Below, piece after piece: positions 1 through 46,432 of a DNA stretch of 46,432 nucleotides. The notes under the pieces are model-generated. The model was not told the origin of the DNA. It did not search any database and worked only from the letters and a program-made list of their open reading frames with translations. Position 1 is the first letter of the stretch; every line of letters begins with the position of its first letter. The DNA is from Nitrospiria bacterium (GTDB lineage Bacteria > Nitrospirota > UBA9217), in contig CAKKRC010000087.1 of assembly GCA_919902495.1 (NCBI GenBank), positions 1 to 46,432 of the forward strand. The letters run 5' to 3'. The position numbers and the translations under genes were made by a program.

Positions 1-427
1 TGGTGAAGACGCTGGAGATGACGGGCCGCATTTCCGTGATGACCTTGCTCACCGGGGGGATGCCGAGCAGGTTGATGGACCACCCCTCCCGGGGCGGGTA
101 GGTCAGGAGAACGTTTCCCATTTTATCCAGCAGGAACACGCCGTCGGAGAAGATGGAGTAATGGTAAGCCGACTTGAGCGCATCCTGTTCGGGGACCCAG
201 CTGCTGTCGGTGATGTCGATCTTGTCGGACAGGGATATGTCGTAGAGACGGGTCAGGTTCTCTTCGAGGATATGATCGATGGAGATTGCGAGGATCTGCG
301 ATTCCGTGAGGCGGTTCTTGTAGGACCGCTCTATGCTGTCTTCGATGTGGATATAACTGACGAGCCCGAGGCTGACCAGGATGATCAGAACGCTCAGGAG
401 GATGGAGATGATGATCCGTTTCTGCAT
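1..427 (-). CDS. Membrane sensor protein, N-terminal part (cut by window edge)
   Basis: Partial gene read leftward from an ATG at 427; it stays open to the window edge (about 142 residues visible). Residues 5-24 form one hydrophobic segment (MQKRIIISILLSVLIILVSL), followed by a predicted extracytoplasmic region containing FLLDKMGNVLLTYPP. That pattern (hydrophobic strand, D-x-x-G-N-V, then YPP) is typical of a Cache-type ligand-binding domain in sensor kinases, chemoreceptors or diguanylate cyclases. The output domain lies outside the window, so the class cannot be decided. It sits downstream of the cytochrome genes on the same strand, separated by 217 bp and a terminator-like hairpin, so it is probably a separate transcription unit. 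Shine-Dalgarno is weak. Confidence 0.7.
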   Translation of the reverse strand, partial: MQKRIIISILLSVLIILVSLGLVSYIHIEDSIERSYKNRLTESQILAISIDHILEENLTRLYDISLSDKIDITDSSWVPEQDALKSAYHYSIFSDGVFLLDKMGNVLLTYPPREGWSINLLGIPPVSKVITEMRPVISSVFT

Positions 428-633
428 AGGTCACGGTCCCGTGGCTCCAGGAACGAGCGCATTCCACGTAGTTTGCTGCGGGATCAGCACGCGATCAGAG
501 TAAATCATAACGACCATGAGGATCGAAGCTTCCCTGATACAGAGAAGATCATTGACAGGCAGTTTAGCATATTCCCGATGTTTCGTCGAGGCGAGAGTGG
601 CTGAGGCGGCGTGCGGAAAGGCGCAGGAAAACT

Positions 634-658
634 GCGAGGGGGCATTACGCCCCCTCGC
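634..658 (-). terminator. Hairpin overlapping the cytochrome b stop codon
   Basis: A perfect 10-bp stem (GCGAGGGGGC at 634-643 with GCCCCCTCGC at 649-658) has a 5-nt loop. Read on the minus strand it is followed by AGTTTTCC, a short U-rich tract. The TAA stop of the cytochrome b gene (645-647) lies inside the loop. Likely an intrinsic terminator of the cytochrome operon, though the U tract is modest. Confidence 0.6.
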
Positions 659-1397
659 CCGGCCGCGTGGTAGTGTCCGCGTGAGCGGCAGGATGATGTT
701 TGATGATCTCTTCAACAGGGACGTTCTCGATGTGTGCCAGTTCAAGCGGATGCTCATGGACCATCCGCTCCCGGGATATCTTGCCGGTGAAAATGGCGGT
801 ATCCAGAGGGAACACCTCCGGGCTGAATATGGAGTTATAGATGTGCCAAATGATGATCACCAGGAACGCAAGCAATGCCTCGTTGGAATGAGCCGCCTTC
901 GCTGCAGGGATGAACTCTCCGGGCAGGAACCGGGCAACCACCACCGGGAACCAGAGGATCAGGCCGGTGCCGATCATCAGGAACCCGCCGGCAATGACCC
1001 CCCAGTATTCGAACTTCTGCTTGTAGTCATACCGGTCGCAGAGAGCCGGGTGGTTCGTGATCCCAAAGTAGTATTTGAGGTTCTCAATGGCGTTCCGGAA
1101 GTCGTTCATATTGATCATCATTGATGCCGGCCAATGCTTTATGATGACGCCGTAGATCCCCGCGGCGATATGCACGACGATCAGCGCGGCAAAGAGTATC
1201 CCCGAGTACCGATGGATGACCCGCATGGTGTCAACCCCCCCGAGGGTCTGAATGATCCAGTGGGACACCCGGTATTCGTGGAACCGCTGCGATAGACCGG
1301 TGATCACCAGCAGGGCGAAGACAAGCGCGTTCATCTGGTGCTCGATGATGCGGCCGATCCCGAACCGTTTTATTTGGCTGTGAGATGTTGTTGCCAT
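645..1397 (-). CDS. Diheme cytochrome b (formate dehydrogenase gamma / cytochrome b561 type)
   Basis: 250 residues, about four transmembrane helices, with histidines placed as haem b ligands: H20 (EHQMNAL), H62 and H76 in the second helix region (VIHRYSG, IVVHIAAG) and one near residue 180 (IIWHIYNS). This is the pattern of membrane quinone-reactive cytochromes b serving formate dehydrogenase, hydrogenase or thiosulfate reductase. It starts 33 bp after the 13-haem cytochrome gene, with a strong AAGGAG ribosome site, so the two are co-transcribed. Inference: it passes electrons between the quinone pool and the periplasmic multihaem cytochrome. The C-terminus is His/Pro-rich and hydrophilic. 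No catalytic oxidoreductase subunit is adjacent, so the final donor or acceptor is unknown. Confidence 0.85.
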   Translation of the reverse strand: MATTSHSQIKRFGIGRIIEHQMNALVFALLVITGLSQRFHEYRVSHWIIQTLGGVDTMRVIHRYSGILFAALIVVHIAAGIYGVIIKHWPASMMINMNDFRNAIENLKYYFGITNHPALCDRYDYKQKFEYWGVIAGGFLMIGTGLILWFPVVVARFLPGEFIPAAKAAHSNEALLAFLVIIIWHIYNSIFSPEVFPLDTAIFTGKISRERMVHEHPLELAHIENVPVEEIIKHHPAAHADTTTRPGEGA

Positions 1398-1430
1398 GGC
1401 AATAGCTCCTTCAGGGATTGGTTTCGCCTG

Positions 1431-2885
1431 TTAGCGGTTCACCGCATACCGCCAGACATGCAGGAGGATCTGTAATATGAGCCCGATCAGCATGAACGGG
1501 ATGAAGAACTTGTACGTCAGGTTTATGAGGAACACGAGCGGCGCGTTGTTGAGGCTCGGCTCATAGTGCGAGAGCCAGGCGTCGGGGAACTCGTCCGAGG
1601 CGCCGGGATGGCACTTTTGGCAGCGTTTCATGAGACGGGCCTTGACAAGGTTCGTCGTCGGCCCCGTGGTCTTGGTGATATCATGGATCCCGTGGCAGTC
1701 GACGCAGGTCGCAATGGATTTCCGGGAGCCGTTCACCTCCGAGGCATCCTTCTGGCTCCTGTATAATTTCAGGGTCACTCCGTGGAAATCCTGGAGATAG
1801 GAATTCACGACGCCGGGGGAGAGGCCGTATTTCTTCATCAGGGTGCCGTCCCCATGGCATTTCCCGCAGATCTCGGGGACCTTGTCCCGGTAATCCTGCG
1901 TATGGGCCCCCTGGATGCTGTGCGCGGTGTGACAGTCGGCGCAGATGGGGACGTCGGTATTGTGGTCCTGGACCAGCGCGGTGCCATGGACGCTCTTCGT
2001 ATAGGTCCCGAAGATGTCCTGGTGACACCTGCCGCACCGCTTCGAACTTTGCAATTTGTCGGCCCGCGCCTGGACGACCGTATGGGCGCCGTGGCAATCG
2101 GTGCAGACCGGGGCCTTGAGGTTCCCCTGGCTCAGGAGGGTATAGTGGATGCTCTCCAGGGTCTTGGTATATTTATCGAAATGACAGCGACGGCAGGCTT
2201 CGGACTGGGCAATGGAAAAATCACGGGGTGAATTGAAATTCCGTTTGGGATGCTGACTTCCGGAGAAGCCAAAGTGGCAGTCGTAGCAGCCGAGCTTGGC
2301 ATGGACCGAACCTTCCAGGGCCGCCGCGTCGACCTTCAAGGAAACCTTGTCACCGCTTCTGAGCCTGATCCCCATGGCATGCTGGTGACAGCGCAGGCAT
2401 TGTTCCTTCTCGGAGCTGAATTTCCGGCCCCCCGCGACGGAGGTGAGCGTATGGGGATTATGGCAGCTCGCGCAGACCGGGGCCTTGTTCTCCTTGGTCA
2501 GGAGAGAGGCATGGACCGGGGACCTCTTCAGTTGTTCATCGGCATGGCATTGGCGGCATATGGCGGAGGACTTGCTGCTGAACTGCTCCCGGCTCCGGAA
2601 TGAGCGCTGCGGATGCCCCTGTCCCTGCCCGGAGAATTCCCCATGGCAGGAGGAGCAGCTCAAGGATTGATGCACGGAAGCCTTGAACTTTTTCGCATCG
2701 ATATAGGCGTCCAGGCTTTCTCCGTTCTGGAACTTGACGGACAGACCTTTTTCGCCATGGCAGCCAAGACACGCACGTACATCCTCCGCCAGGCCCTGTT
2801 CAGCGGTGTATCCCGTCATCGGAGCCGCTACCATTGTCAGGAACAACAGCATGAAGCAAACAGGAAAGTGTTTTCTTCCCGTCAT
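1431..2885 (-). CDS. 13-haem c-type cytochrome with C-terminal membrane anchor
   Basis: Start chosen at the ATG at 2885 because AAGGAGGAC precedes it at good spacing and a signal peptide follows (hydrophobic residues 9-22, cleavage near TGYTA); the frame is open 46 codons further upstream. The 484-residue protein has 13 CXXCH motifs, the first at residues 39-43 (CLGCH) and the last CQKCH near the C-terminus, many followed by G-x-H or N-P-H as in cytochrome c3/c7-like modules. A hydrophobic helix at about 448-478 anchors it to the inner membrane with the haem domain outside. Known family role: electron wires between quinone-linked cytochromes and periplasmic or outer-surface partners. The downstream gene encodes the matching membrane cytochrome b. 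The exact family (OmcX, NrfH-like or other) is not assigned. Confidence 0.9.
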   Translation of the reverse strand: MTGRKHFPVCFMLLFLTMVAAPMTGYTAEQGLAEDVRACLGCHGEKGLSVKFQNGESLDAYIDAKKFKASVHQSLSCSSCHGEFSGQGQGHPQRSFRSREQFSSKSSAICRQCHADEQLKRSPVHASLLTKENKAPVCASCHNPHTLTSVAGGRKFSSEKEQCLRCHQHAMGIRLRSGDKVSLKVDAAALEGSVHAKLGCYDCHFGFSGSQHPKRNFNSPRDFSIAQSEACRRCHFDKYTKTLESIHYTLLSQGNLKAPVCTDCHGAHTVVQARADKLQSSKRCGRCHQDIFGTYTKSVHGTALVQDHNTDVPICADCHTAHSIQGAHTQDYRDKVPEICGKCHGDGTLMKKYGLSPGVVNSYLQDFHGVTLKLYRSQKDASEVNGSRKSIATCVDCHGIHDITKTTGPTTNLVKARLMKRCQKCHPGASDEFPDAWLSHYEPSLNNAPLVFLINLTYKFFIPFMLIGLILQILLHVWRYAVNR

Positions 2886-2940
2886 GGTTGTCCTCCTTGT
2901 CGTGAAAAGATTGTTTCCGTCTGTTTTCGTACTGTTCCCT

Positions 2941-2949
2941 ACTATAGCA
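2941..2949 (-). promoter_or_regulatory. Extended -10 promoter of the cytochrome operon
   Basis: On the minus strand TGCTATAGT occurs (TATAGT at 2946-2941 preceded by TGC), an extended -10. No good -35 hexamer lies 16-18 bp upstream, which would fit an activator-dependent promoter. A 5' leader of about 50 nt is predicted. Confidence 0.45.
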
Positions 2950-2996
2950 GAGGAACAGGAAGGGTGGTAGTGGGAAAAGTTCTTATCCGCCCTGGT

Positions 2997-3010
2997 ATTT
3001 GTTCCTAGGA
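2997..3010. promoter_or_regulatory. ATTTGTTCCTAGGA putative operator site
   Basis: Contains the palindrome TCCTAGGA (3003-3010), centred about 63 bp upstream of the -10 of the 13-haem cytochrome operon. The same 9-mer GTTCCTAGG occurs twice upstream of the membrane protein gene at 14040-14405. CTAG is generally rare in bacterial DNA, so the recurrence suggests a protein-binding site. The regulator is unknown. Confidence 0.4.
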
Positions 3011-3032
3011 CCGGTATGTGCATAGGGCCGTT

Positions 3033-3578
3033 TCAGCGTCCCGGCTGCTGGGCAACCATGCTTTCCGCGATCCTGACCAGTTCAACGGGGGAAGACCGCA
3101 TTACGAGGGATAGTCGGAATGTACCCTCATCCCAGGTCATGCGGCTGCATTGTTCCTCCTTCCGGCATACCCCGACCTCGAGCACGGCAACCCTTCCCTT
3201 GAAGGGATACTGGACCGTCTCACGCACCTCCGTCAGCCTGATCCTCAGCGCAAGAGGAGGATGCGAGCGGGCGGTCTGCGTGATGATGAGGACCGTTTCG
3301 TTGCGGTCATCGCTTTTCATGAATTCGGTCAGGACGGCCGTATACGGACTCGTCTGTGCCGCGACGAGGGCGGGGGGCCATTGGACGCTCCGCGGATAGT
3401 ACACCGGCGTGTACACGGGATCGATCTTGAGATGCGCCCGGACCTCGTCGATGCTCGGATATTTCCGGAACGCACCCTCCTGGACCGCCGCGGGTATCCA
3501 GTTCAGGACCTGGAGCATCCCGAGCAGGACGGTTATCATGGTGACGAATACCAGCAGACCGCCGAGAGTTCTTTTCAC
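3033..3578 (-). CDS. Membrane-anchored protein of unknown function, partner of a metalloprotease
   Basis: 181 residues with an N-terminal signal anchor (residues 5-28) and a soluble extracytoplasmic domain. The start is GTG at 3578, with AGAGGTG upstream. The segment YPSIDEVRAHL followed by TPVYYP and QWPP vaguely recalls domains that follow anti-sigma or bacteriocin-associated anchors (DUF4367-like), but I cannot assign a family. It follows the metalloprotease gene by 18 bp on the same strand, so the two are almost certainly co-expressed. It could be an accessory subunit or substrate of the protease. Two cysteines (VCRKEEQC) could form a disulfide. Confidence 0.75.
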   Translation of the reverse strand: MKRTLGGLLVFVTMITVLLGMLQVLNWIPAAVQEGAFRKYPSIDEVRAHLKIDPVYTPVYYPRSVQWPPALVAAQTSPYTAVLTEFMKSDDRNETVLIITQTARSHPPLALRIRLTEVRETVQYPFKGRVAVLEVGVCRKEEQCSRMTWDEGTFRLSLVMRSSPVELVRIAESMVAQQPGR

Positions 3579-3596
3579 AAGTGCACCTCTGACCTC

Positions 3597-4589
3597 TTAT
3601 ACCAGGTAATAATTGATGCTGAGGATCGTCACGAGAACAATGATGAACGCAGCGACCCCTTTCATCGCGGGGGCCGGCGGCTCTTCGAGCCGGGTGATCC
3701 TGCTCTCGATAAGCATGGTATGGCTGTATTCCTCGATCCGGTCACGGAGACGGGGAGTATCCGGCATAGGATGCTGCTGCTCCCCGGAATCGGCGAAGTA
3801 GAATTTACGGAGAGCCCCCGCCAGGGCGGCCCGGTTCCCGGTGAGCTCTGCGGCAACGTCATCGCAGATCTTTTCCTCCTCCTGCACGATCCGGCGGAAC
3901 TCCATGAGGATGATGGGATTGTAGAACATCACGATCCGCAGCAGAAAGACGAGCACCATGAGGGGCCGCCGGCTCCTGCCGATATGCCCGATCTCGTGGG
4001 CAAGTGCTGCAGCCAGCTCCTCGCCGGAGAGGGACGCCACAAGGCCCCGGGACAGGAACACGGCCGGTTCTCTCCCGGTGGCGGAGAAAATGACCATTTC
4101 ATCGTCATCGATGATGAACACCGCCGGTTTCGGCGCCGGGATGCGCTCCAGCGCCCGCGCCACAGGGGACCCCGGTTCCGGCGGGCTCTTTGCCAGTTCG
4201 GAGCCGGCCGAGGACATGCTGTGCCGGACGATGGGGAACATCTCCTGGAGGGCAAAGATCGCCGCGGTAAAGACAAGAAAGAGGAGAAAGAGCGCCCCAA
4301 CTGATATGACGCCCCATATCTCAAGGTTGAACCAGCGGACGATGTCGAAGAGCGCGTCGAGCCTGAACAGCGCCGAGCCCCGGTCGGGGGTGATGGCCTG
4401 ATAGAGAGGAAAGGAAACGAGCGGCGCGATGATCACCATCAGGCGGAAACGCTGCCGCATGACCGGGGATTCGATCTTCCATGCGATCAGCGCCGTATCG
4501 ACGATAAAGGCGGCGATGAGCGAATGGAGGAACGACTGGACAAGGTACATGCCCGGCCATGAATTGAAGAGCGCAGAAAGGTTTATCAT
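3597..4589 (-). CDS. Membrane zinc metalloprotease, M48/M56 type
   Basis: 330 residues. HEIGH at residues 198-202 is the zinc-binding HEXXH motif, preceded by LSGEELAAALA, the usual M48/M56 lead-in. A third acidic ligand is likely in EEEKICDD about 40 residues later. Hydrophobic segments near residues 15-35, 50-65 and 95-125, plus one at the C-terminus, place the catalytic region in a membrane-bound context like HtpX or BlaR1/MecR1-type peptidases. Likely roles are envelope-protein quality control or signal-activated regulator cleavage; neither is demonstrated. No strong Shine-Dalgarno precedes the ATG at 4589. The gene is driven from a divergent promoter pair shared with the Nudix gene. Confidence 0.85.
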   Translation of the reverse strand: MINLSALFNSWPGMYLVQSFLHSLIAAFIVDTALIAWKIESPVMRQRFRLMVIIAPLVSFPLYQAITPDRGSALFRLDALFDIVRWFNLEIWGVISVGALFLLFLVFTAAIFALQEMFPIVRHSMSSAGSELAKSPPEPGSPVARALERIPAPKPAVFIIDDDEMVIFSATGREPAVFLSRGLVASLSGEELAAALAHEIGHIGRSRRPLMVLVFLLRIVMFYNPIILMEFRRIVQEEEKICDDVAAELTGNRAALAGALRKFYFADSGEQQHPMPDTPRLRDRIEEYSHTMLIESRITRLEEPPAPAMKGVAAFIIVLVTILSINYYLV

Positions 4590-4646
4590 GCATGGAGATG
4601 ACCCCGGCGGTCAGGAGATGGTGTGCTCGTTCGCAGGGCCGAGACC

Positions 4647-4675
4647 ATTATAGCGAAATATTGTCCGGTTGTCAT
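4647..4675 (-). promoter_or_regulatory. Leftward sigma70-type promoter for the protease operon
   Basis: On the minus strand: -35 ATGACA (4675-4670), 17-bp spacer, -10 TATAAT (4652-4647). It overlaps the rightward Nudix promoter so that both use the same -35 base pairs. Predicted leader is about 50 nt. Confidence 0.7.
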
Positions 4676-4697
4676 AAAAAAGCGTTTACTCTATAAT
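4669..4697 (+). promoter_or_regulatory. Rightward sigma70-type promoter for the Nudix gene
   Basis: -35 TTGTCA (4669-4674), 17-bp spacer, -10 TATAAT (4692-4697): 11 of 12 consensus positions. It shares its -35 region with the leftward protease promoter. Predicted leader is about 35 nt. Confidence 0.8.
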
Positions 4698-4738
4698 AGA
4701 GCCCTGTCCCGGCATGGCACCAGGTCCGGGAAAGGAGA

Positions 4739-5383
4739 ATGGCCACGGAACAGTTCGATGTCCTCGACAGCACCGGCAGGAAGACAGGGACCCTCGTCGG
4801 ACGGGACGATGCCCACGCTGCCGGCGTTTGGCATGGCGCGTTCCATTGTCTCGTGATCTACGGGCGCGGGGGCAGGGGATATGCCCTGTTCCAGAAACGG
4901 GCGAAGGAAAAAGTGATCGCAGCCGGGAAGTTCGATGTAAGCGTCGGAGGACATTATTCAGCAGGTGAGGATGCACGGAGCGCTGGACCGCGCGAGATCA
5001 GCGAGGAGCTGGGCCTGACCATCGCGTTCCCGGACCTTGTCCCCCTCGGAAGAAGGGTGTTCGACTACTCCTTTGCTCCGGCTGTCTCCGAACATGAGTT
5101 TCAGGACATATTCCTGCTGCCCCTTGAGAAGAGGCCGGGAACCCTTGTCCTTCAGGCGGGAGAGGTCGACGCGGTGCTTGAGATGGAGATCGGCCAGGGC
5201 GCCGAATTATTCTCCGGAACGATCGCTTCGGCAACAGGCAGGCTGACCGGGACCAATGGAGCGGAAACGACGGTTTCGGTCACGATCGCGGATTTCGTTC
5301 CCTGTGAAGACCGGTATTATCGCAGGCTCCTGCAGTGTGCGCGGCGGTACCTGCAAGGGGAACGTGAAGCGCTGGCAATATGA
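4739..5383 (+). CDS. Nudix hydrolase
   Basis: 214 residues. A complete Nudix box lies at residues 71-93: G71, E77, R85-E86, E89-E90 and G92 fit G-x5-E-x7-R-E-U-x-E-E-x-G-U. The N-terminus (FDVLDSTGRKTG) resembles Nudix proteins with an isopentenyl-diphosphate-isomerase-like leader, which hydrolyse nucleoside diphosphate-X compounds; the substrate cannot be predicted. The ATG at 4739 is only one base from GGAG (4734-4737), an unusually short Shine-Dalgarno spacing, but no better in-frame start is visible. It is monocistronic by position: a new promoter begins two bases after the stop codon. Confidence 0.88.
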   Translation: MATEQFDVLDSTGRKTGTLVGRDDAHAAGVWHGAFHCLVIYGRGGRGYALFQKRAKEKVIAAGKFDVSVGGHYSAGEDARSAGPREISEELGLTIAFPDLVPLGRRVFDYSFAPAVSEHEFQDIFLLPLEKRPGTLVLQAGEVDAVLEMEIGQGAELFSGTIASATGRLTGTNGAETTVSVTIADFVPCEDRYYRRLLQCARRYLQGEREALAI

Positions 5384-5384
5384 C

Positions 5385-5412
5385 TTGACTCCGTGTGAAG
5401 TTCAGTTACAAT
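5385..5412 (+). promoter_or_regulatory. Promoter for the Rieske/cytochrome b operon
   Basis: TTGACT (5385-5390), 16-bp spacer, TACAAT (5407-5412). It gives a leader of about 235 nt before the Rieske start codon, long enough for leader regulation. Confidence 0.6.
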
Positions 5413-5547
5413 TGGTTCATTCATGCTGCATCCGGATGGGCATGCGGTCCGGGACATTCGTCAGTTGTAAATGAAATTCCTGAAAAATGACGGAATATTT
5501 TGGTAACGTCTTATGGTTACGAAGCCCGTATCGTCAAACGTCGTTCG

Positions 5548-5623
5548 GGTAACGGTAATGCAAAAAGACCGAATGACATGACCGCTGGACGAAACGGGCG
5601 TCGTCACCGTTACCGTACTTTTT
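5548..5623 (+). promoter_or_regulatory. Inverted repeat in the Rieske operon leader, attenuator-like
   Basis: GGTAACGGT (5548-5556) pairs perfectly with ACCGTTACC (5606-5614) across a 49-nt loop, and five T residues follow at 5619-5623. The position within a long leader and the T run resemble an attenuator. The large loop and absence of a known riboswitch consensus make this tentative. Confidence 0.3.
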
Positions 5624-5654
5624 GTTTCCGGCTTGTCCGGGTTAGGAGGGTCCC

Positions 5655-6164
5655 ATGAGCGACCAGGATGTTTCACGTCGAAATTTCATGATACGGACGA
5701 TCATCGGGATCGGCGCTTTCATCGGCGCGGCGATCTCCGTTCCGCTCGCCGGGTTCGGGATCCTGCCGGTCCTGCGGAAGAAGGAACCGGATTGGACCGA
5801 TGCCGGTACCGCCGGTGACCTCATGACGGACGAACCGCAGGAGCGGAGATTTTTCCAGACGGTCAAGAACGGCTGGCAGGAGGAGCGCGTTGAGCGCACG
5901 GTCTGGCTGGTCAAAAAGGCCGATGGAGGCATCACGGCCTTTTCCCCGAACTGTCCCCACCTGGGTTGCGGGTACCGGTGGTTCAGCCAGGAAAGGCAGT
6001 TCAAGTGCCCCTGCCATGCGAGCCTCTTCGCTATCGACGGCAAGGTGATCTCCGGCCCCGCGCCCCGTGCGCTCGATACCCTGTCGGCGAAGATCGAGAG
6101 CGGGAAGGTCCTGGTCAAATTCGAGATATTCCAGGTAGGGACAACGAAGAAGGCGGCGGCGTGA
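5655..6164 (+). CDS. Rieske [2Fe-2S] protein of a cytochrome bc-type complex
   Basis: 169 residues. Box I CPHLGC (C100, H102, C105) and box II CPCH (C118, C120, H121) supply the cluster ligands (C100, H102, C118, H121) and the stabilising disulfide pair (C105, C120). The N-terminus has a twin-arginine-like SRRNFM followed by one hydrophobic helix (residues 14-40), as in Tat-inserted Rieske proteins that remain membrane-anchored. Strong ribosome site TTAGGAGG. It is followed by the cytochrome b-c fusion gene, so it is the electron-accepting subunit at the quinol oxidation site of the same complex. It lies at the start of the operon after a long leader. Confidence 0.95.
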   Translation: MSDQDVSRRNFMIRTIIGIGAFIGAAISVPLAGFGILPVLRKKEPDWTDAGTAGDLMTDEPQERRFFQTVKNGWQEERVERTVWLVKKADGGITAFSPNCPHLGCGYRWFSQERQFKCPCHASLFAIDGKVISGPAPRALDTLSAKIESGKVLVKFEIFQVGTTKKAAA

Positions 6165-6243
6165 GAGGCCGACGCGGGGACCGGGTGACGCGGAGACACG
6201 GGGAAACGGCAAGGCAAGGTGGCTGGACATGCAAGGAGGCGTC

Positions 6244-7569
6244 ATGGTGAAGGGACTGCTTGACTGGATAGACGAGCGTTTCAAGATACGGGACCTCTGG
6301 AACGATTTTGCCGACCGTCCCATCCCGGGCGGGTCGAGCTGGTTCTATGTGCTCGGCGCGTCGCTGATCTTTATCTTTTCCCTGCAGATGGTCACGGGCA
6401 TCCTGTTGGCCATGTACTACGCCCCGACGCCCGACCATGCCTACGCCAGCGTGAAGTTCATCGAAGAGGTGGCCCCCTTCGGAAGCTTCGTCCGGGGTCT
6501 CCATCACTGGGGCGCCAGCTTCATGATGGTCCTCGTGGGTCTGCATATGGTCCGGGTGTTCGTCTTCGGCGCATACAAAAAACCGCGGGAGATCATTTGG
6601 GTGCTCGGGGTGGGTCTCATCGCCATTGTAGGCGGGTTCGCTTTTACGGGCTATCTGCTTCCCTGGGACCAGAAGGCCTACTGGGCGACGGTGGTGGGGA
6701 CCAACGTGGCGGGCACGGTGCCGGTGGTGGGCGGCGTGCTCCTGCGCATCGTGCGCGGCGGCACGGAACTGGGGGCGTTTTCCCTGAGCCGGTTCTTCGC
6801 GATCCATACCTATATCCTTCCCTGGAGCCTGGCGCTCCTTGCCGGCCTGCATGTGTTCCTGCTCGAACGGGCAGGGGCAGGGGGCATCTGGAATGCGGCG
6901 GACCGGGTTCCCTACAAGGCGGAACCGCTGTTCCCGAACCAGCTGTTCAAGGATACGGTCTTCATCGGCATGGTCTTCATCGCGCTCGCCAGCATGGCGG
7001 TCCTGTTCCCAGCGCCGCTCGAGCCCCAGGCGGACCCCACGGACAGCACCTATAACCCGAGGCCTGAGTGGTATTTCTATTTTGTGTTCCAGATGCTCAA
7101 GATATTCGAGGGGAAGCTCGAACTGCTGGGGACGGTCATCCTGCCGAACCTGGGCGTCGCAGCCCTGCTGCTCATCCCGTTCATCGACCGGTCTCCCGAA
7201 CGGGACCCGGCAAAACGGAAGCTCATGATGGCCGCGGGGGCGCTTTTCGTGGCGACCGTGATCGGTCTTACCATCGCCGGCGCCCGCGCGCCCATCGTGA
7301 ACGCGCCTGCCGTCACGTCGCCCTCGGTCCTTGCCGGCAGGGCCATCTATGCCCGGAACGGCTGCAGCGCGTGCCACGGCATATTCGGCAAGGGTGGGAA
7401 GATCGGTCCCGAACTTACTCATGTAGCAGCGCGGCGTCCTGACGCGGCCTGGCATCTCAAACATTTCCGGAATCCCCAGGCGATCGTGCCGGGCTCGATC
7501 ATGCCGAAGCTGGACCTGTCCGACAGGGAGCTTCAGGAACTCACCGATTACATGCTGAGCCTGAAATGA
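6244..7569 (+). CDS. Cytochrome b (b6/subunit IV fused) with C-terminal monohaem cytochrome c domain
   Basis: About 441 residues from ATG 6244, chosen because AAGGAGG lies five bases upstream; an ATG 15 bp earlier is possible. The N-terminal half is cytochrome b/b6 with paired haem histidines (GLHHWGAS and VGLHMVRVF; later FAIHTYILP and AGLHVFLLE). The quinol-site motif PEWYFY (residues 274-279) belongs to the subunit IV part. A final CSACH (374-378) with a distal Met (SIMPKLDLS) forms a cytochrome c domain. With the Rieske protein it makes a compact two-gene quinol:cytochrome c oxidoreductase. No separate cytochrome c1 or f gene is present, so the fused c domain probably fills that role. Confidence 0.93.
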   Translation: MVKGLLDWIDERFKIRDLWNDFADRPIPGGSSWFYVLGASLIFIFSLQMVTGILLAMYYAPTPDHAYASVKFIEEVAPFGSFVRGLHHWGASFMMVLVGLHMVRVFVFGAYKKPREIIWVLGVGLIAIVGGFAFTGYLLPWDQKAYWATVVGTNVAGTVPVVGGVLLRIVRGGTELGAFSLSRFFAIHTYILPWSLALLAGLHVFLLERAGAGGIWNAADRVPYKAEPLFPNQLFKDTVFIGMVFIALASMAVLFPAPLEPQADPTDSTYNPRPEWYFYFVFQMLKIFEGKLELLGTVILPNLGVAALLLIPFIDRSPERDPAKRKLMMAAGALFVATVIGLTIAGARAPIVNAPAVTSPSVLAGRAIYARNGCSACHGIFGKGGKIGPELTHVAARRPDAAWHLKHFRNPQAIVPGSIMPKLDLSDRELQELTDYMLSLK

Positions 7570-7704
7570 CGGTGCAAAAGCGCCCCCGGTGTGCCGATCG
7601 CAGCGGTTGCTATGCCGTGCCGCGGTCATCGCCGGGACCCTGACCATGGCCATGACGGTCATCAGGTCCGTTATTTGTTCTTTCGTATCCGGTAAGGGAG
7701 CTCA

Positions 7705-8091
7705 ATGAAGAAGATCCTCGTGGAATGGTTCTGCTATGACAAGGCAGGGCAGACCTGCGGCAGGTGCGATGAAAGCTTCCAGGTCATTAAAAGGACCGTG
7801 GAAAAAATGCTGCCGGTCCTGACCGAGCGGGACATCGTCGTCGATCTCAAGGCGCACCTGCTCGATGAGAGCAGGATCGATCACTCCAACACCGTGACCA
7901 TCAACGGCAAGGACATCCTGCATCTGTTGAACGAACGGGACGATATCTTTACGTTCTGCCGTTCCTGTACAACGATCACCGGAAAACCAACGGAATGCAG
8001 GGCTTTTATCTATAAGGAAAAGGCCTATGAGTCCATTCCCGAGGAAATGCTGAGGGAAGCCATTCTGCAAGAGGCGTCAGCGCTGCCCTAG
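7705..8091 (+). CDS. DUF2703-like cysteine protein of a thiol/arsenic cluster
   Basis: 128 residues starting MKKILVEWFCYDKAGQTC. An early CGRC pair, SNTVTINGKDI in the middle and CRSC later match my recollection of DUF2703 proteins, small thioredoxin-fold-like proteins of anaerobes often found near redox-active disulfide proteins and arsenic genes. The function is not established. Ribosome site AAGGGAG. It is followed 20 bp later by a glutaredoxin-like protein, and then by an arsenate reductase beyond a repeat element, so a role in thiol chemistry or metal(loid) handling is a reasonable inference. Confidence 0.7.
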   Translation: MKKILVEWFCYDKAGQTCGRCDESFQVIKRTVEKMLPVLTERDIVVDLKAHLLDESRIDHSNTVTINGKDILHLLNERDDIFTFCRSCTTITGKPTECRAFIYKEKAYESIPEEMLREAILQEASALP

Positions 8092-8111
8092 GCAGGGCGA
8101 GGAGGACCATC

Positions 8112-8354
8112 ATGGTGATCAAGGTGTTGGGTCCCGGCAGCCTCAATTGCCAGAAGTTGGAGGAGATGGTCAAGGTCGCCGTCAAGGAGCTCGGGGTCGA
8201 CGCTACCCTGGTAAAGATCACCGATATCGGAGAGATCGTCAAGTACGGCATCGTGTCCACGCCGGGGCTCATCGTGAACGGAAAGGTAAAACATTCCGGC
8301 AAACTGCTACCGGACATGGAACGGATCAAATCTCTTATCAAGGAAGAGATGTAG
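8112..8354 (+). CDS. Small glutaredoxin-like (TM0996/MTH895 type) protein lacking the first active-site Cys
   Basis: 80 residues with the compact thioredoxin fold of archaeal/bacterial redox-active disulfide protein 2: strand VIKVLGPG, helix with the active site, VSTPGLIVNGKV (cis-Pro loop) and a C-terminal helix. The usual active site is G-x-G-C-x-x-C; here it reads GPGSLNC, so the first cysteine is serine (AGC codon) and only one active-site thiol remains. That would rule out a classic CXXC dithiol exchange and leave a monothiol or scaffold role. Ribosome site GGAGG. It is paired with the DUF2703-like gene just upstream. Confidence 0.8.
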   Translation: MVIKVLGPGSLNCQKLEEMVKVAVKELGVDATLVKITDIGEIVKYGIVSTPGLIVNGKVKHSGKLLPDMERIKSLIKEEM

Positions 8355-8372
8355 GCGGGCGGGCAACCGACG

Positions 8373-8400
8373 CGCCACGAAGATACAAGGCACGAAGAAA
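8373..8400 (+). repeat. Half-copy of the CCACGAAG dispersed repeat
   Basis: CGCCACGAAGATACAAGGCA followed by CGAAGAAA closely resembles the left arm of the element at 20106-20186 (CGCCACTAAGACACAAAGGC). Only one arm is present here. Just downstream, CCGTAGC (8410-8416) and GCTACGG (8422-8428) form a separate small hairpin. Confidence 0.6.
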
Positions 8401-8446
8401 TGAACCTCTCCGTAGCAACAGGCTACGGGTATATTGCTTTTAACTC

Positions 8447-8541
8447 TCCCCTCCCTTCGAGGGGAGGGGACCAAGGGGAGTGTGAAGTATCCGGCGTTCG
8501 TGATCATCACCCCCACCTAACCTCCCCCATCAAGGGGGAGG
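8447..8541. repeat. Twin-hairpin intergenic repeat (REP/MITE-like)
   Basis: Two GC-rich hairpins face each other: TCCCCTCCC (8447-8455) with GGGAGGGGA (8462-8470), and CCTCCCCC (8521-8528) with GGGGGAGG (8534-8541). Between them lie GGGGAGTG and CACCCCC in inverted orientation, so the whole unit is roughly palindromic. Similar boilerplate repeats are common between genes in many bacteria. It separates the glutaredoxin-like gene from the arsenate reductase gene. Confidence 0.65.
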
Positions 8542-8574
8542 AACTAAAATCCAGGTTCCCATGATGGTGTCCCC

Positions 8575-9012
8575 ATGTTGAAGGTGATGTTCCTCTGTAC
8601 CGGAAATTCCTGCCGGAGCCAGATGGCGGAAGGGTTCGCGCGGTCACTCGGTGAGGGGCTCATTGAGGCGCACAGCGCAGGCCTGATGGCGGCAGGGGTC
8701 AACCCGCGGGCCATCGCTGTCATGGAGGAGGCCGGCATCGACATTTCCCGCCAACGATCGCGGGAGATCGATCCGAACCTGCTCAAGACCATGGATATCG
8801 TTATCACCCTCTGCGACAACGCCGCTGAGGCCTGTCCCGTCACTCCGCCCGCCATACAGCGGATCCATTGGCCTGTCAAGGACCCGGTAGGGGCCGTCGG
8901 TACCGGTGAAGAGATCATGAAGGAATTCCGACGGGCCAGGGACGAGATCCGCAAGAAGGTCGAGGGTTTTGTCCGCGACCTTCCACCTGCCGTGCCAACG
9001 TCCCGGACCTGA
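8575..9012 (+). CDS. arsC: Arsenate reductase, low-molecular-weight phosphatase (thioredoxin-coupled) type
   Basis: 145 residues. The phosphatase loop CTGNSCRS starts at C8 (nucleophile) with C13 in the loop. The two redox cysteines of thioredoxin-coupled ArsC are present at C80 and C87 (TLCDNAAEACP), and the general acid Asp is in VKDP (D103). It reduces arsenate to arsenite in the cytoplasm through a C8-C80-C87 disulfide cascade regenerated by thioredoxin. No obvious Shine-Dalgarno precedes the ATG. No ArsR or dedicated arsenite efflux gene is adjacent; the nearest ArsB/NhaD-like permease is 26 kb away. Confidence 0.92.
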   Translation: MLKVMFLCTGNSCRSQMAEGFARSLGEGLIEAHSAGLMAAGVNPRAIAVMEEAGIDISRQRSREIDPNLLKTMDIVITLCDNAAEACPVTPPAIQRIHWPVKDPVGAVGTGEEIMKEFRRARDEIRKKVEGFVRDLPPAVPTSRT

Positions 9013-9022
9013 TAAAAAACAG

Positions 9023-9051
9023 TTGCGAACTATCGAATACGGGAGTACTAT
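9023..9051 (+). promoter_or_regulatory. Promoter for the HesB-like selenoprotein gene
   Basis: TTGCGA (9023-9028), 17-bp spacer, TACTAT (9046-9051). It lies 11 bp after the arsC stop and predicts a leader of about 60 nt with a strong AAGGAGG (9101-9107) before the ATG at 9117. Confidence 0.55.
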
Positions 9052-9116
9052 ACGGCAGTTTTATGACCGATATTGATCAGGGTTCTTCTCTGATGACCTT
9101 AAGGAGGAAGTAGCAG

Positions 9117-9422
9117 ATGGTAAGTATTACTGACGGTGCGGTAACGAAGTTCAAGGAAGTGGTCACCCAGCAGGGTACCGCAGGCGACGGGGTAAGGATA
9201 TTCCTCGTCCCCGGTGGCTGAAGCCCCTCATTGGCTATGGACGTAGCCAAAGCCGCCCAGGCGGGCGACATAACCCTCGAACAGAACGGCCTGAAGGTAT
9301 TTCTGGAGGACCGGGCGAACCAGATGCTTAACAGCACGGTCATCGATTTCGCCGAGGGACAGGGTTTCGTGCTGTCCGGCATGCAGAAAGAAAGCTCCTC
9401 CTGCGGCTCCTGCAGCTGCTGA
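9117..9422 (+). CDS. HesB/IscA-like selenoprotein (in-frame UGA read as Sec)
   Basis: From ATG 9117 the frame is open to TGA at 9420-9422 apart from one internal TGA at 9219-9221 (codon 35), giving 101 residues with U35. Context is LVPGGUSPSLAMDVAK: in IscA/HesB A-type scaffold proteins the first conserved Cys sits exactly here. The C-terminus SSSCGSCSC supplies the other cysteines, replacing the usual C-G-C of IscA. A family of HesB-related selenoproteins is established (TIGRFAMs HesB_rel_seleno), which supports the reading. A hairpin nine bases after the UGA is a good SECIS candidate. Likely role: binding or delivering iron-sulfur clusters, or iron, in the cytoplasm; SufC and SufB genes follow. 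Standard gene calling would miss it or call only the 3' part. Confidence 0.9.
9231..9250 (+). promoter_or_regulatory. Candidate bacterial SECIS hairpin
   Basis: TTGGCTA (9231-9237) pairs perfectly with TAGCCAA (9244-9250) around the loop TGGACG. The loop begins 17 nt after the UGA and has G in its second position, as bacterial SECIS elements require for SelB binding. Confidence 0.75.
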
Positions 9423-9465
9423 GCGCTCAGCGCAGGACCACCGCGCGCAATTAACCATTGAACGG

Positions 9466-9498
9466 CCGCTTCCCTTAGTTGGGAAGCGGTCTTTTTTT
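9466..9498 (+). terminator. Intrinsic terminator after the selenoprotein gene
   Basis: CCGCTTCCC (9466-9474) pairs with GGGAAGCGG (9481-9489) around TTAGTT, followed by TC and seven T residues. A strong rho-independent terminator, separating the selenoprotein from sufC. Confidence 0.92.
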
Positions 9499-9616
9499 GT
9501 TCATCGGTCCCCTATAAAGCAATCGGTATTCCTGGGCTTATACTTCAGCAAGACGCCCCTCCCTGCGCTACAATACAACTAGAAGCAATGTTGACGGTCA
9601 GAGGGAAGGTTCATCC

Positions 9617-10342
9617 ATGCCTATGCTGGAGATCAATGACCTGGTCTATACGGCCGACGTGCTGAGGCCTTCGCGCATCCTTGACGGGCTCACGTTCTCC
9701 GTCGAGGCGGGGGAGGTCCACGCGCTGCTCGGCGCGAACGGGACCGGGAAGAGCACGCTGGCCTATCTTATCATGGGATGCGGAGGATACCGGCCCGCGT
9801 CCGGCGACATCCTGTTCGAGGGAAGCGCCCTCGGTCACCGGCCGATCCACGAGCGGGCCCGGCTGGGCATCACCATGGCATGGCAGGAGCCGGTTCGGTT
9901 CGAAGGGATCACCGTGAACGATTACCTCACCTTCCGGAACAAGGGTGCGGACACGGCGGAGCTCCTGGCGCTCGTGGGCCTGAACCCTGCGCTCTATGGC
10001 TGCCGGATGGTGGACCGCGCCCTGAGCGGCGGTGAACGGAAGCGGATCGAACTGGCGTCCATCCTCGTGCTCCGGCCGAAGCTTGCCATACTCGACGAAC
10101 CCGATTCGGGGATCGACATGCTCTCCACGAACGACATCATCAACGTGATCACCGCTTTCAAGCGGAACGGTGCGGCGGTCCTGCTGATCACCCACCGCGA
10201 GGAGATCGCCATGATCGCAGACCGGTCCTCGCAGCTGTGCAACGGCCGGATCATCTGCTCCGGCGACCCGGCGAAGGTGGCCGAGCATTACAAGTCGCGG
10301 CATTGCATGACCTGCAGCGACGGGGAGTGCCACTATGTCTGA
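9617..10342 (+). CDS. sufC: SufC-like ATPase of a minimal SUF system
   Basis: 241 residues. Walker A GANGTGKST (39-47), signature LSGGE (136-140), Walker B LAILDE (156-161) and H-loop H193 identify an ABC ATPase; the PDSGID after Walker B is SufC-like. It works with the SufB/D-type scaffold encoded next to build Fe-S clusters in the cytoplasm. The two genes overlap by 8 bp, indicating translational coupling. No SufS, SufU or SufE lies here, so this is the two-gene form seen in archaea and many anaerobes. Unusual: a C-terminal tail with three cysteines (C230, C233, C238 in HCMTCSDGEC), which I do not recognise as a normal SufC feature. Confidence 0.93.
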   Translation: MPMLEINDLVYTADVLRPSRILDGLTFSVEAGEVHALLGANGTGKSTLAYLIMGCGGYRPASGDILFEGSALGHRPIHERARLGITMAWQEPVRFEGITVNDYLTFRNKGADTAELLALVGLNPALYGCRMVDRALSGGERKRIELASILVLRPKLAILDEPDSGIDMLSTNDIINVITAFKRNGAAVLLITHREEIAMIADRSSQLCNGRIICSGDPAKVAEHYKSRHCMTCSDGECHYV

Positions 10343-11270
10343 GCTCGAAGAACTGATCGCATGTTTCAGCGGCGCGGGCGGCGACGAGAAGGCCCTTGCC
10401 GACGCGGCGTCGGCTCACCTGGCCGCGAGCGGTCACCGCATCCTGAGCAGCCGCACGGTCGAAGGTCTGGTGGTCGACGCCCGGGGGACCTGGAACGGTA
10501 TACGCGCGCGGGTGACGGTGAAAGCCGGCGTGAAGCTCCGGAACCCCGTTCACATGTGCTTCGGCGTTCTCCACAAGAAGGGGACGCAGAAGATCGAGAT
10601 GGACGTCCGGCTGGAGGAGGGGGCGTCGGCGCACTTTATCGCCCACTGCCTTTTTCCGAAGGCCGAGAAGGTGCGGCACATCATGGATGCCACCGTGAGC
10701 ATCGGTGAAGGCGCTGAGATGAGGTATAGCGAGACGCATTATCACGGTCTCTCCGGCGGGGTCGAGGTGGTGCCGAAGCTGTCGGTCCAGGTGGGCAGGA
10801 ACGGCCGTTATTTCACCGATTTCACGTTGACGACGGGCAGGGTGGGAAAGCTCGCGATCGATTATACCGTCGAGGTAGCGGAGAATGCCGTTGCCGAGCT
10901 GACGGCGCGCGTGTTCGGCCACGGGTCAGACGACATCCATATCCGGGACAAGGTCCTGCTTACCGGGAAGAACGCGCGCGGCCTGATCAAGACCCGGGTA
11001 GCCATCGAGGACGACGCCACCGCCGAGGTCACGGGCATCACCGAGGGCAACGCTTCAGGAGCGCGGGGCCACGTGGACTGCATGGAGATCGTAAAGGACC
11101 GGGCCGTGGCAAGGGCCATCCCCATCGTTCAGGTGAACGACCCCGGGGCGAAGGTGACCCACGAAGCGGCCATCGGCAGCGTGGACAAACGGCAGATGGA
11201 AACGCTCATGGCGCACGGGCTGTTGCCAGAGGAAGCGGTGGATATCATCGTGAAGGGGATGCTGCGGTAG
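10335..11270 (+). CDS. sufB: SufB/SufD-family scaffold of a minimal SUF system
   Basis: 311 residues, about two-thirds the length of classical SufB, matching the short homologues of two-gene SUF systems. The sequence is dominated by beta-helix-type repeats (TVSIGEGAEMRYSETHYH, NGRYFTDFTLTTG), and the C-terminal part carries the conserved region ITEGNASGARGHVDCMEI, NDPGAKVTHEAAIGSVDKRQ and a final helical LLPEEAVDIIVKGML, all typical of SufB/D. The cysteine in HVDCME aligns with the region used for cluster handling. It probably forms B2C2 complexes with SufC. Coupled to sufC by the ATGTCTGA overlap. Confidence 0.92.
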   Translation: MSELEELIACFSGAGGDEKALADAASAHLAASGHRILSSRTVEGLVVDARGTWNGIRARVTVKAGVKLRNPVHMCFGVLHKKGTQKIEMDVRLEEGASAHFIAHCLFPKAEKVRHIMDATVSIGEGAEMRYSETHYHGLSGGVEVVPKLSVQVGRNGRYFTDFTLTTGRVGKLAIDYTVEVAENAVAELTARVFGHGSDDIHIRDKVLLTGKNARGLIKTRVAIEDDATAEVTGITEGNASGARGHVDCMEIVKDRAVARAIPIVQVNDPGAKVTHEAAIGSVDKRQMETLMAHGLLPEEAVDIIVKGMLR

Positions 11271-11310
11271 GCTGCTCCGGTTGCAGCGATCCAGCTCGCT
11301 CCTGTTTCTT

Positions 11311-11340
11311 CTGTCAATTACCCTGTTCTTGCGATATAAT
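11311..11340 (+). promoter_or_regulatory. Promoter of the OmpA-type lipoprotein gene
   Basis: CTGTCA (11311-11316), 18-bp spacer, perfect TATAAT (11335-11340). Followed by AGGAGGA before the start at 11378. Confidence 0.6.
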
Positions 11341-11377
11341 CGCTGATATGACTTAATCCGATCAGGAGGAATATTCT

Positions 11378-12283
11378 ATGGGACGGAACGTTGCATTGCT
11401 GATGCTGGTTGCGGTGGTCATGCTGTCCGGGTGCGTGGCCAAGTCGGACTTTTTGGCCAAGGTATCCGAACTCGACGGGGTGAAAAAAGACCTTGCGAGC
11501 CTCGATGCGAAGCAGAAAGGCACGGAGAAGTCGCTGGCCGACGAGAAGAAGAAGAGCGATGACCTGACGGCGAAGGTCGCGGACCTGGAAAAGCAGAAGG
11601 CCGCCCTCCAGCAGGAGAACGCGAACATCAAGAGCACCCTGGAACTGAGCCGGAGTCAGCTCTCGAAGGAAGTGGTGGCGCTCAAGAACAAGATCGATGA
11701 GAACAGCGCGAGGATCAAGGTGCTGGAGGATGAGCTGGCCGCAAAGAACACAGAGATCGCCCAGCTCAAGGCGCAGGCGGACCAGCTTGCCCAGGAGAAG
11801 GAGCGGGCCATCGCCAGCGTCAAGAACACCTACGACAGTCTGCTCACCGAGCTCAAGCAGGAGATCAAGGAAGGCGAGATCCAGATCACCCAGCTCAAGG
11901 ACAAGCTGACGGTGAACATGGTGGATAAGATCCTCTTTGACTCCGGAAGCGCCGTGATCAAAAAGAACGGCGAGAAGGTGCTCGACCGGGTGGGTGAGAT
12001 CCTGAAGGGCGTCACCGGACGCCAGATCAAGGTGGAGGGCCACACGGACAACGTGCCGATCAGTTCGCGGTTGGCTGAGCGTTTTCCCTCGAACTGGGAG
12101 CTTTCGACCGCGCGGGCGACCATGGTGGTCCGTTACCTGCAGGGACGGGGCGTGAATCCGGGGGTCCTGAGCGCCGAGGGCTATGCAGAGTTCCGGCCTG
12201 TCTCGCCGAACGATACGGATGAGGGGAAAGCGGCAAACCGCCGGATCGAGATCGTGCTGATCCCGCAGGAAGTGAACAAATAA
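11378..12283 (+). CDS. OmpA-family peptidoglycan-binding lipoprotein with long coiled coil
   Basis: 301 residues. A lipoprotein signal peptide ends at LSGC (lipobox; C19), so the mature protein is membrane-anchored by lipid. Residues about 25-185 form a highly charged heptad-rich coiled coil (K/E/L/A). The C-terminal OmpA/Pal/MotB-like domain carries VEGHTDNVPI, NWELSTARA and NDTDEGKAANRRIEI, the peptidoglycan-binding signature with conserved Asp and Arg. It likely tethers the envelope to the cell wall across a distance set by the coiled coil. Strong ribosome site CAGGAGGAA. Flanked by its own promoter and a strong terminator, so it is monocistronic. Confidence 0.92.
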   Translation: MGRNVALLMLVAVVMLSGCVAKSDFLAKVSELDGVKKDLASLDAKQKGTEKSLADEKKKSDDLTAKVADLEKQKAALQQENANIKSTLELSRSQLSKEVVALKNKIDENSARIKVLEDELAAKNTEIAQLKAQADQLAQEKERAIASVKNTYDSLLTELKQEIKEGEIQITQLKDKLTVNMVDKILFDSGSAVIKKNGEKVLDRVGEILKGVTGRQIKVEGHTDNVPISSRLAERFPSNWELSTARATMVVRYLQGRGVNPGVLSAEGYAEFRPVSPNDTDEGKAANRRIEIVLIPQEVNK

Positions 12284-12325
12284 AAAAGAACGATGAATTA
12301 AGCGCACACGGGGCAAGGTTAAATA

Positions 12326-12365
12326 AACACCGGCGGGTTTTATCTCCCGCCGGTGTTAGTTTTAT
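12326..12365 (+). terminator. Intrinsic terminator of the OmpA-type gene
   Basis: A perfect 12-bp stem, AACACCGGCGGG (12326-12337) with CCCGCCGGTGTT (12346-12357), loop of 8 nt, followed by AGTTTTATT. It lies between convergent genes and may also act on the leftward cytochrome transcript. Confidence 0.88.
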
Positions 12366-12375
12366 TGGATGTGGC

Positions 12376-12399
12376 CTTGACCCTTGACCCTTGACCCTT
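12376..12399. repeat. Short tandem repeat, three copies of CTTGACC
   Basis: Three perfect consecutive 7-bp units followed by a partial copy (CTTC), in the gap between the OmpA-type gene and the leftward cytochrome. It may vary in copy number between strains. Confidence 0.6.
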
Positions 12400-12406
12400 C
12401 TTCTCC

Positions 12407-13720
12407 CTACACCCCACCCTTCTCCAGCGTGATCTTCTTCGTAACCTTGTGCCACGTGATGCCGCTGTCCTTTTCACCGAAGGGCATGTAGATAAGTTCG
12501 ATGTCAACGGTCATCTCGTGGTCGAGGATGTTCGTGACGCTCTTGCCGTCCTTTTTCAGGTATTCGGCGGGATAGGGTATTTCGAAGTTCTCCTGCACGG
12601 GCCTGTTGGGCGGCAGGCCGTTGTCGCGGATAATGCCGCTCTTTTCATAGGGCCCGCGGCCCATCTTGTCGCCGCGGCCGAGCTGCTGGGGAATAGGCAT
12701 GTAGATACGGGTATGCTTCGCTATCTGATTTCCTTTTGAATCTTTCGCGGTCACTTCCAGGACCAGCCGGTTGGGGGTTGGTCAGCCGTCGGGGATGGAG
12801 TGTCCGGCGCGGTTGATCATCTCGATCTTGACCAGCGCCTGGGGCATCATCTTCGATCCATCGCGCCAGATGTAGCCCAGGGTCTCGACCTGGAAGTCCA
12901 CGGCGCTCTTGCCCATGTTGAGGTCGTTGTAGCTCTGCATGTTGTGGCCGAGTTTGCTCTTCTTCATGTGGCATTCCTGGCAGCTTTCCTGTCCGCCTTC
13001 CGCCCGGTAGGCCCAGAGGTAGCTCCCGTAGAGCGTGCCGCACTGCGACGGGTTCTCAAGTTCGAAGTTCGGACCGAGGCCGTGGCACTGGCCGCAGAGG
13101 ATGGATTCGGACATGATGGGGCTCTTCTTCATGACCGGATGGCCTGGATCGGGATGGCTTCCTTCCTTGGAGCCGTAGACCTCGTTCTTCTGCGGGAACC
13201 CGTCGACCCACTTGTGGGTGATTGCGTTTCGCTGGTGGCAGACGAGGCAGTTGATGCTGACCTTGATCAGTTGCTGCTCCGCCTTGTTCCTCGCGTCATC
13301 GCCGGACTTGGGGTCCATGAAGATATTGACGTTCCTCACGATCTCCTTGGCCACGTCGTCCGTGGCGTCGGCCAACTGGGGGAGGTGGCATTTCGTGCAG
13401 ATGGCAAGATGCCGGTTTTCAACGTCCTCGGGCTTTTTGACGCCCGAATGCTTCCAGCCCATGAGCCCCACGGTGATCGTGGTCTTGATGGTCGCCGCGG
13501 TCCGGCCGGTGCCGTAGATCGATTTGGCATGGAGCGATTTCTCCCAGTCCTTGTATATCTCCTCATGGCACTCTTTGCACCCGGTGGAGTCGTACATCTT
13601 TGCCAGTTCGTCTATGGTCCTCGCTTTCCTGCCCTCGACCGACGCGGTCTGACCCGGTAATGGCGTCAGGAGCGGCAGCGCGAGTAATGCCATAACTGCT
13701 GCGGTTGTTACTACCCTCAT
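12407..13720 (-). CDS. Pentahaem c-type cytochrome with in-frame UGA, probable selenoprotein
   Basis: Read leftward from ATG 13720 (strong AAAGGAG), the frame is open to 12407 except for one TGA at 12784-12782 (codon 313), giving 437 residues if UGA is Sec. A signal peptide ends near residue 25. Five CXXCH motifs are at residues 48-52 (CKECH), 108-112 (CTKCH), 158-162 (CLVCH), 209-213 (CGQCH) and 247-251 (CQECH). The UGA sits in GHSIPDG-U-PTPNRLVLEV; the reading frame, amino-acid style and codon use continue without break for 124 residues as a beta-rich C-terminal domain, which argues against a random nonsense mutation. As I recall related multihaem proteins, this position is Cys in a GHxIPDGCP motif. 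A short hairpin follows the UGA. Exported; partner and substrate unknown. Confidence 0.85.
12757..12770 (-). promoter_or_regulatory. Weak SECIS-like hairpin downstream of the cytochrome UGA
   Basis: On the minus strand CCGG (12770-12767) pairs with CTGG (12760-12757), one G-U pair, enclosing the loop CTGGTC. The loop contains GGTC, as in the E. coli fdhF SECIS apical loop, and begins 16 nt after the UGA. The stem is only 4 bp, so support is modest. Confidence 0.35.
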
Positions 13721-13783
13721 ACACTTTCTCCTTTCAGATGGTGGTCTTTGCGGAAGAACAACTTTAGGATTCTATAGTTGCAA

Positions 13784-13812
13784 AGATTAGCAACAATAGG
13801 CGGCTTTGTCAA
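13784..13812 (-). promoter_or_regulatory. Promoter of the pentahaem cytochrome gene
   Basis: On the minus strand: consensus -35 TTGACA (13812-13807), 17-bp spacer, TAATCT (13789-13784). Predicted leader is about 57 nt. It accounts for much of the gap from 13721 to 14039; the rest holds the terminator at 13975-14004 and no further gene that I can see. Confidence 0.65.
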
Positions 13813-13974
13813 GGAGGATTAAATTGCATCATATTTCTGTTAGTTGACAGGTTGGATGCCGCCTTAATGTGCCTTTACTTCCGGATCATCACCCGCATCC
13901 ATGATGATCGGTTGAAGGAATGGCCTGAATCTTCCCTTGCGTATGGACAAGTCCAGCAATAGCGTGAGCATACG

Positions 13975-14004
13975 AAAAAAGCGGGACTGTGTAATCTGTC
14001 CCGC
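13975..14004 (-). terminator. Intrinsic terminator of the leftward membrane-protein gene
   Basis: On the minus strand GCGGGAC (14004-13998) pairs with GTCCCGC (13987-13981), loop of 10 nt, followed by six T residues (13980-13975). Confidence 0.88.
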
Positions 14005-14039
14005 CGTTCTTCGTTTTCCGGATCACCGGATCATATGCA

Positions 14040-14405
14040 TCAGCTCTTTGCGCTTTTATCGTCCTTCTTCGCCCTCGCCTCGTTCTTCCTCTTTTTGCCC
14101 GCCAGGTATGCCTCGATGGGCCTCCACCCGAAGGACATGCTGCCCGCCGCAGCCTCGGTCGCCGCATTTGCCAGCTTCTTGCCGATCAGGGTCACCGTCA
14201 TCGCGATCCCGATGAAGGGGAGGAACACCGCGAAGACCAGGCCGATGACCGGGGCCGCCATCAGCATCACCGCTACCGGCGCCTTGATGTAGCGGGTCGC
14301 TCCGCTGCCCGGAAGCGCGCCTTCCTGCTCCATTCGCACCCTGTTGCCGTTCGCCAGGTTCCAGTAGGTCCCCGCCTTTACCAGATGTCCGCCTTTGTTC
14401 AACAT
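14040..14405 (-). CDS. Small two-helix membrane protein of unknown function
   Basis: 121 residues from the ATG at 14405, which is 8-9 bases after AAGGAGGGA; an ATG two codons upstream (14411) lies too close to that site. Layout: a short soluble N-terminus (MLNKGGHLVKAGTYWNLANG), an acidic stretch, then a hydrophobic hairpin of two helices (about residues 44-75: APVAVMLMAAPVIGLVF, FLPFIGIAMTVTLIG), and a Lys/Ala-rich charged C-terminus. I do not recognise a characterised family. It has its own terminator, and two TCCTAGG sites lie upstream, the same motif found upstream of the 13-haem cytochrome operon, hinting at common control. Confidence 0.75.
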   Translation of the reverse strand: MLNKGGHLVKAGTYWNLANGNRVRMEQEGALPGSGATRYIKAPVAVMLMAAPVIGLVFAVFLPFIGIAMTVTLIGKKLANAATEAAAGSMSFGWRPIEAYLAGKKRKNEARAKKDDKSAKS

Positions 14406-14484
14406 GTTCATTCCCTCCTTGTGGGTGGTTTTTTGTTCTTGTTGATCATACGATACCCCGGGGAGGGAAAAAGGTAAATCGGGA

Positions 14485-14519
14485 TTAGTTCCTAGGGTGA
14501 GGGGCAATTGTTCCTAGGA
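14485..14519. promoter_or_regulatory. Tandem GTTCCTAGG putative operator sites
   Basis: GATTAGTTCCTAGGG and AATTGTTCCTAGGA, with GTTCCTAGG starting at 14488 and 14510, exactly 22 bp apart (about two helical turns), on the same face of the DNA. A third copy lies at 3001-3010. Both sets are upstream of leftward genes. Confidence 0.45.
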
Positions 14520-14553
14520 AGAAGTTCGTAGGGGCGGGAGATCACCAAGCAAT

Positions 14554-14575
14554 AAAAAAGCGGCCCGAAGGCCGC
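14554..14575 (-). terminator. Intrinsic terminator with UUCG loop
   Basis: On the minus strand GCGGCC-TTCG-GGCCGC (14575-14560) is followed by six T residues. It terminates the gene at 14607-15032. Confidence 0.85.
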
Positions 14576-14606
14576 CTGAAGGGATATGCTGCACGTGGTG
14601 CTGATG

Positions 14607-15032
14607 CTACTCGAGGACGTGGATGATCTGGACCACGTCGCTGCGAAGGGCGTCTGAGGGGTGGACCTTGACGTTTTTTCCCGCGATAGTAACGGAGAAG
14701 GAGGGCTCTCCCATGTGTTTCTCATAGACCTCGCCGAGTCTCAGGGACATGACCTGGAGCTTCTTGTTGGACAGGCCCTTGTCCTTGGCGAGTGATTTCA
14801 TGTTATGCTCCTTGCCGTCATGGAACCACGCCATGCCGAACATCGCCGGCGGTTTTCCGACGAAGCAATAGACCGCCTCATCGGCAGGCACGAACTCGAG
14901 TGTATCGTTCATCTTCGCGACGAATGTTTCGAGCTCGGCCTTGAACTTGTCGAGCCGCTTCGCCGCCGGGCTGGCCGCGTCGAGCGGGGGCAGCTCTTCC
15001 TTCTTTCCGAACAGATTGCCGAATAATCCCAT
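14607..15032 (-). CDS. Conserved-looking hypothetical cytoplasmic protein
   Basis: 141 residues, starting MGLFGNLFGKKEELPP after an excellent AGGAGGTG ribosome site. The N-terminus is basic and amphipathic, then a helical region (KRLDKFKAELETFVAKMNDTLEF) and a mixed alpha/beta C-terminal domain (YCFVGKPPAMFGMAWF, FSVTIAGKNVKVHPS). No signal peptide or membrane helix. I do not recognise the family. It is monocistronic, with its own terminator at 14554-14575 and a long, structured region upstream. Confidence 0.75.
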   Translation of the reverse strand: MGLFGNLFGKKEELPPLDAASPAAKRLDKFKAELETFVAKMNDTLEFVPADEAVYCFVGKPPAMFGMAWFHDGKEHNMKSLAKDKGLSNKKLQVMSLRLGEVYEKHMGEPSFSVTIAGKNVKVHPSDALRSDVVQIIHVLE

Positions 15033-15104
15033 ATCACACCTCCTGAAGAGAATAGCGAGGACTGCCTAGGGCCGTCTCTCGTGTTCGCGCTGAATGACTG
15101 GGCT

Positions 15105-15173
15105 GTTGCGGGGAGGGAATTCTTGATGCTGCCTGACATGCGTCAAAATGGTCAGGCCTGCCGCAACCTCCCC
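15105..15173. other. Structured intergenic element with mutually exclusive stems
   Basis: Nested perfect stems: GTTGCGG (15105-15111) with CCGCAAC (15161-15167), enclosing GCCTGAC (15131-15137) with GTCAGGC (15151-15157). A competing stem, GGGGAGG (15110-15116) with CCTCCCC (15167-15173), overlaps the outer one at both ends and cannot form with it. Both strands can fold. It lies in the 491-bp gap between the leftward gene at 14607 and the rightward gene at 15524. No known riboswitch consensus was recognised. The rest of the gap contains a nine-A run (near 15208-15216), a GATGC/GCATC hairpin and nothing else that I can identify. Confidence 0.5.
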
Positions 15174-15523
15174 TGGTTTGTGGTCTTGCCCGCTGTTTTC
15201 TGTTCAAAAAAAAAGGCCGGTCATGATGCTTCCGCATCTATGTCCAGCCCTCTCTCCCGGGTACCACTGAGTGCGTATCTCCGGGCGCGTCCGTCCGCAT
15301 TGATATGTGAACTTCAGTAACGAACAAAGAGTAGCACAAAATCATAATGGTGTAAATAAAAATATTTCATGCCATCAGTGAGGCCTGCTGACCTTCTTTA
15401 GGATCCCGATCCTGACGCGAGGTGCGACCGTATTTCTATAAACCACCATTCGAAAGCTTGAGTCGACAGGGGCAAAGTGGTATGATACGTGCTACGTCAC
15501 GATTACGGAGGAACACCGCACAC

Positions 15524-16123
15524 ATGAGGATCATTACCTGGTTCAAACGAAAGCTGACCGGCAGGCACGATGCGATGACACGGGAACAGGCCAATCGAAT
15601 CAAGCGTCTGCCGAAGGAACAAGCGCGCAGAGAGCTTGGGACATTTCTGTTCGAGATAGGCCTGCAGCATGCTACGGAGTTCGTAAAGGACGAGTTGCGG
15701 CGAAGCGACTCGCCGTTCAAGGGTGTCCCTCCGGAAGTTGTTTTTCACGAGATGCTTGCCCTGACCTTCTGGGTCATGGACAAGGATGTCGCGGGGGGGG
15801 AGAAGACGCTTGCTGCTGAGCTGCATGATCATTATATCCGTTCATACCGAACCCCTGCAGGTTCTCCGGAGGAGCGGACCCGTGCGCTTGGAGAAAAATA
15901 CAAGCGTTATGAACGGGAATGGGACGATGTGACCGGCCACCAGGACGAGTTTGGCCTATGCGTGGCGCAGAACATATTCGGCGACGCGGCCAGCCAACGG
16001 ACGAGGGAGAGGACCTTTTGGATTATCCAATACGCCCATGCTATTGCAGACGATTGCTCTCCTCTAAAAAAGATGTTCCGTTCGAAGTTCAAACCTGAGC
16101 CGTCGGCATCGGGCAACACGTAA
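15524..16123 (+). CDS. Hypothetical alpha-helical protein
   Basis: About 199 residues from ATG 15524 (MRIITWFKRKLTGRHDAM); the frame is open 34 codons further upstream but that part reads like non-coding DNA. GGAGG lies about 12 bases before this ATG. The sequence is highly charged and helical, with motifs such as FHEMLALTFWVMDKD and YERYEREWDD, and no membrane segment. The C-terminal part includes a short Cys-containing stretch (DDCSPLKKMF). I do not recognise the family. It is followed by a hairpin terminator. Confidence 0.65.
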   Translation: MRIITWFKRKLTGRHDAMTREQANRIKRLPKEQARRELGTFLFEIGLQHATEFVKDELRRSDSPFKGVPPEVVFHEMLALTFWVMDKDVAGGEKTLAAELHDHYIRSYRTPAGSPEERTRALGEKYKRYEREWDDVTGHQDEFGLCVAQNIFGDAASQRTRERTFWIIQYAHAIADDCSPLKKMFRSKFKPEPSASGNT

Positions 16124-16136
16124 ACGTCAATAGTTT

Positions 16137-16166
16137 GCTGAATGGGGCTTTCAGAGCCCCTTCAGC
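16137..16166 (+). terminator. Hairpin terminator
   Basis: GCTGAA-T-GGGGCT (16137-16149) pairs with AGCCCC-TTCAGC (16155-16166), 12 pairs with one bulged T, followed by GTTTCG. The T tract is short but the stem is strong. Confidence 0.65.
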
Positions 16167-16347
16167 GTTTCGCCCTTCGTTCTGATAACCACCACCAGCT
16201 GTTCCGCGCACTTTTCCCAATGCACTGACTATCTATGATCACGAGGGGCGGCGTATGTTCGTTCCGGACCTTGAGGACGATCTGTCCCGATTCGCGCTGT
16301 TGGTCGTTTTGGAGAGAGCGTTGGTTCAGTTCAATCCGGTCCTGCAA
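16162..16347 (-). pseudogene. Decayed partial copy of the PH-like membrane protein gene at 17208
   Basis: The leftward translation contains IELNQ, SGQIVLKVRNEHTPPLVII and a Trp-containing tail. These align with LELNQ, TGQIVVKVRDGHTPRMVII and QLWAFLKKK of the intact gene 1 kb away. The whole N-terminal membrane region is absent, and an internal stretch of about 15 residues is missing. No ribosome site or start was found. A partial duplication followed by decay is the simplest explanation. Confidence 0.7.
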
Positions 16348-16534
16348 TGGCGGCTCTTTTTGTCACAAAAATGATACGGTCCAGTCTTATTTCTGAGAAA
16401 ACCCTATGCCGGTGTTTTGCAATATATTGATTTATCAGCCTATTTGTGTCTGGCAGTTTAATTGCATTTATCGTTACAATTGACCTAAATCCAACAGCTA
16501 CAGGGGACGGTGGGAACCCATGGGAGTACTCACA

Positions 16535-17002
16535 ATGGACAAGACTGATATCTTCATCAAGTCGGCCAAGGGTGAACAGGAAATTGCGACACGCGTCAAT
16601 AAGCTGCCGATCAAGCACCGTTCGGTGCTTATCATGGTAGACGGTACCACGAGCGAAGAAGCCTTGCTCGCCAAGATCTCGGGCATGTTCGATGGCAAGA
16701 TCATCGTGAACGATCTTGAAACCCATGGTTTCATCGAGCGCAAGGCCGGCTCAAAATCCGCACTCCAGGCAGCAACGGCAAAACCACAGGTCCTCAACGT
16801 CAGCGCGAAGCAATACATGATCGATTATATGTACCAGGTCCTCGGACCCGAGGCCGACACCTTCGTGGGGCGCATCGAGAAGTGCAGGACCAACTCTGAT
16901 CTGGCCGGGATGATCGATCCATGCCGGGACACGATTCTTGGTGTGGGAAAACAGAAAAGGGCGGCGGAGTTCGAAGTAAAGATAAAAGAGCTCATGGGGT
17001 AA
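16535..17002 (+). CDS. Hypothetical small regulatory-type protein
   Basis: 155 residues from ATG 16535, eight bases after GGGAG; an ATG at 16520 is also possible (160 residues). The N-terminus (DKTDIFIKSAKGEQEI, LPIKHRSVLIMVDGTTSEEALLAKI, HGFIERK) reads like the winged-helix-like module of small proteins in which a compact domain precedes a variable effector part. The C-terminal half is helical with two Cys (KCRTNSD, DPCRDTI). No membrane segment. Family not recognised with confidence. The gap before it (16348-16519) holds the decayed paralogue remnant and AT-richer DNA with a possible TACAAT -10 at 16475-16480 but no clear -35. Confidence 0.65.
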   Translation: MDKTDIFIKSAKGEQEIATRVNKLPIKHRSVLIMVDGTTSEEALLAKISGMFDGKIIVNDLETHGFIERKAGSKSALQAATAKPQVLNVSAKQYMIDYMYQVLGPEADTFVGRIEKCRTNSDLAGMIDPCRDTILGVGKQKRAAEFEVKIKELMG

Positions 17003-17207
17003 CGCCCGGTCCCTCTTGAGAACGAGAGAGGCGCGATCAGGGGATGGGTGAAGATGCTGCGGGTGGACGGATCATGCGTAGCGAGGGACCGGGAGATGTA
17101 GGACGAGAGTTAAAGCTTGCCCTGTAATGTAATTCTAAACCTCCGACCTCCGGAGGCAGGTACATGTCAATGATTGATTTCTGAACGGGTCTACCTAGTA
17201 TGTTCCT

Positions 17208-17633
17208 TCAGCTCTTCCAGCCCTTCTTCTTCAGGAATGCCCAAAGCTGTTCAGCCTCCTTCGTCTCCAGATACTTGCTGTAAATGATCACCATGCGCGG
17301 TGTATGGCCGTCCCGCACCTTCACGACGATCTGCCCCGTTCCGCGCTGCTCCACACTGGTAATGTCCTTGTAGCGGACATGCTCGGGGCGGTTCGTCTGG
17401 TTCAGTTCGAGTTGCTCCTCCTGCACGGCCACGAGGGGTTTCCTGTTCTTGAGGATCGTCCGGACGCACATCCCCGCGCCGAAAACGAACATGAATCCCG
17501 CACCCGCCGAGGGGTCCTGATTGCGGCTGACCAGCACGATGCTATACGCGGCCCCGAGCAACGCCAGGACCCCGTAGAGAACGAGGAACAGGTAGTACCG
17601 TTCTTTCTTCTGATACAATTGAGCTCCGATCAT
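17208..17633 (-). CDS. Two-helix membrane protein with PH-like domain
   Basis: 141 residues from ATG 17633, preceded by GGGAGG. Two transmembrane helices (about residues 14-35 and 44-62: YLFLVLYGVLALLGAAYS, GAGFMFVFGAGMCVRTIL) are followed by a beta-rich domain with RYKDITSVEQRGTGQIVVKV, a layout typical of bacterial PH-like membrane proteins. It starts 26 bp after fabF on the same strand, so it is probably co-transcribed. A decayed partial copy lies at 16162-16347. Function unknown. Confidence 0.75.
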   Translation of the reverse strand: MIGAQLYQKKERYYLFLVLYGVLALLGAAYSIVLVSRNQDPSAGAGFMFVFGAGMCVRTILKNRKPLVAVQEEQLELNQTNRPEHVRYKDITSVEQRGTGQIVVKVRDGHTPRMVIIYSKYLETKEAEQLWAFLKKKGWKS

Positions 17634-17659
17634 AGAACCTCCCGTAAGGTGTGGTACTG

Positions 17660-18901
17660 TTACGCTACGTGTCGCCGGAATAAGAGCGCTCCGTTGGTGC
17701 CGCCGAATCCGAGCGAAAGGGATAGACCGGCGCCGACGCTCTGAGCTCTTGCATGGTTCGGCACATAATCCAGGTCGCATGCAGGGTCGGGCGTTTCATG
17801 GTTGATGGTCGGCGGAATGATGCCGTCGCGTATCGTGAGTACGGTCATCGCCGCTTCCACAGCGCCGGCAGCGCCGAGCATGTGGCCGAGCATGGACTTG
17901 ATGGAACTGACGGCAAGTTTCTTCGCCTGTTCACCGAAGGCGCGCTTGATCGCCAGCGTCTCGATGGCATCGTTCGATACGGTCGAGGTCCCATGAGCGT
18001 TGAGATAGATGATCTCTTCCGGCTGCATTTCCGCGTCGGCTAATGCCAGCGCCATGGCGCGTGCCGCTCCGTCTCCGGCGGGATCGGGCCTCGTGTAATG
18101 AAAGGCGTCGGAGGTCAACCCGTATCCTGCCAGTTCAGCGTAGATATTTGCCCCCCGCTTTTCCGCGTGTTTCAGCTCTTCCAGGATGAGGACCCCGGCG
18201 CCCTCGGACAGCACAAACCCGTCGCGGTCCCGGTCGAAGGGCCTGCTGGCCTTCTCCGGAGCGTCGTTTCTGCGGGAGAGGGCTTTGGCCTGGCAGAATC
18301 CCGCGAGCACCAGCGGCGTGAGGGCTGCCTCGGTCCCGCCGGCGATCATCACGTCCGCATCGCCCCGCTGGATGATCTTCATGGCCTCGCCGATGGCATG
18401 GGTCCCCGTTGCGCAGGCAGTGGACACATCGAGGCAGGGGCCTTTCGCGCCGAGCTTCATCGCGATGAATCCCGATGCCATGTTCACCAGCGTCATGGGT
18501 GTGTAGTGCGGCGAGACCGCGCGATGGCCCTTCGCCATGAAGGCGATGAGGTTCTTCTCGTTCGTCGTGACCCCGCCGCGGCCGGAACCCACCAGAACAC
18601 CCGTACGGCGTGAGGCGTGAGGCGTGAGGACGAGGCCGGCATCATCAACTGCCATGAGCGCGGCCGCGAGTGCATAGTGGATGAAGGGATCGGTCGTGCG
18701 AGCCTCTTTGGCGCTCATGAACAGGCGGGCATCGAAACCTCTTATCTCGCCGGCGATGCGGGAGGGGAACGATGATGCATCGAACTTCGTAATGCGGCTG
18801 ATACCCGAACTTCCCGCTTGGAGGGCGGCCCAGGTCGTTTGCAGGTCATTTCCGACAGGCGACACAGCCCCCGATCCGGTTATCACGACGCGTGTTTTCA
18901 T
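17660..18901 (-). CDS. fabF: Beta-ketoacyl-ACP synthase II
   Basis: 413 residues from ATG 18901. The Cys-His-His triad of condensing enzymes is complete: C163 (DVSTACATGTH), H303 (NAHGTST) and H340 (SMLGHMLGAAG). It elongates acyl-ACP with malonyl-ACP in cytoplasmic fatty-acid synthesis. It is isolated from the usual fab cluster (no acpP, fabG or fabD nearby), so it may be a second KAS II or belong to a specialised pathway; I cannot tell which. No Shine-Dalgarno precedes the ATG, and a consensus promoter is placed so that transcription should begin at or within two bases of the start codon. A PH-like membrane protein follows in the operon. Confidence 0.93.
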   Translation of the reverse strand: MKTRVVITGSGAVSPVGNDLQTTWAALQAGSSGISRITKFDASSFPSRIAGEIRGFDARLFMSAKEARTTDPFIHYALAAALMAVDDAGLVLTPHASRRTGVLVGSGRGGVTTNEKNLIAFMAKGHRAVSPHYTPMTLVNMASGFIAMKLGAKGPCLDVSTACATGTHAIGEAMKIIQRGDADVMIAGGTEAALTPLVLAGFCQAKALSRRNDAPEKASRPFDRDRDGFVLSEGAGVLILEELKHAEKRGANIYAELAGYGLTSDAFHYTRPDPAGDGAARAMALALADAEMQPEEIIYLNAHGTSTVSNDAIETLAIKRAFGEQAKKLAVSSIKSMLGHMLGAAGAVEAAMTVLTIRDGIIPPTINHETPDPACDLDYVPNHARAQSVGAGLSLSLGFGGTNGALLFRRHVA

Positions 18902-18908
18902 CGCGTGC

Positions 18909-18937
18909 AGTATAAGGTTTTCGCGTTGTTTTGTCAA
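18909..18937 (-). promoter_or_regulatory. fabF promoter, predicted to give a leaderless mRNA
   Basis: On the minus strand: TTGACA (18937-18932), 17-bp spacer, TATACT (18914-18909). Only seven bases separate the -10 from the ATG at 18901, so transcription should start at about the A of the start codon. Confidence 0.8.
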
Positions 18938-18967
18938 AGCGGAACGCGGCGCAGCGCCTCCGCCGGT

Positions 18968-18996
18968 TTGATAAATGAGGGGTTTTGTGGTATAGT
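18968..18996 (+). promoter_or_regulatory. Promoter of the DUF4912/GH57 region
   Basis: TTGATA (18968-18973), 17-bp spacer, TATAGT (18991-18996). It diverges from the fabF promoter with about 30 bp between the two -35 hexamers. Confidence 0.7.
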
Positions 18997-19043
18997 TCAT
19001 TCGTTGATGAAATCAGACCGGAACGAAGGGAAAGGGGGTTGAG

Positions 19044-20003
19044 ATGAAAAAGAACGACTTGACATCCAAGACCGTTGCAGAGCTCAAAGCCCTGGCCAAA
19101 AGGAAGAAGATATCCCTGCCTGCCGGTTCGAAGAAGGCGGACATCGTGAAGGCCCTTGCCAAGGGTGCTCCCGCGTCGTCCAAACGTAAAGGAACAGCAG
19201 CCGGGAAGACCGTCCTGAAGGCGAAGACCCCGAAGATCGCAGCAAAAAAGAAGACGGCAGGGAAGGCAGCCGGAACGAAGAAGGTTGCGGCAACGAAGAG
19301 GCCTGCTGCAATAAAGGCCGGCCCACGAGCAGCGCCCGCGGGGCAGGCCCCGGTCCGCCGCCCCTGGCAGATGCCTCCCGGAGTGGAAGAGCCGCTCCTG
19401 GCGCAGGAACGTGTGGCCGACGCAAAGTACTACACCGGGACGGCGGAGCAGCGACCGGCCGCCCCCTCTGACACGCTGGCACATGAATATGGGAGCGAGC
19501 GGATCGCCCTGATGGCGCGCGATCCCTATATGGCCTTCTCGTACTGGGAGCTGCCGCAGGCCAGGCTCGAAAAGGAAAAAGCGTGGTTCGGATGGGACAG
19601 CAAGCTCTGTATCCGCGTCTACGATGTCACCGGAGTCCTGTTCGACGGGACGAATGCCACGGCCTACTTCGACCAGGAAGTGTACGACCGCGTAGGCAGC
19701 TGGTACTTCGAGTTCGGCAGGCCCATGCACTCGTTCTGCGCCGATCTGGGGCTGCTCGCGCCTAACGGCCGTTTCCTCACCATGGTCCGCTCCAATGCGG
19801 TCACGATGCCGCGGGACGGCGTCTCCGATGTTCTGGATGAGGAGTGGATGCTGATGGACGAGGAATTCATGAAGCTCTACGGCATCACCGGCTCCACATC
19901 CGGAGGCTTTTCGTCACAGCAGGTACAGGAGCTCATGAGCCAGCGGCGGATGCTGAAGATCACGTCGCCGGGCCTGTTCTCGAAGCCGAAGGCAAAAAAA
20001 TAG
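19044..20003 (+). CDS. DUF4912 protein with SAP/Rho-N-like head and Lys/Ala-rich linker
   Basis: 319 residues. Residues 1-40 (TVAELKALAKRKKISLPAGS, then KKADIVKAL) form a small helix-extended-helix domain like the SAP or Rho N-terminal fold. Residues 44-105 are a low-complexity Lys/Ala/Thr linker resembling histone H1-like tails. The DUF4912 domain follows (about 145-260: RIALMARDPYMAFSYWEL, WYFEFGRPMHSFCADLGLL). DUF4912 proteins often neighbour GH57 alpha-glucan branching enzymes, as here, so a role in glycogen metabolism or its regulation is inferred; the biochemical function is unknown. The basic linker could bind nucleic acid or polyanions. Has its own promoter and terminator. Confidence 0.87.
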   Translation: MKKNDLTSKTVAELKALAKRKKISLPAGSKKADIVKALAKGAPASSKRKGTAAGKTVLKAKTPKIAAKKKTAGKAAGTKKVAATKRPAAIKAGPRAAPAGQAPVRRPWQMPPGVEEPLLAQERVADAKYYTGTAEQRPAAPSDTLAHEYGSERIALMARDPYMAFSYWELPQARLEKEKAWFGWDSKLCIRVYDVTGVLFDGTNATAYFDQEVYDRVGSWYFEFGRPMHSFCADLGLLAPNGRFLTMVRSNAVTMPRDGVSDVLDEEWMLMDEEFMKLYGITGSTSGGFSSQQVQELMSQRRMLKITSPGLFSKPKAKK

Positions 20004-20047
20004 CAAGGCCTCGCCAGGTCACGCAGCATACGCGGTTCTGTGATAAA

Positions 20048-20078
20048 GTCCATCCCCTTGTGGATGGGCTTTTCTTTT
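20048..20078 (+). terminator. Intrinsic terminator after the DUF4912 gene
   Basis: GTCCATCC (20048-20055) pairs with GGATGGGC (20062-20069), including one G-U pair, then TTTTCTTTT. Flanking AAA/TTT extend the stem. Confidence 0.82.
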
Positions 20079-20105
20079 CCAGAACGGATAAACTGGAACA
20101 TGACC

Positions 20106-20186
20106 CGCCACTAAGACACAAAGGCACGAAGAAAGGGATGCTGAAAACGCGCACGTTTTTCTTCGTGATCTCCGTAAGCTTCGTGT
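20106..20186. repeat. Dispersed hairpin repeat (CACGAAG family)
   Basis: Left arm CGCCACTAAGACACAAAGGC plus ACGAAGAAA (20106-20134), right arm with TTTTTCTTCGTG and CTTCGTGTG (20156-20186). The core CACGAAGAAA/TTTCTTCGTG pairs perfectly. Related to the half-copy at 8373 and the elements at 23255 and 30206. Confidence 0.65.
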
Positions 20187-20271
20187 GAGAACGACTTTTT
20201 CGAGTACGCCAAGGTTCACCGCAGAGGGATCGGCAGGACCGCAGCAACCTACATAAGAAACCGGAGGAAGC

Positions 20272-21852
20272 ATGGAAAAGGGTTACCTGGCACTGGTGCT
20301 GCACAGCCATCTGCCCTATGTACGACACCCCGAGTATGACCAGTTCCTGGAAGAGGACTGGCTGTTCGAGGCCATCACGGAAACCTATATCCCCCTCATC
20401 AACGTGTTCGACGGGCTGGTGAACGACGGTGTGGACTTTCGCATCACCATGAGCCTGACGCCCACGCTCATCTCCATGCTCACGGACCCGCAGCTCCAGC
20501 ATCGATATGTCCGGCACATCACTAAACTGGCCGAGCTTGCCGAGAACGAGATCGAGCGGACAAAGCACCAGCCGGAGTTCAATTCCCTGGCGCGTATGTA
20601 CCTGGACATCTTCCGGAACTCACGCTCCGTGTTCGAAGAAAAATACGGCCGGAACATCGTCACCGCCTTCAGGAGGTTCCAGGACCTCGGCAAGGTGGAG
20701 ATCATCACCTGCGGCGCGACCCACGGCTTCCTGCCGCTCATGCAGAACAGGAACGCGATACGGGCGCAGATCATGGTCGCCGTGGAGCAGCATACAAAAC
20801 ATCTCGGCAGGCCGCCCCGCGGCATCTGGCTGCCCGAGTGCGGATACTTCGAGGGCCTGGACGAGATCCTGAAGGAAGCGGGCCTGCGCTACTTCTTCAC
20901 CGATTCCCACGGGATCTTCCACGCGACCCCCCGGCCCAAGTACGGCGTGTATGCGCCCCTCTTATGCAGATCCGGCGTCGCCGCGTTCGGCAGGGACATC
21001 GAGTCGTCGAAGCAGGTCTGGAGCTCCGTCGAGGGGTATCCCGGCGACTACAGCTATCGCGATTTCTACCGCGATGTGGGCTTCGACCTGGACTACGATA
21101 CGGTCAGACCGTACCTCCATGACGACGGCGTGCGCGTGAACCTCGGGATCAAGTATTACAGGATAACCGGCCAGACGGACCAGAAAGAACCCTATGTCAG
21201 ACAGCAGGCGCTGGAACGGGCCGCGGACCACGCAGGCAACTTCATGTTCAACCGGGAGAAGCAGATCGAGTGGCTCGCGGGCATCGTGCGGGACCGGAAA
21301 CCCATCATCGTGGCCCCGTACGACGCGGAGCTGTACGGCCACTGGTGGTTCGAGGGGCCGGACTGGATCAACTTCCTCATGCGGAAGATCGCCTATGACC
21401 AGAAGACCATCAAGCTGACGACACCCTCGGAATACCTTGCGGAGAATCCCACCTGCCAGGTCGCCACGCCGTCCCTTTCGAGTTGGGGATACAAGGGCTA
21501 TGCCGAGGTCTGGCTGAACAGTTCGAACGACTGGATCTACCGGCATCTCCATGTGGCCGCTGAACGGATGGTGGAACTGGCACGGCAATTCCCCCACGGG
21601 GAAGGAGTGCTCCGGCGGGCGCTGAACCAGGCCGCGCGGGAACTCCTGCTCGCCCAGAGCTCGGACTGGTCTTTCATCATGAAGACCGGCAGCCACGTGG
21701 AATATGCGGTCAAGCGGACGCAGGACCACGTCCTCCGGTTCACCCGGTTATACGACGACATACGGGCCGGCACCATTGACGAGGGGTGGCTGACGGACCA
21801 TGAATACAAGGACAATATCTTCCCCGATATCGACTACCGCGTGTATGCTTAA
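20272..21852 (+). CDS. GH57 1,4-alpha-glucan branching enzyme
   Basis: 526 residues, the usual length for bacterial GH57 branching enzymes. GH57 region 1 HSHLPYVRHPE (11-21), the nucleophile Glu in WLPECGY (E189) and the acid/base Asp in PYDAELYGHWWFEG (D351) are present. A DUF1957-like C-terminal helical domain completes the protein. It makes alpha-1,6 branches in cytoplasmic glycogen. Ribosome site GGAGGAAGC. The DUF4912 gene lies upstream, beyond a terminator and a repeat element. The 3' end overlaps the next gene by 8 bp (ATGCTTAA), coupling it to a FAD-linked oxidase. No glgA or glgC is in view. Confidence 0.93.
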   Translation: MEKGYLALVLHSHLPYVRHPEYDQFLEEDWLFEAITETYIPLINVFDGLVNDGVDFRITMSLTPTLISMLTDPQLQHRYVRHITKLAELAENEIERTKHQPEFNSLARMYLDIFRNSRSVFEEKYGRNIVTAFRRFQDLGKVEIITCGATHGFLPLMQNRNAIRAQIMVAVEQHTKHLGRPPRGIWLPECGYFEGLDEILKEAGLRYFFTDSHGIFHATPRPKYGVYAPLLCRSGVAAFGRDIESSKQVWSSVEGYPGDYSYRDFYRDVGFDLDYDTVRPYLHDDGVRVNLGIKYYRITGQTDQKEPYVRQQALERAADHAGNFMFNREKQIEWLAGIVRDRKPIIVAPYDAELYGHWWFEGPDWINFLMRKIAYDQKTIKLTTPSEYLAENPTCQVATPSLSSWGYKGYAEVWLNSSNDWIYRHLHVAAERMVELARQFPHGEGVLRRALNQAARELLLAQSSDWSFIMKTGSHVEYAVKRTQDHVLRFTRLYDDIRAGTIDEGWLTDHEYKDNIFPDIDYRVYA

Positions 21853-23221
21853 ACCTCACGTTCTCAAGGAACTAGCGCAGATCGTCGGCCCTGCCAACCT
21901 CTTCACCGATGCCGAAGAGATGATCGTCTATTCCTACGACGCGACCCGGCTGGCGTCCCTGCCCTGGGCCGTGGCACGCCCCGCTTCGGCACAGGAGGTA
22001 TCCGGAATCCTTCTTCTGGCGAACCGGGAGCGGTTCCCCGTTGTCCCGCGGGGGGCCGGAACGGGCATGTCCGGAGGATCGGTCCCGTCGAGCGGCGGGC
22101 TGGTCCTTTCGTTCGAACGGATGAACCGGATCCTGGAGATCGACGAGCTGAACAGGACGGCGGTCGTCGAGCCCGGCGTCATCACCGGAGACCTCCAGCG
22201 GGAGGTCGAGGCGCGGGGGTTGTTCTATCCGCCCGACCCGGCAAGCCACCAGTTCTGCACGCTGGGCGGCAATGTGGCCGAGTGCGCCGGCGGCCTCCGG
22301 GCGGTCAAGTACGGCGTGACGCGTGATTACGTCCTCGGTCTCGAGGTGGTCCTTCCGACCGGAGAGATCATTGAAACCGGCGCCCGCACGCTGAAGAGCG
22401 TGGCCGGATACGATCTTACGCGTCTTCTCATCGGCTCCGAGGGAACGCTGGGCGTCGTGACAAAGATCATCGTGAAGCTCCTTCCGCTCCCGGAGAGCGT
22501 CCGGACGCTCTCCGCTTTTTTCCCCGACGTGACGAGCGCGGCGCAGGCGGTTGCCCGGATCATGGCGGGCGCCATCGTGCCGCGGGCGCTCGAACTGATC
22601 GATGGTGGCGCCATTCGCGCCGTGGAGAACTATCTCAAGCAGGACATCTCGCACGGTTCCGGGGCGATGCTGCTCGTGGAGGTGGACGGGCCGGCTGCTG
22701 CTACGCTTATCGAGATCGAGACCTTTGAGCGGATCTGCCGGGAAACCGGCGCGGTCACGGTAACGAGGGCGGCGGACAAGGCTGAGCAGGACCAGCTGTG
22801 GAAGATACGGCGCTCCATTTCTCCGGCGCTCTATACCATCAAGCCCCGGAAGATCAACGAGGACATCGTCGTCCCGCCGTCGAGGGTGCCCGATATCATC
22901 GCCGAGGTGCAGGAGATCGCGAGACGGTACGGCCTGCTGATCGTGACCTTCGGCCATGCCGGGGACGGGAACATCCATGTGAACATCCTGATCGAGGAAG
23001 AGGAACGGCCGAATGCTGCGGAAGCGGTGAAAGAGGTGTTCGCCGCAGTGCTCCGGATGCAGGGGAGCATTTCGGGCGAACACGGCATCGGCCTTTCCAA
23101 GGCTGCCTACCTGCCGATGGAAGTGGGGAAGCACGCGCTCGATGCCATGAAGAAGATCAAGCGGGCGCTGGACCCGAACAACATCCTGAATCCCGGGAAG
23201 ATATTCATCAGTGCGGAGTGA
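21845..23221 (+). CDS. FAD-linked oxidase, glycolate oxidase GlcD / D-lactate dehydrogenase family
   Basis: 458 residues. The FAD-binding 4 domain has VVPRGAGTGMSGGSVPSSGG, DPASHQFCTLGGNVAECAGG and GSEGTLGVVT. The C-terminal FAD-oxidase domain ends with TFGHAGDGNIHVNIL, SGEHGIGLSKAAYL and DPNNILNPGKIF, the GlcD/Dld hallmark. It oxidises a 2-hydroxy acid such as glycolate or D-lactate. The start at 21845 is fixed by the 8-bp overlap with the GH57 gene; an upstream in-frame ATG at 21800 would overlap it more deeply. No GlcE, GlcF or LutA-type Fe-S partner is adjacent, which is unusual for an enzyme feeding the respiratory chain. Confidence 0.92.
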   Translation: MLKPHVLKELAQIVGPANLFTDAEEMIVYSYDATRLASLPWAVARPASAQEVSGILLLANRERFPVVPRGAGTGMSGGSVPSSGGLVLSFERMNRILEIDELNRTAVVEPGVITGDLQREVEARGLFYPPDPASHQFCTLGGNVAECAGGLRAVKYGVTRDYVLGLEVVLPTGEIIETGARTLKSVAGYDLTRLLIGSEGTLGVVTKIIVKLLPLPESVRTLSAFFPDVTSAAQAVARIMAGAIVPRALELIDGGAIRAVENYLKQDISHGSGAMLLVEVDGPAAATLIEIETFERICRETGAVTVTRAADKAEQDQLWKIRRSISPALYTIKPRKINEDIVVPPSRVPDIIAEVQEIARRYGLLIVTFGHAGDGNIHVNILIEEEERPNAAEAVKEVFAAVLRMQGSISGEHGIGLSKAAYLPMEVGKHALDAMKKIKRALDPNNILNPGKIFISAE

Positions 23222-23224
23222 GGA

Positions 23225-24001
23225 GTGAGGAATAGCGTAAAACAACAAAATATTACCGCGAGGACGCGAAGGGATTCATTACCCGTAGGGGTAACCCCAT
23301 GTGGTTACCCTGATCCGGGCGGCCACGCAGGGCCGCCCCTACAATTTGAAAACCTTCGTGACCTTGGCGCCTTTGCGCTTCGAGTCATTTGTTCTGTCTT
23401 TCTGGTTGTCCTATGCACGCCTCTGTCAGAAGTGTCGGCTCTTGAGCAGTCCCTGGCCATCGAGGAGCTTCGCACGAAGGTCGCCGCCCTCGAGCAGGAG
23501 GCCGCCAGCCTGGAGGAGCAGAACCAGGGGCTCCGGCGGATGCTGAAGGAGCAGGACGACGACGAGGTCTATATCGTCGTGGACACGGAGAACAACCGTC
23601 TTACCCTGCGCCAGGGCGATACCGTATTGCTGAACGCGGTCGTCGGCACCGGCAGCAGGCAGTTCATCGAGGAGGAGACCGGAAGGAACTGGTTTTTCGA
23701 GAGTCCCATGGGATCCCTTACCGTGCTCGGGAAGGAGCGGAACCCGGTCTGGATACGGCCCGACTGGTCCTACGTGGAGGAGAACATGCCTGTTCCGGCG
23801 GAGAATGATCCGGACCGCATTGTCCGTGAGGTGCTGGGTAAATACGCACTCATTCTCGGGAACGGATATAAGATCCACGGCACCAAGTATACCGATCTTC
23901 TGGGAACGCATTTTACCCATGGCTGCGTTTCGGTGGGGGACAAGGACCTCGAGGTCCTTTACCGGACCGTCAAGATAGGAACGAAAGTGTATATTTACTG
24001 A
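23225..24001 (+). CDS. L,D-transpeptidase (YkuD), N-terminus overlapped by a repeat
   Basis: The frame opens at GTG 23225, three bases after the upstream stop, giving 258 residues. Residues 55-71 form a signal-peptide-like stretch (VICSVFLVVLCTPLSEVSA), then a coiled coil (74-108), then a YkuD domain with HGTKYTDLLGTHFTHGCVSV holding the catalytic His and Cys. It cross-links peptidoglycan or anchors proteins in the periplasm. Roughly residues 11-54 are encoded by a dispersed intergenic repeat, and no ATG, GTG or TTG lies between the repeat and the signal peptide. The start codon is therefore either repeat-derived or this GTG. Confidence 0.82.
   Translation: MRNSVKQQNITARTRRDSLPVGVTPCGYPDPGGHAGPPLQFENLRDLGAFALRVICSVFLVVLCTPLSEVSALEQSLAIEELRTKVAALEQEAASLEEQNQGLRRMLKEQDDDEVYIVVDTENNRLTLRQGDTVLLNAVVGTGSRQFIEEETGRNWFFESPMGSLTVLGKERNPVWIRPDWSYVEENMPVPAENDPDRIVREVLGKYALILGNGYKIHGTKYTDLLGTHFTHGCVSVGDKDLEVLYRTVKIGTKVYIY
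23255..23383. repeat. Composite dispersed repeat inside the L,D-transpeptidase 5' region
   Basis: Outer arms ACCGCGAGGACGCGAAGGGA (from 23255) and, in inverted orientation, CCTTCGTGACCTTGGCGCCT match the arms of the element at 30206-30303. Nested inside is a second unit with GGGCGGCC-ACGCAG-GGCCGCCC, a perfect hairpin. The element runs through the open frame of the L,D-transpeptidase. Confidence 0.65.
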
Positions 24002-24023
24002 TTGCAGCGGGCGGGAGACAGTT

Positions 24024-24551
24024 ATGCACCGTACGGAACATTCTTTAATACCGGTAGTCATCGTGATTATGCTGTCGATCCTTCTTCTGGGAATGCAGGG
24101 GAAGTCCCCTGAGGACATTGAGCGCCAGAGGCTTATTGAACAGCAGACGAAGCTTTCCGAGCGGATAGCGTCCCTGAACCACGAGCAGGAATTCCTGCTC
24201 ATGCAAAAGGCCTTCTATGCGTCGGATTCCAAATACATCCTCCTCGATCTCCCGACCCGTACGGGCATGCTGAAGTTCCGGAACCGGGTGCTGAGGACGT
24301 TCGCATTCTCCACGACCGCGGGCAAGCGGCCTTTTTCCCGGAACACCATTCTAAAAATGACCGCGAAGACCGACGGTAATGAACGAAAGAGAACGCTGCT
24401 GTTTGGAGACGCACTTCTTATCCAGCCAAAACGTTCTTCCAGCGTCGCAGGGAGTGATGTGAGGGTGCCGCGGATACTGGTCGGATCAAAAGATTTCGCC
24501 GCGCTCTATTATGCTGTCGAGCAGGGAACGATGCTGTATGTGGGGAAATGA
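24024..24551 (+). CDS. L,D-transpeptidase-like protein without the catalytic cysteine
   Basis: 175 residues: an N-terminal hydrophobic anchor (residues 8-24, SLIPVVIVIMLSILLLG), a short coiled coil (about 30-62), then a domain that follows the YkuD-type neighbour upstream. SKYILLDLPTRTGMLKF corresponds to EVYIVVDTENNRLTLRQ, and DFAALYYAVEQGTMLYVGK to DLEVLYRTVKIGTKVYIY at the C-terminus. The HGCxS active-site motif is missing, so it is probably non-catalytic. It is located 22 bp after the active paralogue and co-directional, suggesting a partner or regulator of the enzyme. A tandem duplication followed by loss of the active site is the likely origin. Confidence 0.78.
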   Translation: MHRTEHSLIPVVIVIMLSILLLGMQGKSPEDIERQRLIEQQTKLSERIASLNHEQEFLLMQKAFYASDSKYILLDLPTRTGMLKFRNRVLRTFAFSTTAGKRPFSRNTILKMTAKTDGNERKRTLLFGDALLIQPKRSSSVAGSDVRVPRILVGSKDFAALYYAVEQGTMLYVGK

Positions 24552-24633
24552 CATTACCATTAACGCAGAGAATTACCAAGGTATGTATAGTATAGTTAAC
24601 ATCCCTTGCCATCGCCAAAAGTAGGCGCTACTA

Positions 24634-24710
24634 AGCGAGAACACGGAGGTCGCAGAGAACGGCCGGCAAGAATTCTTGCTTTACGATTTCCTCGGTGTCC
24701 TCTGTGGCAG
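24634..24710. repeat. Dispersed hairpin repeat (ACACGGAGG family)
   Basis: Left arm AACACGGAGGTCGCAGAGAA, right arm TCCTCGGTGTCCTCTGTGG in inverted orientation, with the perfect palindrome CAAGAATTCTTG (24667-24678) between. A second repeat family distinct from the CGCGAAG type. Located between the L,D-transpeptidase pair and the AT-rich island. Confidence 0.6.
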
Positions 24711-24711
24711 A

Positions 24712-25140
24712 GTATTATTACTCCTGTTAATGAATAGGAATTTACTACCAATAGTAACGAAAAAAATAATAACTTGATTACAAAATGTAACGATATAAAA
24801 AAAACTACAATAAGTTATGCTATTACTGTGACAGAAATTATTATAATTACAATTTTGCAGCAATATTTATAAATGAGCACATTATGACATAGCATTACAT
24901 TGCATTCCGTTACATTGTAACGCCTCAAATCTGAAAAATTTTCTGCATTAATGATAACCTGCTGAAATTAAATATCTTATGCTGGTTTTGGCCCTTCTTT
25001 ATTCTTGATCAGATCTAGTTCTGTAGCAGATAGTCCATTTCCCATCAACCGTCCTTTTCTCTGCTTCCCCTACGAGAAGTCAATAAGTTGATTAATGCGA
25101 CCTTTGTGGTATCTAATTTGCTATTATAGAACGGAACAGG
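24712..25140. other. AT-rich gene-free island with TTACA/TGTAA palindromes
   Basis: About 430 bp of strikingly AT-rich DNA inside a GC-rich region. It contains TTACA-AAA-TGTAA (24778-24790), CGTTACA-T-TGTAACG (24908-24922) and a nearby TTACATTG. No open frame looks like a gene. It sits directly upstream of the cNMP/CBS regulator gene, with a possible weak promoter TTGATT (25088-25093), 16-bp spacer, TATCTA (25110-25115). It could be a regulatory region, a transferred fragment or a nucleoid-protein binding site. Confidence 0.5.
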
Positions 25141-25164
25141 AATCAGGTTCCTTTATATATCGAT

Positions 25165-27075
25165 ATGTTAATTGCAGAAGACAGCATACTTTTCCTCAAG
25201 AACGTGCCTCCCTTCCAGTTCCTCAGTGAAGCGGACATGAAGGTCGTTGCGGACAACATGACCATGGAGTTCTATCCTCGCGACGCCGTCATCCTGAAGC
25301 AGGACGACCCTGCGAGCGACTCCCTCCGGATCGTCAAAAAGGGAGGGGTGAAGGTCTCCGTCAGGACCGACAGCGGCGAGGACCTGACCATCGACCACCG
25401 GGGAGAAGGGGACACCTTCGGGCTCGTCTCCCTCATGGGCCAGGACCGGCAGAAGACCACCGTCGTTGCCCTGGAAGACACCATCTGTTACCTGCTGAAA
25501 CGCGACCAGATCAAAGAACTGCTCGAGTCCAACCCGTCCTTCACCGAATATTTCCTCCAGACCCATTTCACCACCTATGTCGACAAAGTATACCGGGAGA
25601 TGCATTCGAAGAGCCTGTTCTACGGGAGCAGCGACCATCTCCTGTTCACGACGCCGGTGGGCGATATCGCGACGAAGGGGGTCGTCACCGTCCGCGAGGA
25701 CACCACGATCCGCGACGCGGCGCAGGAGATGTCGAAGAACCGCATCAGCTGCCTGATCGTCATGGACCGGAATGAGCTTCCCGTGGGGATCGTGACGGAC
25801 CGCGATCTCCGGGAAAAGGTGGTGGCCCGGGGCCGGAACGTGAACGATCCCGTCGAGGACATCATGACCCTGCCGCTCATCCGGGTGGACGTGAAGGACT
25901 ACTGCTTCGACGCCGTGCTGAAGATGATCAAGCACAACATCCACCACATCCTCGTGATCAAGGACGGGAAGCTCAAGGGGATCCTTTCGAACCACGATCT
26001 CATGCTCTTGCAGGGATCGTCGCCCCTGTCCTTCGCCAAGGACCTGGAGAGCCAGGAAAGCATCGATGGGCTGGTCCCGGTTTCGGCGAAGATCAACCGG
26101 GTGGTCGGGCTGCTGCTCAAGGACGGCGCCCGGGCGAGCAACATCACGAAGATCATCGCCGAGCTGAACGACCGGCTGGTGCGCAAGGTGCTGGAGTTCG
26201 CCGACAGGAAGTTCGGCAAGCCGCCGGTGCCCTATTGCTGGCTCTCCTTCGGGAGCGAGGGCCGGAAAGAGCAGACCTTCAAGACGGACCAGGACAATGC
26301 CATTGTCTACGCGGACCCGGTGGGCGCGGCGCAGGAAGATGCGACGCGAAAATACTTTGCCGCCTTCGCGCTCTATGTGCGGGACGGCCTGGTGAAGTGC
26401 GGGTTCCCGCTCTGCCCGGCCGATTATATGGCGAGCAACCCCAAATGGTGCCAGCCGCTCTCGGTCTGGAAGCGGCACTTCGGCGGATGGATCAACAATC
26501 CCACGCCCGAAGCCGTGCTCCGGTCCCTCATCTTTTTCGATTTTCGTCCGCTCCACGGCGATGATTCCCTGGGTACCGGGCTCCGCGAGTATCTCATGAA
26601 GCACGTAAAAGGGCAGAACGTGTTCCTGGCGCACATGGCGTCGGTAACGGTAAAGAACCGGCCTCCGCTCGGTTTTTTCAAGACCTTCATCGTGGAAAAA
26701 GGCGGCGAACACAAGGACGAGCTGAACCTGAAGTTCCGGGGCATCGGTCCGCTGGTGGACCTCGTGCGGCTCTTCTCGCTCGAAGCGGGCATTTCCGAGA
26801 CCTCGACGCTCGAGCGGATCGAGGCCATGAAAGGCAAACACCCCACCATCGATTCCGTCGGTGACGAGCTTGCGCAGGCCTTCGAGTTCATAACCCTGCT
26901 CCGGATCCATCATCAGGTGGAGCAGATCGACCTGGGCGAGGCGCCGGACAACTTCATCAATCCGAGCAAGATGAGCAACCTGGAAAAAAAGATCCTGAAG
27001 GAATCGTTCCAGATCATCTCGAAGGTGCAGGACGGCATCATCGACCTGTACGGGCCCGGCATGGTGAGCGGATGA
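25165..27075 (+). CDS. Signal-transduction protein: cNMP-binding, CBS pair and DUF294 nucleotidyltransferase
   Basis: 636 residues. Order: cyclic-nucleotide-binding-like domain (about 10-130, FLKNVPPFQFLSEADM at its start), two CBS domains (about 160-290, each with an SCLIVMDR or HHILVIKD core), then a DUF294 nucleotidyltransferase domain with GSEGRKEQTF (from 363) and TDQDNAIVY, and DUF294_C to the end. Proteins of this kind accompany DUF4212/solute:sodium symporters and acetyl-CoA synthetases in many bacteria, presumably regulating them by nucleotide sensing and nucleotidylation; the target is not proven. No Shine-Dalgarno precedes the ATG, and no later start would keep the first domain intact. 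Overlaps the exonuclease gene by 4 bp. Confidence 0.92.
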   Translation: MLIAEDSILFLKNVPPFQFLSEADMKVVADNMTMEFYPRDAVILKQDDPASDSLRIVKKGGVKVSVRTDSGEDLTIDHRGEGDTFGLVSLMGQDRQKTTVVALEDTICYLLKRDQIKELLESNPSFTEYFLQTHFTTYVDKVYREMHSKSLFYGSSDHLLFTTPVGDIATKGVVTVREDTTIRDAAQEMSKNRISCLIVMDRNELPVGIVTDRDLREKVVARGRNVNDPVEDIMTLPLIRVDVKDYCFDAVLKMIKHNIHHILVIKDGKLKGILSNHDLMLLQGSSPLSFAKDLESQESIDGLVPVSAKINRVVGLLLKDGARASNITKIIAELNDRLVRKVLEFADRKFGKPPVPYCWLSFGSEGRKEQTFKTDQDNAIVYADPVGAAQEDATRKYFAAFALYVRDGLVKCGFPLCPADYMASNPKWCQPLSVWKRHFGGWINNPTPEAVLRSLIFFDFRPLHGDDSLGTGLREYLMKHVKGQNVFLAHMASVTVKNRPPLGFFKTFIVEKGGEHKDELNLKFRGIGPLVDLVRLFSLEAGISETSTLERIEAMKGKHPTIDSVGDELAQAFEFITLLRIHHQVEQIDLGEAPDNFINPSKMSNLEKKILKESFQIISKVQDGIIDLYGPGMVSG

Positions 27076-27740
27076 ACGCCGTGATGGAACTGTTCAAACG
27101 ACACGCTGCCGAGAACTTCTGTCCCGGTCCGGCATTGCCCATCGGCGAGTGCCGGTACGTGGTCATGGACACCGAGCTTACGGGGCTCGATGTAAAAAAC
27201 GACTCCATTGTCACGGTCGGGGCCGTCGCCATGCAGGGCGGCAAGATCATCCTGGGCGAGACCTTCTACGAAATGGTCTGCCCCGAAACGGCGCTCCGGT
27301 CTGAAAGCATTTTGATCCACGGCATCATGCCGTCGGAGGTAGTGGGCAAGCCGTCGATCGATGACGTGCTTGATGATCTTCTGAAGTTCTGCGAAGGGGC
27401 GGTGGTCGTGGGGCATTTTCTTTCCCTTGACCTGAGCTTTCTGAACAAGGAGATGAAGCGGCTGCACGGGGGGAAGTTCCGCCAGCCCGTGGCGGACACC
27501 CTCAAGATGCACGCATGGATGCAGGACCAGAGCAGAGGGTCCCGCGGCCAGTACGACGCCTGTGAAGAGAACAAGGACCTGTTCAGTCTGGCGAAAAAAT
27601 ATCATATCCAGGTTTCGGCGGCTCACAACGCGCTCATGGACGCTTTCATCACGGCGCAGCTCTTTCAGCGGTTCCTGAGCTTTCTGCCGGCGCTCGGCGT
27701 CAGGACCGTGAAGGACCTGCTGCGGATCGCGAAACCATAG
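27072..27740 (+). CDS. DEDDh 3'-5' exonuclease, DnaQ-like
   Basis: 222 residues. Exo I VVMDTELTGLD (D33, E35), Exo II GHFLSLDLSFL (D119) and Exo III AAHNALMDAF (H184, D189) give the full DEDDh set of DNA polymerase III epsilon-like exonucleases. A free-standing protein, not a replicative proofreader by context: it is coupled to the cNMP/CBS/DUF294 gene by an ATGA overlap and precedes the symporter genes. A DnaQ-like exonuclease is recurrent in such acetate modules; it might act on an oligonucleotide or nucleotide signal, but this is inference. Confidence 0.9.
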   Translation: MNAVMELFKRHAAENFCPGPALPIGECRYVVMDTELTGLDVKNDSIVTVGAVAMQGGKIILGETFYEMVCPETALRSESILIHGIMPSEVVGKPSIDDVLDDLLKFCEGAVVVGHFLSLDLSFLNKEMKRLHGGKFRQPVADTLKMHAWMQDQSRGSRGQYDACEENKDLFSLAKKYHIQVSAAHNALMDAFITAQLFQRFLSFLPALGVRTVKDLLRIAKP

Positions 27741-27828
27741 GGGGAGGAGGTGAGAGAAAAAAAACATTCGAAGTGCAACGTTCAGGTTCCAAGGACTACA
27801 ATCCTACAATAGTTAAGGAGGAAGCAGT

Positions 27829-28110
27829 ATGGCTAAGGAATTAGCAGGACTTGATAAAGAGAAGTTGAAAGCATATTGGGCGTATAACGTGCGCCTCACG
27901 ACGATCGTCATGGTCATCTGGTTCGTGGTCACCTATGTGGCGATCTTCTTCGCACCGCAGTTGGACACCATCGTGATCGCCGGGTTCCCCATGGGCTACT
28001 ATATGGGCGCCCAGGGCTCGCTGATCATCTTCGTGATCCTGATCTTCTGGTACGCATTCAAGATGAACGCTGCGGACAAGACGTACGGCGTGGAAGAGGA
28101 GGAAGAATAA
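27829..28110 (+). CDS. DUF4212 small subunit of a sodium:solute symporter
   Basis: 93 residues with two transmembrane helices (about 20-45 and 58-80) and an acidic C-terminus. The N-terminal motif KLKAYWAYNVRLTTIVMVIWF matches DUF4212 proteins that always precede solute:sodium symporters of the VC_2705 type. It ends two bases before the symporter gene, so the pair is co-translated. Ribosome site AAGGAGG. Likely an auxiliary membrane subunit for acetate (or other monocarboxylate) uptake. Two TACAAT hexamers at 27797 and 27805 could form a -10 for this operon, without a clear -35. Confidence 0.9.
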   Translation: MAKELAGLDKEKLKAYWAYNVRLTTIVMVIWFVVTYVAIFFAPQLDTIVIAGFPMGYYMGAQGSLIIFVILIFWYAFKMNAADKTYGVEEEEE

Positions 28111-28111
28111 C

Positions 28112-30118
28112 ATGGCTATGAAAGGTGGATTTCTTGACAACCTCGGAAAGATCTACGGCATTTACACGGTAGGGTTCATCGTATTCGTGATCTTCCTCGG
28201 CATCTCCGAAGCAATGTTCGGCATGAGCCCGAAGACCATCGGCTATGTGTACATGGCCGTGACCATCGGCCTCTATGCCATGATCGGCATCCTGTCGCGT
28301 ACGGCAAAGGTCTCGGAGTACTACGTTGCCGGGCGTTCAGTTCCGGCGTTCTTTAACGGCATGGCAACGGGCTCGGACTGGATGTCCGCGGCCTCGTTCA
28401 TCGGCATGGCCGGCACCATCTTCACGCTGGGCTATGACGGCCTCGCCTATATCATGGGATGGACCGGCGGCTACGTGCTGCTCGCCGTGTTCCTCGGCCC
28501 CTACCTCCGGAAGTTCGGCCAGTACACGATCCCTGACTTCCTCGGCGCCCGGTACGGCGGCAACGCCGCCCGTTCCATCGGCATCATCGCCGCCATCACG
28601 GCCTCGTTCACCTACCTGATCGCACAGGTCACGGGCGTGGGCATCATCATGAGCCGGTTCCTGAACCTCGACTTCACGGTCGGCGTGTTCGTGGGTCTCG
28701 GCGGCATCCTCGTCTGCTCCATGCTCGGCGGCATGAAGGCCGTTACGTGGACGCAGGTGGCCCAGTACATCATTCTCATCGTGGCCTATCTCATTCCGCC
28801 CACGGTGATGTCCTACAAGGCAACGGGCAATCCGATCTCCGAGATCGCCTACGGTCAGGCGCTCCAGAAGATCGACGCCAAGGAAAAGGCGATCAACGCC
28901 GATCCGAAAGAAGTCGAGGTCATGGCCCTCTGGAAGAAGTCGGCCGATGAACTTGACGCTGACATAAAGGGCCTGCCGGGCAGCCTTGCCGCGAAGAAAA
29001 CGGCGCTTGAAGCAAAACTTGCCGCGCTTCCGGCAACGGCAGCGGTGGCCGAGAAAGAAGCGATCAACAAGGCAATCACAGCGCTTCCCGCCACTCCGGA
29101 AATAGCAAAAGAGAAGTGGAGCGCAGCCAAGACGGCTGCATTGGGCAAATCCAAGCCCATGAAGCCCTATCTCCAGCCCTTTGCGCGGCTTGACATGAAG
29201 AACATGCTGGCGCTCACCTTCTGCCTTATGGTGGGCACCGCCGGCCTGCCTCACATCCTGATGCGGTACTACACTGTTCCGTCGGTGAAGGACGCGCGCA
29301 TGTCCGTGGGCTGGTCCCTGTTCTTCATCTTCCTGCTCTACTTCACCGCGCCGGCCGTCGCCGCGTTCGGACGAAGCGAAGTTCTGAACAACATCGTCGG
29401 CCTCCCCATCGCCCAGCTCCCGGCGTGGATGGCGAACTGGGGCAAGGTTGGCCTGGTGGCCTTCAAGGACATCAACGCCGACGGCATCCTGCAGTGGTAT
29501 GAGCTCACGATCGGCCCGGACGCCATCGTGCTGGCCATGCCCGAGATCGCCGGTCTTCCCTACGTGATCTCCGGCCTCGTGGCCGCGGGCGGCCTTGCCG
29601 CGGCGCTTTCCACGGCGGACGGTCTGCTCCTGACCATCTCCAACGCGTTGTCGCATGACCTGTACTACAAGATGCTCGACCCCCATGCGTCGATCAACAA
29701 GCGGCTCGCAATGTCCCGCACGCTGCTCGTGGTCACGGCCCTCATCGCTGCGTGGGTGGCGACCTATAAGATAACGATCATCGTGGAACTCGTTGCCTGG
29801 GCGTTCTCCATTGCCGCGGCATCGTTCTTCCCAGCGCTCGTCATGGGCATCTGGGACAAGCGGTCCAACAAGGCCGGCGCCCTCGCCGGCATGTATGTGG
29901 GCTTCTTCTCCTGCGTGATCTACATGGTCGGCAGCAGGTTCTACGGCCTCGACATCTGGGGCGTCAAGACCATCTCGTCGGGCCTGTTCGGCATACCGCT
30001 CGGATTCATCGTGACCTATGTTGTGTCGCGCATGACCGCGCCGCCGAGCCAGGAACTTCAGGACTTCGTCGAAAGCGTCCGCATTCCGCGCGGCGCCGCG
30101 AAGGGTGTAGAAGAATAG
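28112..30118 (+). CDS. Sodium:solute symporter, ActP-like (VC_2705 type), with long hydrophilic insertion
   Basis: 668 residues, about 13-14 transmembrane helices. SSS-family landmarks include GMATGSDWMSAASFIGMAG, GWTGGYVLLAVFLGPYLRK, ARYGGNAARSIGI and TAGLPHILMRYYTVPS. The expected role is Na+-coupled acetate/monocarboxylate uptake across the inner membrane, supported by an acetyl-CoA synthetase gene 2 kb downstream. Notable: residues about 240-355 form a charged Ala/Lys-rich insertion with repeated ALPAT motifs between transmembrane helices. DUF4212 is the upstream partner. A strong terminator follows. Confidence 0.92.
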   Translation: MAMKGGFLDNLGKIYGIYTVGFIVFVIFLGISEAMFGMSPKTIGYVYMAVTIGLYAMIGILSRTAKVSEYYVAGRSVPAFFNGMATGSDWMSAASFIGMAGTIFTLGYDGLAYIMGWTGGYVLLAVFLGPYLRKFGQYTIPDFLGARYGGNAARSIGIIAAITASFTYLIAQVTGVGIIMSRFLNLDFTVGVFVGLGGILVCSMLGGMKAVTWTQVAQYIILIVAYLIPPTVMSYKATGNPISEIAYGQALQKIDAKEKAINADPKEVEVMALWKKSADELDADIKGLPGSLAAKKTALEAKLAALPATAAVAEKEAINKAITALPATPEIAKEKWSAAKTAALGKSKPMKPYLQPFARLDMKNMLALTFCLMVGTAGLPHILMRYYTVPSVKDARMSVGWSLFFIFLLYFTAPAVAAFGRSEVLNNIVGLPIAQLPAWMANWGKVGLVAFKDINADGILQWYELTIGPDAIVLAMPEIAGLPYVISGLVAAGGLAAALSTADGLLLTISNALSHDLYYKMLDPHASINKRLAMSRTLLVVTALIAAWVATYKITIIVELVAWAFSIAAASFFPALVMGIWDKRSNKAGALAGMYVGFFSCVIYMVGSRFYGLDIWGVKTISSGLFGIPLGFIVTYVVSRMTAPPSQELQDFVESVRIPRGAAKGVEE

Positions 30119-30136
30119 TCGAACTGTTCGGTTCCG

Positions 30137-30174
30137 CAGGCAGCCCCGCAAGGGCGGGGCTGCCTGTTTTCTTT
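30137..30174 (+). terminator. Strong intrinsic terminator after the symporter
   Basis: A perfect 13-bp stem, CAGGCAGCCCCGC (30137-30149) with GCGGGGCTGCCTG (30154-30166), loop AAGG, then TTTTCTTT. Confidence 0.95.
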
Positions 30175-30205
30175 GTCTGCCCCAGAGGCTGTAGAATAAC
30201 AGTGA

Positions 30206-30303
30206 ACCGCCAAGGCGCAAAGGTCGCGAAGGTTTTGATAAGCATGCTCGCTTGTAATCATGTCAGCAAGTATGCCACTTCGCGTTCTTCGAGGCTTCGC
30301 GGT
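30206..30303. repeat. 98-bp dispersed repeat with 27-bp imperfect terminal inverted repeats
   Basis: Left end ACCGCCAAGGCGCAAAGGTC... (30206-30232) and right end (30277-30303, inverted ACCGCGAAGCCTCGAAGAAC...) match at 19 of 27 positions. The interior also folds (GCATGCTCGCTTG with CAGCAAGTATGC). It looks like a non-autonomous, MITE-like element. Arms resemble those at 20106 and 23255. Confidence 0.72.
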
Positions 30304-30348
30304 GTAATAGGGTTATGCTAAATTTGCGTGGAATAGGAATCGATCTAC

Positions 30349-30660
30349 ATGAACATATTCGTCTTTCAAATGATTAACTACACGCTTTCCTTCCTGATGT
30401 GGATGATCCTGGGCAGGATCTTCATGACGCTCATATTCGGCAAAAAGGATAACGTGATATCCGGCTTGTTCCGGAAGATCACTGATCCGGTGTACCAGGT
30501 GGTGAGCGCCATGGTACCCTTTGCGATCGTACCGCCGGAAAAGCAGGGGACCATGTGGGGCGCCATCGGCGGGTGCATACCGTTCTTCTCGTTTTTTCTT
30601 ATTGTTGTTCTCCGGCTCGCGTTGATCCTGTTCTTTACTCCGGCGCCGCTGCCGAAATGA
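30349..30660 (+). CDS. YggT-like small membrane protein
   Basis: 103 residues with two hydrophobic segments (about residues 8-28 and 70-95) flanking a short loop. MWMILGRIFMTLIFGKK, then LFRKITDPVYQVV, resembles the YggT layout, in which an ITDP motif follows the first helix. YggT proteins are inner-membrane proteins linked to ion homeostasis or division in some bacteria, with no settled function. Weak ribosome site (AGGA). It lies between the symporter and an antiporter gene, after a dispersed repeat. Confidence 0.65.
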   Translation: MNIFVFQMINYTLSFLMWMILGRIFMTLIFGKKDNVISGLFRKITDPVYQVVSAMVPFAIVPPEKQGTMWGAIGGCIPFFSFFLIVVLRLALILFFTPAPLPK

Positions 30661-30765
30661 ACGGCGGACCGGGACAACACCATCCCGGTTCTGCTCTACT
30701 TCGTAACTGTGCACGATGCATCGGTCCCTTCCAGGGGACGGTGCACGTTCTCTGTTGGGGGAATA

Positions 30766-32007
30766 ATGGAACCATCGGTATCTATAGAAAGCGCCAAACA
30801 CGTTCTCCTGGTCTTCGGCATCATCCTGGCCGCAGGCGCTCTCTCGGGACTTATCGCCCAGAAACTCAAAGTGCCTGACGTGGTCGTGTTCCTGATCACC
30901 GGCATCCTGCTGGGGCCCGAGGTGCTCCCGATGATCGATATCAGCGCCGATTCGGCGCTGAACCAGCTTATCCTGATCTTCGGGTCTTGCTACATCCTCT
31001 TCGATGGCGGAGCCTCGCTTCGCCTGAGCGTATTGAAAGAGGTCTGGATCACGCTTGTCGTGATCGCCACAGTGGGCGTCCTGATCATGACCGCCGTCAC
31101 CGGCATCGCGGCGTACTATATCCTCGGCGTTCCGCTTATCGTCGCGCTGCTGCTCGGCGCCACGATCGCTTCGACGGACCCGGCGACGCTGGTGCCCATC
31201 TTCAAGCAGGTCCCTATCAAGGACCGGGTGTCCCAGACCGTGATGAGCGAGTCCGCGTTCAACGACGCCATGGGCGCCATCATCACTTTTTCGATACTCG
31301 GCATCGCCATGGGTTCCGGAGGGTTCTCCATCGGGAAAGCGTTGTTCGACCTCCTGTGGGAATCTGTCCTGGGGATCGTTGCAGGCGGTGTGCTGGGGTA
31401 TATCGCGGCGTTCGTGATCGCCCATGAGAAGTACGATTTCCTCGTCGAGTACGCTCCGCTGATAACGCTCATGGCGGTGATCGGGGCCTACCTCGGCGCC
31501 GACGGCCTGCACGCAAGCGGGTTCATGGCGGTCTTCGTCTTCGGCGTCATTCTGGAGAACAAGGATGTCTTCGGATTCCGCATGGAGGACCACGAAGAGG
31601 AAAAACTCGAGGAGTTCGTGCTGACCACTTCGCTCATCATGCGGATGTTCATCTTCATCCTGCTGGGCGCGCACGTGGACTTCGGCCTCATGAATCAGTA
31701 CCTTGTGGGAGGTGTTGCCATTGTCCTGATCTTCATGTTCATTGCCCGGCCGCTCACGGTCTTTGCCTGCGCAGGGCCCGACCGTCGCGCGAAGTGGAGC
31801 AAACAGGAACTGCTGTTCATGTGCTGGACCCGCGAGACCGGCGTGATCCCTGCCGCCCTGGCGGGCATGCTGGTGGGCCTCAAGGCGCCTGGCAGCCAGA
31901 TGATCGCATCGGTCACCTTCATCGCCATCCTGATGACGATCCTGATACAGGCGACGACGACGAAGTGGCTCGCGGGGAAGCTGGGGCTGCTGGTGGAGAA
32001 GCGGTAA
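30766..32007 (+). CDS. Cation/proton antiporter, CPA1 (NhaP-like) family
   Basis: 413 residues from ATG 30766 (GGGGGAAT upstream); the frame is open 19 codons further but that part reads as leader. About 12 transmembrane helices. Family signatures GATIASTDPATLVPIFKQV and MSESAFNDAMGAII contain the Asp residues of the ion-binding site (T-D-P and N-D), and ARPLTVFAC sits near the C-terminus. It exchanges Na+ or K+ for protons. Located between the Na+-coupled acetate symporter and acetyl-CoA synthetase, it plausibly balances sodium taken up with acetate; this is inferred from context. Confidence 0.9.
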   Translation: MEPSVSIESAKHVLLVFGIILAAGALSGLIAQKLKVPDVVVFLITGILLGPEVLPMIDISADSALNQLILIFGSCYILFDGGASLRLSVLKEVWITLVVIATVGVLIMTAVTGIAAYYILGVPLIVALLLGATIASTDPATLVPIFKQVPIKDRVSQTVMSESAFNDAMGAIITFSILGIAMGSGGFSIGKALFDLLWESVLGIVAGGVLGYIAAFVIAHEKYDFLVEYAPLITLMAVIGAYLGADGLHASGFMAVFVFGVILENKDVFGFRMEDHEEEKLEEFVLTTSLIMRMFIFILLGAHVDFGLMNQYLVGGVAIVLIFMFIARPLTVFACAGPDRRAKWSKQELLFMCWTRETGVIPAALAGMLVGLKAPGSQMIASVTFIAILMTILIQATTTKWLAGKLGLLVEKR

Positions 32008-32058
32008 AACATACCAGGGGATATCAACCCTTAACTTGTTATCTAAGGAGGATACCGA

Positions 32059-34041
32059 ATGGCAAAGGACGAGAAGAAAGGCATCGAAGTACTGTCGACG
32101 GAGAAGCGGACGTTCCCGCCGTCGAAGGCGTTCAGCGAGAAGGCGCACATCAAGAGCCTGAAGGAGTACGAGAAGACGTACAAGCAGTCCGTCGACGACC
32201 CGGACAAGTTCTGGGGCGAGCAGGCGGAGAAGAACCTGACGTGGTACAAGAAGTGGGACAAGGTGCTGGACTATGATTTCCACAAGCCCTACATCAAGTG
32301 GTTCCAGGGCGGCAAGCTGAACGCGTCGGTGCAGTGCCTCGACCGGTTCGTCAACACGGCCACGCGGAACAAGGCGGCGCTCATCTGGGAATCCGACGGC
32401 GGCGAGTACCGGACCTTTACGTACCAGCAGCTGTACATGGAAGTGAACCGCTTCGCCAACGTGCTGAAGAAGAAGGGCATCAAGAAGGGCGACCGGGTGA
32501 CGATCTATCTTCCCATGATCCCCGAGCTCGCGATCTCCATGCTGGCCTGCGCCCGCATCGGCGCCATCCATTCCATCATTTTCGGCGGGTTCTCCGCCAA
32601 GTCCATGATCGACCGCATCCAGGACTGCCAGTCGTCGCTGCTCATCACCGCCGACGAGGGCATGCGGGGCGGTAAGTTCGTGGCGCTCAAGGCCAACGCC
32701 GACGAGGCGCTGAACGAGTGCCCGACGATCAAGACCGTCATCGTCGTCAAGCGCGCGACGGGGAAAATGCCCATGGAACCGGGCCGCGACACGTGGTGGC
32801 ATGACGAGGTGAACGCCGCCGACATCGGGCTGTACTGCGAGCCCGAGAAGATGGACGCAGAGGACCCGCTCTTCATCCTGTACACATCCGGTTCCACGGG
32901 CAAGCCCAAGGGCGTGCTGCACACCACGGCGGGATACATGCTCTACACCAACCTGTCGTTCCGGTACATCTTCGATTATCACGACGAGGACATCCACTTC
33001 TGCACCGCCGACATCGGGTGGGTGACGGGACACAGCTACATCGTCTACGGCCCGCTCTCGAACGGCGCGACCAGCATCATGTTCGAAGGCATCCCGAGCT
33101 ATCCGAACCCGGGCCGGTTCTGGGACATCGTGGACAAGCACCGCGTGAACATCTTCTACACGGCGCCCACGGCGATCCGGGCGCTCATGAAGGAAGGGGA
33201 GAAGTGGGTCACGAGCCACGACCTGTCGTCCCTCAAGGTTCTGGGCAGCGTGGGCGAGCCCATCAACCCCGAGGCATGGATGTGGTATCACAAGAACGTG
33301 GGCCGCGAGAAGCTTCCCATCGTGGACACGTGGTGGCAGACCGAGACCGGCGGCATCCTCATCACGCCGCTCCCCGGCGCCATGACCACCAAGCCCGGAT
33401 CGGCGACCAGGCCGTTCTTCGGCGTGGTCCCCCGGGTCGTGAACGACGCCGGCAAACCTGCCGCCGTGAACGAAGGCGGCAAGCTCGTGATCGAGAAGCC
33501 CTGGCCGGGCATGCTCCGCGGCACTTACGGCGACCCCGAGAACAAGCGCATCAAGGAGGTCTACTTCTCGACCTTCCCGGGTGTGTACTTCACCGGTGAC
33601 GGCGCGCGGGTCGACGAGGACGGAGATTACTGGCTCATGGGCCGTGTCGACGACGTCATCAACGTCTCGGGCCACCGTCTCGGCACCGCCGAGGTGGAGT
33701 CCGCGCTGGTCTCCCATGCGGCAGTTGCCGAGGCCGCGGTCGTCGGGTATCCTCACGACATCAAGGGCGAGGGCATCTACGTGTACGTAACGCTCAAGGA
33801 TGGCCAGACGCCTTCGGACGATCTGAAGAAGATCCTGATCGGCCATGTGCGCACGGTCATCGGCCCCATTGCCACGCCCGACAAGCTGCAGTTCGCGCCG
33901 GGTCTCCCGAAGACGCGAAGCGGCAAGATCATGCGTCGCATCCTGCGCAAGATCGCCCACAACCAGGTCGACGAACTCGGCGACACGTCGACGCTTGCCG
34001 ATCCGTCGGTGGTGGATTCGCTGGTGAAGGGAAAGCTGTAA
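32059..34041 (+). CDS. acsA: Acetyl-CoA synthetase (AMP-forming)
   Basis: 660 residues, typical of Acs. AMP-binding signature [14 protein letters not shown], motifs [22 protein letters not shown] and [20 protein letters not shown], and the C-terminal acylation site [11 protein letters not shown], with K623 as the catalytic, acetylatable lysine. It converts acetate, ATP and CoA to acetyl-CoA in the cytoplasm. Strong ribosome site AAGGAGG. Downstream of the symporter and antiporter, it completes an acetate-assimilation module. A strong terminator follows. Confidence 0.97.
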
Positions 34042-34071
34042 GGCCGAAGCCCGACCATCATATCTCTCTCC

Positions 34072-34112
34072 TAGAGGGGCCGGAGCAGTTCAACCGGTCC
34101 CTCTATTCTTTT
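34072..34112 (+). terminator. Intrinsic terminator of acsA
   Basis: TAGAGGGGCCGG (34072-34083) pairs with CCGGTCCCTCTA (34094-34105), 12 pairs with one G-U, followed by TTCTTTTATT. Confidence 0.9.
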
Positions 34113-34201
34113 ATTGATCGTGAATGGAATATGGCCCAACCTCGCGTCAAGAACGCCTTGCGTTCACCCTTGGAAATCGGCATTTACACGGTCGATTCCT
34201 G

Positions 34202-34230
34202 TTGAATGATAATAGTCGATACGGTATTAT
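34202..34230 (+). promoter_or_regulatory. Promoter predicted to give a leaderless mRNA
   Basis: TTGAAT (34202-34207), 17-bp spacer, TATTAT (34225-34230). The ATG at 34237 begins six bases after the -10, at the expected transcription start. Confidence 0.55.
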
Positions 34231-34236
34231 ACGAAT

Positions 34237-34653
34237 ATGAAACGGGGCAAAATCAAAATAGTCTGTACCCATTTCCTTCTCCTGTATTTCCTGTTTTTTG
34301 TAATCCCCCCTTTGTCATCAATAGTTCCCTCGGCGGATTCATTTGCCCTCTTAGATGGTCAATACAATATTGGGGAGCATCATAAGCGGGAAAAGCTCTA
34401 TCTCTTCGATCTCTCGCTCTGGGAAATACTGAACAGGGCAAAGCGTTCTGAGAAGCTGGCAACGCCGGCCCTTTTAAGCAGGGAAGGCCACGATCAGCCG
34501 TTACTTGCTCAACTCTCCGGTATCGCCGAATGTGGATCGGGCACGCTTACGTTCCAGGCCACGAGAATCTGTCATCGTACAATAAACTGGTTACACCAAC
34601 CTGCGGGCTTTCAGTTCGCACATTCCGGCCTCTCTCCTCCAAGTCTCGCGTAA
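34237..34653 (+). CDS. Small secreted or membrane-anchored protein of unknown function
   Basis: 138 residues. A clear hydrophobic signal sequence (residues 8-33, HFLLLYFLFFVIPPLSSIVPS) with a possible cleavage site near SADSFA is followed by a soluble region (LLDGQYNIGEHHKREKLYLFDLSLWEIL). The C-terminal third (from about residue 85) has a less protein-like composition, so the gene may be a truncated remnant. No Shine-Dalgarno; a promoter positioned for a leaderless transcript lies directly upstream. Base composition is lower in GC than the neighbours. Not recognised. Confidence 0.45.
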   Translation: MKRGKIKIVCTHFLLLYFLFFVIPPLSSIVPSADSFALLDGQYNIGEHHKREKLYLFDLSLWEILNRAKRSEKLATPALLSREGHDQPLLAQLSGIAECGSGTLTFQATRICHRTINWLHQPAGFQFAHSGLSPPSLA

Positions 34654-34716
34654 TCCCTTGTAGTTCACACAACTGACGCCGCAGCACACACGCAGCCCAC
34701 TCATAGGTAGTTTCCG

Positions 34717-34742
34717 ACGCGTGCGGTCATATACGCACGCGT
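34717..34742. other. GC-rich hairpin in the gap before the CBS gene
   Basis: ACGCGTGCG (34717-34725) pairs perfectly with CGCACGCGT (34734-34742), loop GTCATATA. No T tract follows, so it is not a standard terminator. It lies in the 225-bp gap 34654-34878, where I see no gene. Confidence 0.45.
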
Positions 34743-34878
34743 TCGCGGGACTGTACATTCGCGGGTTGCGGAAAAGCGCATGTCCGCTTGCCCTCCGTAT
34801 TCAGGCAATGCCGTTGCCTTGCTGCGCATGGTCACGCTCCATTCATTGCGAATCTAAACAGAATCGTACGGAGACAGC

Positions 34879-35367
34879 ATGAAAGCTAAAGACCTCATGG
34901 TTCCTCTGGTCGACTATTTGCGACCATATTCAACGTTGAAAGAAGCCGCAAGTTTGCTGAGAACGGCGCGACGGAGCGAGAAACGCATCGGCGTCAAGGC
35001 CCTCCCTGTCCTCGATGATCATGGTTCGTTGGTCGGGATTCTTTCGATCGGCGACATTCTCAAGGCGGTGTATCCCTCATATCTGTACCTGATGGACCTA
35101 GGAGAATTCACCTGGGACGGAATGGTCGAGTCATTTGCAAAAAAAATGAGCGACAGGAAAGTGTCTGATCTTATGACTCAGTCGGTCATAACCGTTCATG
35201 AGGAGTCCTCACTGATGGAGTGCGTGGACCATATGCTGAAGAACGGCGTAAAGCGGGTCCCGGTCATGAGCAGGGAAGGCGCCGTCGTTGGCATGATCTA
35301 TGAACGGGACGTATTTTACGAGATCACGCGGTCCATGCTCGACAGGCATGCAAAGGAGGGCGCATGA
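34879..35367 (+). CDS. Two-CBS-domain protein
   Basis: 162 residues made of a CBS pair: first domain about residues 1-68 (MKAKDLMVPLVDYLRP, KALPVLDDHGSLVGILSIGDIL), second about 92-155 (VSDLMTQSVITVHEESSLMECV, KRVPVMSREGAVVGMIYERDVF). CBS pairs bind adenosine nucleotides such as AMP, ATP or SAM and regulate partner proteins. The 3' end overlaps a permease gene by 4 bp (ATGA), so regulation of that transporter is the obvious inference. Ribosome site GGAG. Confidence 0.9.
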   Translation: MKAKDLMVPLVDYLRPYSTLKEAASLLRTARRSEKRIGVKALPVLDDHGSLVGILSIGDILKAVYPSYLYLMDLGEFTWDGMVESFAKKMSDRKVSDLMTQSVITVHEESSLMECVDHMLKNGVKRVPVMSREGAVVGMIYERDVFYEITRSMLDRHAKEGA

Positions 35368-36728
35368 CCTTTGAGACGATGACAACGATACAGAACTTTG
35401 TGATGGATATCCCGTTCTGGATCGCTACCGTAATATTTATCACGGCATATGCATTGATCGTTGCGGAAAAGATGCATAAGACCGTGGTGTCGATATTTGC
35501 GGCGGGATCGATGCTAGTCCTGAAAATAGTCGATCAGCACGAAGCCTTTCATATGGAGGAGCTGGGGATCGATTGGAATGTCATCATTCTTCTCATGTCA
35601 ATGATGATCATCATCAATCTCATGAAGCCGACAGGCATCTTTGAGTATGTCGCTATTAAGTCTGCGAAAATGGGCAAGGGCGAGCCATTCAGGATCATGG
35701 TCATATTTGCCGTGGTGACCGCGTTCCTCAGCGCGCTGCTTGATAATGTGACCATTGTCTTGTTGATAACCCCGGCAGTCATTTTCATTGCCGACGCATT
35801 GGAGGTTGATGCCGTGCCCTATCTCCTGTCGTCTGTTTTCGCCTCGAACATCGGCGGAACGGCGACTCTTATCGGGGACCCTCCAAATCTCATGATTGCC
35901 TCAAAAGCGCAGCTGACCTTCATGGATTTCATCGTGCATTTGACGCCGATCGTGATCGTGCTGATGGCGGTTTATCTGGTCGTGATCATGGTGTTCTGGC
36001 GAAAGCGCCTGAGGACGCGGGATGAGCTCAAGGAAAGGGTCATGGCCATGGATGAGCGTGAGGCGATCAAGGACCCGATAATGCTGAAAAAGTCGCTGAT
36101 GGTGCTTGCGCTTGTGCTGGTGGGTTTTGTTTTTCACGGTATGCTTCATTTCCAGCCCGCCACGGTCGCACTTTTCGGCGCAGGACTCCTGCTGTTGATT
36201 GCGCGGACAAACGAACCGCACCATATCCTCGCGGAAATCGAGTGGCCAACCATATTCTTTTTCATGGGATTGTTCATCATCGTCGGCGGTGTCGTAAAAG
36301 TAGGGCTCATCAAGAGCTTGTCGCTTCAAATGCTCGCGCTGACCGACGGGAACCTGTTCGCGACATCCATGATCATCATATGGTTTTCCGCATTCGCGTC
36401 GGCCATTGTTGACAATATCCCCTATGTGGCAACCATGAATCCCCTGATAATTGAAATGGCACAGCAGCTGTGGCCGAACCTGTCGGGAGTACAACTTCTG
36501 CAGCACCCGGATTTGATGCCGCTTTGGTGGTCATTGGCGCTGGGCGCTTGTCTTGGGGGAAATGCCACCGCGATAGGAGCGTCGGCGAATGTGATCGTCA
36601 TCGGTATGGCTGAAAAGGCCGGTAAACGCATCTCTTTCTTAAAGTTCATGGCATACGGCGTGCCGGTCATGGTATTGACCGTTGCGATCTCGTCTCTCTA
36701 TATATGGGTGAGATACTATGTGTTTTGA
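35364..36728 (+). CDS. ArsB/NhaD-family permease (ion transporter superfamily)
   Basis: 454 residues, about 11-12 transmembrane helices. The signature ASNIGGTATLIGDPPNLMIAS (about residues 154-174) and a second half-repeat with GNATAIGASANVIVIGMA mark the ArsB/NhaD/P-protein permeases. Substrate could be arsenite, Na+/H+ or an organic anion; sequence alone does not decide. Coupled to the CBS-domain gene upstream by an ATGA overlap. It could serve the arsenate reductase encoded 26 kb away, but no direct link is visible. Confidence 0.9.
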   Translation: MTFETMTTIQNFVMDIPFWIATVIFITAYALIVAEKMHKTVVSIFAAGSMLVLKIVDQHEAFHMEELGIDWNVIILLMSMMIIINLMKPTGIFEYVAIKSAKMGKGEPFRIMVIFAVVTAFLSALLDNVTIVLLITPAVIFIADALEVDAVPYLLSSVFASNIGGTATLIGDPPNLMIASKAQLTFMDFIVHLTPIVIVLMAVYLVVIMVFWRKRLRTRDELKERVMAMDEREAIKDPIMLKKSLMVLALVLVGFVFHGMLHFQPATVALFGAGLLLLIARTNEPHHILAEIEWPTIFFFMGLFIIVGGVVKVGLIKSLSLQMLALTDGNLFATSMIIIWFSAFASAIVDNIPYVATMNPLIIEMAQQLWPNLSGVQLLQHPDLMPLWWSLALGACLGGNATAIGASANVIVIGMAEKAGKRISFLKFMAYGVPVMVLTVAISSLYIWVRYYVF

Positions 36729-36779
36729 TGCTGTTGAGATGAGGTCGTTGAGAAAATATTAGTGAATCAGGAGAATATC

Positions 36780-37622
36780 ATGAAAAATAGAATATCGGTG
36801 ATAGTTATCGGACTGGTTGTAACAGGGGTCCTGTATGTTTATGTGAGCGGTAATAAGTTCCATGATCGTGTAAACGAGGAAGTACGTAAGGTACTTACTT
36901 CAGGAGAAGCCGGGACCAGAAAGTATCTGGTCAGGGATATTAAATCCCTGCCAGACCCTGTAAGAAGATATTTTCAGTACACCCTGAAGGATGGTCAGCC
37001 GTATGTCGGCAGTGTTCGTATCGCCATGAACGGAACCTTTAAAATTAAGGAAGTCGATCAGTGGATACCCTTTACGGCGAAACAATATTTATCGACGAAA
37101 GAACCATCGTATGTCTGGCATGCCACGTTGAGACCGCTCCCGTACCTCTGGACCGAGGCAAGGGATAAATTCTATCAGGGAAGGGGGTCCTCGGAAAACC
37201 GGCTTCTCTCCGCTATGCCGATATCATATGATGCCGGGCGCGAAACCGACCTTTCCGCTCTGGCACGTTTTCTGACGGAAGCGCCCTGGTTCCCGACTGC
37301 CCTGCTACCGAGTGAGAACCTGGAGTGGAAGCCGGTTGACTCCCGGTCGGCAAAGGCCGTTTTGCGCTATAATGGCTATACGGTGTCCGCGGTATTCATG
37401 ATGAATGAGCGCGGCGAGATCGTCAAAGCAATGACAAACGACCGGTTCCGGATGGTCAAGGGAAACCGGGAGCAGACGCCCTGGACCGCACATTACCGGA
37501 ATTATCAGGAGGTGCATGGCATGATGATACCCCGGGAAGTGGAAACAGAGTGGAACTTCAAGGACCGGTCGTTTGTCTATGCCAAGTCGTCGGTCATCGA
37601 CATTACGTATAATGATAAATAA
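36780..37622 (+). CDS. DUF6544-like protein, membrane-anchored
   Basis: 280 residues from ATG 36780, with AGGAG nine bases upstream. An N-terminal hydrophobic anchor (residues 5-24) is followed by LPDPVRRYFQYTL, then GTFKIKEVDQWIPFTAKQYL and SYVWHATLRPLP. This succession (LP-PVRRY-RY, then W-PF-A, then VWHA) matches my recollection of the DUF6544 (formerly unannotated) family, beta-rich lipocalin-like proteins of unknown role. It stands between the permease and an exchanger-like gene, all co-directional. AT content is slightly higher than its neighbours. Confidence 0.72.
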   Translation: MKNRISVIVIGLVVTGVLYVYVSGNKFHDRVNEEVRKVLTSGEAGTRKYLVRDIKSLPDPVRRYFQYTLKDGQPYVGSVRIAMNGTFKIKEVDQWIPFTAKQYLSTKEPSYVWHATLRPLPYLWTEARDKFYQGRGSSENRLLSAMPISYDAGRETDLSALARFLTEAPWFPTALLPSENLEWKPVDSRSAKAVLRYNGYTVSAVFMMNERGEIVKAMTNDRFRMVKGNREQTPWTAHYRNYQEVHGMMIPREVETEWNFKDRSFVYAKSSVIDITYNDK

Positions 37623-37651
37623 CGTTCATCTAACGCGAAGGGGGCAATCTC

Positions 37652-38665
37652 ATGACCGTGCTGTGGCTTGAATTCCTGCTCTGCTCCGCGGTCATCGTCT
37701 ACTGCGGGACGAACCTGTCGCGCTACGGGGACGTGATAGCGGAAAAGACCGGTCTGGGGAGGGCCTGGATCGGCCTGATCCTCATGTCCGGCGTCACATC
37801 CCTGCCGGAGCTTATCACGGGGATCAGTTCCGTTGCGTTCGCGGATGCTCCTGATATCGCGGTCGGCGATGTGATGGGGAGCTGCGTATTCAACCTGTCG
37901 CTGATCGCCCTCATGGACATGCTGCACGGTCCCCGGCCCATTTTTTCCCGGGCAGAGCACAACCACAACCTGAGCGCGGGATTCGGTGTGCTCCTGATCG
38001 GTTTTGCCGTGCTGTCCATTTCGGCGGCGGCGGGCATGCCGTCGTTCGGCCGCATCTCCTTTTCAACTCCGATCATCATCGGATTGTACGCGCTCGCGAT
38101 ACGCAGCGTATTCCTGTTCCAGAAGAGGCAGGTGGCGCAGCATATCGGCGAGATCGCGGCCGTTCTTCAGTATGGCCACATCTCAACCAAAGAAGCGTCC
38201 GTGAAGTACGCGGCGAACGCCCTAGTCATCGTCGGCGTGGCCGCGTGGCTTCCCTTCATCGGCGACCGGCTGGCGGAGGCGACCGGTCTCGGCAGGAGCT
38301 TTGTCGGCTCCATCCTGATCGCCATGACCACGTCCCTGCCGGAGCTGGTCGTATCGATCTCTGCGCTCAGGATCGGCGCCGCGGACATGGCGATCGCGAA
38401 CCTCCTGGGCAGCAACCTGTTCAACATGGTGATCCTTGCCATCGACGATCTTGCCTATCCGGGCGGCCCCCTGTTCAGCGCGGTATCGCAGAACCACGTG
38501 GTGACGGGAACGATCGCCGTCATCATGACCGGCATCGTGGTCGTGAGCCTCATGTACCGGCTGGAGAAGAAGACGGCTCTGCGCATCGGATGGGATGCGC
38601 TCGCGCTGATCCTTGCCTATCTGGTCAACATCGTGCTGCTGTACCGCCTGCGGGCGCAGGGATGA
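37652..38665 (+). CDS. CaCA-family cation exchanger (Na+/Ca2+-like)
   Basis: 337 residues, about 10 transmembrane helices in two inverted halves. Each half carries an alpha repeat: VTSLPELITGISSV with GDVMGSCVFNLSL (about residues 48-90), and TTSLPELVVSISAL with ANLLGSNLFNMVI (about 229-270). The Glu in SLPEL and the following Gly-Ser-Asn/Cys motif form the ion site. It exchanges Ca2+ (or another cation) for Na+ or H+ across the inner membrane. Strong ribosome site GGGGGC. Context: upstream of a small LapA-like protein and the compatible-solute cluster. Confidence 0.92.
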   Translation: MTVLWLEFLLCSAVIVYCGTNLSRYGDVIAEKTGLGRAWIGLILMSGVTSLPELITGISSVAFADAPDIAVGDVMGSCVFNLSLIALMDMLHGPRPIFSRAEHNHNLSAGFGVLLIGFAVLSISAAAGMPSFGRISFSTPIIIGLYALAIRSVFLFQKRQVAQHIGEIAAVLQYGHISTKEASVKYAANALVIVGVAAWLPFIGDRLAEATGLGRSFVGSILIAMTTSLPELVVSISALRIGAADMAIANLLGSNLFNMVILAIDDLAYPGGPLFSAVSQNHVVTGTIAVIMTGIVVVSLMYRLEKKTALRIGWDALALILAYLVNIVLLYRLRAQG

Positions 38666-38787
38666 TTCGGCAAAAGCCTGTAGTTCGTGTCACGAATAAT
38701 ATTACACCTTCGGTTGCTGATCAGGCGAGAGTGCAGGACGGATCTTATTGCAGAACAAGTCCTTCTTCATTCACCAGGAGATGCCAG

Positions 38788-39021
38788 ATGAGACTGTTAT
38801 CACTTGTCATTGCAACGACGCTTGCAGCGGTAATTGTATTGTTTTATGACCGCAATCCTGAAGTCGTTCGCATCGATTTGTTGCTGGGGAGGGTTAGCGC
38901 GGCCCTCTCCCTTGTGGTCTTGGGCGCAGCGTTCCTCGGAACGTTGGTGGGGGGCGTTCTGGTTTCTCTGTGGAAGCAGAGAGTGCCGAAACAAGAAGGT
39001 GACGTGAGAAGAGAAACATGA
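38788..39021 (+). CDS. Small LapA-like (DUF1049) membrane protein
   Basis: 77 residues from ATG 38788, with AGGAG eight bases upstream; the frame is open upstream into the previous gene but the start is fixed by the ribosome site and signal. Two hydrophobic helices (about residues 3-20 and 38-63) with FYDRNPEVVRIDLLLGRV between, then a basic cytoplasmic tail. This matches the lipopolysaccharide-assembly protein A (LapA/DUF1049) domain pattern. Function in this species is unknown. Confidence 0.72.
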   Translation: MRLLSLVIATTLAAVIVLFYDRNPEVVRIDLLLGRVSAALSLVVLGAAFLGTLVGGVLVSLWKQRVPKQEGDVRRET

Positions 39022-39089
39022 TGCCTGAATTTATATGAAGAAGCCAGATCGTGAGTGCTTCTCCATTGATTCGTAGAATGAAAAGTATA

Positions 39090-39893
39090 ATGACGAAGAT
39101 CGTAATATTTTCAGACCTCGACGGGTCCCTGCTTCATCCGATATCGTATTCCTACGACGAGGCGGTGCCCGCCCTTGATTTGATCAGGGAACGGGACATT
39201 CCGCTTGTGCTCTGCTCCAGCAAGACACGTGCAGAGATCGAGGTGTACCGGAGGCGTCTGGACAACAGGCATCCGTTCATTTCCGAGAACGGCGGGGGGA
39301 TATATCTTCCCGCGGGATATTTTCCCTTTCACGGCCCTGGTGACCAGCGGGAAGAGTATGAGGTCATATATCTCGGTTCGCCCTATGAAGAGATTCGAAA
39401 ACGGTTCGTTGAGATGCGTGAACGGCTCGGGATCGCCGTTCGCGGTTTCGGCGATATGAGCATCGAGGAAGTTGCCGGCCTGACGGGGCTGTCCATTGAG
39501 GAGGCCCGACTTGCCAAACAAAGGGACTTCGAGGAGCCCTTTATCTTTTCCGATAAGCCTGATGACCGGTTCCTCAGGGAGATCGAAGGGGAAAAACTTC
39601 GCTGGACGCAGGGACGGTTCTTTCATCTCATGGGAGATCACCATAAGGGGAGGGCGGTCAATATTCTCCGCATGCTCTATGAGCGGAGGGACGGGCCGGT
39701 CATGACCATCGGCATCGGCGACAGCCTGAACGATCTCCCGTTTCTTCTCACTGTGGACAGGCCCGTGCTGGTCAAAAAAGAGTCCGGGAAGCATGATGCA
39801 AGGATCGACATTCCAGGACTGGTCCGGACGGAAGGCATCGGTCCGGCCGGGTGGAACGAGGCGGTGATAAGATTGGTCAGTGAGCTGCCATAG
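39090..39893 (+). CDS. HAD-IIB phosphatase, mannosyl/glucosyl-3-phosphoglycerate phosphatase type
   Basis: About 268 residues from the ATG at 39090 (MTKIVIFSDLDGSLL); ATGs at 39078 and a GTG at 39051 are alternatives and no clear ribosome site separates them. HAD motif I SDLDGSLLHP (D9, D11), motif II LCSSKTRAE, the cap-domain stretch FISENGGGIYLP, and motif IV GIGDSLNDLPFL are those of the MpgP/YedP group. It dephosphorylates mannosyl- or glucosyl-3-phosphoglycerate. A GT81-type synthase lies 4 kb downstream in the same run of genes, so glucosylglycerate formation is the most likely role. Confidence 0.88.
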   Translation: MTKIVIFSDLDGSLLHPISYSYDEAVPALDLIRERDIPLVLCSSKTRAEIEVYRRRLDNRHPFISENGGGIYLPAGYFPFHGPGDQREEYEVIYLGSPYEEIRKRFVEMRERLGIAVRGFGDMSIEEVAGLTGLSIEEARLAKQRDFEEPFIFSDKPDDRFLREIEGEKLRWTQGRFFHLMGDHHKGRAVNILRMLYERRDGPVMTIGIGDSLNDLPFLLTVDRPVLVKKESGKHDARIDIPGLVRTEGIGPAGWNEAVIRLVSELP

Positions 39894-39973
39894 CATCGGT
39901 ATGCTATAGTTATCATATCGAACGGCATCAACAAGAGACAGTCTATCCTATCTCTACGGAAGGGGGTGATACC

Positions 39974-40324
39974 ATGGGTTATTTTGAAAGTATCGACTGG
40001 AAAGGTATCAAGAAAGACCTGCAAAAGGGCATGGAGAAGGGAATGGCGGCGATGAAGAAAGGGGCCATCGTCGCTCAAAAGAAAGCAGGGGACCTGACGG
40101 ATGAGGGAAAGCGGCAGTATAAGATATTGGCGCTCAAAACGAAGGTGCATGAGGCGGTTTCCGACCTGGGCGCCCGTGTCTATGCTCTCATGGGGTCCCG
40201 GGTGAAGAACCCCGCGCTCGACGTCCAAGTGAAGAATATCGTAGCGCAGATAAAAAAACTCGATGCGCAGATCGCGGAACTCGAAAAAGAGCCACGTTCA
40301 GCCAGGACCAAGAAAACAAAATAG
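39974..40324 (+). CDS. Small Lys-rich helical protein
   Basis: 116 residues, start after GGAAGGGGGTG. Lys-rich amphipathic helices (KDLQKGMEKGMAAMKKGA, then KVHEAVSDLGARVYALMG) and a C-terminal coiled coil (QIKKLDAQIAELEKE). No membrane segment. The composition resembles small helical stress-type proteins. Unrecognised. It ends nine bases before the glycerate kinase gene and is probably co-transcribed with it. Confidence 0.72.
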   Translation: MGYFESIDWKGIKKDLQKGMEKGMAAMKKGAIVAQKKAGDLTDEGKRQYKILALKTKVHEAVSDLGARVYALMGSRVKNPALDVQVKNIVAQIKKLDAQIAELEKEPRSARTKKTK

Positions 40325-40333
40325 AATGCATTC

Positions 40334-41677
40334 ATGAGTACTATTCAGCAGGATCATCTTTTGGAGATTTTTAATACCGCGCTCATTGCCGTCGACCCCT
40401 CCTCTGCGGTGACCAAGGCGGTAATCATTGAGAACAGTCATTTTCATGCTGCGGGAGCCGCATATGATCTGGATGCCTACAACCGCATCCTCCTGGTAGG
40501 GGCAGGAAAGGCAACGGCGCGCATGGCTTTGGCTATCGAGGACTCGATCGGCGAGCGGATCACCGAGGGGCTCATCATCGTGAAAAAAGGTCCTGCCGCG
40601 CCGCTTCGGGTCGTCAAACAGATCGAGGCGGCTCATCCTATTCCCGATGAGGCCGGAGTTCAGGGCACGCAGAGGATCCTTGAGCTGGTCCGGCGCGCTG
40701 ATGCGAAGACCCTTGTCCTGTGTCTCCTCTCGGGAGGAGGTTCATCGCTGCTGGTAGCACCGCTTCCCGGCGTCACGCTGGAGGACAAGCAGAGGACGAC
40801 AGAACTGCTTCTCAGGGCCGGCGCGACCATCGATGAGCTGAATACGGTCCGGAAGCACCTTTCAGCCGTAAAGGGGGGCAGGCTCGCGCAGATCGCCCAC
40901 CCGGCAACGGTGCTTACGCTGATCCTTTCCGATGTCATCGGCGACCGGCTTGACGTGATCGCATCAGGGCCTACGGCGTCCGACAACTCGACCTTTTCCG
41001 ATGCCGCGCAAGTGATCGAGCGGTACCGGTTGAAAGCGGTGCTCCCCCCGGCGGTGACTGCGTTCCTTGATCGGGGCGTCGCGGGACAGGAGCCGGAAAC
41101 CGCGAGGAGCATGGATGCGTGCTTTCTCAGGACCAGGAACGTGATCGTCGGCAGCAGTGCCCAGGCCCTTGCCGCCGCCAGGGACAAGGCAACGTCCCTC
41201 GGATGGCGGCCGGAAGTGATCACGGCGGAGCTTCAGGGCGAAGCACGCGACGCGGCCCGTCTGCTGGCGCGGAAGGTCTTGCAAACACGGGATGAATTGA
41301 AGCCGGGCGAGCGGCGCTGTCTATTGTATGGCGGAGAGACCACGGTCATTGTCCGCGGGACCGGAAGGGGCGGCAGGAATCAGGAACTGGCTTTGGCGTT
41401 CGCCCTGGAGGTCGCAGGCGTGGACGGGATAACCTTGCTTTCGGCAGGTACGGATGGAACGGACGGCCCCACGGACGCTGCCGGCGCCCTGGTGGACGGG
41501 AACGTGGCATTTGTTGCGCGGAACCTCGGCATCCATCCTGAGGTATACTTGGGGAATAACGACTCCTACGGGTTCTTCCAACGGCTCGATGCGCATACCG
41601 GTGAACAACACCACCTTATGATCGGCCCGACGGGTACGAACGTGATGGATATACAGATCATCCTGATCGAAGGATGA
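40334..41677 (+). CDS. Glycerate 2-kinase (DUF4147/MOFRL type)
   Basis: 447 residues, the length of type II (GckA/TtuD) glycerate kinases. VGAGKATARMALAIED, LLSGGGSSLLVAPLPGVTLEDK, NTVRKHLSAVKGGRLA and GGETTVIVRGTGRGGRNQELALA (MOFRL domain) are diagnostic. It phosphorylates D-glycerate at C2 to give 2-phosphoglycerate. In this cluster it may recycle glycerate liberated from glucosylglycerate, or compete for the glycerate used to make it. Start at 40334 follows directly after the preceding gene. Confidence 0.92.
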   Translation: MSTIQQDHLLEIFNTALIAVDPSSAVTKAVIIENSHFHAAGAAYDLDAYNRILLVGAGKATARMALAIEDSIGERITEGLIIVKKGPAAPLRVVKQIEAAHPIPDEAGVQGTQRILELVRRADAKTLVLCLLSGGGSSLLVAPLPGVTLEDKQRTTELLLRAGATIDELNTVRKHLSAVKGGRLAQIAHPATVLTLILSDVIGDRLDVIASGPTASDNSTFSDAAQVIERYRLKAVLPPAVTAFLDRGVAGQEPETARSMDACFLRTRNVIVGSSAQALAAARDKATSLGWRPEVITAELQGEARDAARLLARKVLQTRDELKPGERRCLLYGGETTVIVRGTGRGGRNQELALAFALEVAGVDGITLLSAGTDGTDGPTDAAGALVDGNVAFVARNLGIHPEVYLGNNDSYGFFQRLDAHTGEQHHLMIGPTGTNVMDIQIILIEG

Positions 41678-41744
41678 GGGTGGCCGGCGATGTGCTCCAA
41701 AACTGCGCCGACGAGCTGTAAATATAACAGCGCGATGAGAACCG

Positions 41745-43004
41745 ATGACTAAGATCGTTGAACGTCAGGAAATCCGCACGATTCTCGATCGGGTCGGATC
41801 CGCAGACATCGTTGTGGGTATCCCGAGCTTCAACAACGCCCGTACGATCGGCCACGTGGTCCGCGCGGTGCAGGCGGGGCTCGCGAAATACTTTCCCGGC
41901 CACAAGGCGGTGCTCGTCAATTCCGACGGCGGGTCCCGGGACGGGACCATGGATGTGGTGCGGAGCACGCGCATCGAGGACCAGGCGGCGATCCTCGTGC
42001 ATCATAGGATCGACCCGGTCCCCGTTATCGCGACACCCTATGAGGGGATCCCGGGAAAGGGAAGCGCCTTCAGGGCGGTCTTCGAGATCTCCGACGCGCT
42101 GAACGCGAAGGCCTGCGCGGTCGTTGATTCCGACCTGCGGAGCATAACCCCGGAGTGGGTGGAGCTTCTGCTCAAACCCGTGCTTCGGGAAGAGGCGGAT
42201 TTCGTCGCCCCGTTGTATCACCGGCACAAGTTCGACGGCACGATCACGAACAGCATCGTCTATCCCCTGACGCGAGCGCTCTACGGCAGGCGCGTACGGC
42301 AGCCCATCGGCGGTGATTTCGGGTTTTCCGGAAAGCTTGCCCGGTTCTATCTTGCGAAGGATGTGTGGGGTACGGACGTTGCGCGGTTCGGCATCGACAT
42401 CTGGATGACGACTACGGCTGTTGCGAACGGATTTACCGTCAGCCAGTCATTCCTCGGCGCGAAGATCCACGACACCAAGGACCCCGGCGCAGATCTCTCC
42501 GCCATGCTCTATCAGGTCGTGAACGCCACCTTCGGGCTTATGGAGACCTACCCGGAGGTATGGAAAAAAGCGCAAGGCTCCGAACCGGTCCGGACCTACG
42601 GTTTCCAGTATGCTGTCGGTCTTGAGCACGTGAACGTGAACGTGGAGCGGATGCTCGGGATCTTTCGCGAAGGTCTCCGGAACCTCCGTGAGATATGGAT
42701 CGCCGTGCTCGGCCAGGGAGATTTTGGCGAGGTCGAAGCGCTCGGGAATACGGGGGACGAGGCATTTCACTTCCCGAGAGGCCTGTGGTCGAGGATCATT
42801 TATGATTACGCCCTTGCGTATCATCAGAGGAGACTGCCGGCAGAGCATCTGATAAAGTCCCTGACGCCGCTGTATCTCGGCCGCACCGCCTCCTTTGTAC
42901 TGGAGATGCGGGATGCGGACCAGAGCGGCGCGGAAGAAGAAATCGAACGGCTCTGCGAGGAGTTCGAGAAGAACAAGGAATATCTGCTGAACAACTGGAA
43001 ATGA
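41745..43004 (+). CDS. GT2/GT78-like glycosyltransferase, possible glucosylglycerate or mannosylglycerate synthase
   Basis: 419 residues. A GT-A fold is shown by VVGIPSFNNARTIGHV, the NSDGGSRDGT nucleotide-binding part and AVVDSDLRSITPEWVE (DxD). The later motifs RQPIGGDFGFS and RFGIDIWMTTTAV parallel EQPLGGE and DWGIDTLYT of Rhodothermus mannosylglycerate synthase (GT78). The protein therefore looks like an enzyme transferring a sugar directly to glycerate or to glucosylglycerate. It sits between glycerate kinase and the GpgS-like gene, in keeping with that idea. The donor sugar is unknown. Weak ribosome site. Confidence 0.78.
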   Translation: MTKIVERQEIRTILDRVGSADIVVGIPSFNNARTIGHVVRAVQAGLAKYFPGHKAVLVNSDGGSRDGTMDVVRSTRIEDQAAILVHHRIDPVPVIATPYEGIPGKGSAFRAVFEISDALNAKACAVVDSDLRSITPEWVELLLKPVLREEADFVAPLYHRHKFDGTITNSIVYPLTRALYGRRVRQPIGGDFGFSGKLARFYLAKDVWGTDVARFGIDIWMTTTAVANGFTVSQSFLGAKIHDTKDPGADLSAMLYQVVNATFGLMETYPEVWKKAQGSEPVRTYGFQYAVGLEHVNVNVERMLGIFREGLRNLREIWIAVLGQGDFGEVEALGNTGDEAFHFPRGLWSRIIYDYALAYHQRRLPAEHLIKSLTPLYLGRTASFVLEMRDADQSGAEEEIERLCEEFEKNKEYLLNNWK

Positions 43005-43017
43005 AGGGGGTATGATC

Positions 43018-43716
43018 ATGCAGGACTTTCTGACGCTGGTGCTGGAACCGTTCCGGGAGGTGTTTGCCGGGTTCAAACGATTTGCACCGAACATGCTGGC
43101 GATGCTCACAATCCTGATCGGGGGGCTGGTGTTCGCCCGGATCGTTCGCGCGCTGCTGCGCAAGGCGCTCACCGCGCTCTCGTTCGACGCTTGGAGCGAC
43201 CGCATGGGATTCACGGTCATGATGCGGAAAGGAGATCTTTGGACGAAGCCCGCGGAAGCGGTCGTTCGCGTCGTTTTCTGGTTCCTCGTCATCTTCACGA
43301 TCATGATCGGCCTGAGCGCGCTCAAGGTGCATGCTGTCAACACCCTGGTGGCCCAGTTCTTTCTCTATCTTCCGCGCGTATTATCCGCCGTGCTCATCCT
43401 GGTCATCGGATATGTAGCGGCAGGCTTCCTGAGCAGGACGGTCCTGATCGCGCTCGTGAACAACGGGTATCACTACGCAAAAGTGCTGGCCGAGGCCGTC
43501 CGGCTGCTGCTCATCGTCCTGATCCTTGCCATGGCCCTTGAACAGCTCCAGGTGGCGCCGAATATCGTCGTGGCGGCGTTTTCGATCATCTTCGGCGGTA
43601 TTGTCATAGCCCTTGCCATTGCTTTCGGCGCGGGCGGGATCGAGGCCGCCCGCAGGATCATCGAAAAAGGCGCGGCCGAGAAAAGCGAAGGAAAGGACGA
43701 CATCCAGCACCTGTAG
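43018..43716 (+). CDS. Membrane protein with mechanosensitive-channel-like TM-helix repeats
   Basis: 232 residues from ATG 43018, seven bases after AAGGGGG; ATG 43012 is nearer and less suitable. Conserved TM-helix repeats of the CmpX / MscS-like group: FAPNMLAMLTILIGGLVFARIV, then FFLYLPRVLSAVLILVIGYVAAGF, then FSIIFGGIVIALAIAFGAGG. No MscS beta-domain is present. It lies between the two glycosyltransferase genes of the compatible-solute cluster; a channel or sensor for osmotic responses would fit, but is only inferred. Confidence 0.82.
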   Translation: MQDFLTLVLEPFREVFAGFKRFAPNMLAMLTILIGGLVFARIVRALLRKALTALSFDAWSDRMGFTVMMRKGDLWTKPAEAVVRVVFWFLVIFTIMIGLSALKVHAVNTLVAQFFLYLPRVLSAVLILVIGYVAAGFLSRTVLIALVNNGYHYAKVLAEAVRLLLIVLILAMALEQLQVAPNIVVAAFSIIFGGIVIALAIAFGAGGIEAARRIIEKGAAEKSEGKDDIQHL

Positions 43717-43727
43717 GAGGCTCTTTC

Positions 43728-44936
43728 ATGTCCGATTTCTATCAGACCGGCGTTATCACCACGCTGCACCGGCTCGGGAAACCGTCGCTGGAGCGGATCG
43801 AGGGGGAGTTGCTGCATTTTTCGCGGACCCGTCCTGTCGCGCTCGTGCTTCCGGCGCTCTATTCCGAGTTCGAGGGACCGGCCATGCCGAAGATCGTCGA
43901 AGAGCTTTCGAAGGTGAAATACCTTTGCGAGATCGTGCTGGTTCTCGATAAGGCGTCGGACAAGGAGTTCCAGAAGGTGCGGGAGTTCATGGCGCCCATC
44001 CCCGGAGACGTCAAGATCATCCACAACGACGGCAGGCGCGTCATGGAGATCTACGACACGTTCAAGCGCAACGGCCTGAGCGTGGGGGAGCGCGGCAAGG
44101 GCCGCTCGGCATGGCTGGCCTACGGGTACGTCATCGCCAACGGCAAGTGCGACGTCATTGCGCTGCACGACTGCGACATCGTGAACTACAGCAGGGAGAT
44201 GCTCGCCCGGCTGTGCTACCCCGTGGCGAATCCGAACCTGGATTACGTGTTCTGCAAGGGATTCTACAGCAGGGTGACGAACAAGATGCACGGCAGGGTC
44301 ACGCGGCTCCTGGTCACCCCGCTCATCCGTTCTCTCCAGAGCCTTGGCGGCGAGCACCGCTTCCTCAAGTTCATCGACAGCTTCCGTTACCCTCTCGCCG
44401 GAGAGTTCGCGATGAGCACCGACATGGCGAGGGTCAATCGCATTCCCTGGGACTGGGGCCTTGAGGTGGGTTCCCTTGCCGAGGTGTACCGGAATTATTC
44501 CCCCCGGCGGATCTGCCAGGTGGATATCGCCGACACCTACGAACACAAACACCAGGTATTGTCCTCCGAGGACCCGGAGAAAGGGCTGATGAAGATGACG
44601 ATCGACATCTGCAAGTCGATCTTCCGGACACTCGCTTCGGAAGGGATCGTTTTTAGTGACGGTTTCTTTAAATCATTATCCGTGGCTTATCTCCGCCTTG
44701 CCGAGGACACGATCATGAAGTACGAAGCGGATGCTGCCATCAACGGCCTCGAGTTCGACCGGCACGAGGAGGCAAAGGCCGTAGAGTCCTTTGCGCGGGC
44801 CATCGCCATGGCGGCGGAGACATTCATGAAAAATCCCATGGGCACACCGCTGATCCCCAACTGGAACCGGGTAACCTCGGCCATCCCGGGGATATTGGAC
44901 ATGCTGAAAAAAGCGGTGGACGAGGATAACCGGTAA
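43728..44936 (+). CDS. gpgS: Glucosyl-3-phosphoglycerate synthase (GT81)
   Basis: 402 residues. Family features: VLPALYSEFEGPAMPKIVEEL, RGKGRSAWLAYGYVIANGKCDVIALHDCDIVNY (acceptor/donor region with the DCD metal site), FRYPLAGEFAMSTD and WGLEVGSLAEVYRN, matching GpgS proteins of glucosylglycerate pathways. It transfers glucose from NDP-glucose to 3-phosphoglycerate, giving glucosyl-3-phosphoglycerate, a precursor of the compatible solute glucosylglycerate. The product would be dephosphorylated by the HAD phosphatase encoded at 39090. Gap to the previous gene is only 11 bp; ribosome site AGGAGG. Confidence 0.9.
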   Translation: MSDFYQTGVITTLHRLGKPSLERIEGELLHFSRTRPVALVLPALYSEFEGPAMPKIVEELSKVKYLCEIVLVLDKASDKEFQKVREFMAPIPGDVKIIHNDGRRVMEIYDTFKRNGLSVGERGKGRSAWLAYGYVIANGKCDVIALHDCDIVNYSREMLARLCYPVANPNLDYVFCKGFYSRVTNKMHGRVTRLLVTPLIRSLQSLGGEHRFLKFIDSFRYPLAGEFAMSTDMARVNRIPWDWGLEVGSLAEVYRNYSPRRICQVDIADTYEHKHQVLSSEDPEKGLMKMTIDICKSIFRTLASEGIVFSDGFFKSLSVAYLRLAEDTIMKYEADAAINGLEFDRHEEAKAVESFARAIAMAAETFMKNPMGTPLIPNWNRVTSAIPGILDMLKKAVDEDNR

Positions 44937-45166
44937 GCGTGCGCCAGATCCCCTCCGGGCGAACTTAGAATCCTTTTGCTGTGAGTCGAAATGCTTGTAA
45001 AGAATAAACCCGCTGCTCCTCAATGCAGACCTTCGTGAAGGATCCCCCATCAGCAGAAAGATACGATGCGCTTCCGGACAGCGATGCATGCGCAAAGGTT
45101 TGTTCCGTGATGAACGCCAATTCGAATCCTGTTGACGGCGTCGCAAGGGATCACTATAGTACTGCC

Positions 45167-46393
45167 ATGAACGATCCCATAGACTTACACAAAGAAGAGA
45201 ACCCGTTCTTTCGCGGCGGTTATCTTTCCTTCACGCTATTCCTGAGCGGTGCATCGGTGCTCGTGGTGGAGATCGTCGGCGCCCGGGTGATCAGCCCCTA
45301 TTTCGGCGCATCGATCTTCGTCTGGTCGTCGCTCATCACGGTTACCCTTGTCGCACTGGCATTGGGGTACTGGTGGGGTGGGCGATATGCCGGGCAGCGG
45401 CCGGGGATCATCGGCATGTACGATGTCGTGCTGGCTGCGGCCCTGTCGCTTGCAGTCGTTCCCATGCTTCGGGCGCCGGTCCTTGCTCTGCTGGCTCCGC
45501 TGGGCATTCGAGCCGGTTCTTTCCTTGCCGTTACGGTTCTGTTCCTGCCGTCCCTGTTTCTGCTTGGCATGGTCACCCCTTGCGCCGTCGGGATCGCATC
45601 CGGGCCGGGTACGACGGTCGCCGCACTGACAGGACGGTTGTACGCGATCTCCACGATGGGCAGTGTTGCCGGGGCGCTGGCAGCAGGCCTCTTCCTCGTT
45701 CCGCTCCTCCCGGTGGACGGGACATTCTCGTTGTTCGCAGCCATGCTCGCGGTGACCTCGGCAGTTCCCTTTATTGCCGGTGGCCGACGCGGCCAGGCAA
45801 TCGCAGCTTTCGTCGTCCTTCTGTTTTGTCTTATCCAACTCCTTTGGCCCGACCGACTGCCGCATTCCGGCCAGGCAGCAGTCCTGTTCAGACAGGAAAG
45901 CCCTTATGCCGATGTGCGCGTGATCGAGAATGCCGCGGGGCGAAGCCTCCTCGTAAACGGCATTATGCAGGGCAGCATGGATCGTGACGGACTCCCCGCT
46001 GACCGCTATTTCTATACTGTCGATGCTCTGGTCCAGGCCTATCGTCCCAATACGCGGGACTCGTTGGTGATCGGATTGGGGACGGGCGCCTATTCAAAAC
46101 TCCAGCAGGCCCGGGGATTCAGAACGGACGCAGTGGAGATCGATCCCGTCGTGAGCATCGCGGCGAAGCGCTACTTCGGATACAACGAGGAGGCGGGGGC
46201 GTTGTATGTGCAGGATGGACGCGATTATCTGCGGAGCACGGCAAAGAAGTATGATTGCGTTTTCATCGATGTCTATGCAGCGGAATCCCTCCCCATTCAC
46301 CTGTTCTCGAGAGAATCCTTCCAACTGGCGGCCGGGGTGTTGCGGGAAGGGGGCATCGTTGCCGTCAATTTCCATGATGCTAGTACAGCGTAA
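45167..46393 (+). CDS. Membrane-fused spermidine-synthase-like protein, C-terminally truncated
   Basis: 408 residues from ATG 45167 (MNDPIDLHKEENPFF); the frame is open 48 codons further upstream with other ATGs, and no good ribosome site decides. The N-terminal half has about seven hydrophobic helices (LSFTLFLSGASVLVVEIVGARVI, ALALGYWWGGRYAG); the C-terminal half is a SpeE-type methyltransferase fold: DSLVIGLGTGAYSKL, DAVEIDPVVSIAAKRYFG, DGRDYL and DCVFIDVYAAESLPIHLFSRE. It ends abruptly with VAVNFHDASTA, where homologues continue by roughly 70-90 residues. AT-richer DNA follows at the window end, suggesting an insertion or rearrangement. Substrate unknown. Confidence 0.8.
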   Translation: MNDPIDLHKEENPFFRGGYLSFTLFLSGASVLVVEIVGARVISPYFGASIFVWSSLITVTLVALALGYWWGGRYAGQRPGIIGMYDVVLAAALSLAVVPMLRAPVLALLAPLGIRAGSFLAVTVLFLPSLFLLGMVTPCAVGIASGPGTTVAALTGRLYAISTMGSVAGALAAGLFLVPLLPVDGTFSLFAAMLAVTSAVPFIAGGRRGQAIAAFVVLLFCLIQLLWPDRLPHSGQAAVLFRQESPYADVRVIENAAGRSLLVNGIMQGSMDRDGLPADRYFYTVDALVQAYRPNTRDSLVIGLGTGAYSKLQQARGFRTDAVEIDPVVSIAAKRYFGYNEEAGALYVQDGRDYLRSTAKKYDCVFIDVYAAESLPIHLFSRESFQLAAGVLREGGIVAVNFHDASTA

Positions 46394-46432
46394 AATAAGT
46401 TCTTGCTAGTTAATGCTTTTCATGGCACACTC
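46377..46432. other. Possible insertion junction at the window end
   Basis: The reading frame stops soon after CATGATGCTAG, and the following DNA is AT-richer. GCTAGT occurs twice (near 46378 and 46407), and CCATG/CATGG flank the stretch. This would fit the end of a mobile element, but only about 50 bp are visible and no transposase can be seen. Confidence 0.3.

Follow-up and report, generated by a model that had tools for sequence, protein, structure and literature searches.

The locus and its genes

The DNA studied here, which we call the window, is a stretch of 46,432 nucleotides from a Nitrospiria bacterium. On its minus strand, from 13720 to 12407, is a frame of 437 codons interrupted by a single TGA (12784-12782) and closed by TAG. 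As the initial annotation had described, five CXXCH motifs precede this TGA and 124 residues follow it in the same frame, so that read-through would give a product of 437 amino acids with the UGA as residue 313. The haem motifs, all on the minus strand and all invariant in the relatives aligned, are CKECH (residues 48-52, 13565..13579), CTKCH (108-112, 13385..13399), CLVCH (158-162, 13235..13249), CGQCH (209-213, 13082..13096) and CQECH (247-251, 12968..12982). The protein begins with a probable export signal, MRVVTTAAVMALLALPLLTPLPGQ (13649..13720, minus strand), recognised by inspection of the sequence, and the structural model has a helix at residues 2-18.

The read-through protein matches NCBIfam NF040886, "multiheme c-type cytochrome (seleno)protein ExtKL", over residues 10-432 and scores 569.5 bits, where the cut-off is 250. 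It has the two features expected of that family, the five CXXCH motifs, which are conserved in the relatives, and selenocysteine (Sec) or cysteine at the conserved GHxxPDG-U/C position. It also matches, over nearly its full length and at about 587 bits, PDB entries 9wt8, 9wta and 9wtb, which are structures of MccSep, a multiheme cytochrome c selenoprotein; entries 9wt9 and 9wtc match at about 587 bits as well and have Ala at the Sec position, 9wt9 being named as the U325A mutant. Our literature search found no publication on MccSep or PDB 9wt8. The NF040886 match, the PDB entries 9wt8-9wtc and a prediction made in 2007 thus place the window gene in an already known family. The initial annotation had thought the joining of Sec and haem in one cytochrome unusual, and this is not supported, as descriptions of the family go back to 2007 (PMC1914089) and there are structures in the PDB.

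About 50 nt past the TAG, and so beyond the full read-through frame, is a 12-bp inverted repeat with T-rich tails (12326..12357, minus strand, given on the plus strand by the tool; minus-strand sequence AACACCGGCGGG...CCCGCCGGTGTTTATTT) that is likely to be a terminator, perhaps a bidirectional one, and downstream of it is a convergent gene for an OmpA-domain protein. The two proteins encoded upstream match nothing in NCBIfam. The neighbours in the window are thus the OmpA-domain protein, SufB- and SufC-like proteins and proteins without an NCBIfam match, and no gene adjoining ours has an NCBIfam porin or rhodanese match. In an ExtHIJKL cluster genes for a rhodanese-like protein (ExtH), a porin (ExtI) and a small protein (ExtJ) are adjacent; none of these adjoins our gene in the window, and among the non-Geobacterales relatives examined there were no conserved neighbours and no ext neighbours.

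The family name and the Geobacter genetics (PMC6148476, PMC5877670) would suggest a role in an outer-membrane conduit of the ExtHIJKL kind that carries electrons to metals. However, the gene is without ext neighbours in the window and in the examined relatives outside Geobacter, and in G. sulfurreducens the ext cluster is one among several overlapping conduits (PMC6148476). We therefore think a conduit role rather unlikely here, as a lone gene with neither the ext porin nor the rhodanese more likely encodes a reductase or electron carrier that works by itself in the periplasm.

Several other genes in the window are of related interest. A second selenoprotein had been proposed nearby, and in outline this holds: a small HesB/IscA-like ORF (9117-9413, plus strand) has an in-frame TGA at 9219-9221 (VPGGUSPS), and scores 40 bits for NF038090 against a cut-off of 85. 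Small HesB/IscA-like proteins with a UGA in the frame are a known selenoprotein type. It is followed by SufC-like and SufB-like genes (9617-11270). On the plus strand at 7705-9012 there is a run of genes for DF-family (seleno)protein-like, ArsE-like thioredoxin and ArsC-like arsenate reductase proteins, which suggests an arsenic or redox cluster, and at 1434-3023 on the minus strand there is a multihaem cytochrome with 13 CXXCH motifs and weak similarity to DmsE-type decahaem cytochromes.

Selenocysteine at codon 313

The length of the frame beyond the TGA is not sufficient to establish read-through, as open stretches of 124 codons after a TGA are not rare in the window, which is rich in G+C (4.6% of its TGAs precede one as long), and the case is therefore built on homology and on an RNA signal. 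When the window was scanned for further frames of the read-through kind, most of what came up was antisense noise. The G+C content by codon position is 0.54/0.41/0.84 upstream of the TGA and 0.56/0.36/0.77 downstream, so that the pattern continues across it, and the C-terminal part can be aligned with relatives along its entire length.

The best 80 loci in the genome collection all have TGA at codon 313 (80/80). They span Nitrospirota and Desulfobacterota, with scattered representatives in Myxococcota, Acidobacteriota, Krumholzibacteriota and other lineages, the closest named relatives being Nitrospirota metagenome-assembled genomes. A sequencing error or a pseudogene stop would account for a lone in-frame stop, but all 80 loci, which come from independent assemblies, have the identical TGA, so that this explanation is already refuted and we give it practically no weight.

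Among the more distant homologues there are six with Cys at 313, as the initial annotation had suggested might be found: codon 313 is TGC in L019, L020 and L024, and L132-L134 also have Cys. The six are in two separate branches of the maximum-likelihood tree, on which the switch between Sec and Cys requires at least two changes, and the genomes with Cys forms retain SelA. With regard to the capacity to insert Sec, the genome from which the window comes encodes selA, selB, selD and tRNA-Sec, and a SelA match was present in 17 of the 19 relatives checked that have the TGA form, one of the 17 being partial. Neither of the two observations named beforehand as telling against Sec, homologues that end near residue 312 and a genome without the Sec machinery, was made.

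Some related sequences deserve mention in their own right. The selD gene of this genome (contig C28) itself has one in-frame TGA and is a selenoprotein gene; selenoprotein forms of SelD are known from other cases. The same genome has a second ExtKL selenoprotein gene on contig C52 (L131:8800-10089, minus strand), which has the TGA, scores 532 bits and is about 54% identical to the window copy. There is also a second branch of the family in which GHRIPDG-U/C-LW or MW replaces PTPN; it includes L022, L023, L147 and L148 with Sec and L132-L134 with Cys, and is above the NF040886 cut-off where tested.

The RNA signal is a putative SECIS hairpin at 12746..12768 on the minus strand, for which the evidence is synonymous freeze, pairing, compensatory changes and the fold. 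In the group that we call type A, made up of the window and of relatives from Nitrospirota, Desulfobulbaceae and other lineages, there are 71 conserved degenerate codon columns, in which the share of the commonest codon averages 0.48. In columns +7, +8, +10 and +11 after the UGA the share is 1.0, 1.0, 1.0 and 0.92, and these are the four most frozen synonymous columns in the gene. With the UGA numbered as nt 1-3, GGUC at nt 21-24 faces GACC at nt 33-36, and 94.7% of the cells in the type A alignment are paired, with a double change from G-C to A-U in two sequences (L085 and L087). The further pair C25-G31 and the pairs beneath a bulged U20 complete the structure, which reads GC, bulged U and GGUC-C on the 5' side, a UGGAA loop, and G-U-GACC and GC on the 3' side. 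The stem thus has 5 bp, plus 2 bp below the bulged U, and the loop starts 22 nt from the UGA. The initial annotation had GGUC in the loop of a different hairpin, but in that hairpin only 25.5% of cells are paired, and we have dropped it: GGUC belongs to the stem, as its 5' arm, and pairs with GACC.

The bSECIS model has the loop 16-37 nt from the UGA, a stem of 4-16 bp and a free energy of -7.5 kcal/mol or lower (PMC13188914). The window hairpin is within the limits for loop distance and stem length; its 25 nt fold weakly by themselves, with -7.2 kcal/mol (z about -0.7), which is borderline against the limit of -7.5, and the relatives range from -6.9 to -10.5. Single-sequence folding of the region was not significant, for which reason we have relied on comparison, and since RNAalifold gave no pairs on the type A alignment the GGUC/GACC stem was counted directly. 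A scan of the window against Rfam gave no match.

Geobacterales and some others have another hairpin, CCGAC-UGGUUCU-GUCGG, which hardly varies among 27 sequences and in which every cell is paired. There are thus two hairpin architectures at one Sec codon (alignments A2 and A3, L051-L130), with UGG in both loops, 6 nt apart, and we found no earlier description of this for the ExtKL/MccSep family in the literature within our reach. L070 and L108 have a variant with an uninterrupted hairpin of 7-8 bp (CUGGUAC/GUAUCAG). Neither of the two hairpins is present in the three Cys homologues that were read at codon level, and the synonymous freeze is likewise confined to UGA forms.

It is at this point that the possibility of two genes has to be considered, with the UGA a true stop that separates a pentahaem ExtK from a separate ExtL. 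Homologues have been annotated as two genes, those of Geobacter first (PMC6148476, PMC1914089), the split was still held possible in 2007 (PMC1914089), and in the window there is a 115-amino-acid ORF with a GTG start after the stop. However, there are Cys-coding homologues that are fused and uninterrupted, protein-level conservation resumes immediately past the UGA (PDG-U-PxPN), freeze and hairpin go with the UGA, the genome has the Sec machinery, and the MccSep chain in the PDB is one polypeptide with Sec. We consider a split gene very improbable. Taking together the TGA in all 80 close relatives, the Cys in distant homologues and the presence of Sec-decoding genes, we accept the initial proposal of a selenocysteine cytochrome c and conclude with high confidence, from comparison of sequences, that this is an exported member of the ExtKL/MccSep family, a pentahaem cytochrome c with UGA313 predicted to be decoded as Sec.

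Cys227, the histidines and a possible mechanism

Outside the CXXCH motifs Cys227 (13040..13042, minus strand) is the sole invariant Cys in the alignment of relatives. Wherever residues 227 and 313 were both readable, it accompanies Sec or Cys at 313 in every aligned sequence, and it is missing from the 17 distant homologues that have neither. This association spans one deep split in the tree and does not represent many independent events, so that it is suggestive only; we found no earlier description of it in the literature within our reach. The invariant His residues outside the haem motifs are His64, His169, His189, His259 and His307, and His104 is near-invariant. His307 (12800..12802, minus strand) is six residues ahead of Sec313 (12782..12784, minus strand), which is in the loop sequence GHSIPDG-U-PTPNR, and is a candidate distal haem ligand.

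In the AlphaFold2 model (mean pLDDT 68, pTM 0.50) confidence is low for residues 161-236, in the haem core, and for residues 312-315, and for this reason we have read no distance between Cys227 and Sec313 from it. Foldseek matches of the model, apart from PDB 5ze8, were generic beta-sandwich or low-confidence matches.

We take this to be a periplasmic protein whose N-terminal domain has the five haems and whose C-terminal domain is a beta-sandwich, and in which SelB and tRNA-Sec are predicted to decode UGA313 as Sec by way of the hairpin just 3' to it. Sec313 lies at the junction of the haem and beta domains, six residues past His307, and with Cys227 could form a redox-active selenenylsulfide/selenolate pair close to a haem, presumably the His307 haem. 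A substrate at the selenium would then exchange electrons with the chain of haems, the candidate substrate being selenite or another oxidant, as has been suggested for the homologue in Geobacter. Such a redox pair of Sec313 and Cys227, connected to the haems, is the best mechanism we can offer, and we put it forward tentatively. Equally tentative is the suggestion that this centre is the site of a haem-coupled selenoenzyme and not a plain wire, in a family in which the SECIS architecture has changed while the Sec has not moved.

An alternative is that Sec313 is an axial ligand of one haem, or the gate of a five-coordinate catalytic haem, with no pairing to Cys227. The GHxxP motif carries the distal His in many multihaem cytochromes, and the location of Sec313 in this motif, six residues beyond an invariant His, favours such a role. 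However, the five invariant His residues suffice as distal ligands for five haems, with near-invariant His104 in addition, so that selenium is not needed as a ligand, and Cys227 would be left unexplained. We regard Sec as a haem ligand as unlikely, and less favoured than the pairing with Cys227. The association of Cys227 with residue 313 provides a direct and checkable lead on the role of the selenium.

Comparison with known members of the family

In the 2007 computational screen GSU2937 and GSU2936 of Geobacter were predicted to be a single selenoprotein, and neither a SECIS nor Cys homologues were found at that time (PMC1914089). In later papers ExtKL is a cytochrome with five haems for which a Sec is predicted, the link to selenite reduction resting on preliminary data (PMC5877670, PMC6148476), and ExtKL is among the selenoprotein families in a 2026 review (PMC13188914). 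Our analysis supplies the comparative SECIS evidence that was absent from the 2007 prediction, and confirms that ExtKL/MccSep selenocytochromes extend beyond Geobacter to Nitrospirota and a number of further phyla, where they occur without an ext operon.

The Cys forms share the architecture of the window protein and are above the NF040886 cut-off where tested (L019 and L132); they differ in having Cys for Sec, encoded by TGC and with no SECIS sequence in L019, L020 and L024. Of older structures PDB 5ze8, cytochrome c552 from Thermochromatium tepidum and likewise pentahaem, comes nearest in fold (Foldseek E 4.5e-9), but the sequence similarity is weak, with about 19% identity within the fold match. 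The ExtKL of G. sulfurreducens (GSU2937 and GSU2936) shares with our protein the five CXXCH haems, the UGA at the same position and the C-terminal part (PMC1914089). The window copy differs in being without a surrounding ext cluster, and its hairpin has the GGUC/GACC stem and UGGAA loop, whereas that of Geobacterales has the CCGAC/GUCGG stem and UGGUUCU loop. MccSep (9wt8-9wtc) gives a full-length match of 587 bits, with its Sec325 aligned with U313 and Cys227 conserved, and as far as is visible the two differ in sequence only.
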